Part shown: piece after piece, positions 1 through 53,553 of the stretch
How the letters are laid out: each line of letters opens with the position of its first letter
Position numbering within the stretch: the stretch's first letter is position 1
Source of the DNA: Granulicella sp.
GTDB lineage: Bacteria; Acidobacteriota; Terriglobia; Terriglobales; Acidobacteriaceae
NCBI GenBank assembly: GCA_027365345.1
Contig: DAHXNO010000188.1
Coordinates: 1 to 53,553, forward strand
Reading direction: 5' to 3'
DNA length: 53,553 bases
The notes under the pieces: generated by a model
The model's database searches: none
What the model saw: only the letters and a program-made list of their open reading frames with translations
Told to the model about the DNA's origin: nothing
Position numbers and translations under genes: made by a program

Positions 1-2
1 TG

Positions 3-770
3 TCCGCTGTGGAACGTGGAGAGGTCTCCTGCGCGGATGCGGCCGAGCGGCTGGCCAAACTGCCGTTTGAGGACTTGGGCGATGCGCGGGTGGATCATCA
101 TCGCAGTCTGCGCAGTGGCCTGCCGGAGGTGATCTACGGCCAGGGTAAGACCCAGGCGCAGACGCTGGCGATCTTCCAGAGTCTGATGGGCGATGGCGTG
201 GACGTGCTGGCGACCCGCGTGGATGAGGACACGGCCAGGGAGTTGCTGCGGAGATTCCCGGGAGCGGTGCACTCTCCGGTAGCTCGCACGGTGAGTCTGC
301 GCCAATCCCAGCCGGCTTTGGAGGAGTCTGAGAGAGGCCAGACTGTGGCGGGAAGGATCGCCGTGGTCTGTGCAGGAACCAGTGATCTGCCGGTGGCCGA
401 GGAGGCGGCGGTGACGGCGGAGACCTTTGGGGCGCGGGTGACCAGGATCTATGACGTTGGGGTAGCAGGGTTGCACCGCTTGCTGGCGGCGCGGGAGGAT
501 CTGCTCGCTGCCGATGTGGTGGTGGTCTGCGCCGGAATGGAGGGCGCCTTGCCCTCGGTGGTGGGCGGGCTGGTGGGAGTTCCGGTGATTGCCGTGCCCA
601 CCTCTGTGGGGTATGGGGGCTCATTCGGCGGGGCTACGGCACTGCTTGGGATGTTGAACTCCTGTAGTCCAAATGTGGTGGTGGTGAACATCGATAACGG
701 CTTTGGCGCAGCCTACAGCGCGGTGCTGATGGCTCGAACGGCGCAGGTCCAGGCTGCGTCGAGAGGCTGA
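3..770 (+). CDS. larB: LarB, nickel-pincer cofactor biosynthesis carboxylase/hydrolase (5' end cut by window edge)
   Basis: LarB carboxylates nicotinic acid adenine dinucleotide and hydrolyses its phosphoanhydride, the first step in making the nickel-pincer cofactor of lactate racemase. The C-terminal half reads like the PurE/AIR-carboxylase fold: an IAVVCAGTSDLPVAEEA stretch, then VVVVCAGMEGALPSVVGGL and a glycine-rich VPTSVGYGGSFGG loop. The N-terminal part has the family block LPFEDLGDARVDHHR. The family normally has about 12 more residues before this point, and the reading frame is open to base 3 with family-like residues, so the GTG at base 9 is probably internal and the true start lies left of the window. 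No larC or larE is visible; they may lie outside. The assignment is firm; the start is not. Confidence 0.88.
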   Translation, partial: SAVERGEVSCADAAERLAKLPFEDLGDARVDHHRSLRSGLPEVIYGQGKTQAQTLAIFQSLMGDGVDVLATRVDEDTARELLRRFPGAVHSPVARTVSLRQSQPALEESERGQTVAGRIAVVCAGTSDLPVAEEAAVTAETFGARVTRIYDVGVAGLHRLLAAREDLLAADVVVVCAGMEGALPSVVGGLVGVPVIAVPTSVGYGGSFGGATALLGMLNSCSPNVVVVNIDNGFGAAYSAVLMARTAQVQAASRG

Positions 771-1604
771 CGAAGGCTACGTAGGATGCTTCGCGGGCGC
801 TGTTCTCGCGGGGGAGGGCTTGCTCGCGTGGCGTTCCCGGCGGGGCGCGGCGAGTGCATGTAGCGACAGAAGAAGCCGATAGCTGGCGGCAGGCCAAAGG
901 TGAGTGAGTTACAGGACTTTCCCCCGAATTCTGATGTGCATATCGCTAAGGTTCAAGAAATACGACACTTAGACGTTCCGACGAGCGGACGACCCCAAGT
1001 TTGGACTAGTGTTTTCAAAGGGCCGTGATTGCTGCCTCTCGGGATGGCCCCTACCAGCCAAGCTCGACGTGAAACCGCGAGTTTCGTAGGCTTTTGGCGT
1101 TCGCTGCCCTTTTTGCGATTGAGCCCCGCGCTCCAACTGAGGCCCAAATGAAGGCCTGGCGGCTCGGAGGGCCAGGAGAATGGGGAGAGTCCTGACAGAG
1201 TTTTTCTTGACGCTATGCGCCGCCTGAAGTATTCTGGAGACTCGCGCAGTCTTGCGTCTGCACCGATGTGCGCCCAAATTTCGGGCAGCGAAGAGGTTAG
1301 CAGGAGCGGGACACCGAGGTGAGTCGACTCGATGCAGGGCAAGCTGGGGTTTTATCCAGGCAGCCTGCCATCCCATCGCAGCACGCCCACTCCCCAGCAG
1401 TCTGCGGTCTGAACGAGCAGCCGATTCCGGCCGCCGGCGTCAGACTTCAGAAGCTCTGTGCGCTCAACCGCAACTCCGGCATTGGCCTGCGTGGATGGAA
1501 GATCCGCGCTGGTCCCGCCGCCCAACCCACGACTGCACTATTCTTCGCGCTTCAAGCCGGGCAGTGAGATCGACGAAGACGGCAGAACCAAGGAGTAACT
1601 TGAG
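771..1604. other. 834-bp gene-free stretch; long leader region upstream of rplM
   Basis: I find no convincing coding frame and no tRNA-like cloverleaf here; open frames in this stretch have no recognisable domain and no ribosome-binding site. The only clear signal is a sigma70-like promoter at 1207-1235, which would give the rplM transcript a 5' leader of about 360 nt. The first part (771-1200) holds nothing I recognise. Confidence 0.5.
1207..1235 (+). promoter_or_regulatory. Candidate sigma70 promoter for rplM-rpsI
   Basis: TTGACG (1207-1212), a 17-bp spacer, then TATTCT (1230-1235). The -35 matches consensus at five of six positions and the -10 at four or five. It points towards rplM, whose start codon is about 370 bp away, so the mRNA would have an unusually long leader. 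Function is inferred from the motif alone. Confidence 0.55.
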
Positions 1605-2051
1605 ATGAACCTCAATCAGACGACAACGATCCCCAGCGGCAAGGACATCCAGCGCAAGTGGTTCGTGGTGGACGCCAGCGGCCAGACTCTGGGCCGTCTT
1701 GCCTCCCATGCCGCCAGCGTTCTGGCGGGCAAGCTGAACCCTCTCTACACGCCATACATCGATATGGGCGATCATGTGATCGTCGTGAATGCTGAGAAGA
1801 TCCACGTAACCGGGATGAAGGCTGAGAAGAAGCTGTATCGCCATTACACGGGCTTTATGGGCGGCCTGCGTGAAGAGAGCTTCACCAAGCTGCTGGCCCG
1901 CCGTCCCGAGAAGATTGTGGAAGAGGCGATCAAGGGGATGCTGCCCAAGGGCAAACTAGGGCGCCAGATGGCTACCAAGCTCAAAGTATACAAGGGTGCG
2001 GATCATCCCCACCACGCGCAGCAGCCGGTGGCCTTGGAAGTTCGTGGTTAG
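1605..2051 (+). CDS. rplM: 50S ribosomal protein L13
   Basis: L13 binds 23S rRNA early in assembly of the large subunit. The 148-residue length is normal for the family. Recognisable blocks are the N-terminal [18 protein letters not shown], the [16 protein letters not shown] segment, and the C-terminal region with [22 protein letters not shown] typed over the conserved MLP..LGR motif. An AAGGAG-type ribosome-binding site lies a few bases before the ATG. It is followed 70 bp later by rpsI, the near-universal bacterial partner, and the two are surely co-transcribed. A candidate promoter lies far upstream at 1207-1235. Confidence 0.98.
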
Positions 2052-2121
2052 GCCATTCCGACGCAGCATGGCGGCATGAAACGGTTAGTGATTACAACAA
2101 GATTGAGGAAGTAGAGGACAC

Positions 2122-2517
2122 ATGGCAGACCTTATTCAGTATTACGGAACCGGACGGCGCAAGAGCGCCATTGCGCGCGTCTTCCTTCGCCCCGGTTCGG
2201 GCAGATTCACCGTGAATGGCAAAGAGTTTGAGCAGTATTTTGTGACGCCGGCCCAGCGTGCCGCAGCCAGGCTTCCCCTGGGCATCGCCGATATCCAGGA
2301 GACCTTTGATGTGGTGACCACGGTGAAGGGTGGTGGCGTGAACGGGCAGGCCGACGCGGTGAAGCTGGGCATTGCCCGCGCGCTGATCGAGTTCAATGAG
2401 GAGCTGCGCAAGCCGCTGAAGACCGGTGGCATGGTTACGCGTGACTCACGCGGCAAGGAACGTAAGAAGTACGGCCAGAAGGGCGCTCGCGCTCGCTTCC
2501 AGTTCAGCAAGCGCTAG
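2122..2517 (+). CDS. rpsI: 30S ribosomal protein S9
   Basis: S9 sits in the head of the small subunit, with its basic C-terminal tail reaching the P-site tRNA. The 131-residue protein has the family start [19 protein letters not shown] and the diagnostic C-terminal end with [17 protein letters not shown], finishing in the conserved SKR that contacts tRNA. The ribosome-binding site before the ATG is GAGGAAGTAGAGGA. It is 70 bp downstream of rplM on the same strand, the standard L13-S9 arrangement. Nothing unusual is seen. Confidence 0.98.
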
Positions 2518-2852
2518 CTTGCCGGCGGGTCCGCTGTTGGCTAGCGGGTTCGCCGGGGCTCTTCTTGCCCAAGCTGTGGTTGTTTGGAGTTTGGGAGTTC
2601 TATTGGGGAACCGACGGAAGGTTCGCGGCCGGTTCTGGATCCCGCTCTTTCGCTTGACCCACTGGCAACGCGCTGGTGGCCGGAATTCAATCTCCCTTCG
2701 GGGATCTCAATCGCTTCAACAAGAGTCGCCAGCCACGCTGCATAGCCAAGCCGACAGGATGGGCGTAAAGGGCCCTGAGCGCCATGTCGTTTTGGTGAGC
2801 GTGGCGGGTTGACCGGGAAAACAGAGGCGATGCCAAACACAAGGAGCCTGTT
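2518..2852 (+). other. 335-bp intergenic leader between rpsI and rpsB
   Basis: No gene is seen. A weak inverted repeat with CGCTAGC and GCTAGCG arms lies just after rpsI (about 2511-2546) but lacks a T-run, so it is a poor terminator. The rest is probably the rpsB leader; S2 leaders are known sites of autogenous control in other bacteria, but I could not trace a specific conserved fold here. Confidence 0.35.
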
Positions 2853-3785
2853 ATGGCCAGCATTACGATGAAGGAACTGCTCGAAGCCGGCGTTCACTTT
2901 GGTCACCAGACCAAGCGCTGGAATCCCAAGATGAAGGAGTATATCTTTGGCGAGCGCAATGGAATTTACATCATCGACCTGCAGAAGACGCTGAAGATGT
3001 TCAAGGAGGCGTCGAAGTTCGTCACGGATTTGACCTCCACTGGAAAGCTGATTCTGTTTGTGGGCACCAAGCGGCAGGCGCAGGATGCGGTGGCTGAAGA
3101 GGCCAAGCGCGCCGGCATGCCGTACATCAACAGCCGCTGGCTGGGTGGTCTCCTCACGAACTGGGTAACCGTGCAGAAGTCCGTGAAGCGTCTGGCGGAG
3201 CTGGACGAGATGTCGACGGATGGCCGCTATGAGCTGTTGACCAAGAAAGAGGTGATCAAGCTGGAGCGAGAGCGCAAGAGTCTGTCCACCAACCTTTCGG
3301 GCATCAAGAACATGAAGCGTCTGCCGGACGCGATCTTCGTGATCGACTCTAACAACGAGGCGATTGCGGTGGCGGAGGCGCGCAAGCTGGGCATTCCGGT
3401 GGTTGCTGTGGTGGACACCAACTGCGATCCTACGGTAGTGGACTATGTGATCCCGGGCAACGACGACGCTCTGCGGGCGATTCGCCTGTTTACCACCAAG
3501 ATTGCGGACGCTGCCTACGAGGGGACGCAGATGATCTCTGACAAGGCCTTCGCGGAGGAGTATGCCGAGGTGCAGCCGATAGAGCCCGAGTCTCACATGA
3601 TCGGGGAGGAGGGCGAGGAGATTTTTGCTCCCGTGCACGCCTCTGCCGGTGCCGCTGAGGCTTCCATAGAGGACGTTGAGGACGAAGATATCGACCTGAA
3701 CGCCGCTCTAGGCGGCGGTATTCGCAAGGCTCCTACGGCGGCGGACTCCGAGCCTGACACCGAGACCGCCCAGGTGAGCGCCTAA
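2853..3785 (+). CDS. rpsB: 30S ribosomal protein S2 with acidic C-terminal extension
   Basis: S2 joins the small subunit late and helps recruit S1. The first 230 or so residues are typical: [20 protein letters not shown], then [40 protein letters not shown] and [18 protein letters not shown]. The protein is 310 residues, against about 230-250 in most bacteria. The extra C-terminal 70 or so residues are rich in Glu, Asp and Ala (for example [12 protein letters not shown] and [10 protein letters not shown]) and look disordered. AAGGAG precedes the ATG. It is followed by a hairpin at 3849-3877 and then tsf, the usual S2/EF-Ts pair. Confidence 0.97.
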
Positions 3786-3848
3786 ACCAAGGGCCGCGCG
3801 GGCTGGACAGTTGCCGCGCCCTAACCGCCGAGCCGTAAGAGGAACAAG

Positions 3849-3877
3849 AATGGCGCGGGATTGATTCCTGCGCCATT
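3849..3877 (+). terminator. Hairpin between rpsB and tsf (partial terminator)
   Basis: Arms AATGGCGC (3849-3856) and GCGCCATT (3870-3877) pair perfectly, and GGGA/TCCT pairs extend the stem inward. Only a short T stretch follows, so it may attenuate rather than stop transcription into tsf. Confidence 0.5.
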
Positions 3878-3945
3878 TTCGCGAGATGCGCATGCGCAGC
3901 ATGCACTACCCTCCATTGAAAGCAAGAAACCAGGAAGGAAGAGTT

Positions 3946-4611
3946 ATGTCTAGCACTGAACCTGTGAAGATCGACGCCAAGCTGGTGAAGGAACTACGTG
4001 AGAAGTCTGGCGCCCCCATGGGCGATTGCCTGAAGGCCTTGCAAGAGGCGAAGGGCGATATGGAAGAGGCCTTTGTGGTGCTGCGCAAGCGTGGCATGGC
4101 GTCAGCAGCGAAGAAGGCCAGCCGCACCACCAACGAGGGAGCGGTCGGCTCCTATATTCATGCGGGCGGAAAGATCGGCGTGCTGCTGGAGCTGAACTGT
4201 GAGTCGGACTTTGTGGCCCGGACCGACGATTTTCAGAATCTGCTGAAGGATATTGCCATGCACATTGCCGCAGTAGATCCACGTTACCTGGGCAAGGACG
4301 AGGTGACCGCAGAGGACATTGAGCGCGAGAAGGAGATCTATCGCGCCCAAGCTGCCGCGACCGGCAAACCAGCCAACATCATTGAGAAGATGCTGGAAGG
4401 CAAGATGGCCAAGTTCTATGAGGAGGTATGCTTACTGGAGCAGCCCTTTATCAAAGATCAGGGCATGACGGTGGCTCAATTGATTGCTCAGAAGGTGGCC
4501 AAGCTGGGCGAGAACATCAGCATACGCCGGTTTGTGCGCTTCAAGATCGGCGAGCCCACGTTTACGGTCGCCTCGGCGAAGACCGCGGCGGCGGGCGAGC
4601 CGACGGCCTAA
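3946..4611 (+). CDS. tsf: Elongation factor Ts (short form)
   Basis: EF-Ts exchanges GDP for GTP on EF-Tu. The N-terminal UBA-like domain carries VKELREKSGAPMGDCLKAL, the family signature that contacts EF-Tu, followed by the core domain with GKIGVLLELNCESDFVART. At 221 residues it is nearer the short Thermus type (about 196) than the 283-residue E. coli protein. The frame is open further upstream to an ATG at 3886, but the start at 3946 is chosen because GGAAGGAAGAG lies just before it and the family N-terminus begins there. It follows rpsB and ends in a strong terminator at 4636-4668. Confidence 0.97.
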   Translation: MSSTEPVKIDAKLVKELREKSGAPMGDCLKALQEAKGDMEEAFVVLRKRGMASAAKKASRTTNEGAVGSYIHAGGKIGVLLELNCESDFVARTDDFQNLLKDIAMHIAAVDPRYLGKDEVTAEDIEREKEIYRAQAAATGKPANIIEKMLEGKMAKFYEEVCLLEQPFIKDQGMTVAQLIAQKVAKLGENISIRRFVRFKIGEPTFTVASAKTAAAGEPTA

Positions 4612-4635
4612 GCGGCTGATGGGTTCTTACCGTTC

Positions 4636-4668
4636 AAAAGGACCGGAGTGAACCATCCCGGTCCTTTT
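4636..4668 (+). terminator. Rho-independent terminator after tsf
   Basis: Perfect 11-bp arms AAAAGGACCGG (4636-4646) and CCGGTCCTTTT (4658-4668) with an 11-nt loop; the 3' arm itself ends in TTTT. It closes the rplM-rpsI-rpsB-tsf transcription unit. Confidence 0.85.
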
Positions 4669-5037
4669 GGACTTTGGGAGCGCGGCACTGTCTTTGCTGG
4701 GTTTTTACCGGCATGGCAAGGCGCAAGGGGCGGAATTTGGCTGGGGCTGAGAAGAAAGGCCTGGAGCGAAGTGACGCGCGCCAGGGGCGCCTATCTGGGG
4801 CAGCGGACGCTATGCTGGAATTCTTTGGAGAAATTTGATTTTTCGTGGATAATAGAGCTGAGCCAGAGTGTGCCTGACTGCTTGGCTATCCCGTAGCAAA
4901 ACTCAGGAATTGGGCAGCAGGGACCCATATATGCCCTGCGTCGCGGCGTGTCAGATGGATGGGGCTGAGAGGCTCTCTGACGGGAGGACAAGCTGCTTGC
5001 CAGCCGAGGTGGCTGGCCACATTGGAAAGGAAACACC
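4669..5037 (+). other. Intergenic region between tsf terminator and rpmG
   Basis: No gene is seen in this 369-bp stretch. It contains a candidate promoter at 4825-4853; otherwise I recognise nothing. Confidence 0.4.
4825..4853 (+). promoter_or_regulatory. Candidate promoter for rpmG-tRNA-Trp-secE-nusG-rplK
   Basis: TTGGAG (4825-4830), 17-bp spacer, GATAAT (4848-4853). The -10 is good and the -35 is weak. It lies after the tsf terminator and before rpmG, where a promoter for the second block is needed. Confidence 0.4.
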
Positions 5038-5187
5038 ATGCGCGAGATCATTACCCTACAGTGTCCGGAGTGCAAGAACCGGAACTACTCCACCACCAAG
5101 AACAAGAAGACAACTACAGGACGGCTGGAGTTCTCCAAGTTTTGTAATACGTGTCGGAAGCATACGCTGCATAAAGAGACGAAGTAG
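5038..5187 (+). CDS. rpmG: 50S ribosomal protein L33 (zinc-binding form)
   Basis: A 49-residue protein translated directly from the sequence: it starts [18 protein letters not shown] and ends in HTLHKETK before a TAG stop. Two CxxC pairs (CPEC and CNTC) form the zinc ribbon of the C+ type of L33; forms without these cysteines replace it under zinc limitation in some bacteria. GGAAAGGAAACACC precedes the ATG. Its position just before tRNA-Trp and secE is the classic arrangement in many bacteria. It is short and easily missed by automated calling. Confidence 0.95.
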
Positions 5188-5267
5188 CAGGCACAAACCA
5201 GTCCGCGGGTTGGCCAGTGAGGTTGCTGCTGGCTAAGGAGGCATGGCCCCGCAGACCGGCGCAACAC

Positions 5268-5343
5268 AGGGGAGTAAGCTCAACGGTTAAACTGTCGGTC
5301 TCCAAAACCGAACTTCTCGGTTCGAATCCGAGCTCCCCTGCCA
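5268..5343 (+). tRNA. trnW: tRNA-Trp (anticodon CCA)
   Basis: A full cloverleaf can be drawn. Acceptor arms AGGGGAG (5268-5274) and CTCCCCT (5333-5339) pair perfectly; the anticodon stem TCGGT/ACCGA closes a seven-base loop CTCCAAA with anticodon CCA; the T arm is CTCGG-TTCGAAT-CCGAG. G is the discriminator and the 3' CCA is encoded (5341-5343). The D stem has one C-A mismatch. tRNA-Trp immediately before secE is a common conserved order. Confidence 0.95.
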
Positions 5344-5628
5344 GTTTTGCTCTGAACTGCCGGTATGTGCGGTGACAGGGCAGCCCGTGATGGAAGGAAC
5401 GTGGCTCCAATGTGAGTCCGGAGCTGGTCCAAAGCAGGCGTAATAGAGATGCAACGTAGACTCAAAACCGATCCAGAGCAGATTTCGTGCAGCTTGACGA
5501 GGTTCTTGCATGAGATCAGCCTCAATCCAGCGTAGTACCGGTTTGTACCACCCGCTCAGAGTCAGGAGGGGGAGAGGCAGCCGGGCAGGATGCGCTGGTG
5601 ACACAGCAGCAGTATCAGGAGTCGATCC

Positions 5629-5889
5629 ATGGCGAAGGCCGCCGTAGTTGAAACCACCGATCAGAGCCCCGTGCAGCGGTTAACTTCAGGGCCGCAGCGG
5701 CTCATGCAGTTTTTCAAGGACACTCGGCAGGAGATGACCAAGGTCCACACGCCCTCGCGCGCCGAGGTGCAGGCAACCACCATTGTTGTGATTATTGCGG
5801 TGTTTCTGTTCGCCGCATACTTCGAGTTGGTGGATCTGACGGTCGGCAAGGGCGTGGACCAGGTGATTCTTTACCTGACCAAACACTAA
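5629..5889 (+). CDS. secE: Preprotein translocase subunit SecE
   Basis: SecE clamps SecY in the inner-membrane protein channel. The 86-residue protein has a hydrophilic N-terminus, the amphipathic family helix around QRLMQFFKDTRQEMTKVH followed by TPSRAEVQATT, and one membrane segment IVVIIAVFLFAAYFELVDL. This is the short single-span form usual outside gamma-proteobacteria. AGGAG lies 8 bp before the ATG. It sits between tRNA-Trp and nusG, the standard order. No anomaly is seen. Confidence 0.96.
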   Translation: MAKAAVVETTDQSPVQRLTSGPQRLMQFFKDTRQEMTKVHTPSRAEVQATTIVVIIAVFLFAAYFELVDLTVGKGVDQVILYLTKH

Positions 5890-5985
5890 GTGACCGGACG
5901 ATCGGAGATCCAGGGCGGGCAAGACGATCGTTTGCAATTCTCCAGGCTGAGAGCAAGAGATTCAGGTTCGAAGGAAAGTATAACC

Positions 5986-6684
5986 ATGGCAGATGAGTTG
6001 AGAGACGACGAACAGCAAGCCGTGCCTACCGGCGCCGGAGAGGCGCTGGAGAGTGACGTGGCTGCGGATGCTGAAACAGCCGTTGCGGGCGTAGCGGTGG
6101 GCGGCTCCGGAAGCGAGGGCGAGGCGGAGCCGGAGGTTGCAGCGCAGACGCACCTGAAGTGGTACATCATCCATGCGTACTCAGGGTTCGAACGAAAGGT
6201 AAAAGAGTCTCTGCTCAGCCGCGTGGCGGCGTACCACCTGGAGGACAAGGTGGGGCGGATCGAGATTCCCACCGAGCCCACCACGGAGATTCGCAACGGC
6301 AAGAAGTACACGATCGACCGCGTCTTTCTGCCCGGCTACGTTTTTGTGGAATTGGCGCTGGACAACGATATGTGGCACGTGGTGAAGAACACCCCGCGGG
6401 TTACAGGGTTTCTGCAGACCGGAGACCAGCCCAACGCGCTATCTGAAGAAGAAGTGAATGCGATGCTGAATCGCAGCGATGTGACCCGAGAGAAGCCCAA
6501 GCTCAAGCTGAAGTTCGCCAAGGGCGAACTGGTCCGTATTACCGATGGCCCGTTCAACAACTTCAACGGAGCTGTGGACGATGTGAATGAGGACAAGCAG
6601 ACGTTGAAGGTGATGGTCTCCATCTTCGGCCGACCGACGCCGACCGAGGTCTCGTTTGCCAACGTGGAGAAGGTCGAGGGGTAG
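5986..6684 (+). CDS. nusG: Transcription termination/antitermination protein NusG
   Basis: NusG bridges RNA polymerase with Rho or with the ribosome. The NGN domain begins at about residue 52 (LKWYIIHAYSGFERKVKESL, then KKYTIDRVFLPGYVFVEL and NTPRVTGFLQTG). The C-terminal KOW domain has GELVRITDGPFNNFNGAVDDV. Total length is 232 residues, with an extra N-terminal stretch of about 50 acidic and alanine-rich residues not found in E. coli NusG (181 residues). The frame extends upstream to 5890, but the ATG at 5986 is preceded by GAAGGAAAG and starts the acidic segment. Upstream secE and downstream rplK match the conserved cluster. Confidence 0.97.
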   Translation: MADELRDDEQQAVPTGAGEALESDVAADAETAVAGVAVGGSGSEGEAEPEVAAQTHLKWYIIHAYSGFERKVKESLLSRVAAYHLEDKVGRIEIPTEPTTEIRNGKKYTIDRVFLPGYVFVELALDNDMWHVVKNTPRVTGFLQTGDQPNALSEEEVNAMLNRSDVTREKPKLKLKFAKGELVRITDGPFNNFNGAVDDVNEDKQTLKVMVSIFGRPTPTEVSFANVEKVEG

Positions 6685-6882
6685 GGCAAGGGAATCAGGG
6701 CTGCGCAGCTAGTTGAGCGCAGCCAACAGCAGAGATTGATTTTCAGGAGTCGCAGCCCGGAAGCTTCACCGGACCTTCTAGCTCCTGCCAGTAGTAGAGA
6801 ACCGTACGAGAAGTAGAAAATTCATGCGTGGCCTGGTCTGTTTCTCCAGCGCGACCGCAGCAGACGAAGAAGGAAAAAGAAG

Positions 6883-7317
6883 ATGGCTCCAAAGAAGGTT
6901 CAGGGATACGTAAAGCTCCAGATCATTGCCGGGAAAGCAACTCCGGCTCCTCCGGTTGGACCCGCGCTGGGTCAGGCGCAGGTGAATATCATGGAGTTCT
7001 GCAAGCAGTTCAATGACCGCACGAAGGATCCGGCGATGGCCGGTTTAACGATTCCGGTGGTGATCACCGTGTATGCGGACCGGACGTTTACTTTTATCAC
7101 GAAGACTCCGCCAGCGCCGGTGCTGCTGCTCAAGGCTGCGGGAATTCCCAAGGGTTCAGGGACTCCCAACAAGGACAAGGTGGGCAAGGTGACGGAGAAG
7201 CAGATTCTGGAGATCGCCAGGCAGAAGATGCCGGATATGAACGCAGCCTCTGTGGAGGCGGCGGCCAAGACGATTCGGGGTACGGCGCGATCGATGGGGA
7301 TTGAGGTGGTCGCCTAG
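6883..7317 (+). CDS. rplK: 50S ribosomal protein L11
   Basis: L11 forms the base of the ribosomal stalk and is needed for GTPase-factor and RelA responses. The 144-residue protein carries [39 protein letters not shown], and the C-terminal RNA-binding domain ending with [34 protein letters not shown] precedes the ATG. It lies 198 bp after nusG. Unusually, rplA does not follow: the next gene is a sugar permease 323 bp downstream, so the usual rplKAJL-rpoBC cluster is broken here. Confidence 0.98.
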
Positions 7318-7343
7318 AGCGATTCCAGGACGTCAAGCAAGAA

Positions 7344-7397
7344 GAGGGCGCAGGGGAGGTTGGATGCTCTTAGCATTCAGCTTCGGTCTGCGCCCTC
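7344..7397 (+). other. Branched hairpin structure just after rplK
   Basis: Perfect 10-bp arms GAGGGCGCAG (7344-7353) and CTGCGCCCTC (7388-7397) enclose a second small hairpin ATGCT-CTT-AGCAT (7364-7376). No T-run follows. It may be a Rho-type or processing structure at the end of the rplK transcript, or a leader for the permease gene; the sequence does not decide. The remaining bases to 7640 hold no gene I can support. Confidence 0.4.
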
Positions 7398-7640
7398 CGT
7401 GTTTCAGCAGGGAGCGGGCGGCGGAGATGGCTGCGTCCTGCCTGGGAGTGTCTGGTTGCGAGCATGGCCGTCTGCTGTGCCGGTTTCCGTTCGGGGTGTT
7501 GTCGTGGGGTTGCGGCGCAGGCATAATGGGTTGTTCCCGCAGGGATGGTTGGTTGGCAGGCTCTGGGGCGTGCGGTTCCTTTCGCCGAGAGAGCGAAGAG
7601 AGCGACCGTCTGGTGCGGGGATAGCGCGGGGAGGGTAGGC

Positions 7641-8621
7641 ATGTTTGTTCCGTCCACGTTTGTTGTAGCGCTGGTGATGACCATCTTCAGCACCCTCTGT
7701 TGGGGATCGTTTGCCAATACGTTCAAGGTCTGCAGAAACTATCGGTTCGAGCTCTACTACTGGGACTATGCGCTGGGGATCCTTCTGATGGCTCTGGCGC
7801 TGGCGTTTACCCTGGGCAGTTATGCGGGTGGGCCGACCGCCTTTCTGGCCAATCTGCATGCCGCCGATGATCTGAATCTGCTCTATGCGGCTGTGGGCGG
7901 GTTCATCTTTAACATCGCCAATGTGCTGCTGATCGCCGGCATTGAGATGGTGGGGCTTGCGGTCGCGTTCCCTATCTCGATTGGAATTGCCCTGGTCGAG
8001 GGAGTCGTCTTGAGCTACGCCATTGAGCCGCGTGGCAGTGCGGTGTTGCTGGGCTGCGGCGTGGTGATGGCCGTGGTGGCCGTGGTGCTGGTGGGTAAAT
8101 CCTATGCGGCGCTGCGCCCTGGCGCAGAGAGGGCCTCGAGGAAGGGTGTCCTGGTCTGCCTGATCTCCGGATCGTTGATGGGCCTCTTCGCTCCGCTGGT
8201 CACTCGGGCGATGACCCATGGACACTCCCTGACGCCGTATACCGCCGCCGTCTTTTTGACGTTCGGGGCCTTTGTCTGCTGCTTCTTCTTCAACACGCTG
8301 CTGATGCGGCGGCCGATTGTGGGCTCCCCTGTGGCAGCGGGAGACTACTTCCGCGCGTCGGCCGGCTACCACGCCCTGGGTTTGCTGGGAGGGGCGATCT
8401 GGGGGCTGGGCACGGTATTCAACTTTGTGGCTGCCAGTCTGGTGGGGGTCGCCATCTCCTATGCCATTGGGCAGGCTTCTCCGATGGTGGCCTGTCTGTG
8501 GGGTGTTTTTGTCTGGAAGGAGTTCAAGGGAGCAAATGCAAAGGCCAAGGGATATCTGGCCGCAATGGTGGTGAGCTACCTGCTGGCGCTGGTGTTGATT
8601 GCGCGTGCGTATGCTGGTTAA
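7641..8621 (+). CDS. GRP/DMT-superfamily sugar permease (probably ribose uptake)
   Basis: A 326-residue integral membrane protein with about ten hydrophobic segments, beginning MFVPSTFVVALVMTIFSTLC with WGSFANTFK next. This WGS..N start and the paired repeats are typical of the glucose/ribose porter family and related ureide permeases in the drug/metabolite superfamily. The open frame continues upstream to 7545, but the ATG at 7641 has GGGGAGGG before it and starts the first membrane span. Two genes later comes a ribokinase-family kinase on the same strand, which supports uptake of ribose or another sugar or nucleoside. Substrate is inferred from context only. Confidence 0.75.
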   Translation: MFVPSTFVVALVMTIFSTLCWGSFANTFKVCRNYRFELYYWDYALGILLMALALAFTLGSYAGGPTAFLANLHAADDLNLLYAAVGGFIFNIANVLLIAGIEMVGLAVAFPISIGIALVEGVVLSYAIEPRGSAVLLGCGVVMAVVAVVLVGKSYAALRPGAERASRKGVLVCLISGSLMGLFAPLVTRAMTHGHSLTPYTAAVFLTFGAFVCCFFFNTLLMRRPIVGSPVAAGDYFRASAGYHALGLLGGAIWGLGTVFNFVAASLVGVAISYAIGQASPMVACLWGVFVWKEFKGANAKAKGYLAAMVVSYLLALVLIARAYAG

Positions 8622-8680
8622 GGAACTTCGCTTCATGTCCGCAAAGGATGCGGGCATCATGACGAGAACGAGGAGGTGCC

Positions 8681-8986
8681 GTGGTTCTTGAAGTGGGTAT
8701 TTTGAATGTGAAACCGGGTGAGGAGGCGGCCTTTGAGGCGGCATGGAAGACGGCTCGGCCGCTGATTGCAGCAACCCCTGGTTTTGTCTCGATCGATGTC
8801 CGCCGCTGCGTGGAGACGCCGAACCGTTATCTACTGCAGGTGCAATGGAGAAGTCTGGAGGATCACACCGTTGGGTTTCGCCAGTCTGATCGCTTCCCCC
8901 GCTGGCGAGAGTTGTTGCATCACTTTTACGATCCGGCTCCAGTGATACAGCACTACGGCGAGCCTGTGCTGGAGCGGGAGGCGTAG
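8681..8986 (+). CDS. ABM-domain (antibiotic biosynthesis monooxygenase-like) protein
   Basis: A 101-residue protein with the dimeric alpha-beta barrel pattern: a beta strand VLEVGILNVKPG, a helix with EEAAFEAAWKTARPLI, PGFVSIDVRRCVETPNRYLL, QVQWRSLEDH, and a final helix region with RFPRWRELLHHFYDP. Members range from heme-degrading enzymes and quinol monooxygenases to proteins with no known activity. Translation starts at GTG 8681, with AGGAGGT four bases upstream. It lies between a sugar permease and a ribokinase-family gene, a position that does not reveal its job. Confidence 0.75.
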   Translation: MVLEVGILNVKPGEEAAFEAAWKTARPLIAATPGFVSIDVRRCVETPNRYLLQVQWRSLEDHTVGFRQSDRFPRWRELLHHFYDPAPVIQHYGEPVLEREA

Positions 8987-9098
8987 GACAAGGGTTGGGC
9001 GCCGGGGCGAGGGCCCGCAGGGAAGGCCGACAGATGGCCACAGCGAGCAGTCGGCTCGAAGACGAGTGAGGAGGAGGCTGGGAGGAAGCGGCAAACGC

Positions 9099-10040
9099 AT
9101 GGCGAAGAAGATCGTAGTTCTGGGCAGTTATGTGGCCGATGTAGCCTTTCGAGCCCCTCGGCTACCGGCGTGGGGAGAGACGCTGCTGGGCAGCGGTTTT
9201 GCCCTGGGGCCGGGCGGCAAGGGCTCCAACCAGGCGGTGGCCGCTGCGCGCGCCGGCGCAGCGGTACAGATGCTCTCACGGCTGGGTGATGACGCCTTTG
9301 GGCGCCTGGCGAGGGAGACCTGGGAGTCGGCCGGGGTAGACGCTTCTCTGGTCTCCACGGCTGCGACGCCCACTGGTGCAGCGGCGATTCTGATCGATGA
9401 GGTGCGGGGGGAGAATGCGATCATCGTGACGCCAGGAGCCTGCTTTACGCTGCAACCCGAGCATGTGGAGTTGGCCGGAGAGGCTATCCGCTCGGCTGGC
9501 GTCTTGCTCACCCAACTGGAACTTCCGCTGCAGACGGTGGAGCACGGGCTGCGTCTGGCGCGGGAGGCCGGCGTGTGGACCATCCTGAATCCGGCTCCGG
9601 CGCAGCCGCTCAGCGACCGTCTGCTGGAGCTGGCGGATTTTCTGATTCCCAATGAGAGCGAGGCTGCGCTGTTGACCGGTCTCTGCGTGGAGAACCGGGA
9701 ACAGGCCGAGGCGGCGGCGCGGGCGCTGCAACTGCGTGGAGCTAGCTGTGTGATGGTGACCCTGGGAGCGCAGGGAGTTCTGGTCTGCGACGGAAGCGCA
9801 GAGGCGGTGTTGGTGGATACATTCCACGCCGGCGCCGTTGTGGAGACCACGGGGGCCGGGGATGCGTTCTGCGGGGGCTTTGCGGCGGCTCTGAGCGAAG
9901 GAGCTACGGTGCTGGAGGCTGCGAGGTTTGGCTGCGCAACGGCGGGGATCTCCGTGACCCGCGCCGGCACCGCTCCATCGATGCCGAAGCGGGCGGAGAT
10001 TGAGGCGCTGCTTGATCAGCGGCCCGGATCAGAGATGTGA
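9099..10040 (+). CDS. rbsK: Ribokinase (PfkB family carbohydrate kinase)
   Basis: It phosphorylates ribose or a similar sugar with ATP. The 313 residues start MAKKIVVLGSYVADVAFR and contain the PfkB N-terminal sugar-binding block GPGGKGSNQAVAAARAG and the C-terminal catalytic signature TTGAGDAFCGGFAAAL with the aspartate base. N-x-x-E appears as IPNESEA. The ATG at 9099 is chosen over one at 9066 because the family N-terminus begins there. It ends a + strand set with a sugar permease, which supports ribose as substrate, although other PfkB kinases cannot be excluded. Confidence 0.88.
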   Translation: MAKKIVVLGSYVADVAFRAPRLPAWGETLLGSGFALGPGGKGSNQAVAAARAGAAVQMLSRLGDDAFGRLARETWESAGVDASLVSTAATPTGAAAILIDEVRGENAIIVTPGACFTLQPEHVELAGEAIRSAGVLLTQLELPLQTVEHGLRLAREAGVWTILNPAPAQPLSDRLLELADFLIPNESEAALLTGLCVENREQAEAAARALQLRGASCVMVTLGAQGVLVCDGSAEAVLVDTFHAGAVVETTGAGDAFCGGFAAALSEGATVLEAARFGCATAGISVTRAGTAPSMPKRAEIEALLDQRPGSEM

Positions 10041-10079
10041 GAGCCTGCGCGGCCAATTCGATTTGGCGGTGGGGAGGGT

Positions 10080-10667
10080 CTATTTGAACCGGAAGACAAA
10101 GCCAGTACTGAATCCGAGGACATGGGCGTCGGGAAAGTTCGGGCTATCAAATTTAAAAGTTGCGCTGCTGATCGTGGAAAGCGCGCCGTAGCTGATCTCC
10201 ACGATGCGCCAGTCGATATGTGGATTCAAAGGCCGGTCCAGACCGCCATAGCCGGCGAACTCCAGACGTTCAATGTGTGCGGGACTGAGTGCGGCCTTGG
10301 TTCGGCCGGCTCCGACGGAAAACTGTCCATAGGGTTTCAATTTGAAGAGCGCCATGGGCTTGGCGGCCACAATCACGCCGACCATGAAGCTGTTGATACT
10401 TGCATTATTGCCGTGCTGAAAGGCGTCCCGGACATCCACGCCTACGGTCGCCTTGGAGTAGTGGGCGAACTCATCGTAACCGCCAAAGACAATGCCGCCA
10501 AAGATTTGCGAGGTCTCACCGTCGCCCAGGAAGGCGAACTCTCCGGTATCGGCTTTGCTGTTGCTTATCTGGCTCACCACGGGGTTGACGTAAACGCCGA
10601 ATTGAGCATGAGCCGCGATGGTTGTAAGAGCCAAAGCGAGTGCTGGAACAAGAAACCGCAATTTCAT
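10080..10667 (-). CDS. Small outer-membrane beta-barrel-like protein, function unknown
   Basis: A 195-residue exported protein. The start at 10667 gives a clean signal peptide, MKLRFLVPALALALTTIAAHA, with cleavage before QFG. The rest has alternating hydrophobic strands with aromatic residues, for example VFGGYDEFAHYSKATVGVDV and LKPYGQFSVGAGR, and it ends in FRFK, similar to the aromatic end of outer-membrane barrels. A longer open frame adds seven residues with no ribosome-binding site. It is convergent with the ribokinase gene and downstream of ilvE but separated from it by a terminator. I do not recognise a named family. Confidence 0.7.
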   Translation of the reverse strand: MKLRFLVPALALALTTIAAHAQFGVYVNPVVSQISNSKADTGEFAFLGDGETSQIFGGIVFGGYDEFAHYSKATVGVDVRDAFQHGNNASINSFMVGVIVAAKPMALFKLKPYGQFSVGAGRTKAALSPAHIERLEFAGYGGLDRPLNPHIDWRIVEISYGALSTISSATFKFDSPNFPDAHVLGFSTGFVFRFK

Positions 10668-10811
10668 CGAGTGACAATCCTCAAACACATAAACGCAAGA
10701 GATAAGCCTGATTCTCTGTTGGCAAGTATCTTTACCAGTCTAGTTCGATAATCAGGGTACATTCTCATCCTTGAGGCGAAAAATACCCGCCTGCTGAGCC
10801 GGGAGACGAAA

Positions 10812-10837
10812 AAAGCGGCAGCCAAAGCCGCCGCTTT
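10812..10837 (-). terminator. Rho-independent terminator of ilvE
   Basis: Read on the minus strand, arms AAAGCGGC and GCCGCTTT form an 8-bp stem with a 10-nt loop, and the 3' arm runs into TTTTTT. It lies 57 bp after the ilvE stop. Confidence 0.8.
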
Positions 10838-10893
10838 GTTGCAAAATTCTCAAATTTCGAAGCTGAACCCAGAGTGAGCATGAGTCCAGCGAA

Positions 10894-11829
10894 TTAAGCT
10901 GTTACGGCCTCCCGAACCGAAACCGGCGTGAGCCAGTGAAAACGGTCCTCGGTCAACCCATTTAAAATGTTGAAGTACGCTTGATGAAGCGCCTTGGTCA
11001 CAGGCCCCATGGTCCCATCGCCCACCAGAATGCGATCCACGGAACGAAGATGGGTTACTTCGGCTGCGGTTCCAGTGAAGAAAGCTTCGTCGCATACATA
11101 GAGGAGTTCGCGCGGCAGTGCCTGTTCTACTACGGGAATGCCCAACTGCCGGGCCAGCACCAGGATCGAGTCGCGCGTAATTCCGCTCAGAACCGAGTTG
11201 GCCAGGGGAGCGGTATAGATGGTTCCGGATCGCACCACAAACAGGTTTTCCCCTGAGCCTTCGGCGAGGTATCCGTTTCGGTCCAGCCCGATCCCCTCGA
11301 CATAGCCGTTGGTGACGGCCTCCATGTGGATCAACTGGGAGTTCATGTAGTTGGCTCCGGCCTTGGCCAGCGATGGCATGGTGTTGGGCGCCAGACGGTT
11401 CCAACTGGAGATGCAGACATCGGCTCCATCATTCCCGGCAACGTATTTGCCCCAGGGGAAGTTGCCGATGAAAACCTCAATGGGTGACTTCAGGGGGTTG
11501 ACGCCCATCTCTCCGTAACCACGGAAGGCGATGGGTCGAATGTAGCAGGGGGCAATGCCATTGGCCTCTACCACCTCCACCACGGCAGCGATCAACTGAT
11601 CGAGCGTGAAGGGCAAGGGCATGCGGTAGATTTTGGCCGAGTCGATGAGCCGCTTCATATGCTCCTCAAGCCGGAAGATGCCCGCACCCTTAGGCTGGGT
11701 GTAACAGCGAATGCCCTCAAAGACCGAAGAACCGTAGTGGATCACGTGGCTCATCACGTGAATGTTGGCCTTTTCCCAAGGGATCAATTGACCGTTGTGC
11801 CATATGTTTTTCGTTGGCTGGATCGGCAT
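10894..11829 (-). CDS. ilvE: Branched-chain amino acid aminotransferase
   Basis: A PLP enzyme of fold type IV that interconverts valine, leucine and isoleucine with their 2-oxo acids using glutamate. The 311 residues show the family start IWHNGQLIPWEKANIHVMSH followed by VIHYGSSVFEGIR, the PLP lysine at about K156 in MPSLAKAGAN, and the class-IV signature region GLDRNGYLAEGSGENLF. AGGAGGA lies just before the ATG and a perfect TATAAT at 11865-11870 lies about 36 bp upstream. It appears to be monocistronic, with its own promoter and terminator. marC diverges on the other side. Confidence 0.95.
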   Translation of the reverse strand: MPIQPTKNIWHNGQLIPWEKANIHVMSHVIHYGSSVFEGIRCYTQPKGAGIFRLEEHMKRLIDSAKIYRMPLPFTLDQLIAAVVEVVEANGIAPCYIRPIAFRGYGEMGVNPLKSPIEVFIGNFPWGKYVAGNDGADVCISSWNRLAPNTMPSLAKAGANYMNSQLIHMEAVTNGYVEGIGLDRNGYLAEGSGENLFVVRSGTIYTAPLANSVLSGITRDSILVLARQLGIPVVEQALPRELLYVCDEAFFTGTAAEVTHLRSVDRILVGDGTMGPVTKALHQAYFNILNGLTEDRFHWLTPVSVREAVTA

Positions 11830-11864
11830 TTTTCCTCCTGACTCTCTGCATGGAGCCTAGAAAG

Positions 11865-11870
11865 ATTATA
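11865..11870 (-). promoter_or_regulatory. -10 box for ilvE
   Basis: Perfect TATAAT on the minus strand, about 36 bp before the ilvE start codon. The matching -35 position is poor (TCTGCC at 17-bp spacing), so an activator may help, or the true -35 is atypical. Confidence 0.5.
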
Positions 11871-11955
11871 CGTGGCGGGCTGCGGGCGGCAGACGTCCTA
11901 TGCGCAAATTACGGCTGTGGCCGTATCCGGCGTTGCATGAAAGAATCCACACAGG

Positions 11956-12696
11956 ATGACTCTTTCTGCCCATATGGCCGTGCTTACCAGCCTTGGGGCG
12001 CATCTGGACGCGCAGATGGGTTTGCGTACGCGTCTGGAGGGGTCGGTCTATGTCCGTTTTTCGCTGCTGGCCCTCAGCTCGATCTTCTTTCTGGTGGATC
12101 CCTTCGCGGCGCTGCCCACGTTTCTTGCCGTCACGGAGGGGCAGAGCCAGGCCAAGCGGGTTCGCACCGCCCGCAAGGCGTCCCTGACAGCGCTGGTGAT
12201 CCTGAGCGCTTTTGCCGTTGCGGGCACCTATATCTTCCGCATCTTTGGGATTACGCTTCCCGCCTTTGAGATCGCCGGCGGCATCATTCTGCTGTTGATT
12301 GGCCTGGACATGCTAGCCGCCAAGCGGTCTCCCACGCAGGAGTCCAGCACGGAGACGGCCGCCGCGGCCAGCAAGGACGATGTGGGAATTGTGCCTATGG
12401 GAATCCCGATGCTGGCGGGCCCAGGAGCGATCACCTCGGTGATGATTCTGGTGGGACAGGCGCACCGCTCAGAGGGGTACTGGGAGATGGCTGCGATCTT
12501 CGGCGCGATCGTGGTAACAGCGGCCATCTGCTTCCTGGTGTTGAGGAGCGCCTCGCGCGTCGCCAGCGCTCTTGGGGATACGGGAATCCGCATCCTGATC
12601 CGCGTGATGGGGTTACTGCTGGTGGCCCTGGCTGTGCAGTACTTTGTGAATGGACTGGCGGACCTGGGCGTCTTGAGCCGGCCGGGCGGCGGCTAG
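11956..12696 (+). CDS. MarC-family integral membrane protein
   Basis: A 246-residue inner-membrane protein with six predicted hydrophobic segments. Family marks are FLVDPFAALPTFLAVTEGQ near the N-terminus, the PAFEIAGGIILLLIGLDML span, and VPMGIPMLAGPGAITSVMIL in the second half, each carrying the conserved proline and glycine pattern. The original link of MarC to antibiotic resistance was not upheld, so function is unknown. The chosen start adds about 30 residues before the first span; ATGs at 11974 and 12016 are possible alternatives. It converges on plsX. Confidence 0.85.
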   Translation: MTLSAHMAVLTSLGAHLDAQMGLRTRLEGSVYVRFSLLALSSIFFLVDPFAALPTFLAVTEGQSQAKRVRTARKASLTALVILSAFAVAGTYIFRIFGITLPAFEIAGGIILLLIGLDMLAAKRSPTQESSTETAAAASKDDVGIVPMGIPMLAGPGAITSVMILVGQAHRSEGYWEMAAIFGAIVVTAAICFLVLRSASRVASALGDTGIRILIRVMGLLLVALAVQYFVNGLADLGVLSRPGGG

Positions 12697-12771
12697 GAGA
12701 TTGTGGCAGGAGGCTGTGGCCGAAGAAAGAGGACGCAGCAGGTTTGCGGGCCGAGACAAAGCTGAACGGGC

Positions 12772-13818
12772 TCAGCGTCCCGCCAGAGCCGATTCGATGC
12801 TTGCGTTGACGGAGGCCGAGGCAAACTCCGCGGCTACACGGATTCCATTCATTACCGCACGCTCATTGGATGAGCCATGACCTACGACGCAGACCCCACG
12901 CAATCCCAGCAGAGGCGCGCCGCCATACTCGGAGTAGTCCAGGCGGCTTTTGAAGGCCTTGAAGGCCTTTTGTGAGAGCATCGCGCCCACCTGTGAGGTT
13001 ACGGTGGACTTGAGGCTCTCCCGCAGGGAGGAACTGACCAGTTTGGCGAGGCCCTCGCTGGTCTTGAGCGCCACGTTTCCTACGAAGCCGTCGCATACCA
13101 CCACATCGGTGTGGCCGTTATAGAGGTCCCGTCCCTCGACATTGCCTAGGAAGTTGATTCCCAGGCTGCCAGCCACCTGGCGCAGGAGAGGCAGGGTTTC
13201 GTGGGTGAGGGCGTTGCCCTTGGTGTCTTCCTCTCCGATGGAGAGCAGGCCCACGCGAGGCTGCGCGACATGCAGCACATTTTTTGCGTACATCTGCCCC
13301 ATGATGGCGAACTGCACCAGGTTTTCCGGATTGCAGTCTACGTTGGCTCCTACATCGAGCACGACGCAGGGCTGGCCGGTACTGGTGGGCAGCACCGCGG
13401 TGAGGGCGGGGCGGTCGACTCCGGTGAGGGATCCGAGCACCATTTTTCCGATGGCCATGGCCGCTCCGGTATTGCCGGCGGTGATGAAGCCGGCGGCGCG
13501 GCCTTCACGCACCATCTTCAGGCCTATGCGCATGGAGGAGTCGCGCTTGGAGCGCACGGCCTGGGATGCCTTGTCGCTCATGCTGATCCACTCGCTGGCC
13601 TGCACGATGAAGATGGGCAGGCGTGGTCTGGAGGGGACGCCGAAGCGGGAGTTTGCAGAGCTCTTCAGCGCCTCGCGCAACTTTGGGCGCAGCAGATCCT
13701 CTGGCCCAACCAGATGGACACGGACGTCCAACTGGCGGCAGGCCAGAATAGCCCCACGAATCTCCGGCTCGGGGGATCGGTCTGATCCCATGGCGTCGAG
13801 GACGATGTCGATCGGCAT
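12772..13818 (-). CDS. plsX: Phosphate acyltransferase PlsX
   Basis: PlsX makes acyl-phosphate from acyl-ACP, feeding PlsY in phospholipid synthesis. The 348-residue length is typical. It begins MPIDIVLDAMGSDRSPEPEI and shows GFITAGNTGAAMA, LDVGANVDCNPENLVQFAIMG, GLLSIGEEDTKGN and the C-terminal GGAPLLGLRGVCVVGHGSS. It is the last gene of a minus-strand run yceD-rpmF-plsX, a conserved bacterial arrangement. The usual fabH does not follow; marC is convergent instead. A cytoplasmic, membrane-associated enzyme. Confidence 0.96.
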   Translation of the reverse strand: MPIDIVLDAMGSDRSPEPEIRGAILACRQLDVRVHLVGPEDLLRPKLREALKSSANSRFGVPSRPRLPIFIVQASEWISMSDKASQAVRSKRDSSMRIGLKMVREGRAAGFITAGNTGAAMAIGKMVLGSLTGVDRPALTAVLPTSTGQPCVVLDVGANVDCNPENLVQFAIMGQMYAKNVLHVAQPRVGLLSIGEEDTKGNALTHETLPLLRQVAGSLGINFLGNVEGRDLYNGHTDVVVCDGFVGNVALKTSEGLAKLVSSSLRESLKSTVTSQVGAMLSQKAFKAFKSRLDYSEYGGAPLLGLRGVCVVGHGSSNERAVMNGIRVAAEFASASVNASIESALAGR

Positions 13819-14014
13819 GGCTACTGTAAGCTCGAAGTTCCCTTGCTGCGTTGAAGGCTCAAACTGCCTGGAAGAGCCCTGGCGGGTAGGAGCGCGATCG
13901 CCGGAGTGATCTTCCTGCGAGTGGAATGTAGCGCCTCGAGATCGAGACGCGCCGGCCGCAGGGAAGTTGCCGCCGCAAGTTTATTCCTGGACGCCCATCC
14001 CCAGGAAGACAGCT

Positions 14015-14200
14015 CTAGGCAGCTTCTTTGGCCGCAAGAACAGAACGGCCCTTGTACTCGCCGCACTTCTTGCAGGCGCGGTGAGGGAGCTTTTTTTCGC
14101 CACAGTTGGGACAGTTGGAGACGCCGGTGGGCGTCAGGAAGTCATGGCTACGACGTTTTGCAGTGCGCTGCTTGGAGTGCCGGCGCTTTGGATTCGGCAT
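14015..14200 (-). CDS. rpmF: 50S ribosomal protein L32
   Basis: A 61-residue protein beginning MPNPKRRHSKQRTAKRRSHD, with a zinc ribbon made by CPNC and CKKC. The open frame runs upstream to 14332, but the family start MPNPKRRHS fixes the start at 14200, preceded by AGAAGAGG. It lies between a YceD/DUF177 gene and plsX, the usual context in bacteria. The gap to plsX is 196 bp. Confidence 0.96.
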   Translation of the reverse strand: MPNPKRRHSKQRTAKRRSHDFLTPTGVSNCPNCGEKKLPHRACKKCGEYKGRSVLAAKEAA

Positions 14201-14328
14201 GGTAAACCTCTTCTGAATTGGCCAGCGAACGCAAAGCGGTGCGGCCGAGTCTGTTACAACGGAGAGCCTATGAAGTTCCAGCGGTCCGATGGTGGCGCTG
14301 GCGGGTGTTCCACCTTGAATAGCCTGAC

Positions 14329-14880
14329 TCATCCCTTATGCGCGATAGCAATTCCGGCCAACTCGGCAAAACGTGGATTGACCGGCTCATCGACGCACTG
14401 ACAGGAGGAAAGGTTACGGTTGATTCCGCAGTGAGAACAAAGGCCCTTACAGTCCTGCCGACAGAGTATCCGTCCGGGCAGGGCCAAAAGCACCTGCTCC
14501 CGTACGGCGTCCTCCAGCAGCAGGCCGCTCTCTTCATAATAACCGATTTCGGTCTCATCTTCCGTAATGGAGTGCTCTCCAGCCTGGCTGTCGGCGCTGG
14601 CCGGCCGGAAGATCAGGTCAAAGGTTCCCTCCATCCGTCGCCGCACCGGTTCCAGGCAGCGAGCGCAAAGTTGCTCGAACTCGCCGGAGTAGCTGGCGCG
14701 GAGCCGGATGTCCTGTACAAACTGCCTGGGCCCACGGTGTTCCACGAGCAGCTCAGCCAATCCCTTGAGGGTGATTGGCCCCACCTGGCGCAGGTCAGGC
14801 GCATAGTCCAGCGAGCCCTCCGAAAAGGATTCGTTCAGGCTCAGCGGCTCATCGAGGAGTTGTGCAGGGGTAATCAGCAT
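14329..14880 (-). CDS. yceD: YceD/DUF177 family protein
   Basis: A 183-residue protein of the DUF177 family, commonly encoded before rpmF and implicated in 23S rRNA accumulation or large-subunit assembly in E. coli and plants. The family cysteine pairs are present: CARCLEPVRR in the middle and CRQDCKGLCSHCGINRNLSSC near the C-terminus shown here as separate pairs CRQDC and CSHC. The acidic stretch EDETEIGYYEESGLLLEDAV with following REQVLLALP matches the conserved core. It is 128 bp upstream of rpmF on the same strand. Molecular function is not established. Confidence 0.9.
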   Translation of the reverse strand: MLITPAQLLDEPLSLNESFSEGSLDYAPDLRQVGPITLKGLAELLVEHRGPRQFVQDIRLRASYSGEFEQLCARCLEPVRRRMEGTFDLIFRPASADSQAGEHSITEDETEIGYYEESGLLLEDAVREQVLLALPGRILCRQDCKGLCSHCGINRNLSSCQCVDEPVNPRFAELAGIAIAHKG

Positions 14881-14937
14881 GCTTTAACCGTAGGATGCCG
14901 CCGCATCGGAGTCAATTGGCCGGCGTACAGCAGGGAA

Positions 14938-15582
14938 TCAACGGCAATTCCTCGCCTGCACGCTTCTCGGAGAGGGGTTGTCGTCAAACAGCCGGATTCC
15001 GGCCACCCCCGCTGCTCCAACCTGAAGGCAGCGCGGAGCGCTCGCCCAGGTGACGCCGCCGAGGGCCAGAACCGGGGTGGTTTTCGCGGCCGCGCAAGCC
15101 TCGCGCAGAGGTTCAAGCCCGACGCCGGGGACGACGGTCACTCCTCTTACTTGCTTCTCGAAGACCGGCCCGAAGAGGATCAGATCCGCGCCGCCATCCG
15201 CCGCGCGCCGTACCTGCTCCAGGGTGTGGCAGGAGACCCCGATGATGGGAGCGGGCGCTCCGAGCAGCGCAAATCTGCGCCGTACCTCGGCTGGGGTTAG
15301 CTCATCGGGGCGGGCGGTGAGATGTACGCCGTCGGCTCCAGCCCGCACGGCCAGCTCCGCTGGGCCATTGAGCAGGAGTTTGGTTGCGCTCCGAGATGTG
15401 TGTTCCGAGCCGCGCAAGCTCTCACGGATGGCCGCGGCGGTGGAGGATGCAAGCCGTAGTAACTCCTCCGGGGCAAGTTGCTTCTCCCGAAGCTGCACGA
15501 ACTCGACGCCCGCGCTGGCCCATCGCCGAACCTGCGCAAGAGCCGCCCAACCGTCACCGCTGGTGATCGCGCAGCGCAACAT
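14938..15582 (-). CDS. ThiE/TenI-family protein (thiamine phosphate synthase or thiazole tautomerase)
   Basis: A 214-residue TIM-barrel protein. ThiE joins the pyrimidine and thiazole halves of thiamine; TenI is a related tautomerase. Shared motifs are VEFVQLREKQL, LLNGPAELAVRAGADGVHLT, LILFGPVFEKQVRGV and VLALGGVTWASAPRCLQVGA. The loop after DGVHL reads TARPDEL instead of the usual GQ-D-D of ThiE, so metal and pyrophosphate binding may differ and a TenI role is quite possible. It lies 69 bp after mutM and 57 bp before yceD on the same strand. No other thiamine gene is near. Confidence 0.75.
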   Translation of the reverse strand: MLRCAITSGDGWAALAQVRRWASAGVEFVQLREKQLAPEELLRLASSTAAAIRESLRGSEHTSRSATKLLLNGPAELAVRAGADGVHLTARPDELTPAEVRRRFALLGAPAPIIGVSCHTLEQVRRAADGGADLILFGPVFEKQVRGVTVVPGVGLEPLREACAAAKTTPVLALGGVTWASAPRCLQVGAAGVAGIRLFDDNPSPRSVQARNCR

Positions 15583-15651
15583 GCTCCGAGTCTACGCTGC
15601 GGGATGCCGCCGCAGGCCCTTTGCGAGATGCCCGGCAACGGGGGAGATGCT

Positions 15652-16467
15652 CTAGTGTTGGCAGATTGGGCAGTACACGGTGGTACGGCCGCCCACAATG
15701 ATCTTCTTCAGCACCGATCCGCAGCGGATGCATGGCTGGCCTGCTCGGCTGTAGACTTTGTGCTCGAGCTGAAAGAAGCCGCGAACGCCGTCGGCGTCCA
15801 CGTAGTCGGAGACGGAAGATCCACCTAGCTCGATGGCCTGGGCGAGCACCTGCTGCAACGCGCCGTGCAGTGTGGCCAGTTGTGCACGCGTGAGTTTTCC
15901 TGCCTGCCGACGTGGACGAATCCCAGCCCGAAAGAGGCTCTCATCCGCGTAGATGTTCCCCACCCCATGCAGAATCGACTGGTTCAGCAGGGCTGCTTTG
16001 ATTGCGAGTCTCCTGCCTTTGAAGAGATGGGAAAACTCATCGGCGGAGACGGTGGTCGGCTCCTTTCCCGGTCCATGGTAGACGGCTGTCCCGGTGAGAA
16101 CCGAGAGGCGCCCAAACCGCCGTGGATCGACGAACCGCAGCTCGCGCCCGTCTGAGAGCGAGAGCACGGCGTGGGTATGCGCCGGCCATGGAACCTCTGG
16201 CTGCGATACCAACAGCCTTCCGGTCATGCCCAGGTGCACCAGGAACTGTGCGGGCTTCCGGCCGGTTCGCAGCAGATCCATCACGATCGTCTTCCCTACC
16301 CGCCGCACAAGCTCTATGCGAGCACCAGTCAGCGTGGCGACGATTTCGGTTTCGGTGGACTTGAATGTCTGTGGCTTCCCACTGGTCCAGACGCGCTGGA
16401 TGCGGCGACCGCGCACCCGCGCATCTACTCCATTGGCAACGGTCTCAACTTCGGGTAGCTCTGGCAT
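15652..16467 (-). CDS. mutM: Formamidopyrimidine-DNA glycosylase (Fpg/MutM)
   Basis: It removes 8-oxoguanine and other oxidised purines from DNA and cuts the abasic site. The N-terminus MPELPEVETVANGVDARVRG supplies the catalytic Pro2 and Glu3. GKTIVMDL lies around the conserved lysine region, and the H2TH part includes NQSILHGVGNIYADESLFRA. The C-terminal zinc finger is CIRC and CPIC, separated by 16 residues. The 271-residue length is normal. It leads a minus-strand run with the ThiE/TenI gene, yceD, rpmF and plsX. Confidence 0.96.
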   Translation of the reverse strand: MPELPEVETVANGVDARVRGRRIQRVWTSGKPQTFKSTETEIVATLTGARIELVRRVGKTIVMDLLRTGRKPAQFLVHLGMTGRLLVSQPEVPWPAHTHAVLSLSDGRELRFVDPRRFGRLSVLTGTAVYHGPGKEPTTVSADEFSHLFKGRRLAIKAALLNQSILHGVGNIYADESLFRAGIRPRRQAGKLTRAQLATLHGALQQVLAQAIELGGSSVSDYVDADGVRGFFQLEHKVYSRAGQPCIRCGSVLKKIIVGGRTTVYCPICQH

Positions 16468-16751
16468 GGTCTAGTCGTTTCTCCATGCTGCCCGAATCTG
16501 CTGGGATCGGCAAGCTGGGCTCGCTCCCATCCATGGGATTGCGCTGGTTTGCTTGCCCGCAGCGAAGGCAGGCCGGGCGTACGGCGTAAAGAGGCTGATG
16601 CAACACGATCTCTTCAGGAATGGAGGCGACGGCTTCCGGTGGCTTCCTCTTCTGCGACTGCCGATGGTCCGGACGACTGCCGCTCTGGATGCCGGGGTGG
16701 CGGCCAAGGGATGCGCGCTGGATGCGGGCACGCTGCTATTCTGCTTCCATC

Positions 16752-18200
16752 ATGCGTCTTTCCATGGTCGCCGCCCTCCTTGCCGCCGCACTCTGCGCAT
16801 CCGCTCAGTCAACTCCGTCGTCGCCAGCTTCTCCCGCGTTGCTTCCGCACGTTGCGGTCGAGGTCGCCAAGATCGCGCAAAAGGTTCTGGATGAGACGGG
16901 CGTTCCCTCTGCGTCGGTCGGCATCGTCGAGGACGGCAAGATCGTCTACACGCAGGCCTTCGGCCTGGCGCGGGTGACTCCCAAGGTGCAGGCAAAGGCC
17001 TCCATGGCCTATCCTATCGGCTCCATCTCCAAGCAGTTCACGGCAACGGCGATGCTCTTGCTCCAGCAGCAGGGGAAGCTCTGCCTGGAAGATCCTGTCA
17101 GCAAGTTCTTCCCGGAACTCACAGACTCCCGGGATGTCCGGATCATCAACCTGCTCACCCATACCTCTGGCTACCAGGACTACGCTCCGCAGGACTACAC
17201 CATCCCGGCCTGGAGGGTTCCCGGCAACCCGCTGCAAATTGTGCATGAGTTTGCGGGCAAGCCGCTGGACTTTGCTGCTGGAACGCAGTGGCAGTACTCC
17301 AACACGAACTTTGTTCTGGCTGCGCTGATCGTGCAGAAGGTGAGTGGCGAGCCCTTTGCCATGTTTCTGCGTGATCAGGTTCTGAAGCCCGCGGGACTGA
17401 GTGGAGTGCTGAACTTGAACAAGGACCAGGCCAAGCTCAAGGTCACCGGCTACATGCGCTACGCCCTGGCTCCGATCAGCCCGGCGGCGCTGGAGGCTCC
17501 GGGATGGTACTTTGGGGACGCCGACCTGGCCATGCCGGTTGATCAACTGCTGAAGTGGGACCTGACGCTGATCAACCAGTCGCTACTAAGCCCCGCCAGC
17601 TATCAGGAGATGGAGAGGCCATTTGTTCTCGCCAGTGGCAAGAACTCCCACTACGGCCTGGGGATGGATGTCCGCGAGGAGGACGGCCGCCGGGTTCTGG
17701 AACACTCAGGTGAGGTGGGGGGCTTTGTTGCCCAAGATGTGGTCTATCCGGACGACCGTGCCGCCATTGTGGTGCTTACCAATGAGGAGGCTAGCGAGGC
17801 CGCGAGCCAGATCGCGAGCCAGATCGCCCCGCTGATTCTGCCCACGAAACCATCGGCAGGCGCACAGGCTAATCCCGCCATGGCTACGGCCCAGGCCTTT
17901 GCTCCGCATCTGCGGAAGATTCTTCACGGCTTGCAGAAGGGACGGATCGACCGTGTGCTCTTTACCGCCGATTGCAATGACTACTTCGACGCGACGGGTC
18001 TGGGAGACTATCAGTCGAGTCTTTCCGTACTGGGTTCGCTGGAGACGGTTACCACTTTCAGCGCCGAGTTACGCGGGGGCATGACCTTTGGTGTGTACCG
18101 CGCGGCCTTCTCAGGAGGGGCGACGGAGTTGATCAGCGTGTATCTGCGGCCTGACGGCAGGATTGAGCAGTTGCTGGTGATCGGCACGGCCAAGAAGTAG
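16752..18200 (+). CDS. Secreted serine beta-lactamase-like hydrolase (class C/PBP-like)
   Basis: A 482-residue exported protein. Starting at 16752 gives the signal peptide MRLSMVAALLAAALCASAQS. The serine hydrolase motifs are all present: SISK at residues 91-94 (SxxK nucleophile), YSN in WQYSNTNFVLAAL, and HSG in LEHSGEVGGFVAQ (in place of KTG). A C-terminal domain of about 120 residues follows. Family members include esterases, D-aminopeptidases and peptidoglycan enzymes, and most do not give drug resistance, so the substrate cannot be named. A longer upstream frame to 16620 lacks signal-peptide sense. It is a stand-alone gene. Confidence 0.82.
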   Translation: MRLSMVAALLAAALCASAQSTPSSPASPALLPHVAVEVAKIAQKVLDETGVPSASVGIVEDGKIVYTQAFGLARVTPKVQAKASMAYPIGSISKQFTATAMLLLQQQGKLCLEDPVSKFFPELTDSRDVRIINLLTHTSGYQDYAPQDYTIPAWRVPGNPLQIVHEFAGKPLDFAAGTQWQYSNTNFVLAALIVQKVSGEPFAMFLRDQVLKPAGLSGVLNLNKDQAKLKVTGYMRYALAPISPAALEAPGWYFGDADLAMPVDQLLKWDLTLINQSLLSPASYQEMERPFVLASGKNSHYGLGMDVREEDGRRVLEHSGEVGGFVAQDVVYPDDRAAIVVLTNEEASEAASQIASQIAPLILPTKPSAGAQANPAMATAQAFAPHLRKILHGLQKGRIDRVLFTADCNDYFDATGLGDYQSSLSVLGSLETVTTFSAELRGGMTFGVYRAAFSGGATELISVYLRPDGRIEQLLVIGTAKK

Positions 18201-18470
18201 GAGGGGCGGTTTGGTTGCGGCGCTTGCAGGCCCCGGTTGAGGGACTGGATTGCGAGAACGAGAGCAAGGAAGCAGACCCGATCGCATGGGGTGCAGCGGC
18301 TCAGCGCGAGCGGTTCGATGTTTATAGCAGCGCGGGAGTCGCCCTAGCTGGTTCCTGTAGTTGGCAGAACGAGGTCCAGCCCGGGAGCATCCTTTGCGGC
18401 TTTGAGCACCGGACGCTCAAACAGGGAAGGCCGGTGGTGTTGGGGAGCACATAGAGCCTCAGAGATGCCG

Positions 18471-20672
18471 CTAGTTCTGAAAGATCGAGGGAGATTGCTC
18501 GAGGATCACCTTGCGGCTGTGGGTGGCGGAACGGATCTCTGGAGTGCTGCCGTCGTTGAGTAGCACCTGCGTGGGTTGGGAGGCGACGACGACCCTGGTG
18601 GTTGCGTTGGAGAAGCCGGCGATGTGGATCCGGGTGCTGGAGGTAAAGGCTCCGGAGAGTATGGTGAGTGGGACATCTACGGCGGGGGCTCCGCTGTTAC
18701 GAACTGTGACGGAGACGAGCCAGCCTGAGTCATGACCCTTGCCCGCCGGGAGCAGGCGGGGTTCGACGTCGACGATGGAGAGGTCCGGTAGGCCGCGGTC
18801 GCGAAGGACCCAGTCGGAGAAGAACCAGCCGAGGTCTTTGCCGCTGAGTTTTTCCAGAAGCCTTTCGAAGGCGACGGCCTGAACGGTGGCGTCGTCCGCG
18901 TTGAACGGGCCAGTTTTCTCGGCGGCTTGTTCTCGCCACAGGGTGAGAGCTTGCTGCAGAGGTTTTTCGCCAGTGATGTTGCTGAGCATCCACCAGACGG
19001 CCGCGGCCTTGCGGCGGTAGTAGAGCTCGCTGGAGGCCGAGACAAGAGGCTCTCCCGCAGGAGCGAAGGCGTCGTCGGCTTGCTGTTCGGAGTCGAAGCC
19101 GACCTCGTTGATGTTCAGCGGCTGCATAAGATTGTTGAGCGCGAGGATGGCGGCCGGACGGCCTTGAGTCTGTTGGATCCAGAGGAGGCTGATGAACTGA
19201 GCGAGGCCCGAGTCAAACCATGGCTGGCCGGTATTGACCCAGGCGTGGGTGAGCGAGTGCGCCAAGGCTGGGCTGGAGGAGGAGGAAGCTAGCTCACGGA
19301 TAGGAGCGACGAGAAGGGCGTGGTCCTCAAAAGGGTCACCGGGGTGGTCCAGCACCGTGAGCGGAGTAAGAGGGTTAGGGCCGAACCAGGCTTGAAGCAG
19401 CGGTGCGATGCGCTCGGCAGAGGCCGCCAGGGTAGGAAGATCGTCTGAGTTGGAGGTCTCAACGGAGAGGATGTCGAAGGCTCCGGTAGACGGAGCGCTG
19501 GAACTAGAGTCCGTTGGAGCCTCCGATGGGGTGAAGGCGGACGAGGTCGAGATACCTACCGGGGCTGCGGGAACGGGGGCGAGGGGAATCTCCGGCTGCT
19601 GAACGACGAAGAGGCTAGGCTGGCGAAAGCCGAGGGGTTGGGCGGGGAAGTCCGCAGTGGCGATGCCCGTGTCGTCTGGGGAGCTAGGGTCGTCAGGATG
19701 AGGTGAGAGAGGCTGGCGTTGGCCGCAGAAGTAGGCGGCGACCGGAGGCACGCCGTGGTATTGGATAGCCAGCCGGAGATGGATGCCGGCCTGGTGCTCG
19801 GCGAGGCGCTGTCGGCCGATGGCCTGGAAGAGCGTGGCTCCGTCGCCCAGGAAGAGCTGTGGCGAGGCGGTGGGATACCAAAGGACATCGCCGAAGCCGC
19901 GGAGGGCAACCAGGATAGTTGCCGGGGAGGGGGAAGCCGAAGAGGTCTGGTCGGCGCTACTGCTGGAGCTGCTGCTAAAGCTGGGGTCGGAGATGCTGAA
20001 ACTGGAGCCAATGGCGTCCCAGTCGGAGGTGAGGGCCTGGGAGGCAGACGCTCCGATTCGCTCTAACCGACCTCCGCTGACCTGGATGAGACCGGAGTAG
20101 AGAGTGTCGAGGGTTATGGTGGCTCCGGGCGCCAGAGGGCTGGGCAGATCGATGATGGCCTCAGAGCATTTGCCAGTGTGGTCCGCGTCGGTCTCGATGA
20201 GATGTTGGGCGAGAGGAAGCTGGATGACGCCGGTTCCGGCCGAGAGTCCCGCGCCGGACGGGAGAAGACTGGCGCTGGACCAGATGAGCGAGGAGGAGAT
20301 CTGGAGCGCGATGCGGGTGAGGGGATCTGAGCCGATGTTGCGCAGAGTGACCCGGGCGCGCATGGTCAATTGGCCAGTGGCGGGGTCCAGACGGGCATCC
20401 AGGTCGTAGGCGGTGAAGAGGAGGGAGGAACGCTGGGCGTCGGTGAGCAGCGGTCCAGAGGGAGGGTGGGAGGGAGGGATGGCCTCCGGCGTGGGAGGAG
20501 CGTCGTTGTCAGGGGTGGGGGGTGGCTCGCCGTGGCTCTGGAAGAGGACCTGGCCGCGGGGCGGTGGTAGGGGTGGAGCGGAGGGAGTGGATTGGGCGCG
20601 CGCGGCCAAACTCGCCAGCAGGAGGGCGAGCGGGGTGAGTGAGACCAGGCGCAGGGTGCGGGGTGTGGACAA
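18471..20672 (-). CDS. Secreted M1-family peptidase homologue lacking catalytic residues
   Basis: A 733-residue exported protein with signal peptide ending at about ARAQS, a proline-rich linker (residues 30-75), an N-terminal beta domain like aminopeptidase N (LLFTAYDLDARLDPATGQLT) and a C-terminal domain. Where M1 enzymes have HExxH, this protein has HSLTH (H472-H476), and where they have the third zinc ligand in N-E-G-F-A it has DSGLA with S488. Both glutamates are therefore lost and the spacing is shorter than the usual 18 residues. It is probably not an active zinc peptidase. Several low-complexity serine stretches occur. It is convergent with the beta-lactamase-like gene. Confidence 0.72.
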   Translation of the reverse strand: MSTPRTLRLVSLTPLALLLASLAARAQSTPSAPPLPPPRGQVLFQSHGEPPPTPDNDAPPTPEAIPPSHPPSGPLLTDAQRSSLLFTAYDLDARLDPATGQLTMRARVTLRNIGSDPLTRIALQISSSLIWSSASLLPSGAGLSAGTGVIQLPLAQHLIETDADHTGKCSEAIIDLPSPLAPGATITLDTLYSGLIQVSGGRLERIGASASQALTSDWDAIGSSFSISDPSFSSSSSSSADQTSSASPSPATILVALRGFGDVLWYPTASPQLFLGDGATLFQAIGRQRLAEHQAGIHLRLAIQYHGVPPVAAYFCGQRQPLSPHPDDPSSPDDTGIATADFPAQPLGFRQPSLFVVQQPEIPLAPVPAAPVGISTSSAFTPSEAPTDSSSSAPSTGAFDILSVETSNSDDLPTLAASAERIAPLLQAWFGPNPLTPLTVLDHPGDPFEDHALLVAPIRELASSSSSPALAHSLTHAWVNTGQPWFDSGLAQFISLLWIQQTQGRPAAILALNNLMQPLNINEVGFDSEQQADDAFAPAGEPLVSASSELYYRRKAAAVWWMLSNITGEKPLQQALTLWREQAAEKTGPFNADDATVQAVAFERLLEKLSGKDLGWFFSDWVLRDRGLPDLSIVDVEPRLLPAGKGHDSGWLVSVTVRNSGAPAVDVPLTILSGAFTSSTRIHIAGFSNATTRVVVASQPTQVLLNDGSTPEIRSATHSRKVILEQSPSIFQN

Positions 20673-20786
20673 GGTGACGAACTCCAGTGGTGGTCTTGGG
20701 TTGCGCCCGAGGAAGGCGGCCAGGGAGAGACGGTGGTGAAGGCCATGGCGAAGCTCAAGGTTGCCGTGGGCGGGGTTGTTGGATGG

Positions 20787-21605
20787 TCAGGACCCCAGCC
20801 CTTTACGAGGCTTTGGGGTTTTAGACTCTGTGAAAAGCTGTTGGTCGCTTGGGCGCTGGCTTGCCCGACGTTGGCGCATGGCCTCAAACATGACCACCGC
20901 GCCAGCTACCGAGACGTTGAGGGAGGTGACGCTGCCAGCCATGGGGATGCGCAGAAGATGGTCACAGGTGCGCTTCACCATTTCATGCAGGCCGGTGCCT
21001 TCGCGGCCGAGGACTAGACAGATGTCCTGACGAAAGTCGAAGCCGGTGTACTCGGGGTCTCCGCGCTCATCCAGGCCAACCACCCAGATGTGGTGTCTTT
21101 TCATGGTCTCCAGGGCGCGGGTGATGTTGACCACCTGGGCGATGCGGACGTGTTCGCTGGCGCCGGCGGAGGATTTGGCGGCGACGGCCGAGAGCGGAGC
21201 GGAGCGGCGCTCCGGCAGCAAAACGCCATCAACGCCCGCGCCGTCCGCGGAGCGGAGCAGCGCGCCGAGGTTGTGGGGGTCCTCAATACCGTCCAAAGCG
21301 AGGAAGAATCGGTAGCCCGCGCTGGTAGTGGCCGGGGACGCGAGTAGGTCTTCAAGGCTGAGCAGCTTGCGCTCGCGTAGGAAGGCGACGATACCCTGAT
21401 GGGCGTCCGTGCGGCAGTGGCGGGTGAGCTGATCGCGGGTTTCGGTGGAGATGCGAATTCCTTCAGCTCGGGCCAGGTCGAGGACGGCATCCAGGCGCGG
21501 GTCGCGGCGAGACTCTCGCTCACGAGCGACGCTGATATGGTCCAAGGGACGGGAGCGCGAGCGGAGGGCCTCCTCGACGGGGTGCAGGCCGTAGAGAACT
21601 TCCAT
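20787..21605 (-). CDS. rlmB: 23S rRNA (guanosine-2'-O)-methyltransferase RlmB-like (SpoU family)
   Basis: A SpoU/TrmH-family knotted methyltransferase that uses SAM to 2'-O-methylate RNA. The 272 residues begin MEVLYGLHPVEEALRSRSRP, the substrate-binding L30e-like domain, followed by the SPOUT domain motifs LDGIEDPHNLGALLRSADGA, CLVLGREGTGLHEMV and IPMAGSVTSLNVSVAGAVVM. The start at 21605 is chosen because the family begins with the YGLHPV block; the frame is open to 21668. The RlmB label rests on similarity of these motifs; other SpoU subfamilies are possible. It follows a rhodanese gene by 103 bp. Confidence 0.88.
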   Translation of the reverse strand: MEVLYGLHPVEEALRSRSRPLDHISVARERESRRDPRLDAVLDLARAEGIRISTETRDQLTRHCRTDAHQGIVAFLRERKLLSLEDLLASPATTSAGYRFFLALDGIEDPHNLGALLRSADGAGVDGVLLPERRSAPLSAVAAKSSAGASEHVRIAQVVNITRALETMKRHHIWVVGLDERGDPEYTGFDFRQDICLVLGREGTGLHEMVKRTCDHLLRIPMAGSVTSLNVSVAGAVVMFEAMRQRRASQRPSDQQLFTESKTPKPRKGLGS

Positions 21606-21708
21606 GCGTCCAGTGTACCGGTTGGATGCTCGTTTGCTGTTCGATGGAAGCAGTGGTGGAGGCCGCAATGGGAGCGGCGATGGGAGCCGCGCACGGGCGG
21701 GTGGGCGC

Positions 21709-22077
21709 TCATTTGCCGCCGGTGAGTTTGGCCGCGCGATGGTAAGAGCCGAGGTTGAAAGCGTTGGGGTAGCCCTTGGCTTTGAGGCGTCTGGCGGCCA
21801 GACCGCTGCGGGCTCCGCTGTGGCAGTGGAGCAGCAGGACCTTGGAGCGGTCTGGAAAGCGATCTGGAATGGTGATCTCGATATGGTTCAAAGGGATGTT
21901 GATGGCTTTGGGTAGATGCCCGTTTCTGTATTCGGCAGAAGTACGGACATCGACGATCACGGCCCCTTCGCGGAGATGTCGCGTGACATGCTGGGGAGCA
22001 ATTTGGCTGAAGCGCCGCCAGACGAGATAGATGGCGAAGAGCACGGCAAGGAGGAGCAGGGCGTGACTTGAGTTCAT
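21709..22077 (-). CDS. Membrane-anchored rhodanese-domain protein
   Basis: A 122-residue protein with one N-terminal membrane segment (ALLLLAVLFAIYLVW) and a single rhodanese domain. The active-site loop reads HCHSGARSG with the catalytic cysteine at about C85, and the family block is VIVDVRTSAEYRNGHLPKAI. It could transfer sulfane sulfur or act in thiol redox chemistry at the inner membrane; the topology of the domain is not decided by sequence alone. It precedes the rlmB-like gene on the same strand. Confidence 0.85.
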   Translation of the reverse strand: MNSSHALLLLAVLFAIYLVWRRFSQIAPQHVTRHLREGAVIVDVRTSAEYRNGHLPKAINIPLNHIEITIPDRFPDRSKVLLLHCHSGARSGLAARRLKAKGYPNAFNLGSYHRAAKLTGGK

Positions 22078-22749
22078 TACGGAAACCTCATGGGCGAATG
22101 GAGAGAGGGTTTGGATGGTGGGCTTCGGGTAGGCGCAGCAATCCGGCGGGCAGTTGCGCTTCTCTATTCAGGATAATCCAGAGGCCTTCCCCAGGGCTCC
22201 TCCGGGCCAGGCGCGGGGAGGTCGGATGGGAGAAGTGAACGCCGGGACGAAACCCGGAGCTAAGGCAGGCGTGTCCCAAGCGCGACCTTTGCGCCTGGGG
22301 GGCGGGGCCTTCGCGTTCTGCGCAGGTCCGAATCGAGTCCCAGTCTGCCGTCTTTCGATGAGGGCACGGAGAGCGGTTTGAATGCCACGGGGCGGAGTCT
22401 CCAGGCTGCAAGCGTCGAAAGGGCGGAACCGCATTGCGGAATTTATCCATGGTTCTCCGGCCGCCAGGATTGATCGTTCTGCGTGGCTTGTCTCGGTGGC
22501 TTTTCTCTGCGTTCGGGCCCACTAGCGGGGCATGAAAGCGGGGCTCAGCCTGGGTGCTTTGATCGGAGATCTTGAGCGTCCGTGGAAAGTTTTGTGGAAA
22601 GTCTCTATGCTCACCCTCGGGCGAGAAGCCTTGGAGGTCTGGTCGTATTCCAGCGTAAGCACAGAACGATCCTGGCGGTTGAGGGCATCGCCATCAGGGA
22701 TGGTTCTTCCACACGACGGCGTCGGCGTCTTTGCCCTTGGAAGGTCAGA
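22078..22749. other. 672-bp divergent intergenic region between rhodanese and GH42 genes
   Basis: I see no credible gene; open frames here have no domain or ribosome-binding site. A 9-bp direct repeat, GTGGAAAGT at 22582-22590 and 22594-22602, with a 12-bp period lies upstream of the GH42 gene and could be part of its control region. Nothing else is recognised. Confidence 0.35.
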
Positions 22750-25011
22750 ATGGTCCAACATCCTTATCGCCTCTCGGGTCGGATGATGATGTCTGTCGCG
22801 GCCCTGTTCCTGGTTGCGGCGTCCTGGCTGCGCGCGCAGACGGCGGCTCCATACAGCACTCCGCATGCGCCGCTGCTTGGCACGGCGTGGTACCCGGAGC
22901 AGTGGCCCGATACGCGCTGGGCCGCGGATCTTACCCTGATGGAAGCGGCCCACATGAGGGTGGTTCGGGTGGGGGAGTACGCATGGTCCGCGCTTGAGCC
23001 CAGCGAGGGCCACTATGATCTGGACTGGCTGGAGCGGGCCATCGACATGGCTGGAAGGCACCACATTTCCGTGGTGATTGGCACGCCCACGGACGCTCCA
23101 CCTGCATGGCTGACGAGCAAGTATCCAGACACGCTGGGGATGGATGCGGACGGCCGGATCCGCGAACATGGCGACCGGCGTCAGTTCAACTACGCCAGCC
23201 CACGCTACCGTCACCTATGCGCTCTGATCGTAGCGAAGCTGGCACAGCGCTTTGGCCATAACCCGAACGTGATCGGCTGGCAGATTGGCAACGAGTACAC
23301 GGATGAGTCTTTCGATCCCGCTACGCGCGCGCAGTTTCAACAGTTTCTGAAGAGCAGATACAAGACGCTCGCCAACCTGAATCAGCGCTGGGCCACCGCC
23401 TACTGGTCGCAGACCTATGACCGCTGGGATGAGATTCCGATGGAGACCAGCTACGGAAATCCGGGGTTGTTGCTGGAACATAAACACTTTGTGACGGCAA
23501 CCTGGAGGAGCTTCCAGCGCCAACAGATCGATGTGCTGCGCAGGTACATCGTTCCATCGCAGTTCATCACCACCAATATCGGCGGTCTGGGATGGTCAGC
23601 GAACTGGGACCACTACCGGATGACCGAAGACCTTAACCTGGCGAGCTGGGATGACTATGTTGGCGAGGGGCACCTGCTGGCCGATCGCAACGCGATGCTG
23701 AACGACTTGGTCCGGGGCTGGAAGCGCGAAGACTTCTGGGTGATGGAGACCGAACCCGGATCGGTGAACTGGGCCACTATCAACAATGCGCTGGATCGCG
23801 GCGAGACCAGGGCTCTGGCCTGGCAGACCGTGGGCCACGGCGCGGATGCCGTTCTGTACTGGCAATGGCGGCCTGCTGGGAATGGACAGGAGGAGTACCA
23901 CGGCGCGGTACTCGGCTCCGATGGCAGGCCGAATCCTATCTATTCTGAGATCCAGCAGATCGGTTCTGACTTTGAGCGCACCAGCAAGGCTCTGAGCGGA
24001 ACGGCTCCCCGCGCTGATATGGCGCTGCTCTATGACTACGACTCCCGCTGGGCGATCGACTTCCAGAGGCACACGAAGCTCTACGATCAGCAGCAGGTGC
24101 TGCTGCGTTTTTACAAGCCATTGGACAAGCTGGCAGAGACTGCGGGGGATGAGGTGGACATCGTGGATCCCAACGCCGCGCCGCTTGGCGGTTACAAGTT
24201 GCTGGTGGCTCCGTCACTCAATGTGATTCCCCAGGATCTGGCGAAGAAGTTGATTGCCTACGTGCGCCAGGGCGGCCATCTGCTGCTTGGTCCTCGGTCT
24301 GGGATGAAAGATGCTTACAATGCTCTTCAACCGGAGCGCCAACCGGGTCCTCTTGCGGAGGCTCTGGGCGGGCATGTCGAGCAGTACTACGCGCTGGAGC
24401 GAGGCGAGAAGATTCCGTTGACGAGTACGCTTCCATGGGCGTTGGCGGCTTCGTCGCCGATGGCCCGAGAGGCCTCCGGCACGGCAGACATCTGGGCTGA
24501 AGATCTGATTGCAACCGCGCCGGATACCCGCGTCGATCTGCGCTACGGCAAAACGGACGGGGGCTGGCTGGACGGGCGCCCGGCGATGCTTACCAGGAGG
24601 CTGGGGAAAGGAAGCATATCTTATCTCGGCACGCTACCTGGTCCGTCGCTGATGCGGGCGATCCTTACCCGCGCGGCATTGGATGCCCAGGCTGATGTTG
24701 GCCCACTGGAGCTGCCGCCCAAGATGGAACTCTGCGTCCGCTCCCATCCGGGCGTTGATTCTGGACAAAGTGTCTACATCCTGATCAATCACAGCGACGG
24801 GCCGAATCGGGTGTTGCTTCCGGGCCAGTTCAAGGTTCTAGTGTGCGATGGCTCGGCGACGTTGGTTAGCTCCGGCGGAGGCTCCTCCCGCGGGGCCGGA
24901 GTTTCGGGAACTGGATTCCAGTGGGCTTTGGCGGTCAAACTCCCCGCTCAAGGGGTAGCCGTACTCCTTGCAGCTTCGCGCGGGAGTTCGGCCATGAGCT
25001 ACATTCCGTGA
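22750..25011 (+). CDS. Secreted GH42 beta-galactosidase
   Basis: A 753-residue glycoside hydrolase of family 42, which removes terminal beta-galactosyl residues. The TIM barrel starts at LLGTAWYPEQWPDTRWAADL. The acid/base is E182 in WQIGNEYTDE and the nucleophile is E333 in WVMETEPGSVNW, both in family positions. A trimerisation domain (VDIVDPNAAPLGGYKLLVAP) and a small C-terminal beta domain follow. Start 22750 has GGAAGGT before it and gives a signal peptide ending near WLRAQTAAP; an upstream frame to 22582 is arginine-rich junk. Export is unusual for GH42, which is often cytoplasmic. An IclR regulator follows on the same strand. Confidence 0.88.
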   Translation: MVQHPYRLSGRMMMSVAALFLVAASWLRAQTAAPYSTPHAPLLGTAWYPEQWPDTRWAADLTLMEAAHMRVVRVGEYAWSALEPSEGHYDLDWLERAIDMAGRHHISVVIGTPTDAPPAWLTSKYPDTLGMDADGRIREHGDRRQFNYASPRYRHLCALIVAKLAQRFGHNPNVIGWQIGNEYTDESFDPATRAQFQQFLKSRYKTLANLNQRWATAYWSQTYDRWDEIPMETSYGNPGLLLEHKHFVTATWRSFQRQQIDVLRRYIVPSQFITTNIGGLGWSANWDHYRMTEDLNLASWDDYVGEGHLLADRNAMLNDLVRGWKREDFWVMETEPGSVNWATINNALDRGETRALAWQTVGHGADAVLYWQWRPAGNGQEEYHGAVLGSDGRPNPIYSEIQQIGSDFERTSKALSGTAPRADMALLYDYDSRWAIDFQRHTKLYDQQQVLLRFYKPLDKLAETAGDEVDIVDPNAAPLGGYKLLVAPSLNVIPQDLAKKLIAYVRQGGHLLLGPRSGMKDAYNALQPERQPGPLAEALGGHVEQYYALERGEKIPLTSTLPWALAASSPMAREASGTADIWAEDLIATAPDTRVDLRYGKTDGGWLDGRPAMLTRRLGKGSISYLGTLPGPSLMRAILTRAALDAQADVGPLELPPKMELCVRSHPGVDSGQSVYILINHSDGPNRVLLPGQFKVLVCDGSATLVSSGGGSSRGAGVSGTGFQWALAVKLPAQGVAVLLAASRGSSAMSYIP

Positions 25012-25062
25012 TCCATGCTCCGTGGTCCATCGTCCGTGATCTACGGCTCCGTGGCTCGTCGC
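25006..25062. repeat. Four degenerate tandem 14-15 bp repeats after the GH42 gene
   Basis: Units start with CCGTG at 25006, 25020, 25034 and 25049: CCGTGATCCATGCT, CCGTGGTCCATCGT, CCGTGATCTACGGCT, CCGTGGCTCGTCGC. The first unit includes the stop codon of the GH42 gene (TGA, 25009-25011). The array reads as a small minisatellite. Confidence 0.65.
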
Positions 25063-25369
25063 GCAGCATAAAAGGATGCGGATAGGGTGTCCTCCACGGC
25101 AGTTCTGCGATGAGGCGATTGCAAGCATCCAGCGGGACCGGATTGGCGAGCAAGGATGCCTTGCGGCTGATTGCGTGATCGAGTCAACTCATCCGCGCCG
25201 GCTGCCGGAATGGTTCTGCGGCGTAAAGTTGGCAGCCGGTGCGCGCCTGTGGCCCTGGTGCAAATGCCTTGAGGTGGGATTCCATTGTGGCTTCGGCGCG
25301 GAATCCGAGAGCAAAAATGAAAATAAATCCTTCCGCCGCTATTGCGTCGGGTAGAATCGAGTCAATTGA
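25063..25369 (+). other. Intergenic region upstream of the IclR gene, with direct repeats
   Basis: No gene is seen. ATCGAGTCAA occurs twice in direct orientation, at 25178-25187 and 25356-25365; the second overlaps a TAGAAT that could be a -10 box (25352-25357) and lies immediately before the IclR start. A short A-rich run lies at 25313-25328. Confidence 0.4.
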
Positions 25370-26272
25370 TTGCTGAAAGAGCCGCGATTGCCCAAGCGCC
25401 CTTCAAATTCCGCTCCAAAGGTGAATCCGAAAGTACGGCGTCGAATTCCCAAGTGGGCGATAGATTCCGGAAAGGATCCGTCGGCCAACGAACAGTACTA
25501 CCTTCGATCCCTCGGCCGCAGTTTGGATATTTTGAACTGCTTTGACGGAAGGACCCAACTTGGGTTGAAGGAGATCAGCAATCGCACAAAATTGCCGGAA
25601 TCGACAGTTTTTCGAGTGTTGTTGACGCTGGAAAAGCACAAGTATCTGGTGCAGCATGTGGATGGCACGTATCAGTTGGCTCCGAAGCTGATCTTTGGCT
25701 GGCTGGTGGATGGCGCCAACCTGATGCGCGAGTTGGCGCGGCCCGAGATCGAACGGTTGGCGAACCGCTTCAATGAGACCGTGAGCCTGGCTTATCTGTA
25801 TAGCGATCGCATCCACGTGATCGACTCGGTTGAGACGTTTCACGAGATTCGGATCACGAACCGCGTGGGGCGTGTGCTCCCGCCGCATTGCAGCGCCATG
25901 GGAAAGGCTATTACCGCCTTTCAGGAGCGTCGCGACGCCGATCAGATTCTGGAGATCTATGGAATCTCGAGGCGAACGGAGAAGACCATTGTGGATCGCA
26001 ACGCCATCTTTGCAGAGTTTGAAGAGATTCGAAGGACCGGGATCGGCTGCGACCGCGAAGAGAGTGTGCTGGGGGGATGTTGTATTGGGGCCGCCATTCG
26101 TCCTGACGGCCAACGCGTGATGTCGGCATTGAGCATCTCAACGCCTTTGATTCGGATGACGCCACAGAGGGAAGAGCAGATCAAAGAGGCTGTTCTGGAG
26201 TCGGCATCTGTCATCGCACGGTGCATCCTTGAAGCGCCTTCAACGGACGGCACGCGGCGGATGAGGCCGTGA
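25370..26272 (+). CDS. IclR-family transcriptional regulator
   Basis: A DNA-binding regulator of about 300 residues. The N-terminal winged helix carries YYLRSLGRSLDILNCFDGR, then LGLKEISNRTKLPESTVFRV with the recognition helix, and the effector (GAF-like) domain includes RVGRVLPPHCSAMGKAITAF, TGIGCDREESVLGGCCIGAA and the C-terminal MSALSISTPLIRM block typical of the family. The TTG at 25370 is the longest start and the first 45 residues are basic and poorly conserved; a GTG around 25421 is an alternative. It sits between GH42 and a TonB receptor, so it likely senses a sugar-acid or aromatic metabolite linked to that region. Confidence 0.88.
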   Translation: MLKEPRLPKRPSNSAPKVNPKVRRRIPKWAIDSGKDPSANEQYYLRSLGRSLDILNCFDGRTQLGLKEISNRTKLPESTVFRVLLTLEKHKYLVQHVDGTYQLAPKLIFGWLVDGANLMRELARPEIERLANRFNETVSLAYLYSDRIHVIDSVETFHEIRITNRVGRVLPPHCSAMGKAITAFQERRDADQILEIYGISRRTEKTIVDRNAIFAEFEEIRRTGIGCDREESVLGGCCIGAAIRPDGQRVMSALSISTPLIRMTPQREEQIKEAVLESASVIARCILEAPSTDGTRRMRP

Positions 26273-27308
26273 AGCGGGGACGATGGGGTTGCCCGCGATG
26301 GAGGGTCAAGAGGAAACCGCAGGGATCCGGCTTCTGGCTGGTTTGGACGGGCGATGCTGGAAAGATAGGCCAAGGGTGATTTGGGATGAAGGAGCACATC
26401 GGGACGCTGGCTCCCAGGTAGCGTTGTTCCGCTATGTGGTTTTACGGCAGGATCAGCCGGCGTAAGGCCGTCTGGCGTGGATCCTTGGGTGGGGATCTTG
26501 CAGCGGCGCAAGAAGAACGGCAACGCCTAAGTTGCGTAGTCTGTGGAGCTTTCTTGTTGAACGAGGCTGTTTGCTGGCCGCGCGGATGGCCGCCTCGGCT
26601 TGCAGCCCAGACCGATCCAATCGCGCCAAGCAGAGGGTGTTCTCCCTTCGGCTGTTAGCGGGAAGTGCCGCTCATCAGGAGGAGTCGAAGATTGCCGTGG
26701 AACGGTTGCCGGCATCCGTTTCGCCGATGCCATCGATTTCTGTTCGATTTGCAAGATGAGATCTTGCGGATTTGCGGGGATCGCGACCCACGGAGAAGCT
26801 ATTCAGGCGATGGCTGTGGGCGGGGCCATGGCCATTCCAGAGGGCAATTGCCAACATTCCACAAGTTGGAACGGCGAAACAGTCCATGGATCAGGGGCGG
26901 CCAGCGCGGAGGCCGGGCTGGTTTGGCTAGCCGACCGGGGCGTTGCCTTGCGCCATTTTCCCATCGATTCATGCAGATACAGGTCCTGAGAGCTTTGAGG
27001 CGAATGGCGGCCAGACCCCGGCCGAAGCTGGTTTTAATTTAATTCTGCATAAAACGGCAATTGTTTCAAAAAGTAAGAGGTGAAGGTCAATTATCTTTCA
27101 AAACATTGTTGACATTTATAACCGTGGTCCCTAATTTGATTTGGACTCTAAAAGGTCCATTAGAGCTGTTGTTGAGCGAGGCCAAGGCTAAATCGCCCGC
27201 CACAAACGGCTTTATGAAAGTTATCGCCAAAGGCGGTTGGTGCAGGCTGATTAGCCCATGTTTGGCACAGATCTGTCAGATACGTCTTCGAAGCAATGGA
27301 GGAACACC
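26273..27308. other. About 1 kb without a supported gene, ending in the TonB receptor promoter
   Basis: Open frames across 26300-27000 have no recognisable domain, no ribosome-binding site and shadow-like composition, so I call none. From about 27030 the sequence becomes AT-rich and holds a near-consensus promoter at 27109-27137. The first 700 bp could be decayed coding sequence, but I cannot identify a parent gene. Confidence 0.35.
27109..27137 (+). promoter_or_regulatory. Strong sigma70-like promoter for the TonB receptor
   Basis: Perfect TTGACA (27109-27114), 17-bp spacer, TAATTT (27132-27137), inside an AT-rich patch. It would give a leader of about 165 nt before the receptor start at 27309. 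Confidence 0.65.
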
Positions 27309-30300
27309 ATGAAGGTCTTTCAATCACTCAAGCAAGTTTCCCGCGGGCCGAGCATATCCAAAGGAACTTACGGGTGGCTTTCCCCGGGGAGAAGCATCGT
27401 CTCGCTGCTTACTTCTTCGTCTATTCGGAGGAACTTTGCCCTAGCCTTGGTTGTCGTTCTCATCGCATCTGCGGCTTCAGCGCAGATCACCCGCGGCACA
27501 CTCACGGGCATCATCACGGACCCCACCGGCGCGGTGATTCCAGGAGCGAAGATTACGATCGTGGACACCGGGACCGGAGCTACGTCCTACAGTGTAAGCA
27601 ACCACGCCGGCGTATATGACGTCCCTCATCTTCTCTCCGGAACCTATTCCATCACCGTGGACGCGCCTGGTTTTCGCAAGTATATCCACCTCGGTCTGAT
27701 CCTCAAGACTGAGCAGACCCTCACGGAAAATATCGCTTTGACCGTCGGTGTTGCCAACCAGTCGGTCGTCGTCAGCGGAAACACGCCGATGATCAACGTA
27801 GCGAACGCGACGGTAGGCGAGACGCTGACAGCCGCGGAGACGGAAGACCTTCCCAGCAACGGCCGCTCGCCGCTTGGCTTCGCCCATCTGGAGTATGGGG
27901 CGGTTGCCAAAGGAAAGCACTCTCAATCGCAAACCACGCCGTTCGACAACCAAACGGCTGATGATTTCTCACTGGGTGGAGGCAATTCGTCTTCGAATGA
28001 GCTTCTTCTGAATGGCGTTCCGAATATGGAGGATGGCAGCCGGACTGCCGGTTACAGCCCTGAGCTGGACTCCGTAGACGCCGTTCGCGTGGATGACTTT
28101 TCTGCAAATGCGGCGATGGGCGATACTGCCGGAGGCTTCGTGAACATAACCACCAAGGGTGGCACCAACCACTTCCACGGCACGGCTTCTGAGTACTATG
28201 CGGGTTCCCGCCCTCTCACGGCGGATCCCTTCTTCCAAAAGGCCGGAACTCAGCAAACCTCGGTGCACTTCAATCAATATGGCGCAACGATCGGCGGACC
28301 TGTCCTGCTTCCCCACGTCTTCAACGGGCGAAACAAGCTCTTTTTCTTCTATGCCTATGAAGGGTATAAGGGTACGCAGCCCAATACCGTTATCGAAAGC
28401 GTGCCCACGGCGGCAGAGCGGGCTGGCGACTTCGGAGCCCTGCTGGCGGTCAGCCCCCAAAACCAGCTCTTTAATCCATTTACGGCAACTCTTTCACCCA
28501 GCGGTGAGGTAAGCCGTTCGCCGATCCCCAACAACTGCATCGTCACCAGCTCCTATTGCACCTCGACCGCAACCGATGCCAGCGGCGACCCGCTCACGAT
28601 CAATCCCATTGCAGCGTACTACCTGAAGAACATGCCGCAGCCGAACTACGATGGATCTTCGACCGGGGCAGACGGTGAAAATAACTTTTTCGCCAGCGAT
28701 CCACAGACAAACAACTATTCCTCGAATGAAGGCACGCTCGATTGGAACATCACACCCTCCAACAAGATGAGGTTTGAAGCCCATCGCAGCAACTATGCCT
28801 CAACTTCGCAACAGACCTTCGGCAACTCCCTGACAGGCACAACCCAGGACACGGTTCTCTGGGGCGGCCAGATCGACGATGTTCACACATTCTCTCCCGC
28901 GTTCAATCTCGAGTCCCGTCTTGGCTTCAGCCGCTATGAGACCGGCTCCGAGCCAACCAGCCTGGGAACGAATCCAACCGTCACCGGCATGCCATCTTAC
29001 ATCGCCTCCAACTCCGTGCTCTATGCGCTTCCGGAGATGGGCTTCCATGATGCATCAGGCATCCAGCAATTGAGCGGCACGCCGGGATCCACTGAGGACT
29101 TCGATACGCTTCAGTTATACGAGGTGGTCACCAAGGTTGCAGGCAACCATATCTTCAAAGCCGGCGTGGATATCAGGTCATATAAAGAGTCCACAGTGAA
29201 CCCAGGTGCGGCTGATGGTGCTTTCAGTTTCAATGCCGGGGCCGAATCATTTGTCACCTCCGGTCCTGGATGCGAGACCTGCACAACTACCACGCCGGGT
29301 GAAAATCAGTTGTTCGGTGGCGCCTTCGCCCTTTTCGAACTTGGCCTTCCGAGCTCGGGAGCTTACAACGTCGCAACCAGGTTCCAGTACGATAGCTGGT
29401 ACAACGCCTTTTTTGCGCAGGACGACTGGAAGGTGAAGCACAACCTGACATTCAGCTACGGGATTCGGATCGATCACGAGACCCCTGACGTTGAGAGCAA
29501 TAACAAGCTCGTCTCCGGCTTCAATCCATCCGCTCCCAACGCCTCCACCGCAGCGTCCGAGGCAAACTATGCGACATCGCCGATTTCGCAGTTGCCGCCG
29601 GCGGACTTCGTGACCACTGGCAATATCATCTACGCAACAGCCTCGAACCGTTCCGCCTACTCCCTCCCTCCGGTCTACGTCAGCCCGCGCGTCGGCTTTG
29701 CTTACTCGCCGGACTTTGCCCATGGAACCATGGCTATTCGCGGAGGCTTCGCAGTCTACATAAATCCGTTCACTGACTATCAGTCCAATTGGGGGCCACA
29801 GTACGGCTTCTCGCAGTCCACGGGGTTTGTTGGGAGCTACAATGACAACCTGACCCCTGCCACTACGCTCTCCGATCCGTTCCCGACAGCGGTGAATCCC
29901 ATCGTTCAGCCCTACGGTTCGGAGTATGGGATCAATACGCAACTCGGAAACAGTGTTACCTATTTGGCACATGTCAAAGTGCCTTACTCTGAGCACTATG
30001 AACTTGACATTCAAAAGCAGCTCGGCCGCACGTGGATGGTTGAAGTTACCTATGAGGGGGATCACCAGGTCCATAACAGCTACAACAATAATGTAAGCGC
30101 CGCCGGCTATCTGCCCTTCCTCAGCAGGTCCCCGCAGTTGGATGTGGGCGTGGAAGACGAACTCTTCGCGTCCGTAAAGAACCCTTTCTACCACACGATG
30201 AACATCGGACCCGCTACCACGTCGGCACTGAATACCTCCTCGACGTTGGCAGCAATCTCGATGTTGAATACCTACCCGGAGTACACCAGCGTATCTGAAG

Positions 30301-30986
30301 ACCTGATCCCATCGGTCGGCGGAGACTTCAACGCGATCATGGCCAAAGTGCGGAAGAATATCTCCCATGGACTCCAGTTCGAGTTCAACTACGTCTACTC
30401 CCGCAACCTGGGAAACACGGTTCAGCTTAATCCCGGCGGACCGCTCTCGTACGAAGAGACAACCTCGGATTTTCCGGTCAATGCATCGCTGATGGGCATC
30501 TACACGCTGCCTTTTGGCAGAGGACAGCGCTTCTTGAACAGCTCAAGGCTCGTAGACGAGGTGCTCGGCGGCTTTAGCATCTCCACTATCTACGAGTTCC
30601 TCTCCGGAACTCCGCTGCAGTGGGGTGACGTGGATTACACAGGTAATTTCACCGGCTTTCATAATAATCCGCACAACTATCTCGGCGATACTTTCAATAC
30701 AGCCGGCTTTTATAGGGGTCCGGATCAGCCCAACTTCGCCAACTTCCGTACGTTTCCGCAGTACGTACTCCGGTCAGATCCTACCAACAACCTCGATATG
30801 TCCGTCCTAAAGAACTTTGCGCTCGGCCGTCTTGTTCTCCAGCCTAGAGTAGACTTCTTCAACATACTCAATCACCCACAGTTTGGTGCTGCAAACCTAT
30901 CGCCAACATCGTCTGCCTTTTCCAAGGTGACATCCCAGTTGAACAGCTCGCGCCAGATACAGCTTGGGGTCCATATTCTTTTCTAA
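27309..30986 (+). CDS. Oar-like TonB-dependent outer-membrane receptor
   Basis: A 1225-residue outer-membrane transporter of the large acidobacterial type. A long basic N-terminus leads to a hydrophobic segment and signal cleavage near ASAASAQ, then a carboxypeptidase-regulatory-like beta domain (TLTGIITDPTGAVIPGAKIT, GVYDVPHLLSGTYSI), a plug domain, and a large barrel that ends in QLGVHILF with the terminal aromatic residue. The start at 27309 is chosen because GGAGG lies seven bases before it; the frame is open to 27258. Import of oligosaccharides is likely from its neighbours GH42, IclR and GH130, but no SusD partner is present and the ligand is unknown. Confidence 0.88.
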   Translation: MKVFQSLKQVSRGPSISKGTYGWLSPGRSIVSLLTSSSIRRNFALALVVVLIASAASAQITRGTLTGIITDPTGAVIPGAKITIVDTGTGATSYSVSNHAGVYDVPHLLSGTYSITVDAPGFRKYIHLGLILKTEQTLTENIALTVGVANQSVVVSGNTPMINVANATVGETLTAAETEDLPSNGRSPLGFAHLEYGAVAKGKHSQSQTTPFDNQTADDFSLGGGNSSSNELLLNGVPNMEDGSRTAGYSPELDSVDAVRVDDFSANAAMGDTAGGFVNITTKGGTNHFHGTASEYYAGSRPLTADPFFQKAGTQQTSVHFNQYGATIGGPVLLPHVFNGRNKLFFFYAYEGYKGTQPNTVIESVPTAAERAGDFGALLAVSPQNQLFNPFTATLSPSGEVSRSPIPNNCIVTSSYCTSTATDASGDPLTINPIAAYYLKNMPQPNYDGSSTGADGENNFFASDPQTNNYSSNEGTLDWNITPSNKMRFEAHRSNYASTSQQTFGNSLTGTTQDTVLWGGQIDDVHTFSPAFNLESRLGFSRYETGSEPTSLGTNPTVTGMPSYIASNSVLYALPEMGFHDASGIQQLSGTPGSTEDFDTLQLYEVVTKVAGNHIFKAGVDIRSYKESTVNPGAADGAFSFNAGAESFVTSGPGCETCTTTTPGENQLFGGAFALFELGLPSSGAYNVATRFQYDSWYNAFFAQDDWKVKHNLTFSYGIRIDHETPDVESNNKLVSGFNPSAPNASTAASEANYATSPISQLPPADFVTTGNIIYATASNRSAYSLPPVYVSPRVGFAYSPDFAHGTMAIRGGFAVYINPFTDYQSNWGPQYGFSQSTGFVGSYNDNLTPATTLSDPFPTAVNPIVQPYGSEYGINTQLGNSVTYLAHVKVPYSEHYELDIQKQLGRTWMVEVTYEGDHQVHNSYNNNVSAAGYLPFLSRSPQLDVGVEDELFASVKNPFYHTMNIGPATTSALNTSSTLAAISMLNTYPEYTSVSEDLIPSVGGDFNAIMAKVRKNISHGLQFEFNYVYSRNLGNTVQLNPGGPLSYEETTSDFPVNASLMGIYTLPFGRGQRFLNSSRLVDEVLGGFSISTIYEFLSGTPLQWGDVDYTGNFTGFHNNPHNYLGDTFNTAGFYRGPDQPNFANFRTFPQYVLRSDPTNNLDMSVLKNFALGRLVLQPRVDFFNILNHPQFGAANLSPTSSAFSKVTSQLNSSRQIQLGVHILF

Positions 30987-31527
30987 CGCCAGGTAGAGTT
31001 CGTCTGCGGCTCTGCGAAGGAGACAGTATCAGACCGAGCGAAGGTTACCCAGAGACTCCATGTCATGAGGAACGAAGCACGCGTGCAAGGAGTCTCTGGG
31101 TGGATGATTTCGAGAGCCTGCGCGGTTCGAAGTGGTAGGGAAGGCGCTACGTTCCGTCCCCCCCCGGTGGCCGCAGGAAGGCCGGCCACTTTGGGTGACC
31201 CCCTGATGGCGGTTCTACTGAAGTACCGAGGGAGGGCGCCGTGCAGTCATTCAGGCAGGTGCGTGGGAGAGTTGGCGGAGGTTTGTCGAGCAGAAGGGGT
31301 TCAGAAGCAAATACGGATCCCTTCTGTCCGGCCATGTTTCGGAGCGGATCGCGGTGGTGAGGCTTGGCGGCTCGGTATGATCCCTGGACCGGCCTAGCCA
31401 GCAACCGTAGATCTTCGCTGTCCGGTTCTATGCGGATAAGGATTGCCGCATAGCCTGGCTTATGCGATGTTCTTGGATCCAGGTTGGCGATACATGGAAC
31501 CATGGCATTGGATTGGTTGTCGTGGAG
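30987..31527. other. 541-bp convergent intergenic region with a 13-bp inverted repeat
   Basis: No gene is seen between the convergent receptor and GH130 genes. Perfect arms ACCCAGAGACTCC (31047-31059) and GGAGTCTCTGGGT (31089-31101) enclose a 29-nt loop that itself contains GCACGCGTGC (31077-31086). No T-run follows, so a simple intrinsic terminator is not supported. Confidence 0.45.
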
Positions 31528-32646
31528 CTAGTCTTTACCTTTCGGTGCGACGGCTACGCCGACAAACGAGTCGGCTGCTCCGTAGTAGAGCCACCATTCT
31601 CGGTGAAAGAAGACAATGCCTTCGGCAAATGTGGTTCCAGCCGCATATTGACCACTCTTTTCCCAGGCCAAGGTGGGCTGGAAGACTGGCGAGAGGGTGC
31701 GCGCAATCAGCCGGTTCGGGTCCTTGGAAGAGAAGAGTGCTTCCTGAACACTGTAAGCGGCCGCGCCGACGGCCGGATCCCGCGTATGGTTCTCAGAGTT
31801 TTTAGCGTTATACAGCAAAACAATTCCGCGTGAAGTGAGTACGGCCGGGGGGCCTGTCTCTGGGAATCCGCTGTCGCTTTTCCCCGGCCGCCTGCGAAGA
31901 AGAACTCTTGGGCTCCCGGCGTCATCTTCCAAGGGACGCCAATGGATAAGATCAGATGACGTTGCGAGATGAATCTCTCCTTCGCCCCAATACATCCAGT
32001 ATTTGCCATGGATCTTTGCCGCAACCAGGCGATTCCCTTCAAGGCGCGTGACAATGCCCGCGCTCTTGTATTTCAAATGAGCATACTTGCCCGTGGTCCC
32101 GAAGATTGGACCATATTTCGTCCAGTGTTGAAGATCGGTTGATGTGGCGACTCCAACGGTGAAGAAGTTCTTGTTGCGCGACCATTGTGTATAGGTCAGG
32201 ATGTAACGCCCATCCGGACCTTCGACTAAACGTGGATCCTCCACCCCGCCTGGAGATTCGCGTCCCATCTGGGAGTCTGTGGATGGATAGAAGACGGGCT
32301 CCGGTTGTCGAAGAAAATGGATGCCGTCTGCGCTGACAGCCATGCCGAGCCGGGAGGTATGGCCACCTATACTCATCTTCCCTGAGTCGTCTTCTGCGCG
32401 GTATAGCACGACGATCTTCCCGTCTTTGACGATGGCTGCTGGATTGAAAGTGTGCAGAGCCTCCCAGTGAACGGACTTGCCGCTGACGGGGTCGTCGAAC
32501 GTGCTCTCTGGACGGGGTGTTATGACAGGGGACTGGCTTGCACGGACCCAAGGTCCAAGCACCCAACTTTGCTGACTCTGAAGAGCAGGAACACAGATGT
32601 CGGCGACGGCAATGAGCAGGGATAGGAAAAAGATTGTTTTTCGCAT
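31528..32646 (-). CDS. Secreted GH130-like beta-mannoside hydrolase or phosphorylase
   Basis: A 372-residue exported five-bladed propeller enzyme. The signal peptide is MRKTIFFLSLLIAVADICVP with cleavage near LQSQQS. Family 130 marks are FNPAAIVKDGKIVVLYRAED, ESPGGVEDPRLVEGPDGRY, KSAGIVTR and the C-terminal WWLYYGAADSFVGVA. GH130 contains both cytoplasmic mannoside phosphorylases and exported beta-1,2-mannosidases; export argues for a hydrolase, since inorganic phosphate is scarce outside. It is downstream of arsA on the same strand but 187 bp away, and convergent with the TonB receptor, which may import its products. Confidence 0.8.
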   Translation of the reverse strand: MRKTIFFLSLLIAVADICVPALQSQQSWVLGPWVRASQSPVITPRPESTFDDPVSGKSVHWEALHTFNPAAIVKDGKIVVLYRAEDDSGKMSIGGHTSRLGMAVSADGIHFLRQPEPVFYPSTDSQMGRESPGGVEDPRLVEGPDGRYILTYTQWSRNKNFFTVGVATSTDLQHWTKYGPIFGTTGKYAHLKYKSAGIVTRLEGNRLVAAKIHGKYWMYWGEGEIHLATSSDLIHWRPLEDDAGSPRVLLRRRPGKSDSGFPETGPPAVLTSRGIVLLYNAKNSENHTRDPAVGAAAYSVQEALFSSKDPNRLIARTLSPVFQPTLAWEKSGQYAAGTTFAEGIVFFHREWWLYYGAADSFVGVAVAPKGKD

Positions 32647-32833
32647 GGAGCACTACCCATAGAGGACGCTGTAGGTGACGACGCTTCCGTTCGCGCGACA
32701 GGGTCGCAGGGGAGAGGATGTGGATTTGACCTCCGGCCAGAGGATGGAAGGCTACCTTGTGGATGGAGGCGTCCAAGTGGTTTCGATCTTTGCCTGCCTT
32801 GATGCGCAGTGGGAATAGCTGAGGTGATTGGCG

Positions 32834-34642
32834 CTATGCTTGAGCGGCAAGAAGCTCTTCGTAGTGGTAGTCTTTCTGTCCTTGCGCGAGGGTAAGAAGA
32901 GCGGTGGGGCCGACGGGTGCTTCGATTTGCCAGGGGATAAGCGCCATGCGTGCGGCATGTTGCTCTCGAATCTCTTGCAGGAACGGCTCCTCTTGCCGCC
33001 CGCGTGCGCGTAGCAATGGGTCGAGGAAGCCACCGTGGGAGAAGCTCTGGTTGATGATCCAGGCAAAGGGATGAATGCCAGCGCGCAGCAGATCTCGTTG
33101 CAAACCGGCTGCTTCATGTACGGGAGTTGCCGCGGGAAGTGTGACAACGAGGACCTGAGTAAACTTCGGGTCACGCAATCGCGGCAATAGATTCCTCACC
33201 GTGTCCGGCAGATCACTCAAATTGCGTGAAACTTCGCGATGGTACCCCTCGGCAGCGTCCAGCAGGAGAAGAGAGTGCCCGGTTGGCGCGGTGTCCAGGA
33301 CGACAAATCCCTTTTCCCCGCGGGCGACAGTTTCAGCGAATGCACTGAACACGGCGATCTCTTCCGTGCAGGGCGAGCGCAGGTCCTCTTCCAGCAGGGC
33401 CTTGCCTTGAGCGTCGAGGCCGGGTGCGGCCTTTGCGACGATCTGCTCTGAGTACCGGCGCGTCTCTTCGGCGGGATCAATTCGGCTAACCGTTAGCTGG
33501 TGCACGGAGTCACCAATGGTGATGGCAAGATGGGCGGCGGGGTCCGTTGTGCTCAGATGGACCGGATGGCCGCGGTGCGCCAGTTCGACCGCAATGGCCG
33601 CGGCGATGGTTGTCTTGCCGACCCCTCCCTTGCCCATGGTCATCACCACGCCATGTCCGCGTTGCTCTATATCGTCGATCACGGAAGAAAGAGACGGTAT
33701 ATCGGAAGCGGGAGTCTGTGCGTGCGTCTCCGCGGACGCCTCCGGTTGCTGGAGAGGGGTAAAGACCTTGCGCAGCCGGGCGACGCCCATGGGCGCAAAG
33801 GGCAGAAGTGGCACCTGAACGCGCGTGAGCCGTGCGAGAGCATCCGGCATGGAGCGCAACGCCTCTTGCCCTTGGGATTCCAAGGCAAACGCCGCGGGGT
33901 CTCTCTGGTCTTGCGCGACGAAGACGCCGTTCAGGAAGAGATATTGGTTGGTGACTCCCATCTGCGCCAATTCTGCGCGCGTGCGGTCGGCTTCGGCCAA
34001 GGCGGAGCGCTCGGGCCGGCTGACGAGCACCAACGTTGTCTGAGACGGATCAGACAAGGTATGCAAACTTGCGTCGTAGAGCGCCTTTTGCTCCTGCAAT
34101 CCTGCGAGCGGTCCAAGACAAGAGGTTCCTGTGGTGTTTGTTGCCATGAAGCCAGTCCATGCCGCGGGCAGCTTGAGCAGGCGGAGGGTATGGCCAGTCG
34201 GTGCGGTATCAAAGATCACATGATCGTACTCGAATGTAGCGGCGGGACTGCCCAAGAGCTTGGTGAACTCGTCGAAAGAGGCGATCTCGACGGTGCATGC
34301 GCCGGAAAGTTGCTCTTCCATACTGTTCAGCGCCGCCTCTGGGAGCACTCCTCGATATGGGCCGACGACCCTGTCCCGATAGGCTTGGGCGGCGGCTTCA
34401 GGATTGATGTTCAAGGCAGATAGTCCAGCGCAACCTGGAACCTGTGTTGGCTGCGAGGAAAGCGCAACTCCGAGAACCTCGTCCAGGTTGGAGGCGGGAT
34501 CGGTACTGACCAGCAGCACCTTGCGTCCACGCGCAGCCAGCGCGACGGCCGACGAACAGGCCAGCGATGTTTTGCCCACGCCGCCCTTACCCGTGAAAAA
34601 CAATGTTCTTGTGGCGCGATCAAAAAAGGTAGTGCCGTCCAT
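32834..34642 (-). CDS. arsA: Arsenical pump-driving ATPase ArsA
   Basis: A 602-residue ATPase made of two homologous halves. Each has a P-loop (GKGGVGKTS at residues 18-26 and GKGGVGKTT in the second half) and the DTAPTGH signature (DTAPTGHTLRLLKLP and DTAPTGHSLLLLDAAEG). The metal-site cysteines are conserved in context: LSGACTVEIA, TGTSCLGPLAG and RSPCTEEIAVF, matching the three cysteines of the E. coli protein. GGAGATAAG precedes the ATG at 34642; the frame is open further upstream but overlaps arsD. It is 26 bp after arsD. ArsA normally powers the ArsB or Acr3 arsenite channel, and neither is encoded nearby. Confidence 0.95.
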   Translation of the reverse strand: MDGTTFFDRATRTLFFTGKGGVGKTSLACSSAVALAARGRKVLLVSTDPASNLDEVLGVALSSQPTQVPGCAGLSALNINPEAAAQAYRDRVVGPYRGVLPEAALNSMEEQLSGACTVEIASFDEFTKLLGSPAATFEYDHVIFDTAPTGHTLRLLKLPAAWTGFMATNTTGTSCLGPLAGLQEQKALYDASLHTLSDPSQTTLVLVSRPERSALAEADRTRAELAQMGVTNQYLFLNGVFVAQDQRDPAAFALESQGQEALRSMPDALARLTRVQVPLLPFAPMGVARLRKVFTPLQQPEASAETHAQTPASDIPSLSSVIDDIEQRGHGVVMTMGKGGVGKTTIAAAIAVELAHRGHPVHLSTTDPAAHLAITIGDSVHQLTVSRIDPAEETRRYSEQIVAKAAPGLDAQGKALLEEDLRSPCTEEIAVFSAFAETVARGEKGFVVLDTAPTGHSLLLLDAAEGYHREVSRNLSDLPDTVRNLLPRLRDPKFTQVLVVTLPAATPVHEAAGLQRDLLRAGIHPFAWIINQSFSHGGFLDPLLRARGRQEEPFLQEIREQHAARMALIPWQIEAPVGPTALLTLAQGQKDYHYEELLAAQA

Positions 34643-34668
34643 CTTATCTCCAATCTGTCGTAGTGGTT

Positions 34669-35022
34669 CTATCCGCAGCAGTTGGTGGAGAGCACCGGGA
34701 ACTCCGCGTTGCTGATGGGAACGCCAAGAAACCTGGCCAACTCCTCGCGGGTGGGGTATCTTGCTTTGAAGACGAGTTGACCATCGAGGACTGCCAGAGG
34801 CAGGCAGCCGTTGCCGTCGTTGGCCAGGATCTCCATCACCATGGGATTGGCGACAAAATTCTGTGGCTGATGCGCCAGGTTGTAGCGCTCCACCTGCACT
34901 CCGTGGCTTGCAATCCATTGCAGGTCAGCGGCGAAACGCGACAATGCCGGATCCACGTCAGGGCCGCAGATTCCTGTGGAACAACACAGTGGCGGATCGA
35001 ACACTTCCAATTTCTTTGTCAT
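34669..35022 (-). CDS. arsD: Arsenite metallochaperone ArsD
   Basis: A 117-residue metallochaperone that hands arsenite to ArsA. It begins MTKKLEVFDPPLCCSTGICG, giving the essential C13, C14 and C19 site, with GPDVDPALSRFAADLQW next and VERYNLAHQPQNF in the core. It ends in NCCG, an extra vicinal cysteine pair like that found in some ArsD proteins. It lies 30 bp after arsR and 26 bp before arsA in one operon. Length is normal (E. coli plasmid ArsD has 120 residues). Confidence 0.95.
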   Translation of the reverse strand: MTKKLEVFDPPLCCSTGICGPDVDPALSRFAADLQWIASHGVQVERYNLAHQPQNFVANPMVMEILANDGNGCLPLAVLDGQLVFKARYPTREELARFLGVPISNAEFPVLSTNCCG

Positions 35023-35052
35023 GTCTTTCTCCCTTTCATCGTTGGATTGCGA

Positions 35053-35406
35053 TTACAAACCTGCCGCCAGGGCTTTCATGCGGCGCAGGGCTGATGCTTC
35101 AATGCAGTACCCAGTCTTGGTTCCGTTGGTGGAAGCTCGTATAAGGCCAGCCTGCTTGAGGATTCTAAGGTGTTCAGAGACGGTGGATTGCGCCAGAGGA
35201 ATTTCATGGACAATTTCACTGCAAACACGGGCTTCTCTATGGGAAAGCATCCGGACAATGCGGACCCGTATCGGATGTCCTAGAGCTTTTGCAAGCATAG
35301 CCAACTCCGCATCAGCGCCAGGGCCCTCAATTGGGCGTAGATCGCCTTCATGGTGGGGCAAGGCCGAGGAGCAGCAGGCCGCATCGAGTTTTCTCTTTCC
35401 TGTCAT
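35053..35406 (-). CDS. arsR: ArsR/SmtB-family arsenic-responsive repressor
   Basis: A 117-residue winged-helix repressor, first gene of arsRDA. The core reads MLAKALGHPIRVRIVRMLSH, then SEIVHEIPLAQSTVSEHLRI with the recognition helix and LKQAGLIRA. The usual ELCVCDL metal box of the classic ArsR is replaced by REARVCSEI with one cysteine, while an N-terminal CC pair (AACCSS at residues 10-14) may complete an As(III) site, as in ArsR types with N- or C-terminal cysteines. It probably represses its own operon by binding the palindrome at 35406-35426. Co-transcribed with arsD and arsA. Confidence 0.92.
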   Translation of the reverse strand: MTGKRKLDAACCSSALPHHEGDLRPIEGPGADAELAMLAKALGHPIRVRIVRMLSHREARVCSEIVHEIPLAQSTVSEHLRILKQAGLIRASTNGTKTGYCIEASALRRMKALAAGL

Positions 35407-35426
35407 CGTTCATCGTCGAACAACGA
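35406..35426 (-). promoter_or_regulatory. Candidate ArsR operator
   Basis: A 21-bp imperfect palindrome, TCGTTcaTCGtCGAacAACGA on the + strand (lower-case bases unpaired), between the -10 box and the arsR start codon. A nested ATCGT-N6-ACGAT dyad lies at 35412-35427. Location over the transcription start fits autorepression; the binding protein is inferred. Confidence 0.6.
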
Positions 35427-35430
35427 TTTT

Positions 35431-35459
35431 AGCCTACCTTGCACCCTTCCGAGTGTCAA
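35431..35459 (-). promoter_or_regulatory. Promoter of the arsRDA operon
   Basis: On the minus strand, perfect TTGACA (35459-35454), 17-bp spacer, TAGGCT (35436-35431). Transcription would start inside the palindromic operator, about 20 bp before the arsR start codon. Confidence 0.65.
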
Positions 35460-35878
35460 GGGCATCTGGGCATCTGGGTGCGTTTGCTATAGCCTATTCG
35501 TGCGGATCCTGATGAGCCTATCGGGGTTTGATGCCGGTTTTGTCAGATGGCACTCTGTGGTGGGAAGCTTGCTCTGCTCTCGACCATTTCTTCGTTTGAT
35601 TCGGCGCGGGACTCTGGCTTGCGTGTCTATCGGACACGGTATGGCCTAGAGCCGAGGCACTTCTTCAACCTGAGCAACAGTTTGCGATAGCGGTTGAGTC
35701 GCGGTCGCGTGCTGTTGGGGATCCATCGTCCAGATATCGATTGGTCGCATGAAGAGTCTCAGAAGAGTTGTCACCCGATACGGAGCCATTCCGGCTCTGG
35801 GAGCAAAGGACCTGAGGGTAAATCGACAGCAGGATGGATCAAAGGCGGGCCTGTCTGGGCCGGAGCCGGTTGAGAACA
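35460..35878. other. 419-bp gene-free stretch between the ars promoter and DUF1080 gene
   Basis: I see no gene, hairpin or repeat that I can support here. Confidence 0.35.
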
Positions 35879-36739
35879 TCAGGTCAGCGACCTGACTTCG
35901 ATTCTGCGGTACCAGATCTCAGCGAACTCAATTTCAATGGCGAGTTTTCCCCGGGTGAGGGGGAGGAAGTGGCCGGGATTGTGCGGATCGGGCTGTTCGA
36001 GCATGGAGACGACGTTGACGCAGCGTCCATTGATAATGTGCGCGGAGCGATCGCCCTGCCAGATCACTTCCACCATGTTCCAGTCGTCGAGTTTCTCAAA
36101 ATTGCCATCCTTAATCTTGCGGCCGCCGGTTAGCTCCGCTGGGGAGGCATCCTTCGGGCGCCCCTGCTCGGCGCCGTCCAGCCAGCCATTCGGACCTAAC
36201 CCTTCCCCGAACAATCCATTCCCGTGGTGGTCTTGAATGCCGCGTATGCCTCCTACCAGGAAGTAATCGCCTACATCTCCTTCTTCAATCTGGCATTCCA
36301 CCATGGTCGGCCACACCTTATCCTCGCCTACCAGACCATACAGAAGACCGTTATCGCGCTTGGTCATGGTACGCGGAGGAAAGCGCTTTACGCCCCATTT
36401 GTACTCCACGCGGATATGGACATTCCCGAACTCCTGATTGGTTGCGATATAGCCAGGCTCCGCAGGCTCCGCGGAGACTTGGTTGCCCAGGATGTGAAGC
36501 ATGCCGTCTTCCATCACCACGATCTTCCTGTCCTGGGCTACATCCCGGCCTGACTTTTGGAGCATGGTGTACCAGCCATTCAGATCGCGGCCGTTGAGCA
36601 GCGACACCCATCCATCGGCGCCGGCGGGCGGGAAGGATGATGGGGACGACTGAGCCTGAGCGTAACTGCCATGCTGCGCCAACCATGGGCTGCCCACGAT
36701 CGGTAAGCCGATCCTCATAAAGTCCCTGCGATTTACCAT
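35879..36739 (-). CDS. Tat-exported DUF1080 (3-keto-disaccharide hydrolase-like) protein
   Basis: A 286-residue exported protein. Start 36739 gives MVNRRDFMRIGLPIVGSPWL, an RR-x-F Tat-type leader, with AAGGA before the ATG; an upstream frame to 36832 has no such sense. The DUF1080 concanavalin-like domain shows DGWVSLLNGRDLNGWY near its start, then EPGYIATNQEFGNVHIRVEY, RDNGLLYGL, VECQIEEGDVGDYFLVGG, DWNMVEVIWQGDRSAHIING and a final IEIEFAEIWYRRIEVRSL. Related proteins hydrolyse 3-keto-glycosides, but no oxidoreductase partner is adjacent, so the substrate is uncertain. Confidence 0.82.
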   Translation of the reverse strand: MVNRRDFMRIGLPIVGSPWLAQHGSYAQAQSSPSSFPPAGADGWVSLLNGRDLNGWYTMLQKSGRDVAQDRKIVVMEDGMLHILGNQVSAEPAEPGYIATNQEFGNVHIRVEYKWGVKRFPPRTMTKRDNGLLYGLVGEDKVWPTMVECQIEEGDVGDYFLVGGIRGIQDHHGNGLFGEGLGPNGWLDGAEQGRPKDASPAELTGGRKIKDGNFEKLDDWNMVEVIWQGDRSAHIINGRCVNVVSMLEQPDPHNPGHFLPLTRGKLAIEIEFAEIWYRRIEVRSLT

Positions 36740-36828
36740 GCGATCTTCCTTGCCTCCCGGTGGGTGAGCGGAATCTGTATGACAGCAGTCTACCTCCCGA
36801 TGCAGAACGTATCCATGAGGCGATTCGC

Positions 36829-37064
36829 TCACACGGGACGGCGAGGAAATGGTTCCACTGGATGGTGGATGTATCTTTCCATGACGAAAGGATGCGCGCC
36901 CGCACCAAAGTATCCGCGCACCATCTCGCCGTCGTCAAGCGCATCATCCTCCATCTCATCCGGCTTGATCCAGTGAAACGAAAAGGAAGCGTCAAAGCGC
37001 GTAGACTTAACGCCGCCAGGTCTGGCGCTAATCGCGCTCTGCTTTTCAGGCGCATCTGATGTTT
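36829..37064 (-). pseudogene. Possible gene remnant (open frame without a normal start)
   Basis: A minus-strand frame of about 78 codons, open from a TAA at about 37065 to a TGA at 36829-36831, reads like real protein with acidic and aromatic residues: RFDASFSFHWIKPDEMEDD and later MVRGYFGAGAHPFVMERYIH. It has no ATG before the middle and no ribosome-binding site. I read it as a leftover C-terminal piece of an unidentified gene; it could also be chance. Confidence 0.3.
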
Positions 37065-37091
37065 ATGCGATTGCCCTGCGGCATCGCCAGG

Positions 37092-37180
37092 TCACGCTAG
37101 ACGTGACTCAATCTCTATCAGCACACCGTTCGAGTCGGCGAGCGAGACGATGAAGGATGGATCCTTGTGACGGCGGCGTT
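37092..37180 (-). pseudogene. Possible VOC/glyoxalase-like C-terminal remnant
   Basis: A minus-strand frame ends with KDPSFIVSLADSNGVLIEIE and then SRLA before a TGA at 37092-37094. This resembles the last strand of vicinal-oxygen-chelate proteins (DPDGN-x-IEL pattern). No start codon or N-terminal domain is present; the frame becomes arginine-rich upstream. Probably a truncated gene end, with low certainty. Confidence 0.35.
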
Positions 37181-37188
37181 GCGAACAA

Positions 37189-37228
37189 GGGACCTGACGC
37201 GTCCGCTTCAGCAGACGCGCCAGGTCCC
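37189..37228 (-). terminator. Hairpin after the SYLF gene
   Basis: Arms GGGACCTG-A-CGCGTC and GACGCG-C-CAGGTCCC pair over 14 bp with one A-C mismatch and a 10-nt loop. It begins 27 bp after the SYLF stop; the following minus-strand bases CTTGTTCG are only weakly T-rich. Confidence 0.5.
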
Positions 37229-37255
37229 CGCGAAAAGGTGTTCGAGCGACAAGCC

Positions 37256-37957
37256 CTAACGCGCATCCTGGGCTTTTCCTGCGCGGAACAGTTGGTTTAC
37301 GGTTGCTATAAAATGAGCGGCGCTTGCGGGTGTTGGTACACCACCTTTAAGGATGACATTGAAAGGAATGTTCTTGCCGTAGAAAGAGCGCGTATCGTCC
37401 GTGTTCTGATGGACGACGTCTCCGCTGAGGTCGATGCCGGCAAACAGGCCTTTGCTACGCGAGTACGTGAGGAAATCCGCGTTGGCAAGCTCTGTGGTGG
37501 ATGCTTGCGCATTCCGTCCAACGGGACCGGCAGCCACGGAGGCATCCGCGCCCAGTTTGAGCTTATCCTTCAGAAGATCGTCCAGGCTGCGATGAGACAC
37601 GCCCAGGAGCACCAGATCCGTGGACTGGCCACCAATCTGGAATCCCACGCTGGCTCCTTCCAACTGGATGAAGGCAGGAGCACTCCAACCTTTGGCTGTT
37701 CGGCAACTGGCGACCCCTTGGCCGTATTGCGCTCCTAGAACGAAGGCTGCTTTCTTGAAGCTGGGCACGACAATGACACATTGCGTTTTTCCTGCTACAT
37801 CAAGCGGGATGTTCTTGCCGGGCATAGCCATGAGAGCGTGGATGATTTGGGTGGCTGAATTCAGCCGTTGATTGAGTGTGCTCTTGCTGTCTTCTTTCGC
37901 AAATCCGATTGCGGGTAGGGTGAGGAATAGCGCGACCAGGGCCAAAAACTTCTTCAT
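37256..37957 (-). CDS. Exported SYLF-domain (Ysc84-like) protein
   Basis: A 233-residue exported protein with signal peptide MKKFLALVALFLTLPAIGFA. The SYLF/Ysc84 domain covers most of the rest: KNIPLDVAGKTQCVIVVPSF, GAQYGQGVASCRTAKGWSAP, FIQLEGASVGFQIGGQSTDL, VLLGVSH and DASVAAGPVGRNAQAST, then LTYSRSKGLFAGIDLSGDV. The eukaryotic domain binds phosphoinositides; in bacteria the role is unknown but export to the periplasm is common. Start 37957 is used rather than 37987 because the signal peptide begins there. A hairpin follows the stop. Confidence 0.88.
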   Translation of the reverse strand: MKKFLALVALFLTLPAIGFAKEDSKSTLNQRLNSATQIIHALMAMPGKNIPLDVAGKTQCVIVVPSFKKAAFVLGAQYGQGVASCRTAKGWSAPAFIQLEGASVGFQIGGQSTDLVLLGVSHRSLDDLLKDKLKLGADASVAAGPVGRNAQASTTELANADFLTYSRSKGLFAGIDLSGDVVHQNTDDTRSFYGKNIPFNVILKGGVPTPASAAHFIATVNQLFRAGKAQDAR

Positions 37958-38659
37958 ATTGTTCCGTCCTTGATGTTGGAGATACACCTGCTAGCTTTGA
38001 TGCAGATTGTTCGATTCGCGCCTAAGCTGAGATTGCATCTTCCTCGATTTCTCTCATCTCACACTCCGGCGCCGGAACTGAAACAAATGGATGATCTCCG
38101 CCCGACTCCAGCAGGATGGCAATCGAACCAGCGCCAGGCAAGTTGCGAAGCCAATGGAGAAGACTGAGCAAAGATTCGCCACCATTATAAATCACTTGTA
38201 ATGAGTAGTTTACCTGGAAATTCCAGTCTGGTGGCTGGGTGGCGTTCTTGTAGTTGCGGTAGGCGCGCCGACTTGCGCGTGGTTAGAGCCATCTGGCGAC
38301 TTCGGGAGGCAAAGGCCGCCGGGATGATTCCCAGGCGTGGGGAGGATTGGTGACGTTTCAAGTTCTCGCTGGGCCAGGGACGGTCTGGCCTGGCTCCGCT
38401 GGCGCCACTGGCTCCAGGTTGAACTTGCAGCGCTGGTTTGCATTTCGCTTCCGGCCTTGTCCTATTGCCGGCTGGGCGAAGATTGGGCGTGGCGATGGTT
38501 CAGTAATACGGGATTGAGGGCGATGGGATGGATGTTGCCCTGTGAAGGTGAGTTTTTCAGCCGCCGAGGCGATGATAGTTTTGCGCAGGGCAGCGGATTG
38601 CTGTAGGTCGCGAGGGCCTGGGATCGGTGATCTCAGGATGCGGGCACTCGGGAGATGCG
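37958..38659. other. 702-bp gene-free stretch
   Basis: Apart from the presumed promoter of the SYLF gene, I see no coding frame, tRNA or repeat that I can support. Confidence 0.35.
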
Positions 38660-39253
38660 TCAGGGCAGAGCGGGGGTTCCGAAGTGATAGACCAGGCCAA
38701 TGGTGATGGGTTTGGAGTAAATGCTGCCACTGGTGGTGACCGGAGTGCTGAGGTGCTGAACCTGCACGTCGATCCTGAGGTCAAAGCGGGGAGTCAGGGT
38801 GTAATCCAAGCCGCCACCGAAGGAAAAGTCGTTGGAGACGGAGCTCTCGTAGAGGAGTGTGCCCTCAGGGTTGGGGTATCCGCCACCCATGTAGTCGATC
38901 TTGGCACGGCCAACGAGGGCATCCGCATAAGGACGAAAGCGGTTGTAAAACCGCTGCACCTGAACCCCGAAGAGAATATTCTTCTGCCCATCGATGCTGC
39001 CATTGTCCACCGGATAGGTTCCGCGGATCTCAGCCGAGAAGTAGAAGAGGTGATAGGGGCGGAATCCGACGTTGCCTCCAGCGGTGATGCCAAGATTTCG
39101 GCCGCCAGACAGACCGGTGAAGTCACCGGTGGCGCCTCCAAAGGCGGAGAAGTTGATTGTTCGGATGGCAGCCGGAATGGCCTGGGCACGCAGAAGGGGG
39201 CAGGCAATCCAAGCAATGCAAAGTAGTGTGAGGGCGCGAATACCGTTCTTCAA
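38660..39253 (-). CDS. Outer-membrane beta-barrel protein (OmpA-type porin-like), TTG start
   Basis: A 197-residue exported protein. The longest frame starts at 39367, but its first 38 residues are proline-rich and unlike a leader. TTG at 39253 has AAGGAG five bases before it and begins the signal peptide KNGIRALTLLCIAWIACPLL with cleavage near LRAQA. The mature part has barrel strands: INFSAFGGATGDFTG, NVGFRPYHLFYFSAEIRGTY, NDFSFGGGLDYTLTPRFDLR and a final KPITIGLVYHFG. Such small barrels are common in Acidobacteriota; the ligand is unknown. Confidence 0.72.
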   Translation of the reverse strand: MKNGIRALTLLCIAWIACPLLRAQAIPAAIRTINFSAFGGATGDFTGLSGGRNLGITAGGNVGFRPYHLFYFSAEIRGTYPVDNGSIDGQKNILFGVQVQRFYNRFRPYADALVGRAKIDYMGGGYPNPEGTLLYESSVSNDFSFGGGLDYTLTPRFDLRIDVQVQHLSTPVTTSGSIYSKPITIGLVYHFGTPALP

Positions 39254-39847
39254 TCTAACTCCTTGCGACCAAAGATCCCTCCTGCTCGGGGTCCCTGCCC
39301 ATTCGGGGGAGATCGGCGGAGTTCCGGGAGGGTTTTCCGTGCCTTGGGGGTGATCCGTAGATCCCATGGGGCTTCCCGGGGAATGCTCTTTTTGAGTCTA
39401 TTCGAAGTTTAGACTAGTCGAACTGAGGAGTTTGGATGGGACCACGCGGGAAAAAGTTGTGGTGAGGTGATACGTCAAGGCAATAGGGATGAAAGCTCCC
39501 ATTTCGGAACGTCAGGCTACCTGGTGGAGACGGGGCAGATGATTGGTCCGCTCTGATCCGTGGCTTGCTTCGCTCGTCCCCGTCTTGTGGGCAAACCAAA
39601 CCCATCCCCGCCGACGGTGCTGCGGAGATGGGTTGTGAGAAGCACGCATGCGAAACGCCTGGTTGTTGTTTTGGCGGTACTTTCTTTTCGTAGCGGCAGA
39701 CCGCAGAAAAGCGCTGAGTTCTTCCGGGCACGGAGATGTTGGCTCCGGGGTGATTGGCGATCGAACAGACGGAGGTGCACGCAAAATTCCGCGACCCATC
39801 AGGCCGGTGGGGTTGCGCAACATCCCGCGCGGTAAGAGGAAAGGCAG
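39254..39847. other. 594-bp gene-free stretch
   Basis: Several overlapping open frames exist on both strands at 39414-39851, but none has a domain, a ribosome-binding site or a plausible composition. I annotate nothing here. Confidence 0.35.
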
Positions 39848-40159
39848 CTAGTCTTTGACCGATTGAACGGTGATGGTGTTGCCGGACAGCGTGCCATTGA
39901 CGGTAACAGTCTTGCCCGCGAATGGGTTCAGCTTGCTAGCGTTCGAGACGGCGTAGATCTTGGTTCCGACGATGAGGACAGCGGGAGAACCCATCTTAAT
40001 GCACTTTTTGGCGCAGGCGGCATGGGCGGGGGTGGATGCTTTGGCCAGATTGTTATGGGCGCACATGGAGTCCGCTACAATGCCCTTGAAGGTTTGGGCC
40101 ATTGCGCTGGCCGAGAGGAAGGAGAGACCAAGGATGGAGATGGAGAGTAGCTTCTTCAT
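39848..40159 (-). CDS. Small exported DUF5818-like protein
   Basis: A 103-residue exported protein with signal peptide MKKLLSISILGLSFLSASAM (cleavage near AMAQT). The mature part has FKGIVADSMCAHNN, HAACAKKCIKMGSPAVLIVG and a C-terminal OB-like strand set FAGKTVTVNGTLSGNTITVQ. Three or four cysteines (DSMC, ACAKKC) could form disulfides or hold a cofactor. This pattern is frequent in Acidobacteriota and matches what I know of DUF5818; the function is unknown. The start is set by the signal peptide; the frame is open to 40327. Confidence 0.75.
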   Translation of the reverse strand: MKKLLSISILGLSFLSASAMAQTFKGIVADSMCAHNNLAKASTPAHAACAKKCIKMGSPAVLIVGTKIYAVSNASKLNPFAGKTVTVNGTLSGNTITVQSVKD

Positions 40160-40415
40160 GGAGAACCTCGGAGAAATAACTTTGGTACTGCTAGGAGAGT
40201 ATAGCGCGGCAAGGATCGATCGCGATACACGGGAGGGAAGGATACTTTCGTGAGGAAGGGCCTTGCCTGAGCGTAAAGCCGGCTGCGCAAGCGGTAGCAC
40301 CATCCCTCCTGCGGGTGAGTCTGGCAAGCGGAACCGGCTGTCTTTTTGGCGGGGAGCGCACCGTGCGCAGCTCTGGACGGGTTCGGCTTCTTGTTGTCTG
40401 GGTTGTGCTCCCCTG

Positions 40416-42344
<1,929 letters not shown>

Positions 42345-42455
42345 AGATGAGAGTGTAGTGGAGTTGAGAGCGGAGAACGAGGGTTCGGGCGCACTTTGCC
42401 CGAGTTGAGTGGATTGGATCCCTGGCCTAAGCCTGATTTGCAAGGAGGGAGCAGC

Positions 42456-44024
42456 TCAGGGGCGGGCGGAGTAGAGCAGGACAGCGGTGGAGGGCGCAAC
42501 GGTGGAGACTTCCCGGGTTGTGGAGGGAGATTGGAGTTGAATGTGGGTGGAGCTGAGGGAGGGCGCGGTGAGAGTGGGACCCTGATGGTAGGAGGGAAGG
42601 TCGATATGAAGTGTCTTAGTGCGATCCTTATTGATGATGGCGACGACGTTCTGGCCGGAGGGGAGGGTAGCGGCGTAGGCTGTGGCATTGACTGGGCCGG
42701 GATTGAATTCAATAGGGAAGACGGTGGCTCCAGCGAAGTGACCGGCGAAGAGCATGCCGTAGGAGACGGGCTCGGCGACATAGCTGTCTCCGATGCGAGC
42801 GATGGGGGTGTAGAAGGGGTGGGGGTGGAGGGCGGCTGCGGCGGGCTGGAGGAGGTCATCACCGGGGAGATGTCCTCCCAGAGAGTTGCCGACGTACTTG
42901 CCGGTGCCGCCGTGGAGGTTGGCTCCGGCATAACCGCGCGAGGCGAGGTCGAGGAGGTAATCGGCGGCCCAGAGGGCAGCAGCGTAGACATCGGAGACGC
43001 CGGGTTTGCCGCCGCGATAGCAGGTGTTGCCTTCGGTCATACGGTAGGGAACGGAGGAGTGCTCGCCTGCGGAGAGGCGGGCGGCGGCGGCGCGGATGTC
43101 GTCGGCCAACTCCACTACACGCGGGTTGGGCGCAAGGATGTAGTCGATGGTCATTTTGGGGTTGGAGGGAGGGCCACCGATGTAGTAGTGATGGGTGAGC
43201 GCTGCGACCTTCGGAGGGTGAGAGAGGGAGAGCAGACGGTTGACGACGGCTGCGTACCAGCCGGGGTTGCCGCCGGTGTCGGGAAGGCCGAAGCTGGCTG
43301 AGGGAAGGACGGCGCGGATGGCGTCGGCTTCCGCCAGCCACTGGTCCATGTAAATCTCTGGCGACCAGGTTTTGGGATCGCGGAGGTGATTGCCAAAGAG
43401 GTCCGGTTCATTGCCGATCTGGAAGTACTCGAGCTTGCCGTGCTGCTGGGTGAAACCGAGCGCCTGAGCGACGTAGGTGGCCTCGTCGGCTGCGCGGCGG
43501 GGAGTGTTGGTGCCCAGGTTGATGCCGTAGATGCAGGTCCAACCGGTGGCCTGGAGAAAGCCGTGGAGGTTCTGAATGGCCTGCGGCGTGATGGGGAAGG
43601 CGAGTTTGGTGGACGGTTCGCCGGCGCGGACCACGCGGGTTTGGACGGCGGGAGGTTTGGCATTGGGTGTCGGTTTCCAGTAGCCGACGTCGGAGGTGTT
43701 GCCGCCGATGCGCAGAACGCCGTGCGGCGCGAGGGCGCGGAACTGCTCGATGAGGCCGGTGTTCTGTGGAGAGAAGAAGCTGGGCTCCGCCAGTTCGTTG
43801 GTCTCATAGGAGAGACCAATGAAGTTGTTTGGAATGCGAGGGCCAGCTTCGCCCGGATGCAGCTTGAGGGTGGCGGCTTTGCCTTTACCCGGCGAGGGGT
43901 TTCCGGTGGGTGAGTCCAGCGGGGCGGCAGCGCGGGCGAAGGAGCGAAGGCTGGGGAGCGTAGCTGCGGCGGCGGAGGAGAGAAGGAAGCGGCGGCGATC
44001 CATTCTGTGCAAGGGAGCTTTCAT
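42456..44024 (-). CDS. Tat-exported GH79 glycoside hydrolase (beta-glucuronidase-like)
   Basis: A 522-residue exported enzyme. The N-terminus has DRRRFLLSSAAAATLPS, a Tat-type leader. The TIM barrel carries the acid/base E206 in YFQIGNEPDLFG and the nucleophile E331 in YRMTEGNTCYRGG, with the family ending in a C-terminal beta domain. This matches GH79, whose studied bacterial member is the beta-glucuronidase of Acidobacterium capsulatum; members act on glucuronic acid or 4-O-methyl-glucuronic acid in arabinogalactan side chains. The start is uncertain between 44024 and 44003, neither with a clear ribosome-binding site. It lies between glmS and an unknown membrane gene. Confidence 0.82.
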   Translation of the reverse strand: MKAPLHRMDRRRFLLSSAAAATLPSLRSFARAAAPLDSPTGNPSPGKGKAATLKLHPGEAGPRIPNNFIGLSYETNELAEPSFFSPQNTGLIEQFRALAPHGVLRIGGNTSDVGYWKPTPNAKPPAVQTRVVRAGEPSTKLAFPITPQAIQNLHGFLQATGWTCIYGINLGTNTPRRAADEATYVAQALGFTQQHGKLEYFQIGNEPDLFGNHLRDPKTWSPEIYMDQWLAEADAIRAVLPSASFGLPDTGGNPGWYAAVVNRLLSLSHPPKVAALTHHYYIGGPPSNPKMTIDYILAPNPRVVELADDIRAAAARLSAGEHSSVPYRMTEGNTCYRGGKPGVSDVYAAALWAADYLLDLASRGYAGANLHGGTGKYVGNSLGGHLPGDDLLQPAAAALHPHPFYTPIARIGDSYVAEPVSYGMLFAGHFAGATVFPIEFNPGPVNATAYAATLPSGQNVVAIINKDRTKTLHIDLPSYHQGPTLTAPSLSSTHIQLQSPSTTREVSTVAPSTAVLLYSARP

Positions 44025-44151
44025 GCATGCAAGGGTACGAGTGTCTGGTTTCCATTGGCAAATGGAATCTCGTCCCAGGCCGCCGATTTCCGCCCGGGAA
44101 GGAAGATGGGTTGCAGCCGGAAGAGGAGGAAGAGAGAGGGCGGAGGCGGCG

Positions 44152-45003
44152 TTATGGCACAAAGTGATGCGAGGGAGGGGCGAGAGAAGAGCTCTGACGG
44201 GCGGCGACTACGGATGGGAGGGAGGGCGGATTTTGCGGGGCTCCTGCCGCGGGCCAAGGCTGCACGGAAGCTGTGGGGGGAGCTTGCCGCAACGCAGGGG
44301 ATGCTGCGCTGGTTGAGGAGGAGCGCGGCGCCGGGTCTGTGATGGACTGCCGAGCGGCAGGCTGCGGAGCGGGGGAGGAGGTGACTGGAGATGCGGGTTG
44401 GGAGCGGGGAGCGGCGAAGGTCTGGATCCGGCGGGGGGTGGTTTGTGGAAAAGGGGCAGGGTCGGCCGTCGGCTGAGAGGCTGGAGAGGTAGTGGACTGC
44501 GCTGCGGCGGGGATGTTGCCGACCTGTGCGGGGAGGATTTCGATGGGGCGCATTACCGCGACGCCGACGAAGATCATGGAGACCAGCAGGATGATAGCGC
44601 CGGGAGCGAGCCGTTGGATGGCGGCGGCGGCGTCGCGGATCTGGCCGTGGGCGTCGAAGGAACCGTGGATCCCGACCAGGAACAGAGCCATGCCGACAGA
44701 GGCGAAGAATATGCCGGCGATGATGCCACAGGACTGAAGAAACATTCGATTCTGAGCCATGTGGAGGCCCAGAACGGTGGAGAGATTGCCCGTTTGGGTG
44801 GTGGAGAGATAGGCGTTGAAGTGGCGCTCGAAGGAGAGGGTGGCGTTCAGCGAGTAACCGAAGATGTAGACGATTGCGAAGAGAACGCACACGCCGGCAC
44901 AGCCAAGGGCCGCGTAGACGCTGTAGCGGATCAGCGGGTCTCGGCTGACCTGGGGAGGGGTCGCTTGCTTCGGCGTTTCCTCTGGTGAAGCGTCGTTCTC
45001 CAT
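44152..45003 (-). CDS. Unknown membrane protein with proline/alanine-rich tail
   Basis: A 283-residue protein of no family that I recognise. A short acidic N-terminus is followed by three hydrophobic segments: YSVYAALGCAGVCVLFAIVY (about residues 35-57), SCGIIAGIFFASVGMALFLV (about 95-118) and PGAIILLVSMIFVGVAVM (about 138-156). The last 120 residues are rich in Pro, Ala, Ser and Gln with no predicted fold, and probably extend into periplasm or cytoplasm. Start 45003 (MENDASPEE) is used because the first segment begins soon after; the frame is open to 45087. It precedes the GH79 gene by 127 bp on the same strand, which may reflect co-transcription. Confidence 0.6.
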   Translation of the reverse strand: MENDASPEETPKQATPPQVSRDPLIRYSVYAALGCAGVCVLFAIVYIFGYSLNATLSFERHFNAYLSTTQTGNLSTVLGLHMAQNRMFLQSCGIIAGIFFASVGMALFLVGIHGSFDAHGQIRDAAAAIQRLAPGAIILLVSMIFVGVAVMRPIEILPAQVGNIPAAAQSTTSPASQPTADPAPFPQTTPRRIQTFAAPRSQPASPVTSSPAPQPAARQSITDPAPRSSSTSAASPALRQAPPTASVQPWPAAGAPQNPPSLPSVVAARQSSSLAPPSHHFVP

Positions 45004-45194
45004 GTCGGCTTTGGGACAATCGTAAAGTATTGAGGCTGTTTGCCGATAGGGGGTGGGGTGGGGTGAAAAGTACATAGATCGAGACAACGCAGTAGTAACT
45101 TATGGAAGTAACCTGGACAGTGTGACTTCAGGAGTCCTGTGGTTGGAGCGGGCGGGTGTGAGCCCATGAGCGCGGCGGCATGCTGGATGCTGCG

Positions 45195-45232
45195 AACACA
45201 AAGGGTGCTCCGTGAGGAGCACCCTTTGTGTT
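45195..45232 (-). terminator. Strong hairpin terminator after the TonB-receptor remnant
   Basis: Perfect 17-bp arms AACACAAAGGGTGCTCC (45195-45211) and GGAGCACCCTTTGTGTT (45216-45232) with a 4-nt loop. It lies 39 bp past the stop of the receptor remnant and can act on either strand. Confidence 0.8.
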
Positions 45233-45270
45233 TGAGCTGGAACAGCGTGCGGAAGCTTGCCCGCAGACGG

Positions 45271-45465
45271 TCAGAAGTAGATACGGCCAGCAATCTGCAC
45301 GGCGCGGCCGGATTGTGGGTCTCCTGCGCCACCGTCCGCCGGGGGTTCGATCACGGATTGGATGGTGCCGAATTGTGCGCCGTCGCTCAGGTTGCCCACG
45401 GGCGGCGCAAAGTTCGGATGGTTGAAGGCATTGTAGGCTTCGAGACGAACCGGAAGGACGCGCAG
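45271..45465 (-). pseudogene. C-terminal remnant of a second TonB-dependent receptor
   Basis: About 64 codons on the minus strand match the end of an Oar-like receptor: LPVRLEAYNAFNHPNFAPPV, then QFGTIQSVIEPP and a final QIAGRIYF before TGA at 45271-45273. This corresponds to the F-R-x-E-A-F-N-x-x-N-H-P-x-F block and terminal aromatic residue that close such barrels. The upstream bases hold no receptor sequence in any frame and the neighbouring intact receptor begins its 3' end 170 bp away. It looks like the leftover of a tandem receptor, still with its terminator. Confidence 0.72.
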
Positions 45466-45576
45466 GGTGCCCGTGCCTCGATGGCCGCCTACTCGGCCGG
45501 GTTCTCCTTCTGGTCTCATGGAAATCGGGAGTGAGACGACTCAGCTTCTGGCCGCTTGAGGGGTTTGCGACACTGT

Positions 45577-45621
45577 GCAGGGAAAGAAGAGGCGCCCCAT
45601 GGGCGCCTCTTCTTTCCCTGC
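45577..45621 (-). terminator. 20-bp perfect hairpin terminator after the TonB receptor
   Basis: Arms at 45577-45596 and 45602-45621 are exact reverse complements over 20 bp (GCAGGGAAAGAAGAGGCGCC and its partner), with a 5-nt loop. It lies 14 bp past the stop of the receptor at 45636. Confidence 0.85.
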
Positions 45622-45635
45622 GTGATGGGCGTGGT

Positions 45636-48600
45636 TTAGAAGAGGATCCTGCCTTCAAAGGTCATATTGCGGACACCTGTTCCGGTGCCGATGTTGCTAC
45701 CTGAAGCAGCAGGGGTGTTATAGAAGTTGTTGAAGGACGATGGTGCAAGATTGTAATCACCTTCAAAGTTGCCAGGGGTGCCGTAATAGGAGCGGTTGAG
45801 GATGTTGTAGGCATCCACCTGGAGGCGGAAGGTGACGCGGTCTGTAATTTTGGTGGTCTTATAGACGCTGAAGTCCAGGTTATTGTTGCTGTCGCCACGG
45901 AGGATGTTGCGTCCGGAGCCCGGATAGGGGTTACCCATTAGGTTGGCCGCGAGTTGGTTGTTCGCGATAAAGCGAACCTGTGAGGGGGTGATGGGCGCAC
46001 CGCTGTTGTAATCCACGAGGATGGGGGCCGAGAGGTTCCCGGCAGTTCCGGTGTCTGTCCAGATGCCGAGGGTGCCTTCAGGCGCCTTCGGATTGGAGAG
46101 GATGGGGCGGGCGACATCGTCCCCAACGAAGGAATCGTTGAACGGCGCGTCGCTGTAGGAGGCGGAGGTTCTTGGGTCGTTTGGATTGACCTGAGGGGAG
46201 GAGCTGGTGACAGCCTCAAAGTCCGTGAATGGCTGGCCGCTGTTGTAGAGCCAGATGGCGTTGGCCTGCCAGCCGTTCACCAGGCGGTCGAGGATGTTGT
46301 TGCCGGTATGGTAGATGGGGAACTGATACACCATGCTGATACTGGCTATATCGGGGAAGTCGTTGCCGCTGTCGCCGCGCTCTCCCAGATCCGTGTTGAG
46401 CGGGTTCTGGGCGTAGGCGATGGTGTTTCCGCCGCTCCCTGTGGAGTAAATTTCGCTGGTGTTATCCATGGTCTTGCTGTAGGTATACGCGACGGTTGCC
46501 GTGATTCCGTGATAGCTGGTCATGGAGAGGTCGGTCTGGAAGCCGTTGTATATCGACCAGGCGGTGTTGCCAACCTCATCCACCTCTGTGGTCCCGCAGT
46601 GTATGTGGCCGATGTCAGCCCCTCCGGGGAGGGTGCTGTCAGCGGCGTTGCAGAGACTCGCGGGGTCGACGACGTTGGGGAAGTTAGCGGCGACGGGGGC
46701 AAGGTATGGATTGGCATTGAGTGACTGGAACTGGTCACTGGTGTGGTTGCCGACGTAGCGGACGTCAAGAACGGCGGCGTTCATGATCTGATACTGCACG
46801 CCAAGCAGGAAGCTCTGGCCTCTGGGGTTCCTGAAGTTGGGGCCGACTGTGGTGATGTTATCCAGGCCGGGGTTGCCTCCAGTCGGAATCAGGAGAGCAT
46901 CGTGCTTCTGCGCGGTGGTGAAGGTGGCTCCGCCGGTGGGCAGGCAGCTCACCGTGCCGTTGCAGTATGCGGTTCCCTGGTCGAGGAGCGGCGCGGAGGT
47001 AGCCACGTTCAGGTTGATGTTGTAGAAGGCGGGGTCTGCGTTGATGGCATAACCGCCGTGAATGACGAGACGCTTGTTGAATCCGTCGGGGGTGAAGTCA
47101 AAGCCAAAGCGAGGCTCGAAGTTCTTGTAGTAATCCGGGATATTCGGAAAGGTGGTAGCGGAGAGGGGAAGGGATGTATTCCAGGGGGGATTGGAGCCCG
47201 TCTGGTTGGCGACGCTTTCTCTGTGCAGGAGGTTAATCGCCTGCTGGAAGAATTCGTAGCGAAAGCCAAGATTCAACGTGAGGCTGGGAGTAACCTTCCA
47301 ATCGTCCTGGAAGTAGAGGGCGAAGTCGTCTTCCTTGAAGGGGATGACGGGGTTGCCGATGGCGAGCGTCACACTGCAATTGGTGCTGCCCGGGGTGGTG
47401 CAGTCGCCATTGATGAAGTTGTTCATGGTGTCATAGGAGAAGACACCGGAGGAGTTGGGGAGGAAGGTATTTGGGGAGTTCGTGTAGTCGAACTCGCCGC
47501 CGAAGGTGATGGCATGGTTGCCGACGTTCCAGTTTGCGTTGTTCTGGAGTTGGCCGGCCTTGACGATGCGGCCCTGAGGAATGTTGCTGGCGAGCCCCAG
47601 TGTGCCAATGAGTGGCCCACCTTGGAAAACATCCGTGATGGTGACCTCGCTGGGGCAGGTTTGAAACGCTGTGATGGTGCAGTTGGCGTAGCCGCCGCCG
47701 TCAAACGCCAGCGTGCTCTGTTGGAAGCTGTAGCGAAGCTGATCTTCCCAGTGAGGGCCGAAGGTGTGGGTTTCGTCGGCGCCGACCGACTGAACCTTAT
47801 CCGTGACGTCAAAAAATCCGCCGGCGGCGACAGGTGAGTAGGGGGTAGACGGCTCGGTCTGATAGAAGTAGCGGAGGAACATGCGGTCCTTGCTATCTGG
47901 CTGCCAGTCAAGGCGACCCAGATCCTCCTGATCTTTGTCGAGGGTGGGAATCTGACGGCCATACTGTGCGAACGGAACCTGGTAGGTAGCTCCGCTGTCG
48001 CCGGTGACAGCCACGTTGGTGGCCGCGCCGATCTGGCGGGGATTGCCGCCCAGCACGTTATAGGGACTCAGTTGCTGGAGGATGGTCATCCCATTGCTGT
48101 TGGGGAAGGCTGCGGCGAGCTGCTGGAGGCCCGCCGTGGTGGGGAATTCGTCTCCATCGCTGGTGACGAGGGCTCCGTACTCCGTGAAGTGGTTGAAGTA
48201 GGTTGATCCAAAGCCGAAGAGCTTATCCTTGATGATCGGGCCACCGAGGGTAGCGCCCCACCAGTTGCTGACGTAGCGGGGAACGACTGGGGCGATACAG
48301 CTATTGGCCGAAGGCGTTTGGCCGGGCGCGCAGAAGCCGAACTGCGGCCCCTTGGAGACGCCGGTGTCCAGCGAACTGGTGAAGTCGCCGGAGTACTTGT
48401 AGAGCACCGAGCCGTGGATGCTGTTGGTGCCGGATTTGGTGATGTAGTTTACGACGGAGCCCATGTTGCGGCCGTACTGCGCGCCAAAGTTGTTGGTGAT
48501 GACCTGAACTTGTGCAAGGGCCTCGTCATTGCTGAAGAAGACCTGGGGGCCGGTGACCGAGTTGTCGTTGTTGGATTGGCCGTCCAGCTCGAAGTTGTTG

Positions 48601-49184
48601 GAGCGGCCGCGCTCGCCGTCCACCGAGAGGCCCGCGCCATTGGTGTTGGAAAAGTTGTCGTCGTGGGTGTTGGCGACGCCGGGGATGAGCAGGGCGAGTT
48701 CATCGAAGCCGCCCGAGCTTCCCACCGGAAGGCTGGTGAGCTGTTGGGCGGTAAAAGTAGTGGTGACCTGCGCCTGGGTGGTATTAAGCTGATTCGCCGC
48801 GTCGGAGACGTTGACGACCTGAATCGCGCCGACGGCTAGCTTCTGCATACCCAACCCGGTATCGCGGCCAGCGCTGATCAGGACGTTCTTCAGGGCGTCG
48901 CCGGAGAAGCCGGGATAGTTGATATTGACACTGTAGCGACCGATCGGCATGTCATCGATATGGAATCTGCCGGTCTTGTCCGAGACGGTCTTGAGGGTGA
49001 TACCGGTGGAGACCGCGGTGGCGGTTACTGCTGCACCGGGGATGATGGCGCCGGAGGCGTCCGTCACGGTTCCCGAAATACTGCCAGTAATGATGCCTTG
49101 GGCGTAGCTCCGATTGAGGGTAAGGCCGAAGGGAAGGAGCAGCAGGAGAGCGATTGCAGCCCTCCGCAGAGAAGATATCGTCAT
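45636..49184 (-). CDS. Oar-like TonB-dependent outer-membrane receptor
   Basis: A 1182-residue outer-membrane receptor. The signal peptide is near MTISSLRRAAIALLLLLPFG with cleavage by SYAQG; next comes the carboxypeptidase-regulatory-like domain (GSISGTVTDASGAIIPGAAV, TGRFHIDDMPIGRYSV), then the plug with FELDGQSNNDNSVTGPQVFF and ITNNFGAQYGRNMGSVVNY, and a large barrel ending MTFEGRILF. The DGQSN and G-A-x-Y-G-R-x-x-G-S-x-V-N patterns are typical of the acidobacterial family. It is divergent from mnmE and ends in a 20-bp hairpin terminator. Its substrate cannot be told from sequence; GH79 lies on the same strand 1.6 kb downstream. Confidence 0.88.
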   Translation of the reverse strand: MTISSLRRAAIALLLLLPFGLTLNRSYAQGIITGSISGTVTDASGAIIPGAAVTATAVSTGITLKTVSDKTGRFHIDDMPIGRYSVNINYPGFSGDALKNVLISAGRDTGLGMQKLAVGAIQVVNVSDAANQLNTTQAQVTTTFTAQQLTSLPVGSSGGFDELALLIPGVANTHDDNFSNTNGAGLSVDGERGRSNNFELDGQSNNDNSVTGPQVFFSNDEALAQVQVITNNFGAQYGRNMGSVVNYITKSGTNSIHGSVLYKYSGDFTSSLDTGVSKGPQFGFCAPGQTPSANSCIAPVVPRYVSNWWGATLGGPIIKDKLFGFGSTYFNHFTEYGALVTSDGDEFPTTAGLQQLAAAFPNSNGMTILQQLSPYNVLGGNPRQIGAATNVAVTGDSGATYQVPFAQYGRQIPTLDKDQEDLGRLDWQPDSKDRMFLRYFYQTEPSTPYSPVAAGGFFDVTDKVQSVGADETHTFGPHWEDQLRYSFQQSTLAFDGGGYANCTITAFQTCPSEVTITDVFQGGPLIGTLGLASNIPQGRIVKAGQLQNNANWNVGNHAITFGGEFDYTNSPNTFLPNSSGVFSYDTMNNFINGDCTTPGSTNCSVTLAIGNPVIPFKEDDFALYFQDDWKVTPSLTLNLGFRYEFFQQAINLLHRESVANQTGSNPPWNTSLPLSATTFPNIPDYYKNFEPRFGFDFTPDGFNKRLVIHGGYAINADPAFYNINLNVATSAPLLDQGTAYCNGTVSCLPTGGATFTTAQKHDALLIPTGGNPGLDNITTVGPNFRNPRGQSFLLGVQYQIMNAAVLDVRYVGNHTSDQFQSLNANPYLAPVAANFPNVVDPASLCNAADSTLPGGADIGHIHCGTTEVDEVGNTAWSIYNGFQTDLSMTSYHGITATVAYTYSKTMDNTSEIYSTGSGGNTIAYAQNPLNTDLGERGDSGNDFPDIASISMVYQFPIYHTGNNILDRLVNGWQANAIWLYNSGQPFTDFEAVTSSSPQVNPNDPRTSASYSDAPFNDSFVGDDVARPILSNPKAPEGTLGIWTDTGTAGNLSAPILVDYNSGAPITPSQVRFIANNQLAANLMGNPYPGSGRNILRGDSNNNLDFSVYKTTKITDRVTFRLQVDAYNILNRSYYGTPGNFEGDYNLAPSSFNNFYNTPAASGSNIGTGTGVRNMTFEGRILF

Positions 49185-49442
49185 AGGTGTCGTCTCCAGT
49201 GTTTGGCAGGAACTAATATGGCTTATGCACGTAATCGGCCATTTCCAAGGGCTCCAATAAACTGTTGCTGATGAATGGTTAACGCGAGATGAGCCGTCGA
49301 CGGTCGCCGATCTTCTATTAGTTTTGGTGTCTTCCTATGGATTTTGGTAGGGATGTCGCGACCCGCTGGCTCTATTGCAGGACGTCGTTTCGAGCGACGG
49401 GACGGGAGGGGATGGTTCTGGGCATTGGGCGGGAGGAGGGAT

Positions 49443-51035
49443 ATGGAGATCCGGAAAACGGGCACTGATACGATTGTCGCCATCTCGACGCCGCCGGGGC
49501 GGGGCGGGATTGGGATTGTGCGGCTGGCTGGGCCGGAGGCGCTGGCCGTGGCGGAACGGCTGGTGCGAGTGGCTCGGCCACTGGAGCACGCGCGGATGCA
49601 ACGGGCTAAGGTGATCGATCTGCGCAGAATGGATCGGGGAGGTATCGCGCCACGAAGTATGGAAATGCTGAAGTTCGATAAGGACAATTTGAGCAGTGAG
49701 GGCGAGGGCGAGGCCGTGCCGATTCTGGATGACGCCATGGTGACAGTCTTCCTGGCTCCGCACTCCTACACGGGCGATACGGTGGTGGAGATCGCCGCCC
49801 ATGGGTCGCCGGTGGTGCTGGGCGTGCTGCTGCAAGGGGCCCTGGAGGTTGGCGCGGCGCTGGGAGCGAACGTGCGATTGGCGCAGGCCGGGGAGTTCAC
49901 CCGACGAGCGTTTCTGGCCGGAAAGATGGACCTGACCCAGGCCGAGGCCGTACATGACCTGATTGCCGCGCAGACGTTGGACCAGGCGCGAGTGGCTGCG
50001 CAGCAGATGGGCGGAGCGATTGCGCATCGGGTGACGCCGCCCAAGGGAGAGTTGCTGCACCTGATTGCGCTGCTGGAGGCGGGGATGGACTTTGCCTCTG
50101 GGGAGTTGGACGATGTGGAGACCGTTCCGCCAGCGCAGATCGAGGCTGGGATCAGGAGCGTGGAAGGGCCTCTGCAGGAGTTGGAGAGAAGCTTTCGGCG
50201 CGGTCAACTGATGCGGGATGGGGCGGCGATTGCGCTGATTGGGCCGCCCAACGCCGGCAAGAGCTCTCTGTTCAACCGCCTGCTGGAGCGGGAGCGGGCC
50301 ATTGTGACGCCGCTGCCGGGGACGACGCGGGACACGGTGGAGGAGTCGCTGGCGCTGGGAGGGATTCCGCTGCGGTTGATCGACACGGCGGGAGTGCGTG
50401 GAGGCTCGAGCGTAGCGGAGGCCGCGGGAGTTGACCTGGCCGAGCAGCATGGGATGCTGCGCTCTCGCCAGGCGATGGCGGATGCGGACCTGGTGCTGCT
50501 GATCCATGATGCAAGCCAGGAGTGGACAGAGGCAGAGCGCGAGATGGCTGCGGCGTTGGGGGCGCGGTTGGGAGCCGGGTTTGACGCTCCGCCGGAGCAG
50601 AGCGGCGAAGGGGTTGATGCGGAGACGGCAGAAGCGCGGAGAGCGGAGACGGGCATGGTGCGGCCACATCTGGTGGTGTACAACAAGGTGGATCTACTGG
50701 CAGTCGGTGCCTTGCGGCCGGCGGAGGGAATCTTCACCAGCGCATTGACCGGGGATGGGATCGAAGGGCTGCGGGCCGCGATTCTGGAGCAACTGGGTGC
50801 GGGCGGAGGGCTAGCCGAGAGCGGCGCTCTCAATACGCTGCGGCAACAGGAGGCGGCGCGAGCGGCGCTGGCAGCGCTGGCGGACGCAAAGACGGCTAAC
50901 GCGAGCGGGTTGCCGCATGAGGTGATCCTGATGGATCTGCACCGCGCCCTGGAGGCGCTGGATTCGTTGACCGGCGCCACCACGCCGGACGATATCCTGG
51001 AGCGCATCTTCGCGATCTTCTGCATTGGAAAATAA
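49443..51035 (+). CDS. mnmE: tRNA modification GTPase MnmE
   Basis: MnmE with MnmG adds a carboxymethylaminomethyl group to the wobble uridine of certain tRNAs. The 530 residues begin MEIRKTGTDTIVAISTPPGR with RGGIGIVRLAGPEAL next (N-terminal folate-binding domain; HSYTGDTVVEIAAHGSP follows). The G domain has GPPNAGKSSLFN, DTAGVR and NKVD. The C-terminus FAIFCIGK carries the essential cysteine. It is longer than the usual 450 because of an insert near residues 60-85 (RGGIAPRSMEMLKFDKDN) and another within the G domain around residues 355-400. GGGAGGAGGG lies before the ATG at 49443. The G-domain insert is alanine/glutamate-rich. Confidence 0.96.
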   Translation: MEIRKTGTDTIVAISTPPGRGGIGIVRLAGPEALAVAERLVRVARPLEHARMQRAKVIDLRRMDRGGIAPRSMEMLKFDKDNLSSEGEGEAVPILDDAMVTVFLAPHSYTGDTVVEIAAHGSPVVLGVLLQGALEVGAALGANVRLAQAGEFTRRAFLAGKMDLTQAEAVHDLIAAQTLDQARVAAQQMGGAIAHRVTPPKGELLHLIALLEAGMDFASGELDDVETVPPAQIEAGIRSVEGPLQELERSFRRGQLMRDGAAIALIGPPNAGKSSLFNRLLERERAIVTPLPGTTRDTVEESLALGGIPLRLIDTAGVRGGSSVAEAAGVDLAEQHGMLRSRQAMADADLVLLIHDASQEWTEAEREMAAALGARLGAGFDAPPEQSGEGVDAETAEARRAETGMVRPHLVVYNKVDLLAVGALRPAEGIFTSALTGDGIEGLRAAILEQLGAGGGLAESGALNTLRQQEAARAALAALADAKTANASGLPHEVILMDLHRALEALDSLTGATTPDDILERIFAIFCIGK

Positions 51036-51081
51036 TCGGGCGGCCGGGCGCCGACTCTACAGGCCGCGCAGCCTTCTGCTT

Positions 51082-51229
51082 GAGCTCCGGCGTCGAGCAT
51101 TTTTCCCGTAGGTGTAGTCCAGCAGATTGAGAGGTATGGGCGTTTCCCCCAATGAAAACGCCACTGCACAATCGCTTTTGGACACCCATCAACGGGAAAA
51201 ATGCTCTCGACCGTCCGGGCTTTGAGCTC
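51082..51229. repeat. Palindromic element between mnmE and the SWIM gene
   Basis: The ends are inverted repeats: GAGCTC (51082-51087) and GAGCTC (51224-51229) on the outside, and GCATTTTTCCCGT (51097-51109) against ACGGGAAAAATGC (51192-51204) inside, with GTCGA/TCGAC flanking the inner arms. A small central hairpin, GGCGTTT/AAACGCC (about 51139-51162), lies between. The whole reads like a short non-coding mobile or structured element, or a complex terminator. Confidence 0.5.
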
Positions 51230-51296
51230 GTCCTGGAGGCTTCCCTCGCGCGTGAAAGCAGCTCGCTATGGGATACGTTCTGCGCGGGCAAGGGGA

Positions 51297-52346
51297 TCAG
51301 TTCCGGGCCGATCTAAGTTTGCGGGGTTCGGCTACCTGCTTCTTGTTTGCCTTCTTCTTCGCTTTCTTCTTTGCCACCGGCAGGGATGGCGCGGTGGGCT
51401 TTGCCTTGGTCTTTACAGCTTTCTGGGCCATAGCTTTTTTCGCCGCCGCCTTTTTGGCCACGGCTTTTTTGGCCGCTGCTTTTAAGGCCGCAGTTGTCTT
51501 TTGCAGCCTGGGCGGTGCGGCGGTCGGCTGGGGTTCGGTTTTGCGCGTTTGCGGAGTTTTGCGTGTTTGTGGGAGTGGCGCGGCCTGGGCGACGCGCCCG
51601 GGTTTTGCTGAAGGCGTGGAGCTGGCCGGCGGGGTGGCGTCAGCCATGTCCAGCCCAAAGAGCTTGGAGAGATCCTCGCCTCCAAGCGCCTTTGCGGGAC
51701 TCTGCTTCGCGCCTGGAAGCGACTTGCCGGCGCTGGCGATGAGCTCCTGTTCGTTTACAGCGCGCAGGCGAAAGAGCAGCTCGGGCTGTTGATCCAGACG
51801 AGCGCCCACGCCATAGAGAACTGCGGCGACATGCTTGCACATCTCCGCCCAATCCGGACAACTGCAGGACAGCTTGATCTCTTTGGGCGACGGGAAGAGC
51901 CCAGTCTGCTGCCGGCTGATGCGCTCCATGACGCCTTTGGAGAGCCGGCCTTGCAGGAGTTCGACGAGAGAGTCGATCGATCCGGCGCAATCGGCACAGA
52001 TCGATTTCCAGCGCGGCTGGGCAACCGGAAGGATTTCCACTTTGACGGTGTAGATCTCTGAGCCGCTGACCAGCGCGGTGATCTGGCCTGCTTCGATCTG
52101 CAGATCGACCACCGAGCCGTTGCGCAGGTAGGTTCGGCCGCGGGGCAGGCGGTTGGAGAAGTCGCTGTAGGACTCCAGGTTCTGGCACCACGCCTTGCCC
52201 CAGAAGGTGGCGGCGATGGTGCGGCCCGGGATGTTGACCGGAGAGATGGTTCGGCCCTTCTTGCGCAGGCTTTCCATCTTCTGCAACGCCTTGCGGCGGC
52301 GCTCGGCTACCGGTACATACGGTCTCCATCCATAGCTGTCATACAT
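51297..52346 (-). CDS. SWIM zinc-finger protein with histone-H1-like Lys/Ala tail
   Basis: A 349-residue protein. The N-terminal half has the motif set of bacterial SWIM proteins: GRTIAATFWGKAWCQNLESY, RTYLRNGSVVDLQIEAGQI, then the zinc site CSCPDWAEMCKHVAAVLYGV (CxC..CxH). From about residue 235 the protein becomes Ala/Pro/Lys-rich, and the last 80 residues contain repeated AAAKKAVAKKAAAKK-type units that resemble eukaryotic histone H1 tails and are expected to bind DNA non-specifically. It starts three bases after the stop of the SNF2-family gene, so the two form an operon and probably act together on DNA or nucleoprotein. Confidence 0.85.
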   Translation of the reverse strand: MYDSYGWRPYVPVAERRRKALQKMESLRKKGRTISPVNIPGRTIAATFWGKAWCQNLESYSDFSNRLPRGRTYLRNGSVVDLQIEAGQITALVSGSEIYTVKVEILPVAQPRWKSICADCAGSIDSLVELLQGRLSKGVMERISRQQTGLFPSPKEIKLSCSCPDWAEMCKHVAAVLYGVGARLDQQPELLFRLRAVNEQELIASAGKSLPGAKQSPAKALGGEDLSKLFGLDMADATPPASSTPSAKPGRVAQAAPLPQTRKTPQTRKTEPQPTAAPPRLQKTTAALKAAAKKAVAKKAAAKKAMAQKAVKTKAKPTAPSLPVAKKKAKKKANKKQVAEPRKLRSARN

Positions 52347-52349
52347 GCG

Positions 52350-53553
52350 CTATGCCTCCTTGAGCGCCGAGTTCAGGTCCAGCGCAACCAATTTGAGCAG
52401 TTCGTCGTCCTTCATCTCGGTGAGCAGCAGACCGGCTCCGCCTTCCAGCATATCCTGCGCAATCTGGCGTTTGGATTCGATCATGGCGTCGATCTTCTCT
52501 TCGACCGTTCCCTGGCAGACGAACTTGTGCACCAGAACGTTCTTGTTCTGCCCAATGCGGTAGGCGCGGTCTGTGGCCTGGTTCTCCACGGCGGGATTCC
52601 ACCAGCGGTCAAAGTGGACCACATGCGAGGCCGCGGTCAGATTGAGTCCCGTGCCTCCCGCCTTGAGGGAGAGGACAAAGAATCCCACCGACTCATCTTC
52701 CTGAAAGCGGCGCACCAGATCCTTGCGAGCCTTTACCGGAGTTTCGCCGTGCAGCACCAGGCCGGGGCGTCCGAAGATGGAGCCAAGAAAGGACGCCAGC
52801 GGGGCGGTTACCTCGCGAAACTGGGTGAAGACCAGCACCTTCTCCTGGCGGGCCGCGATCACTTCCGCGATGTCGCGCAGACGGGCCCACTTGCCGCTGT
52901 CGGCTTCAGTCCAGGCGCTATCGCCCAGCCACTGCGAAGGGTGATTGCAGATCTGCTTGAAGCGCATCAGGAAGGACAGGACCAGCCCCTTGCGGCGGAT
53001 TCCTGTGGCCGTATCCAGCAGCCGGGCGAGGTCGTCCACCGCCTGTTGATAGAGCGCGGCCTGCTTGCGGCTGAGCTGGCAAAAGGCCTTGACTTCGGTC
53101 TTATCCGGCAGATCGGAGATGACCGAGGGATCCGTCTTGAGTCGGCGCAGAATGTACGGCCGGACCAGTTCCCGCAATGGGCCGTAGGGGTTGTGGGTGC
53201 GATCGGCGAGACGCCTGGTGAGCCGGGTGAACTCCTTTGCCGACCCCAGCAGCCCGGGATTGATGAAGTCGAAGATGGACCACAGATCGCCGAGGCGGTT
53301 TTCGACGGGAGTGCCGGTGAGTGCGAAGCGGGAGTCCGCCTTGAGCAGCTTGGCGCTGCGGGTCTGCCTGGCGTTGGGGTTCTTGATGGCCTGGGCTTCG
53401 TCCAACATCGCCAGACGCCAGGAGGTTTCTGTGAGCCAGGGAAGACGCAGCAGCGCGCCGTAACTGGCGATGACCACATCGACCTCCGCCAGGGAGTCCG
53501 CGGAGAGGCTCTTGAGCTGGTCGCTGGACATGGCGGAGGTATGGGCGACCAGG
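52350..53553 (-). CDS. SNF2-family DNA-dependent ATPase/helicase (5' end cut by window edge)
   Basis: The visible part is about 400 residues of a Swi2/Snf2 ATPase. Motif II reads LDEAQAIKNPNARQT (DEAQ box), motif III ALTGTPVENRLGDLWSIFDF, then helicase-C motifs VLVFTQFREVTAPLASFLG, LSLKAGGTGLNLTAASHVVH and DRWWNPAVENQATDRAYRIG. P-loop motifs I/Ia are missing only because the frame continues past the right edge; codons upstream of an internal ATG at 53531 (LVAHTSA) are family-like. Bacterial members include RapA-like and phage-defence ATPases. It is followed at three bases by the SWIM gene. Confidence 0.92.
   Translation of the reverse strand, partial: LVAHTSAMSSDQLKSLSADSLAEVDVVIASYGALLRLPWLTETSWRLAMLDEAQAIKNPNARQTRSAKLLKADSRFALTGTPVENRLGDLWSIFDFINPGLLGSAKEFTRLTRRLADRTHNPYGPLRELVRPYILRRLKTDPSVISDLPDKTEVKAFCQLSRKQAALYQQAVDDLARLLDTATGIRRKGLVLSFLMRFKQICNHPSQWLGDSAWTEADSGKWARLRDIAEVIAARQEKVLVFTQFREVTAPLASFLGSIFGRPGLVLHGETPVKARKDLVRRFQEDESVGFFVLSLKAGGTGLNLTAASHVVHFDRWWNPAVENQATDRAYRIGQNKNVLVHKFVCQGTVEEKIDAMIESKRQIAQDMLEGGAGLLLTEMKDDELLKLVALDLNSALKEA

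Follow-up and report, generated by a model that had tools for sequence, protein, structure and literature searches.

The window analysed here is the whole of contig C67 (53,553 nucleotides), one of the 208 contigs of a Granulicella genome. It ends with part of a SNF2 ATPase gene and a gene for a SWIM zinc-finger protein that carries a long basic C-terminal tail. The initial annotation saw in this arrangement a chromatin-remodeller-like design, in which the tail gives the pair its own DNA-binding platform, and also noted that such tails may arise by repeat slippage. The question raised by the locus is whether the tail is a working part of a DNA-acting machine or a dispensable expansion.

The SNF2–SWIM Gene Pair

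The following features were located, the coordinates being those of the window unless another contig is named.

52350..53552, minus strand: SNF2 ATPase, C-terminal 400 codons (DEAQ, TGTP and RAYRIGQ motifs; SNF2-rel_dom and Helicase_C by Pfam)
Contig C172, 61921-63462: first 514 codons of the SNF2 gene, including DDMGLGKT (motif I lies on this half)
51297..52346, minus strand: SWIM zinc-finger protein of 349 aa (open reading frame and Pfam SWIM)
51732..52346, minus strand: conserved SWIM core, residues 1–205 (FWGKAWC and the SWIM ligands; predicted model mostly at pLDDT >90)
51300..51647, minus strand: basic tail, about residues 234–349 (net charge +0.24 per residue; pLDDT about 50–62)
51418..51491, minus strand: local AKKA array (15- and 30-base periods, 78–80% matches)

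The SNF2 frame ends at position 52350 and the SWIM frame starts at 52346, both on the minus strand, leaving the three intervening bases (52347–52349) that had been noticed from the sequence. The SNF2 gene runs off the window. Its other half, whose recovery the initial annotation had suggested, closes contig C172, and the ends of the two contigs share 7 bases in frame (overlap judged by eye). Since C172 carries the first half and these shared bases, the complete protein should be about 912 aa long, with all motor motifs. The gene is interrupted by the contig boundary only, and a truncated pseudogene was ruled out by the finding of the missing half at the end of C172.

The closest relatives at this locus belonged to the Acidobacteriaceae. 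Among 127 loci of the subfamily sharing the tail, 114 had a SNF2 gene at most 120 bases upstream of the SWIM start, which makes the pair real and tight. Among the 13 others, eight had a SNF2 gene at another distance and three had none detected (L059 and L176, situated at a contig end, and L083, which was not). The best SNF2 match of L095 was downstream of the SWIM gene, and in L180 the SNF2 was split into two annotated frames.

The Motor and the SWIM Core

The motor could be classified as a SNF2 ATPase by its SNF2-rel and Helicase_C domains and its motifs I, II, III and VI. In the relative L026, the 907-aa SNF2 contained DUF3670, SNF2-rel_dom and Helicase_C. Motifs I, II, III and VI were found in 82, 84, 82 and 83, respectively, of the 84 SNF2 frames longer than 800 aa. 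SNF2/Rad54-type enzymes work on double-stranded DNA, and the nearest solved relative of the motor, with L026 as the query, was the Sulfolobus Rad54-like protein 1z63 (E 2.3e-128), which we take to belong to a dsDNA translocase family and which is compared here through the motor alone. An excerpt of PMC5512222 calls SsoRad54 SWIM-associated. Pfam showed no nuclease domain in either the SNF2 or the SWIM protein.

The SWIM protein matched the Pfam SWIM model (PF04434) at 22.1 bits, above the cut-off of 19.6, of which some relatives fell slightly short. The canonical CxC..CxH site reported at the outset corresponds to C161, C163, C170 and H172, and a CxC-n-CxH pattern was present in 128 of 128 SWIM proteins of the tailed group. 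Within residues 1–205, 34 columns were invariant in 86 sequences, including FWG, WC, PRGR and the CxC...CxH ligands. A PDB sequence search with the core gave no match up to E 1, and Foldseek gave none against the PDB at E ≤ 0.001; assignment to a known fold was rejected, the best Foldseek match, ZSWIM8, reaching only E 0.089.

When 395 genomes of the phylum were searched, 88 gave matches, which fell into an upper set above 200 bits and a lower set at about 150 bits or less. From the lower set, called subfamily B, 29 loci were read (26 from the phylum search and three from plasmids). A quick tree was built from 151 cores, with L104, L174, L092, L130, L171 and L173 left out; 69 of its 148 inner branches were weak. 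In it, the tailed group and subfamily B were separated with a support of 100. Subfamily B is the SCO1167/SCO6262-type pair (NF058637) and resembles the tailed group: both have a SNF2 gene ahead of a SWIM gene that shares the core. The two differ in their scores against NF058637, which has a cut-off of 1200: the one B-type SNF2 scored, from Streptomyces, reached 1518, whereas full-length SNF2 proteins of the tailed group stayed below it at 566, 573 (L026) and 593, and the window half alone gave 411.

Distribution and Neighbourhood

The pair was patchy. Of 200 genomes in the family, 14 matched, a figure that counts the window's own genome and one match that was weak and partial; none of the six other genomes of the genus did. 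The core matched 139 of 72,556 plasmid records, for example from Bradyrhizobium and Paraburkholderia, with 54 matches at 60–80% identity. One cultured carrier is the legume symbiont Paraburkholderia phymatum STM815, in which the pair is on plasmid pBPHY02 (locus L186). It also matched ten IMG/VR contigs, in some of which DUF2924-like genes adjoined it, and a single one of 50,697 annotated phage records, at 34% identity. The pair looks accessory and mobile.

A constant third partner gene was sought by clustering the flanks and was rejected: the largest family, Fic, was present in 9 of 126 loci, flanks of more than 1.5 kb being available on the 5' side in just 66 loci and on the 3' side in 80. 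In four loci a gene for a RecD-like helicase lay upstream of the SNF2–SWIM genes, and in one of these it was followed by a DUF1186/SEC-C protein:

L026, 1-1337: RecD-like helicase
L177, 3611-5812: RecD-like helicase
L190, 1-1294: RecD-like helicase
L052, 3-1610: RecD-like helicase

SEC-C motifs were visible in the flanks of three loci. Toxin-antitoxin genes, integrases and one restriction endonuclease each occurred in single loci.

In the Granulicella genome itself, a second, fused SWIM–SNF2 protein of 885 aa is encoded on the minus strand of C172 (L109, 862-3519), divergent from the SNF2–SWIM pair and a few kilobases away. Between the two SNF2 loci lies a gene for an AAA ATPase (ATPase_2, 378 aa; L109, 3954-5090) with a copy of a palindromic repeat at each end. 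In the window, this hairpin-forming repeat of about 110 bases occupies positions 51080–51205 (fold z −5.5). It had 33 matches in the genome, two of them partial, and was found in seven of 12 genomes of the same genus and none of eight others sampled. Six copies were situated in the final 25 kb of C172, where about 0.2 would be expected, this stretch having been picked after the copies were seen. Copies flank the SNF2–SWIM pair on both sides. An Rfam search with the repeat gave no match, and we describe it as MITE- or REP-like.

The patchiness, the plasmid matches and the neighbouring Fic, toxin-antitoxin, integrase and restriction genes are consistent with an anti-phage or anti-plasmid defence module, a role compatible with the tail anchoring the pair to DNA. 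The motor is also similar to the SNF2 motors of Zorya (ZorD) and Dpd (DpdE), and the SWIM protein weakly matched the PADLOC candidate model PDC-S62 (24.1 bits, E 3.1e-6). However, the motor stayed under the NCBIfam cut-offs of both ZorD and DpdE (NF041790, the ZorD model, requires 1500 and L026 gives 305 bits), the flank clustering gave no constant partner gene, the phage records gave only one distant match and neither protein has a nuclease domain by Pfam. A defence role is possible, but we regard it as rather unlikely.

The Basic Tail and Its Helix-Turn-Helix Extensions

The tail of the window protein begins after the FGLD sequence (about residue 233), extends over 116 residues and was modelled without structure. 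The initial annotation had described some 80 residues of AKKA-type repeats. The basic tail is real, but its tandem part covers just about 25 residues, the remainder being rich in lysine, alanine and proline without clear repeats. Tandem repeats were found with a period of 15 bases (3.7 copies, 51436–51491) and of 30 bases (2.2 copies, 51418–51483), and a further 12-base period at 51339–51375. The AKKA array was absent in this form from the five closest relatives and is partly inside an insertion that they lack; the array itself is local to the window lineage.

The likeness to histone H1 that had been proposed stands for the composition, which is of the AKKA type as in chlamydial Hc2 and other bacterial H1-like proteins, and did not extend to kinship: Pfam HC2 (PF07382) gave no match to the window protein at E ≤ 0.01 and matched one of the 86 family members, a different protein. 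Unlike Hc2, in which the number of lysine pentamers is variable (PMC2848022), the SWIM tail is an appendage on a zinc-finger protein. A parallel is offered by actinobacterial topoisomerase I, which likewise ends in C-terminal H1-like lysine repeats that raise the processivity of the enzyme; according to PMC7398561, loss of the repeats of Streptomyces TopA leads to more dissociation and less processivity, with velocity unchanged. The topoisomerase repeats sit on the enzyme, whereas those described here sit on the partner of the motor and, in one clade, are accompanied by a helix-turn-helix (HTH) domain.

Pfam HTH_3 was found in 19 of 86 members at E ≤ 0.01. On the tree, 26 of 27 HTH members belonged to a single clade, which has 29 rows (SH-aLRT 95) and is characterised by a Cro/C1-type domain at the tail end; L053 was counted after recovery by a wider regular expression and L125 after addition by eye. 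The three other rows of this clade (L063, L068 and L074) had basic tails only, and the remaining HTH member, L175, was isolated on a long branch. In nearly all cases a basic stretch preceded the HTH, the exceptions being L091 and L175, in which the stretch was not basic overall. The simplest reading of the tree would be that the basic tail came earlier and that the HTH was gained later. The addition of an HTH at the same end in relatives points to a DNA-binding platform.

Other endings were also observed. L182 ended in an AbiEi_4 match too weak for the cut-off of that model (E 0.011). Six Acidobacteriota tails (L117, L118, L119, L120, L031 and L020) carried, at or near their ends, a short motif resembling KRRAISERMRKYWAxRR, and Pfam named nothing at the motif in the one such tail scanned, L031.

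The strongest rival target for the tail is RNA: the tail would bind RNA or ribosomes, and the pair would act on R-loops, transcripts or ribosome assembly. An exact AKKAxAKKA sequence was found elsewhere in the genome in just two open reading frames, both ending in AKKA-type tails, which from our reading of the sequences look like RsfS and uL22:

L191, 916-1680: open reading frame read as RsfS or uL22, with an AKKA-type tail
L194, 1048-1578: open reading frame read as RsfS or uL22, with an AKKA-type tail

An RNA target stays in consideration because these two tails are read in this way. Against it, the nearest solved relatives of the motor are SNF2/Rad54-type enzymes, which act on dsDNA, and an entire clade is characterised by the Cro/C1-type HTH, which is a DNA-binding fold. 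In the part of PMC6821194 consulted, prokaryotic DNA-binding proteins are enriched in lysine-rich low-complexity regions, and lysine-rich peptides are reported in RNA binding too. On balance, RNA as the target seems doubtful.

Retention of the Tail in Relatives

Relatives were searched for with SWIM residues 1–230, that is, the core and a short stretch beyond it, the tail being excluded from the query. Among 86 complete proteins one had no tail, and 83 of the 85 tails, the window's included, carried a net charge of +0.1 per residue or more: SWIM homologues do retain the tail. Its length in the 86 proteins ranged from 0 to 202 residues with a median of 76.5; counted past the core, lengths ran from 48 to 232. 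A strict test of the end required at least 30% K/R in the last 30 residues together with a net charge of +25% or more. It was passed by 45 of 86 SWIM proteins and by none of 281 other open reading frames from these loci that were 180 aa or longer; these controls are crude calls, 171 of them with a gene-like codon-position GC pattern. With weaker cuts the counts were 65 of 86 against 12 of 281 (net +20%) and 80 of 86 against 47 of 281 (net +10%).

In a wider set, which overlaps with most of the 85 tails above, 110 of 124 tails reached +0.08 per residue, compared to 0 of 28 complete SWIM ends in the sister subfamily B. This count omits L092, L104 and L174 (no tail or a cut one) and L158, and L170, L171 and L173, which carry an identical tail sequence, are each counted. 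The tail of L075 was slightly acidic, and L092 ended at residue 198. Of the 14 tails under the cut, an HTH was found in just L060, L091 and L175, and L182 had the AbiEi_4 match described above; the idea that an HTH replaces weak basic tails as a rule was dropped on this count.

It had been reasoned at the outset that a tail missing from close relatives, or highly variable in length, would probably be a dispensable repeat expansion. The five closest relatives found all keep the tail, with a net charge of +0.20 to +0.26 per residue in these and the window protein, and the length does vary, from 85 to 145 aa with many indels in these six. Among the six, dN/dS was 0.34–0.79 for the tail (alignable codons of a gappy alignment) versus 0.11–0.24 for the core. 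The sequence and length of the tail drift while its charge is kept. From these comparisons, the tail is a kept feature of the subfamily across many kinds of bacteria and not a private expansion.

A low-complexity expansion by repeat slippage, with a core that functions without the tail, could explain the short periodic arrays of the window lineage, the AKKA array located partly in an insertion missing from the five closest relatives and the spread of tail lengths. The tail also matched the low-complexity end of an unrelated NCBIfam valine–tRNA ligase model (20 of 1783 bits), so its composition is not family-specific. Yet the basic charge recurs throughout the tailed group and is missing from the sister subfamily, dN/dS in the tail is below 1, and HTH domains occur at the same end. 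The tail is encoded with 12 AAA and 12 AAG codons and with all four alanine codons, and this mixture is unlike fresh slippage. Slippage is in our opinion quite improbable as an explanation of the tail. A docking arm for a protein (the SNF2 or an acidic partner) instead of nucleic acid is less probable still: although the tail accompanies the SNF2 of the tailed group and not that of the B type, the former is not more acidic than the latter (median net charge of the last 880 residues +2 in 84 frames and +3 in 22 frames, respectively), clustering of the flanks gave no recurrent third gene, and an SNF2 so near neutral offers no obvious acidic dock, which makes docking on it less likely.

Proposed Model

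We propose, as moderately probable, that the two genes encode an accessory dsDNA translocase that has spread horizontally, and in which the flexible basic tail of the SWIM protein serves as a nonspecific electrostatic DNA anchor. In this model, SNF2 would be the ATP-driven motor and the SWIM protein its dedicated partner, which would bind it; we infer that the two form a complex that moves along DNA. The tail would grip DNA without sequence preference, as the lysine repeats of TopA do, and keep the complex on DNA. Such an anchor could increase residence time or processivity, or create a second point of contact, through which pulling would loop or twist the DNA and strip proteins bound to it. 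In the clade with an HTH at the same end, the anchor would be more selective.

A DNA-binding platform, as supposed in the initial annotation, is thus the best-supported reading of a tail that is kept and that has an HTH at the same end in relatives, though as a property of the subfamily and not of one protein. The chromatin-remodeller-like design is a tentative comparison based on the SNF2 motor family. Several observations argue against an anchor: 14 of 124 tails are under the charge cut and only three of them show an HTH, the dN/dS of the tail is well above that of the core, the tail alignment is gappy and tail lengths vary widely, the other two AKKAxAKKA proteins of the genome look ribosome-linked, and Foldseek found no PDB relative of the SWIM core at E ≤ 0.001.

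SNF2–SWIM pairs are widespread and were already known, with no settled role in the literature searched. PMC10910872 contains a SNF2 passage and a SWIM passage, neither concerning the pair, and titles and abstract beginnings, in a search with most subscription journals outside its coverage, gave no paper on a basic tail of bacterial SWIM partners. What is new here is the charge-conserved, sometimes HTH-extended end of the SWIM partner. More tentatively than for the anchor itself, we suggest that the pairs may constitute an as yet unnamed family of DNA translocases with two subunits, mobile and spanning several phyla, with a constant motor and a SWIM protein whose DNA-targeting end is exchangeable (a nonspecific basic tail, a basic stretch followed by a Cro/C1 HTH or, in rare cases, some other HTH-like ending), in other words a bacterial remodeller with swappable targeting. 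The nearly constant presence on the partner of a charged or folded end of a nucleic-acid-binding type provides a direct handle on the function of the motor, and the subfamily offers a natural comparison of one motor anchored either nonspecifically or with the guidance of an HTH.
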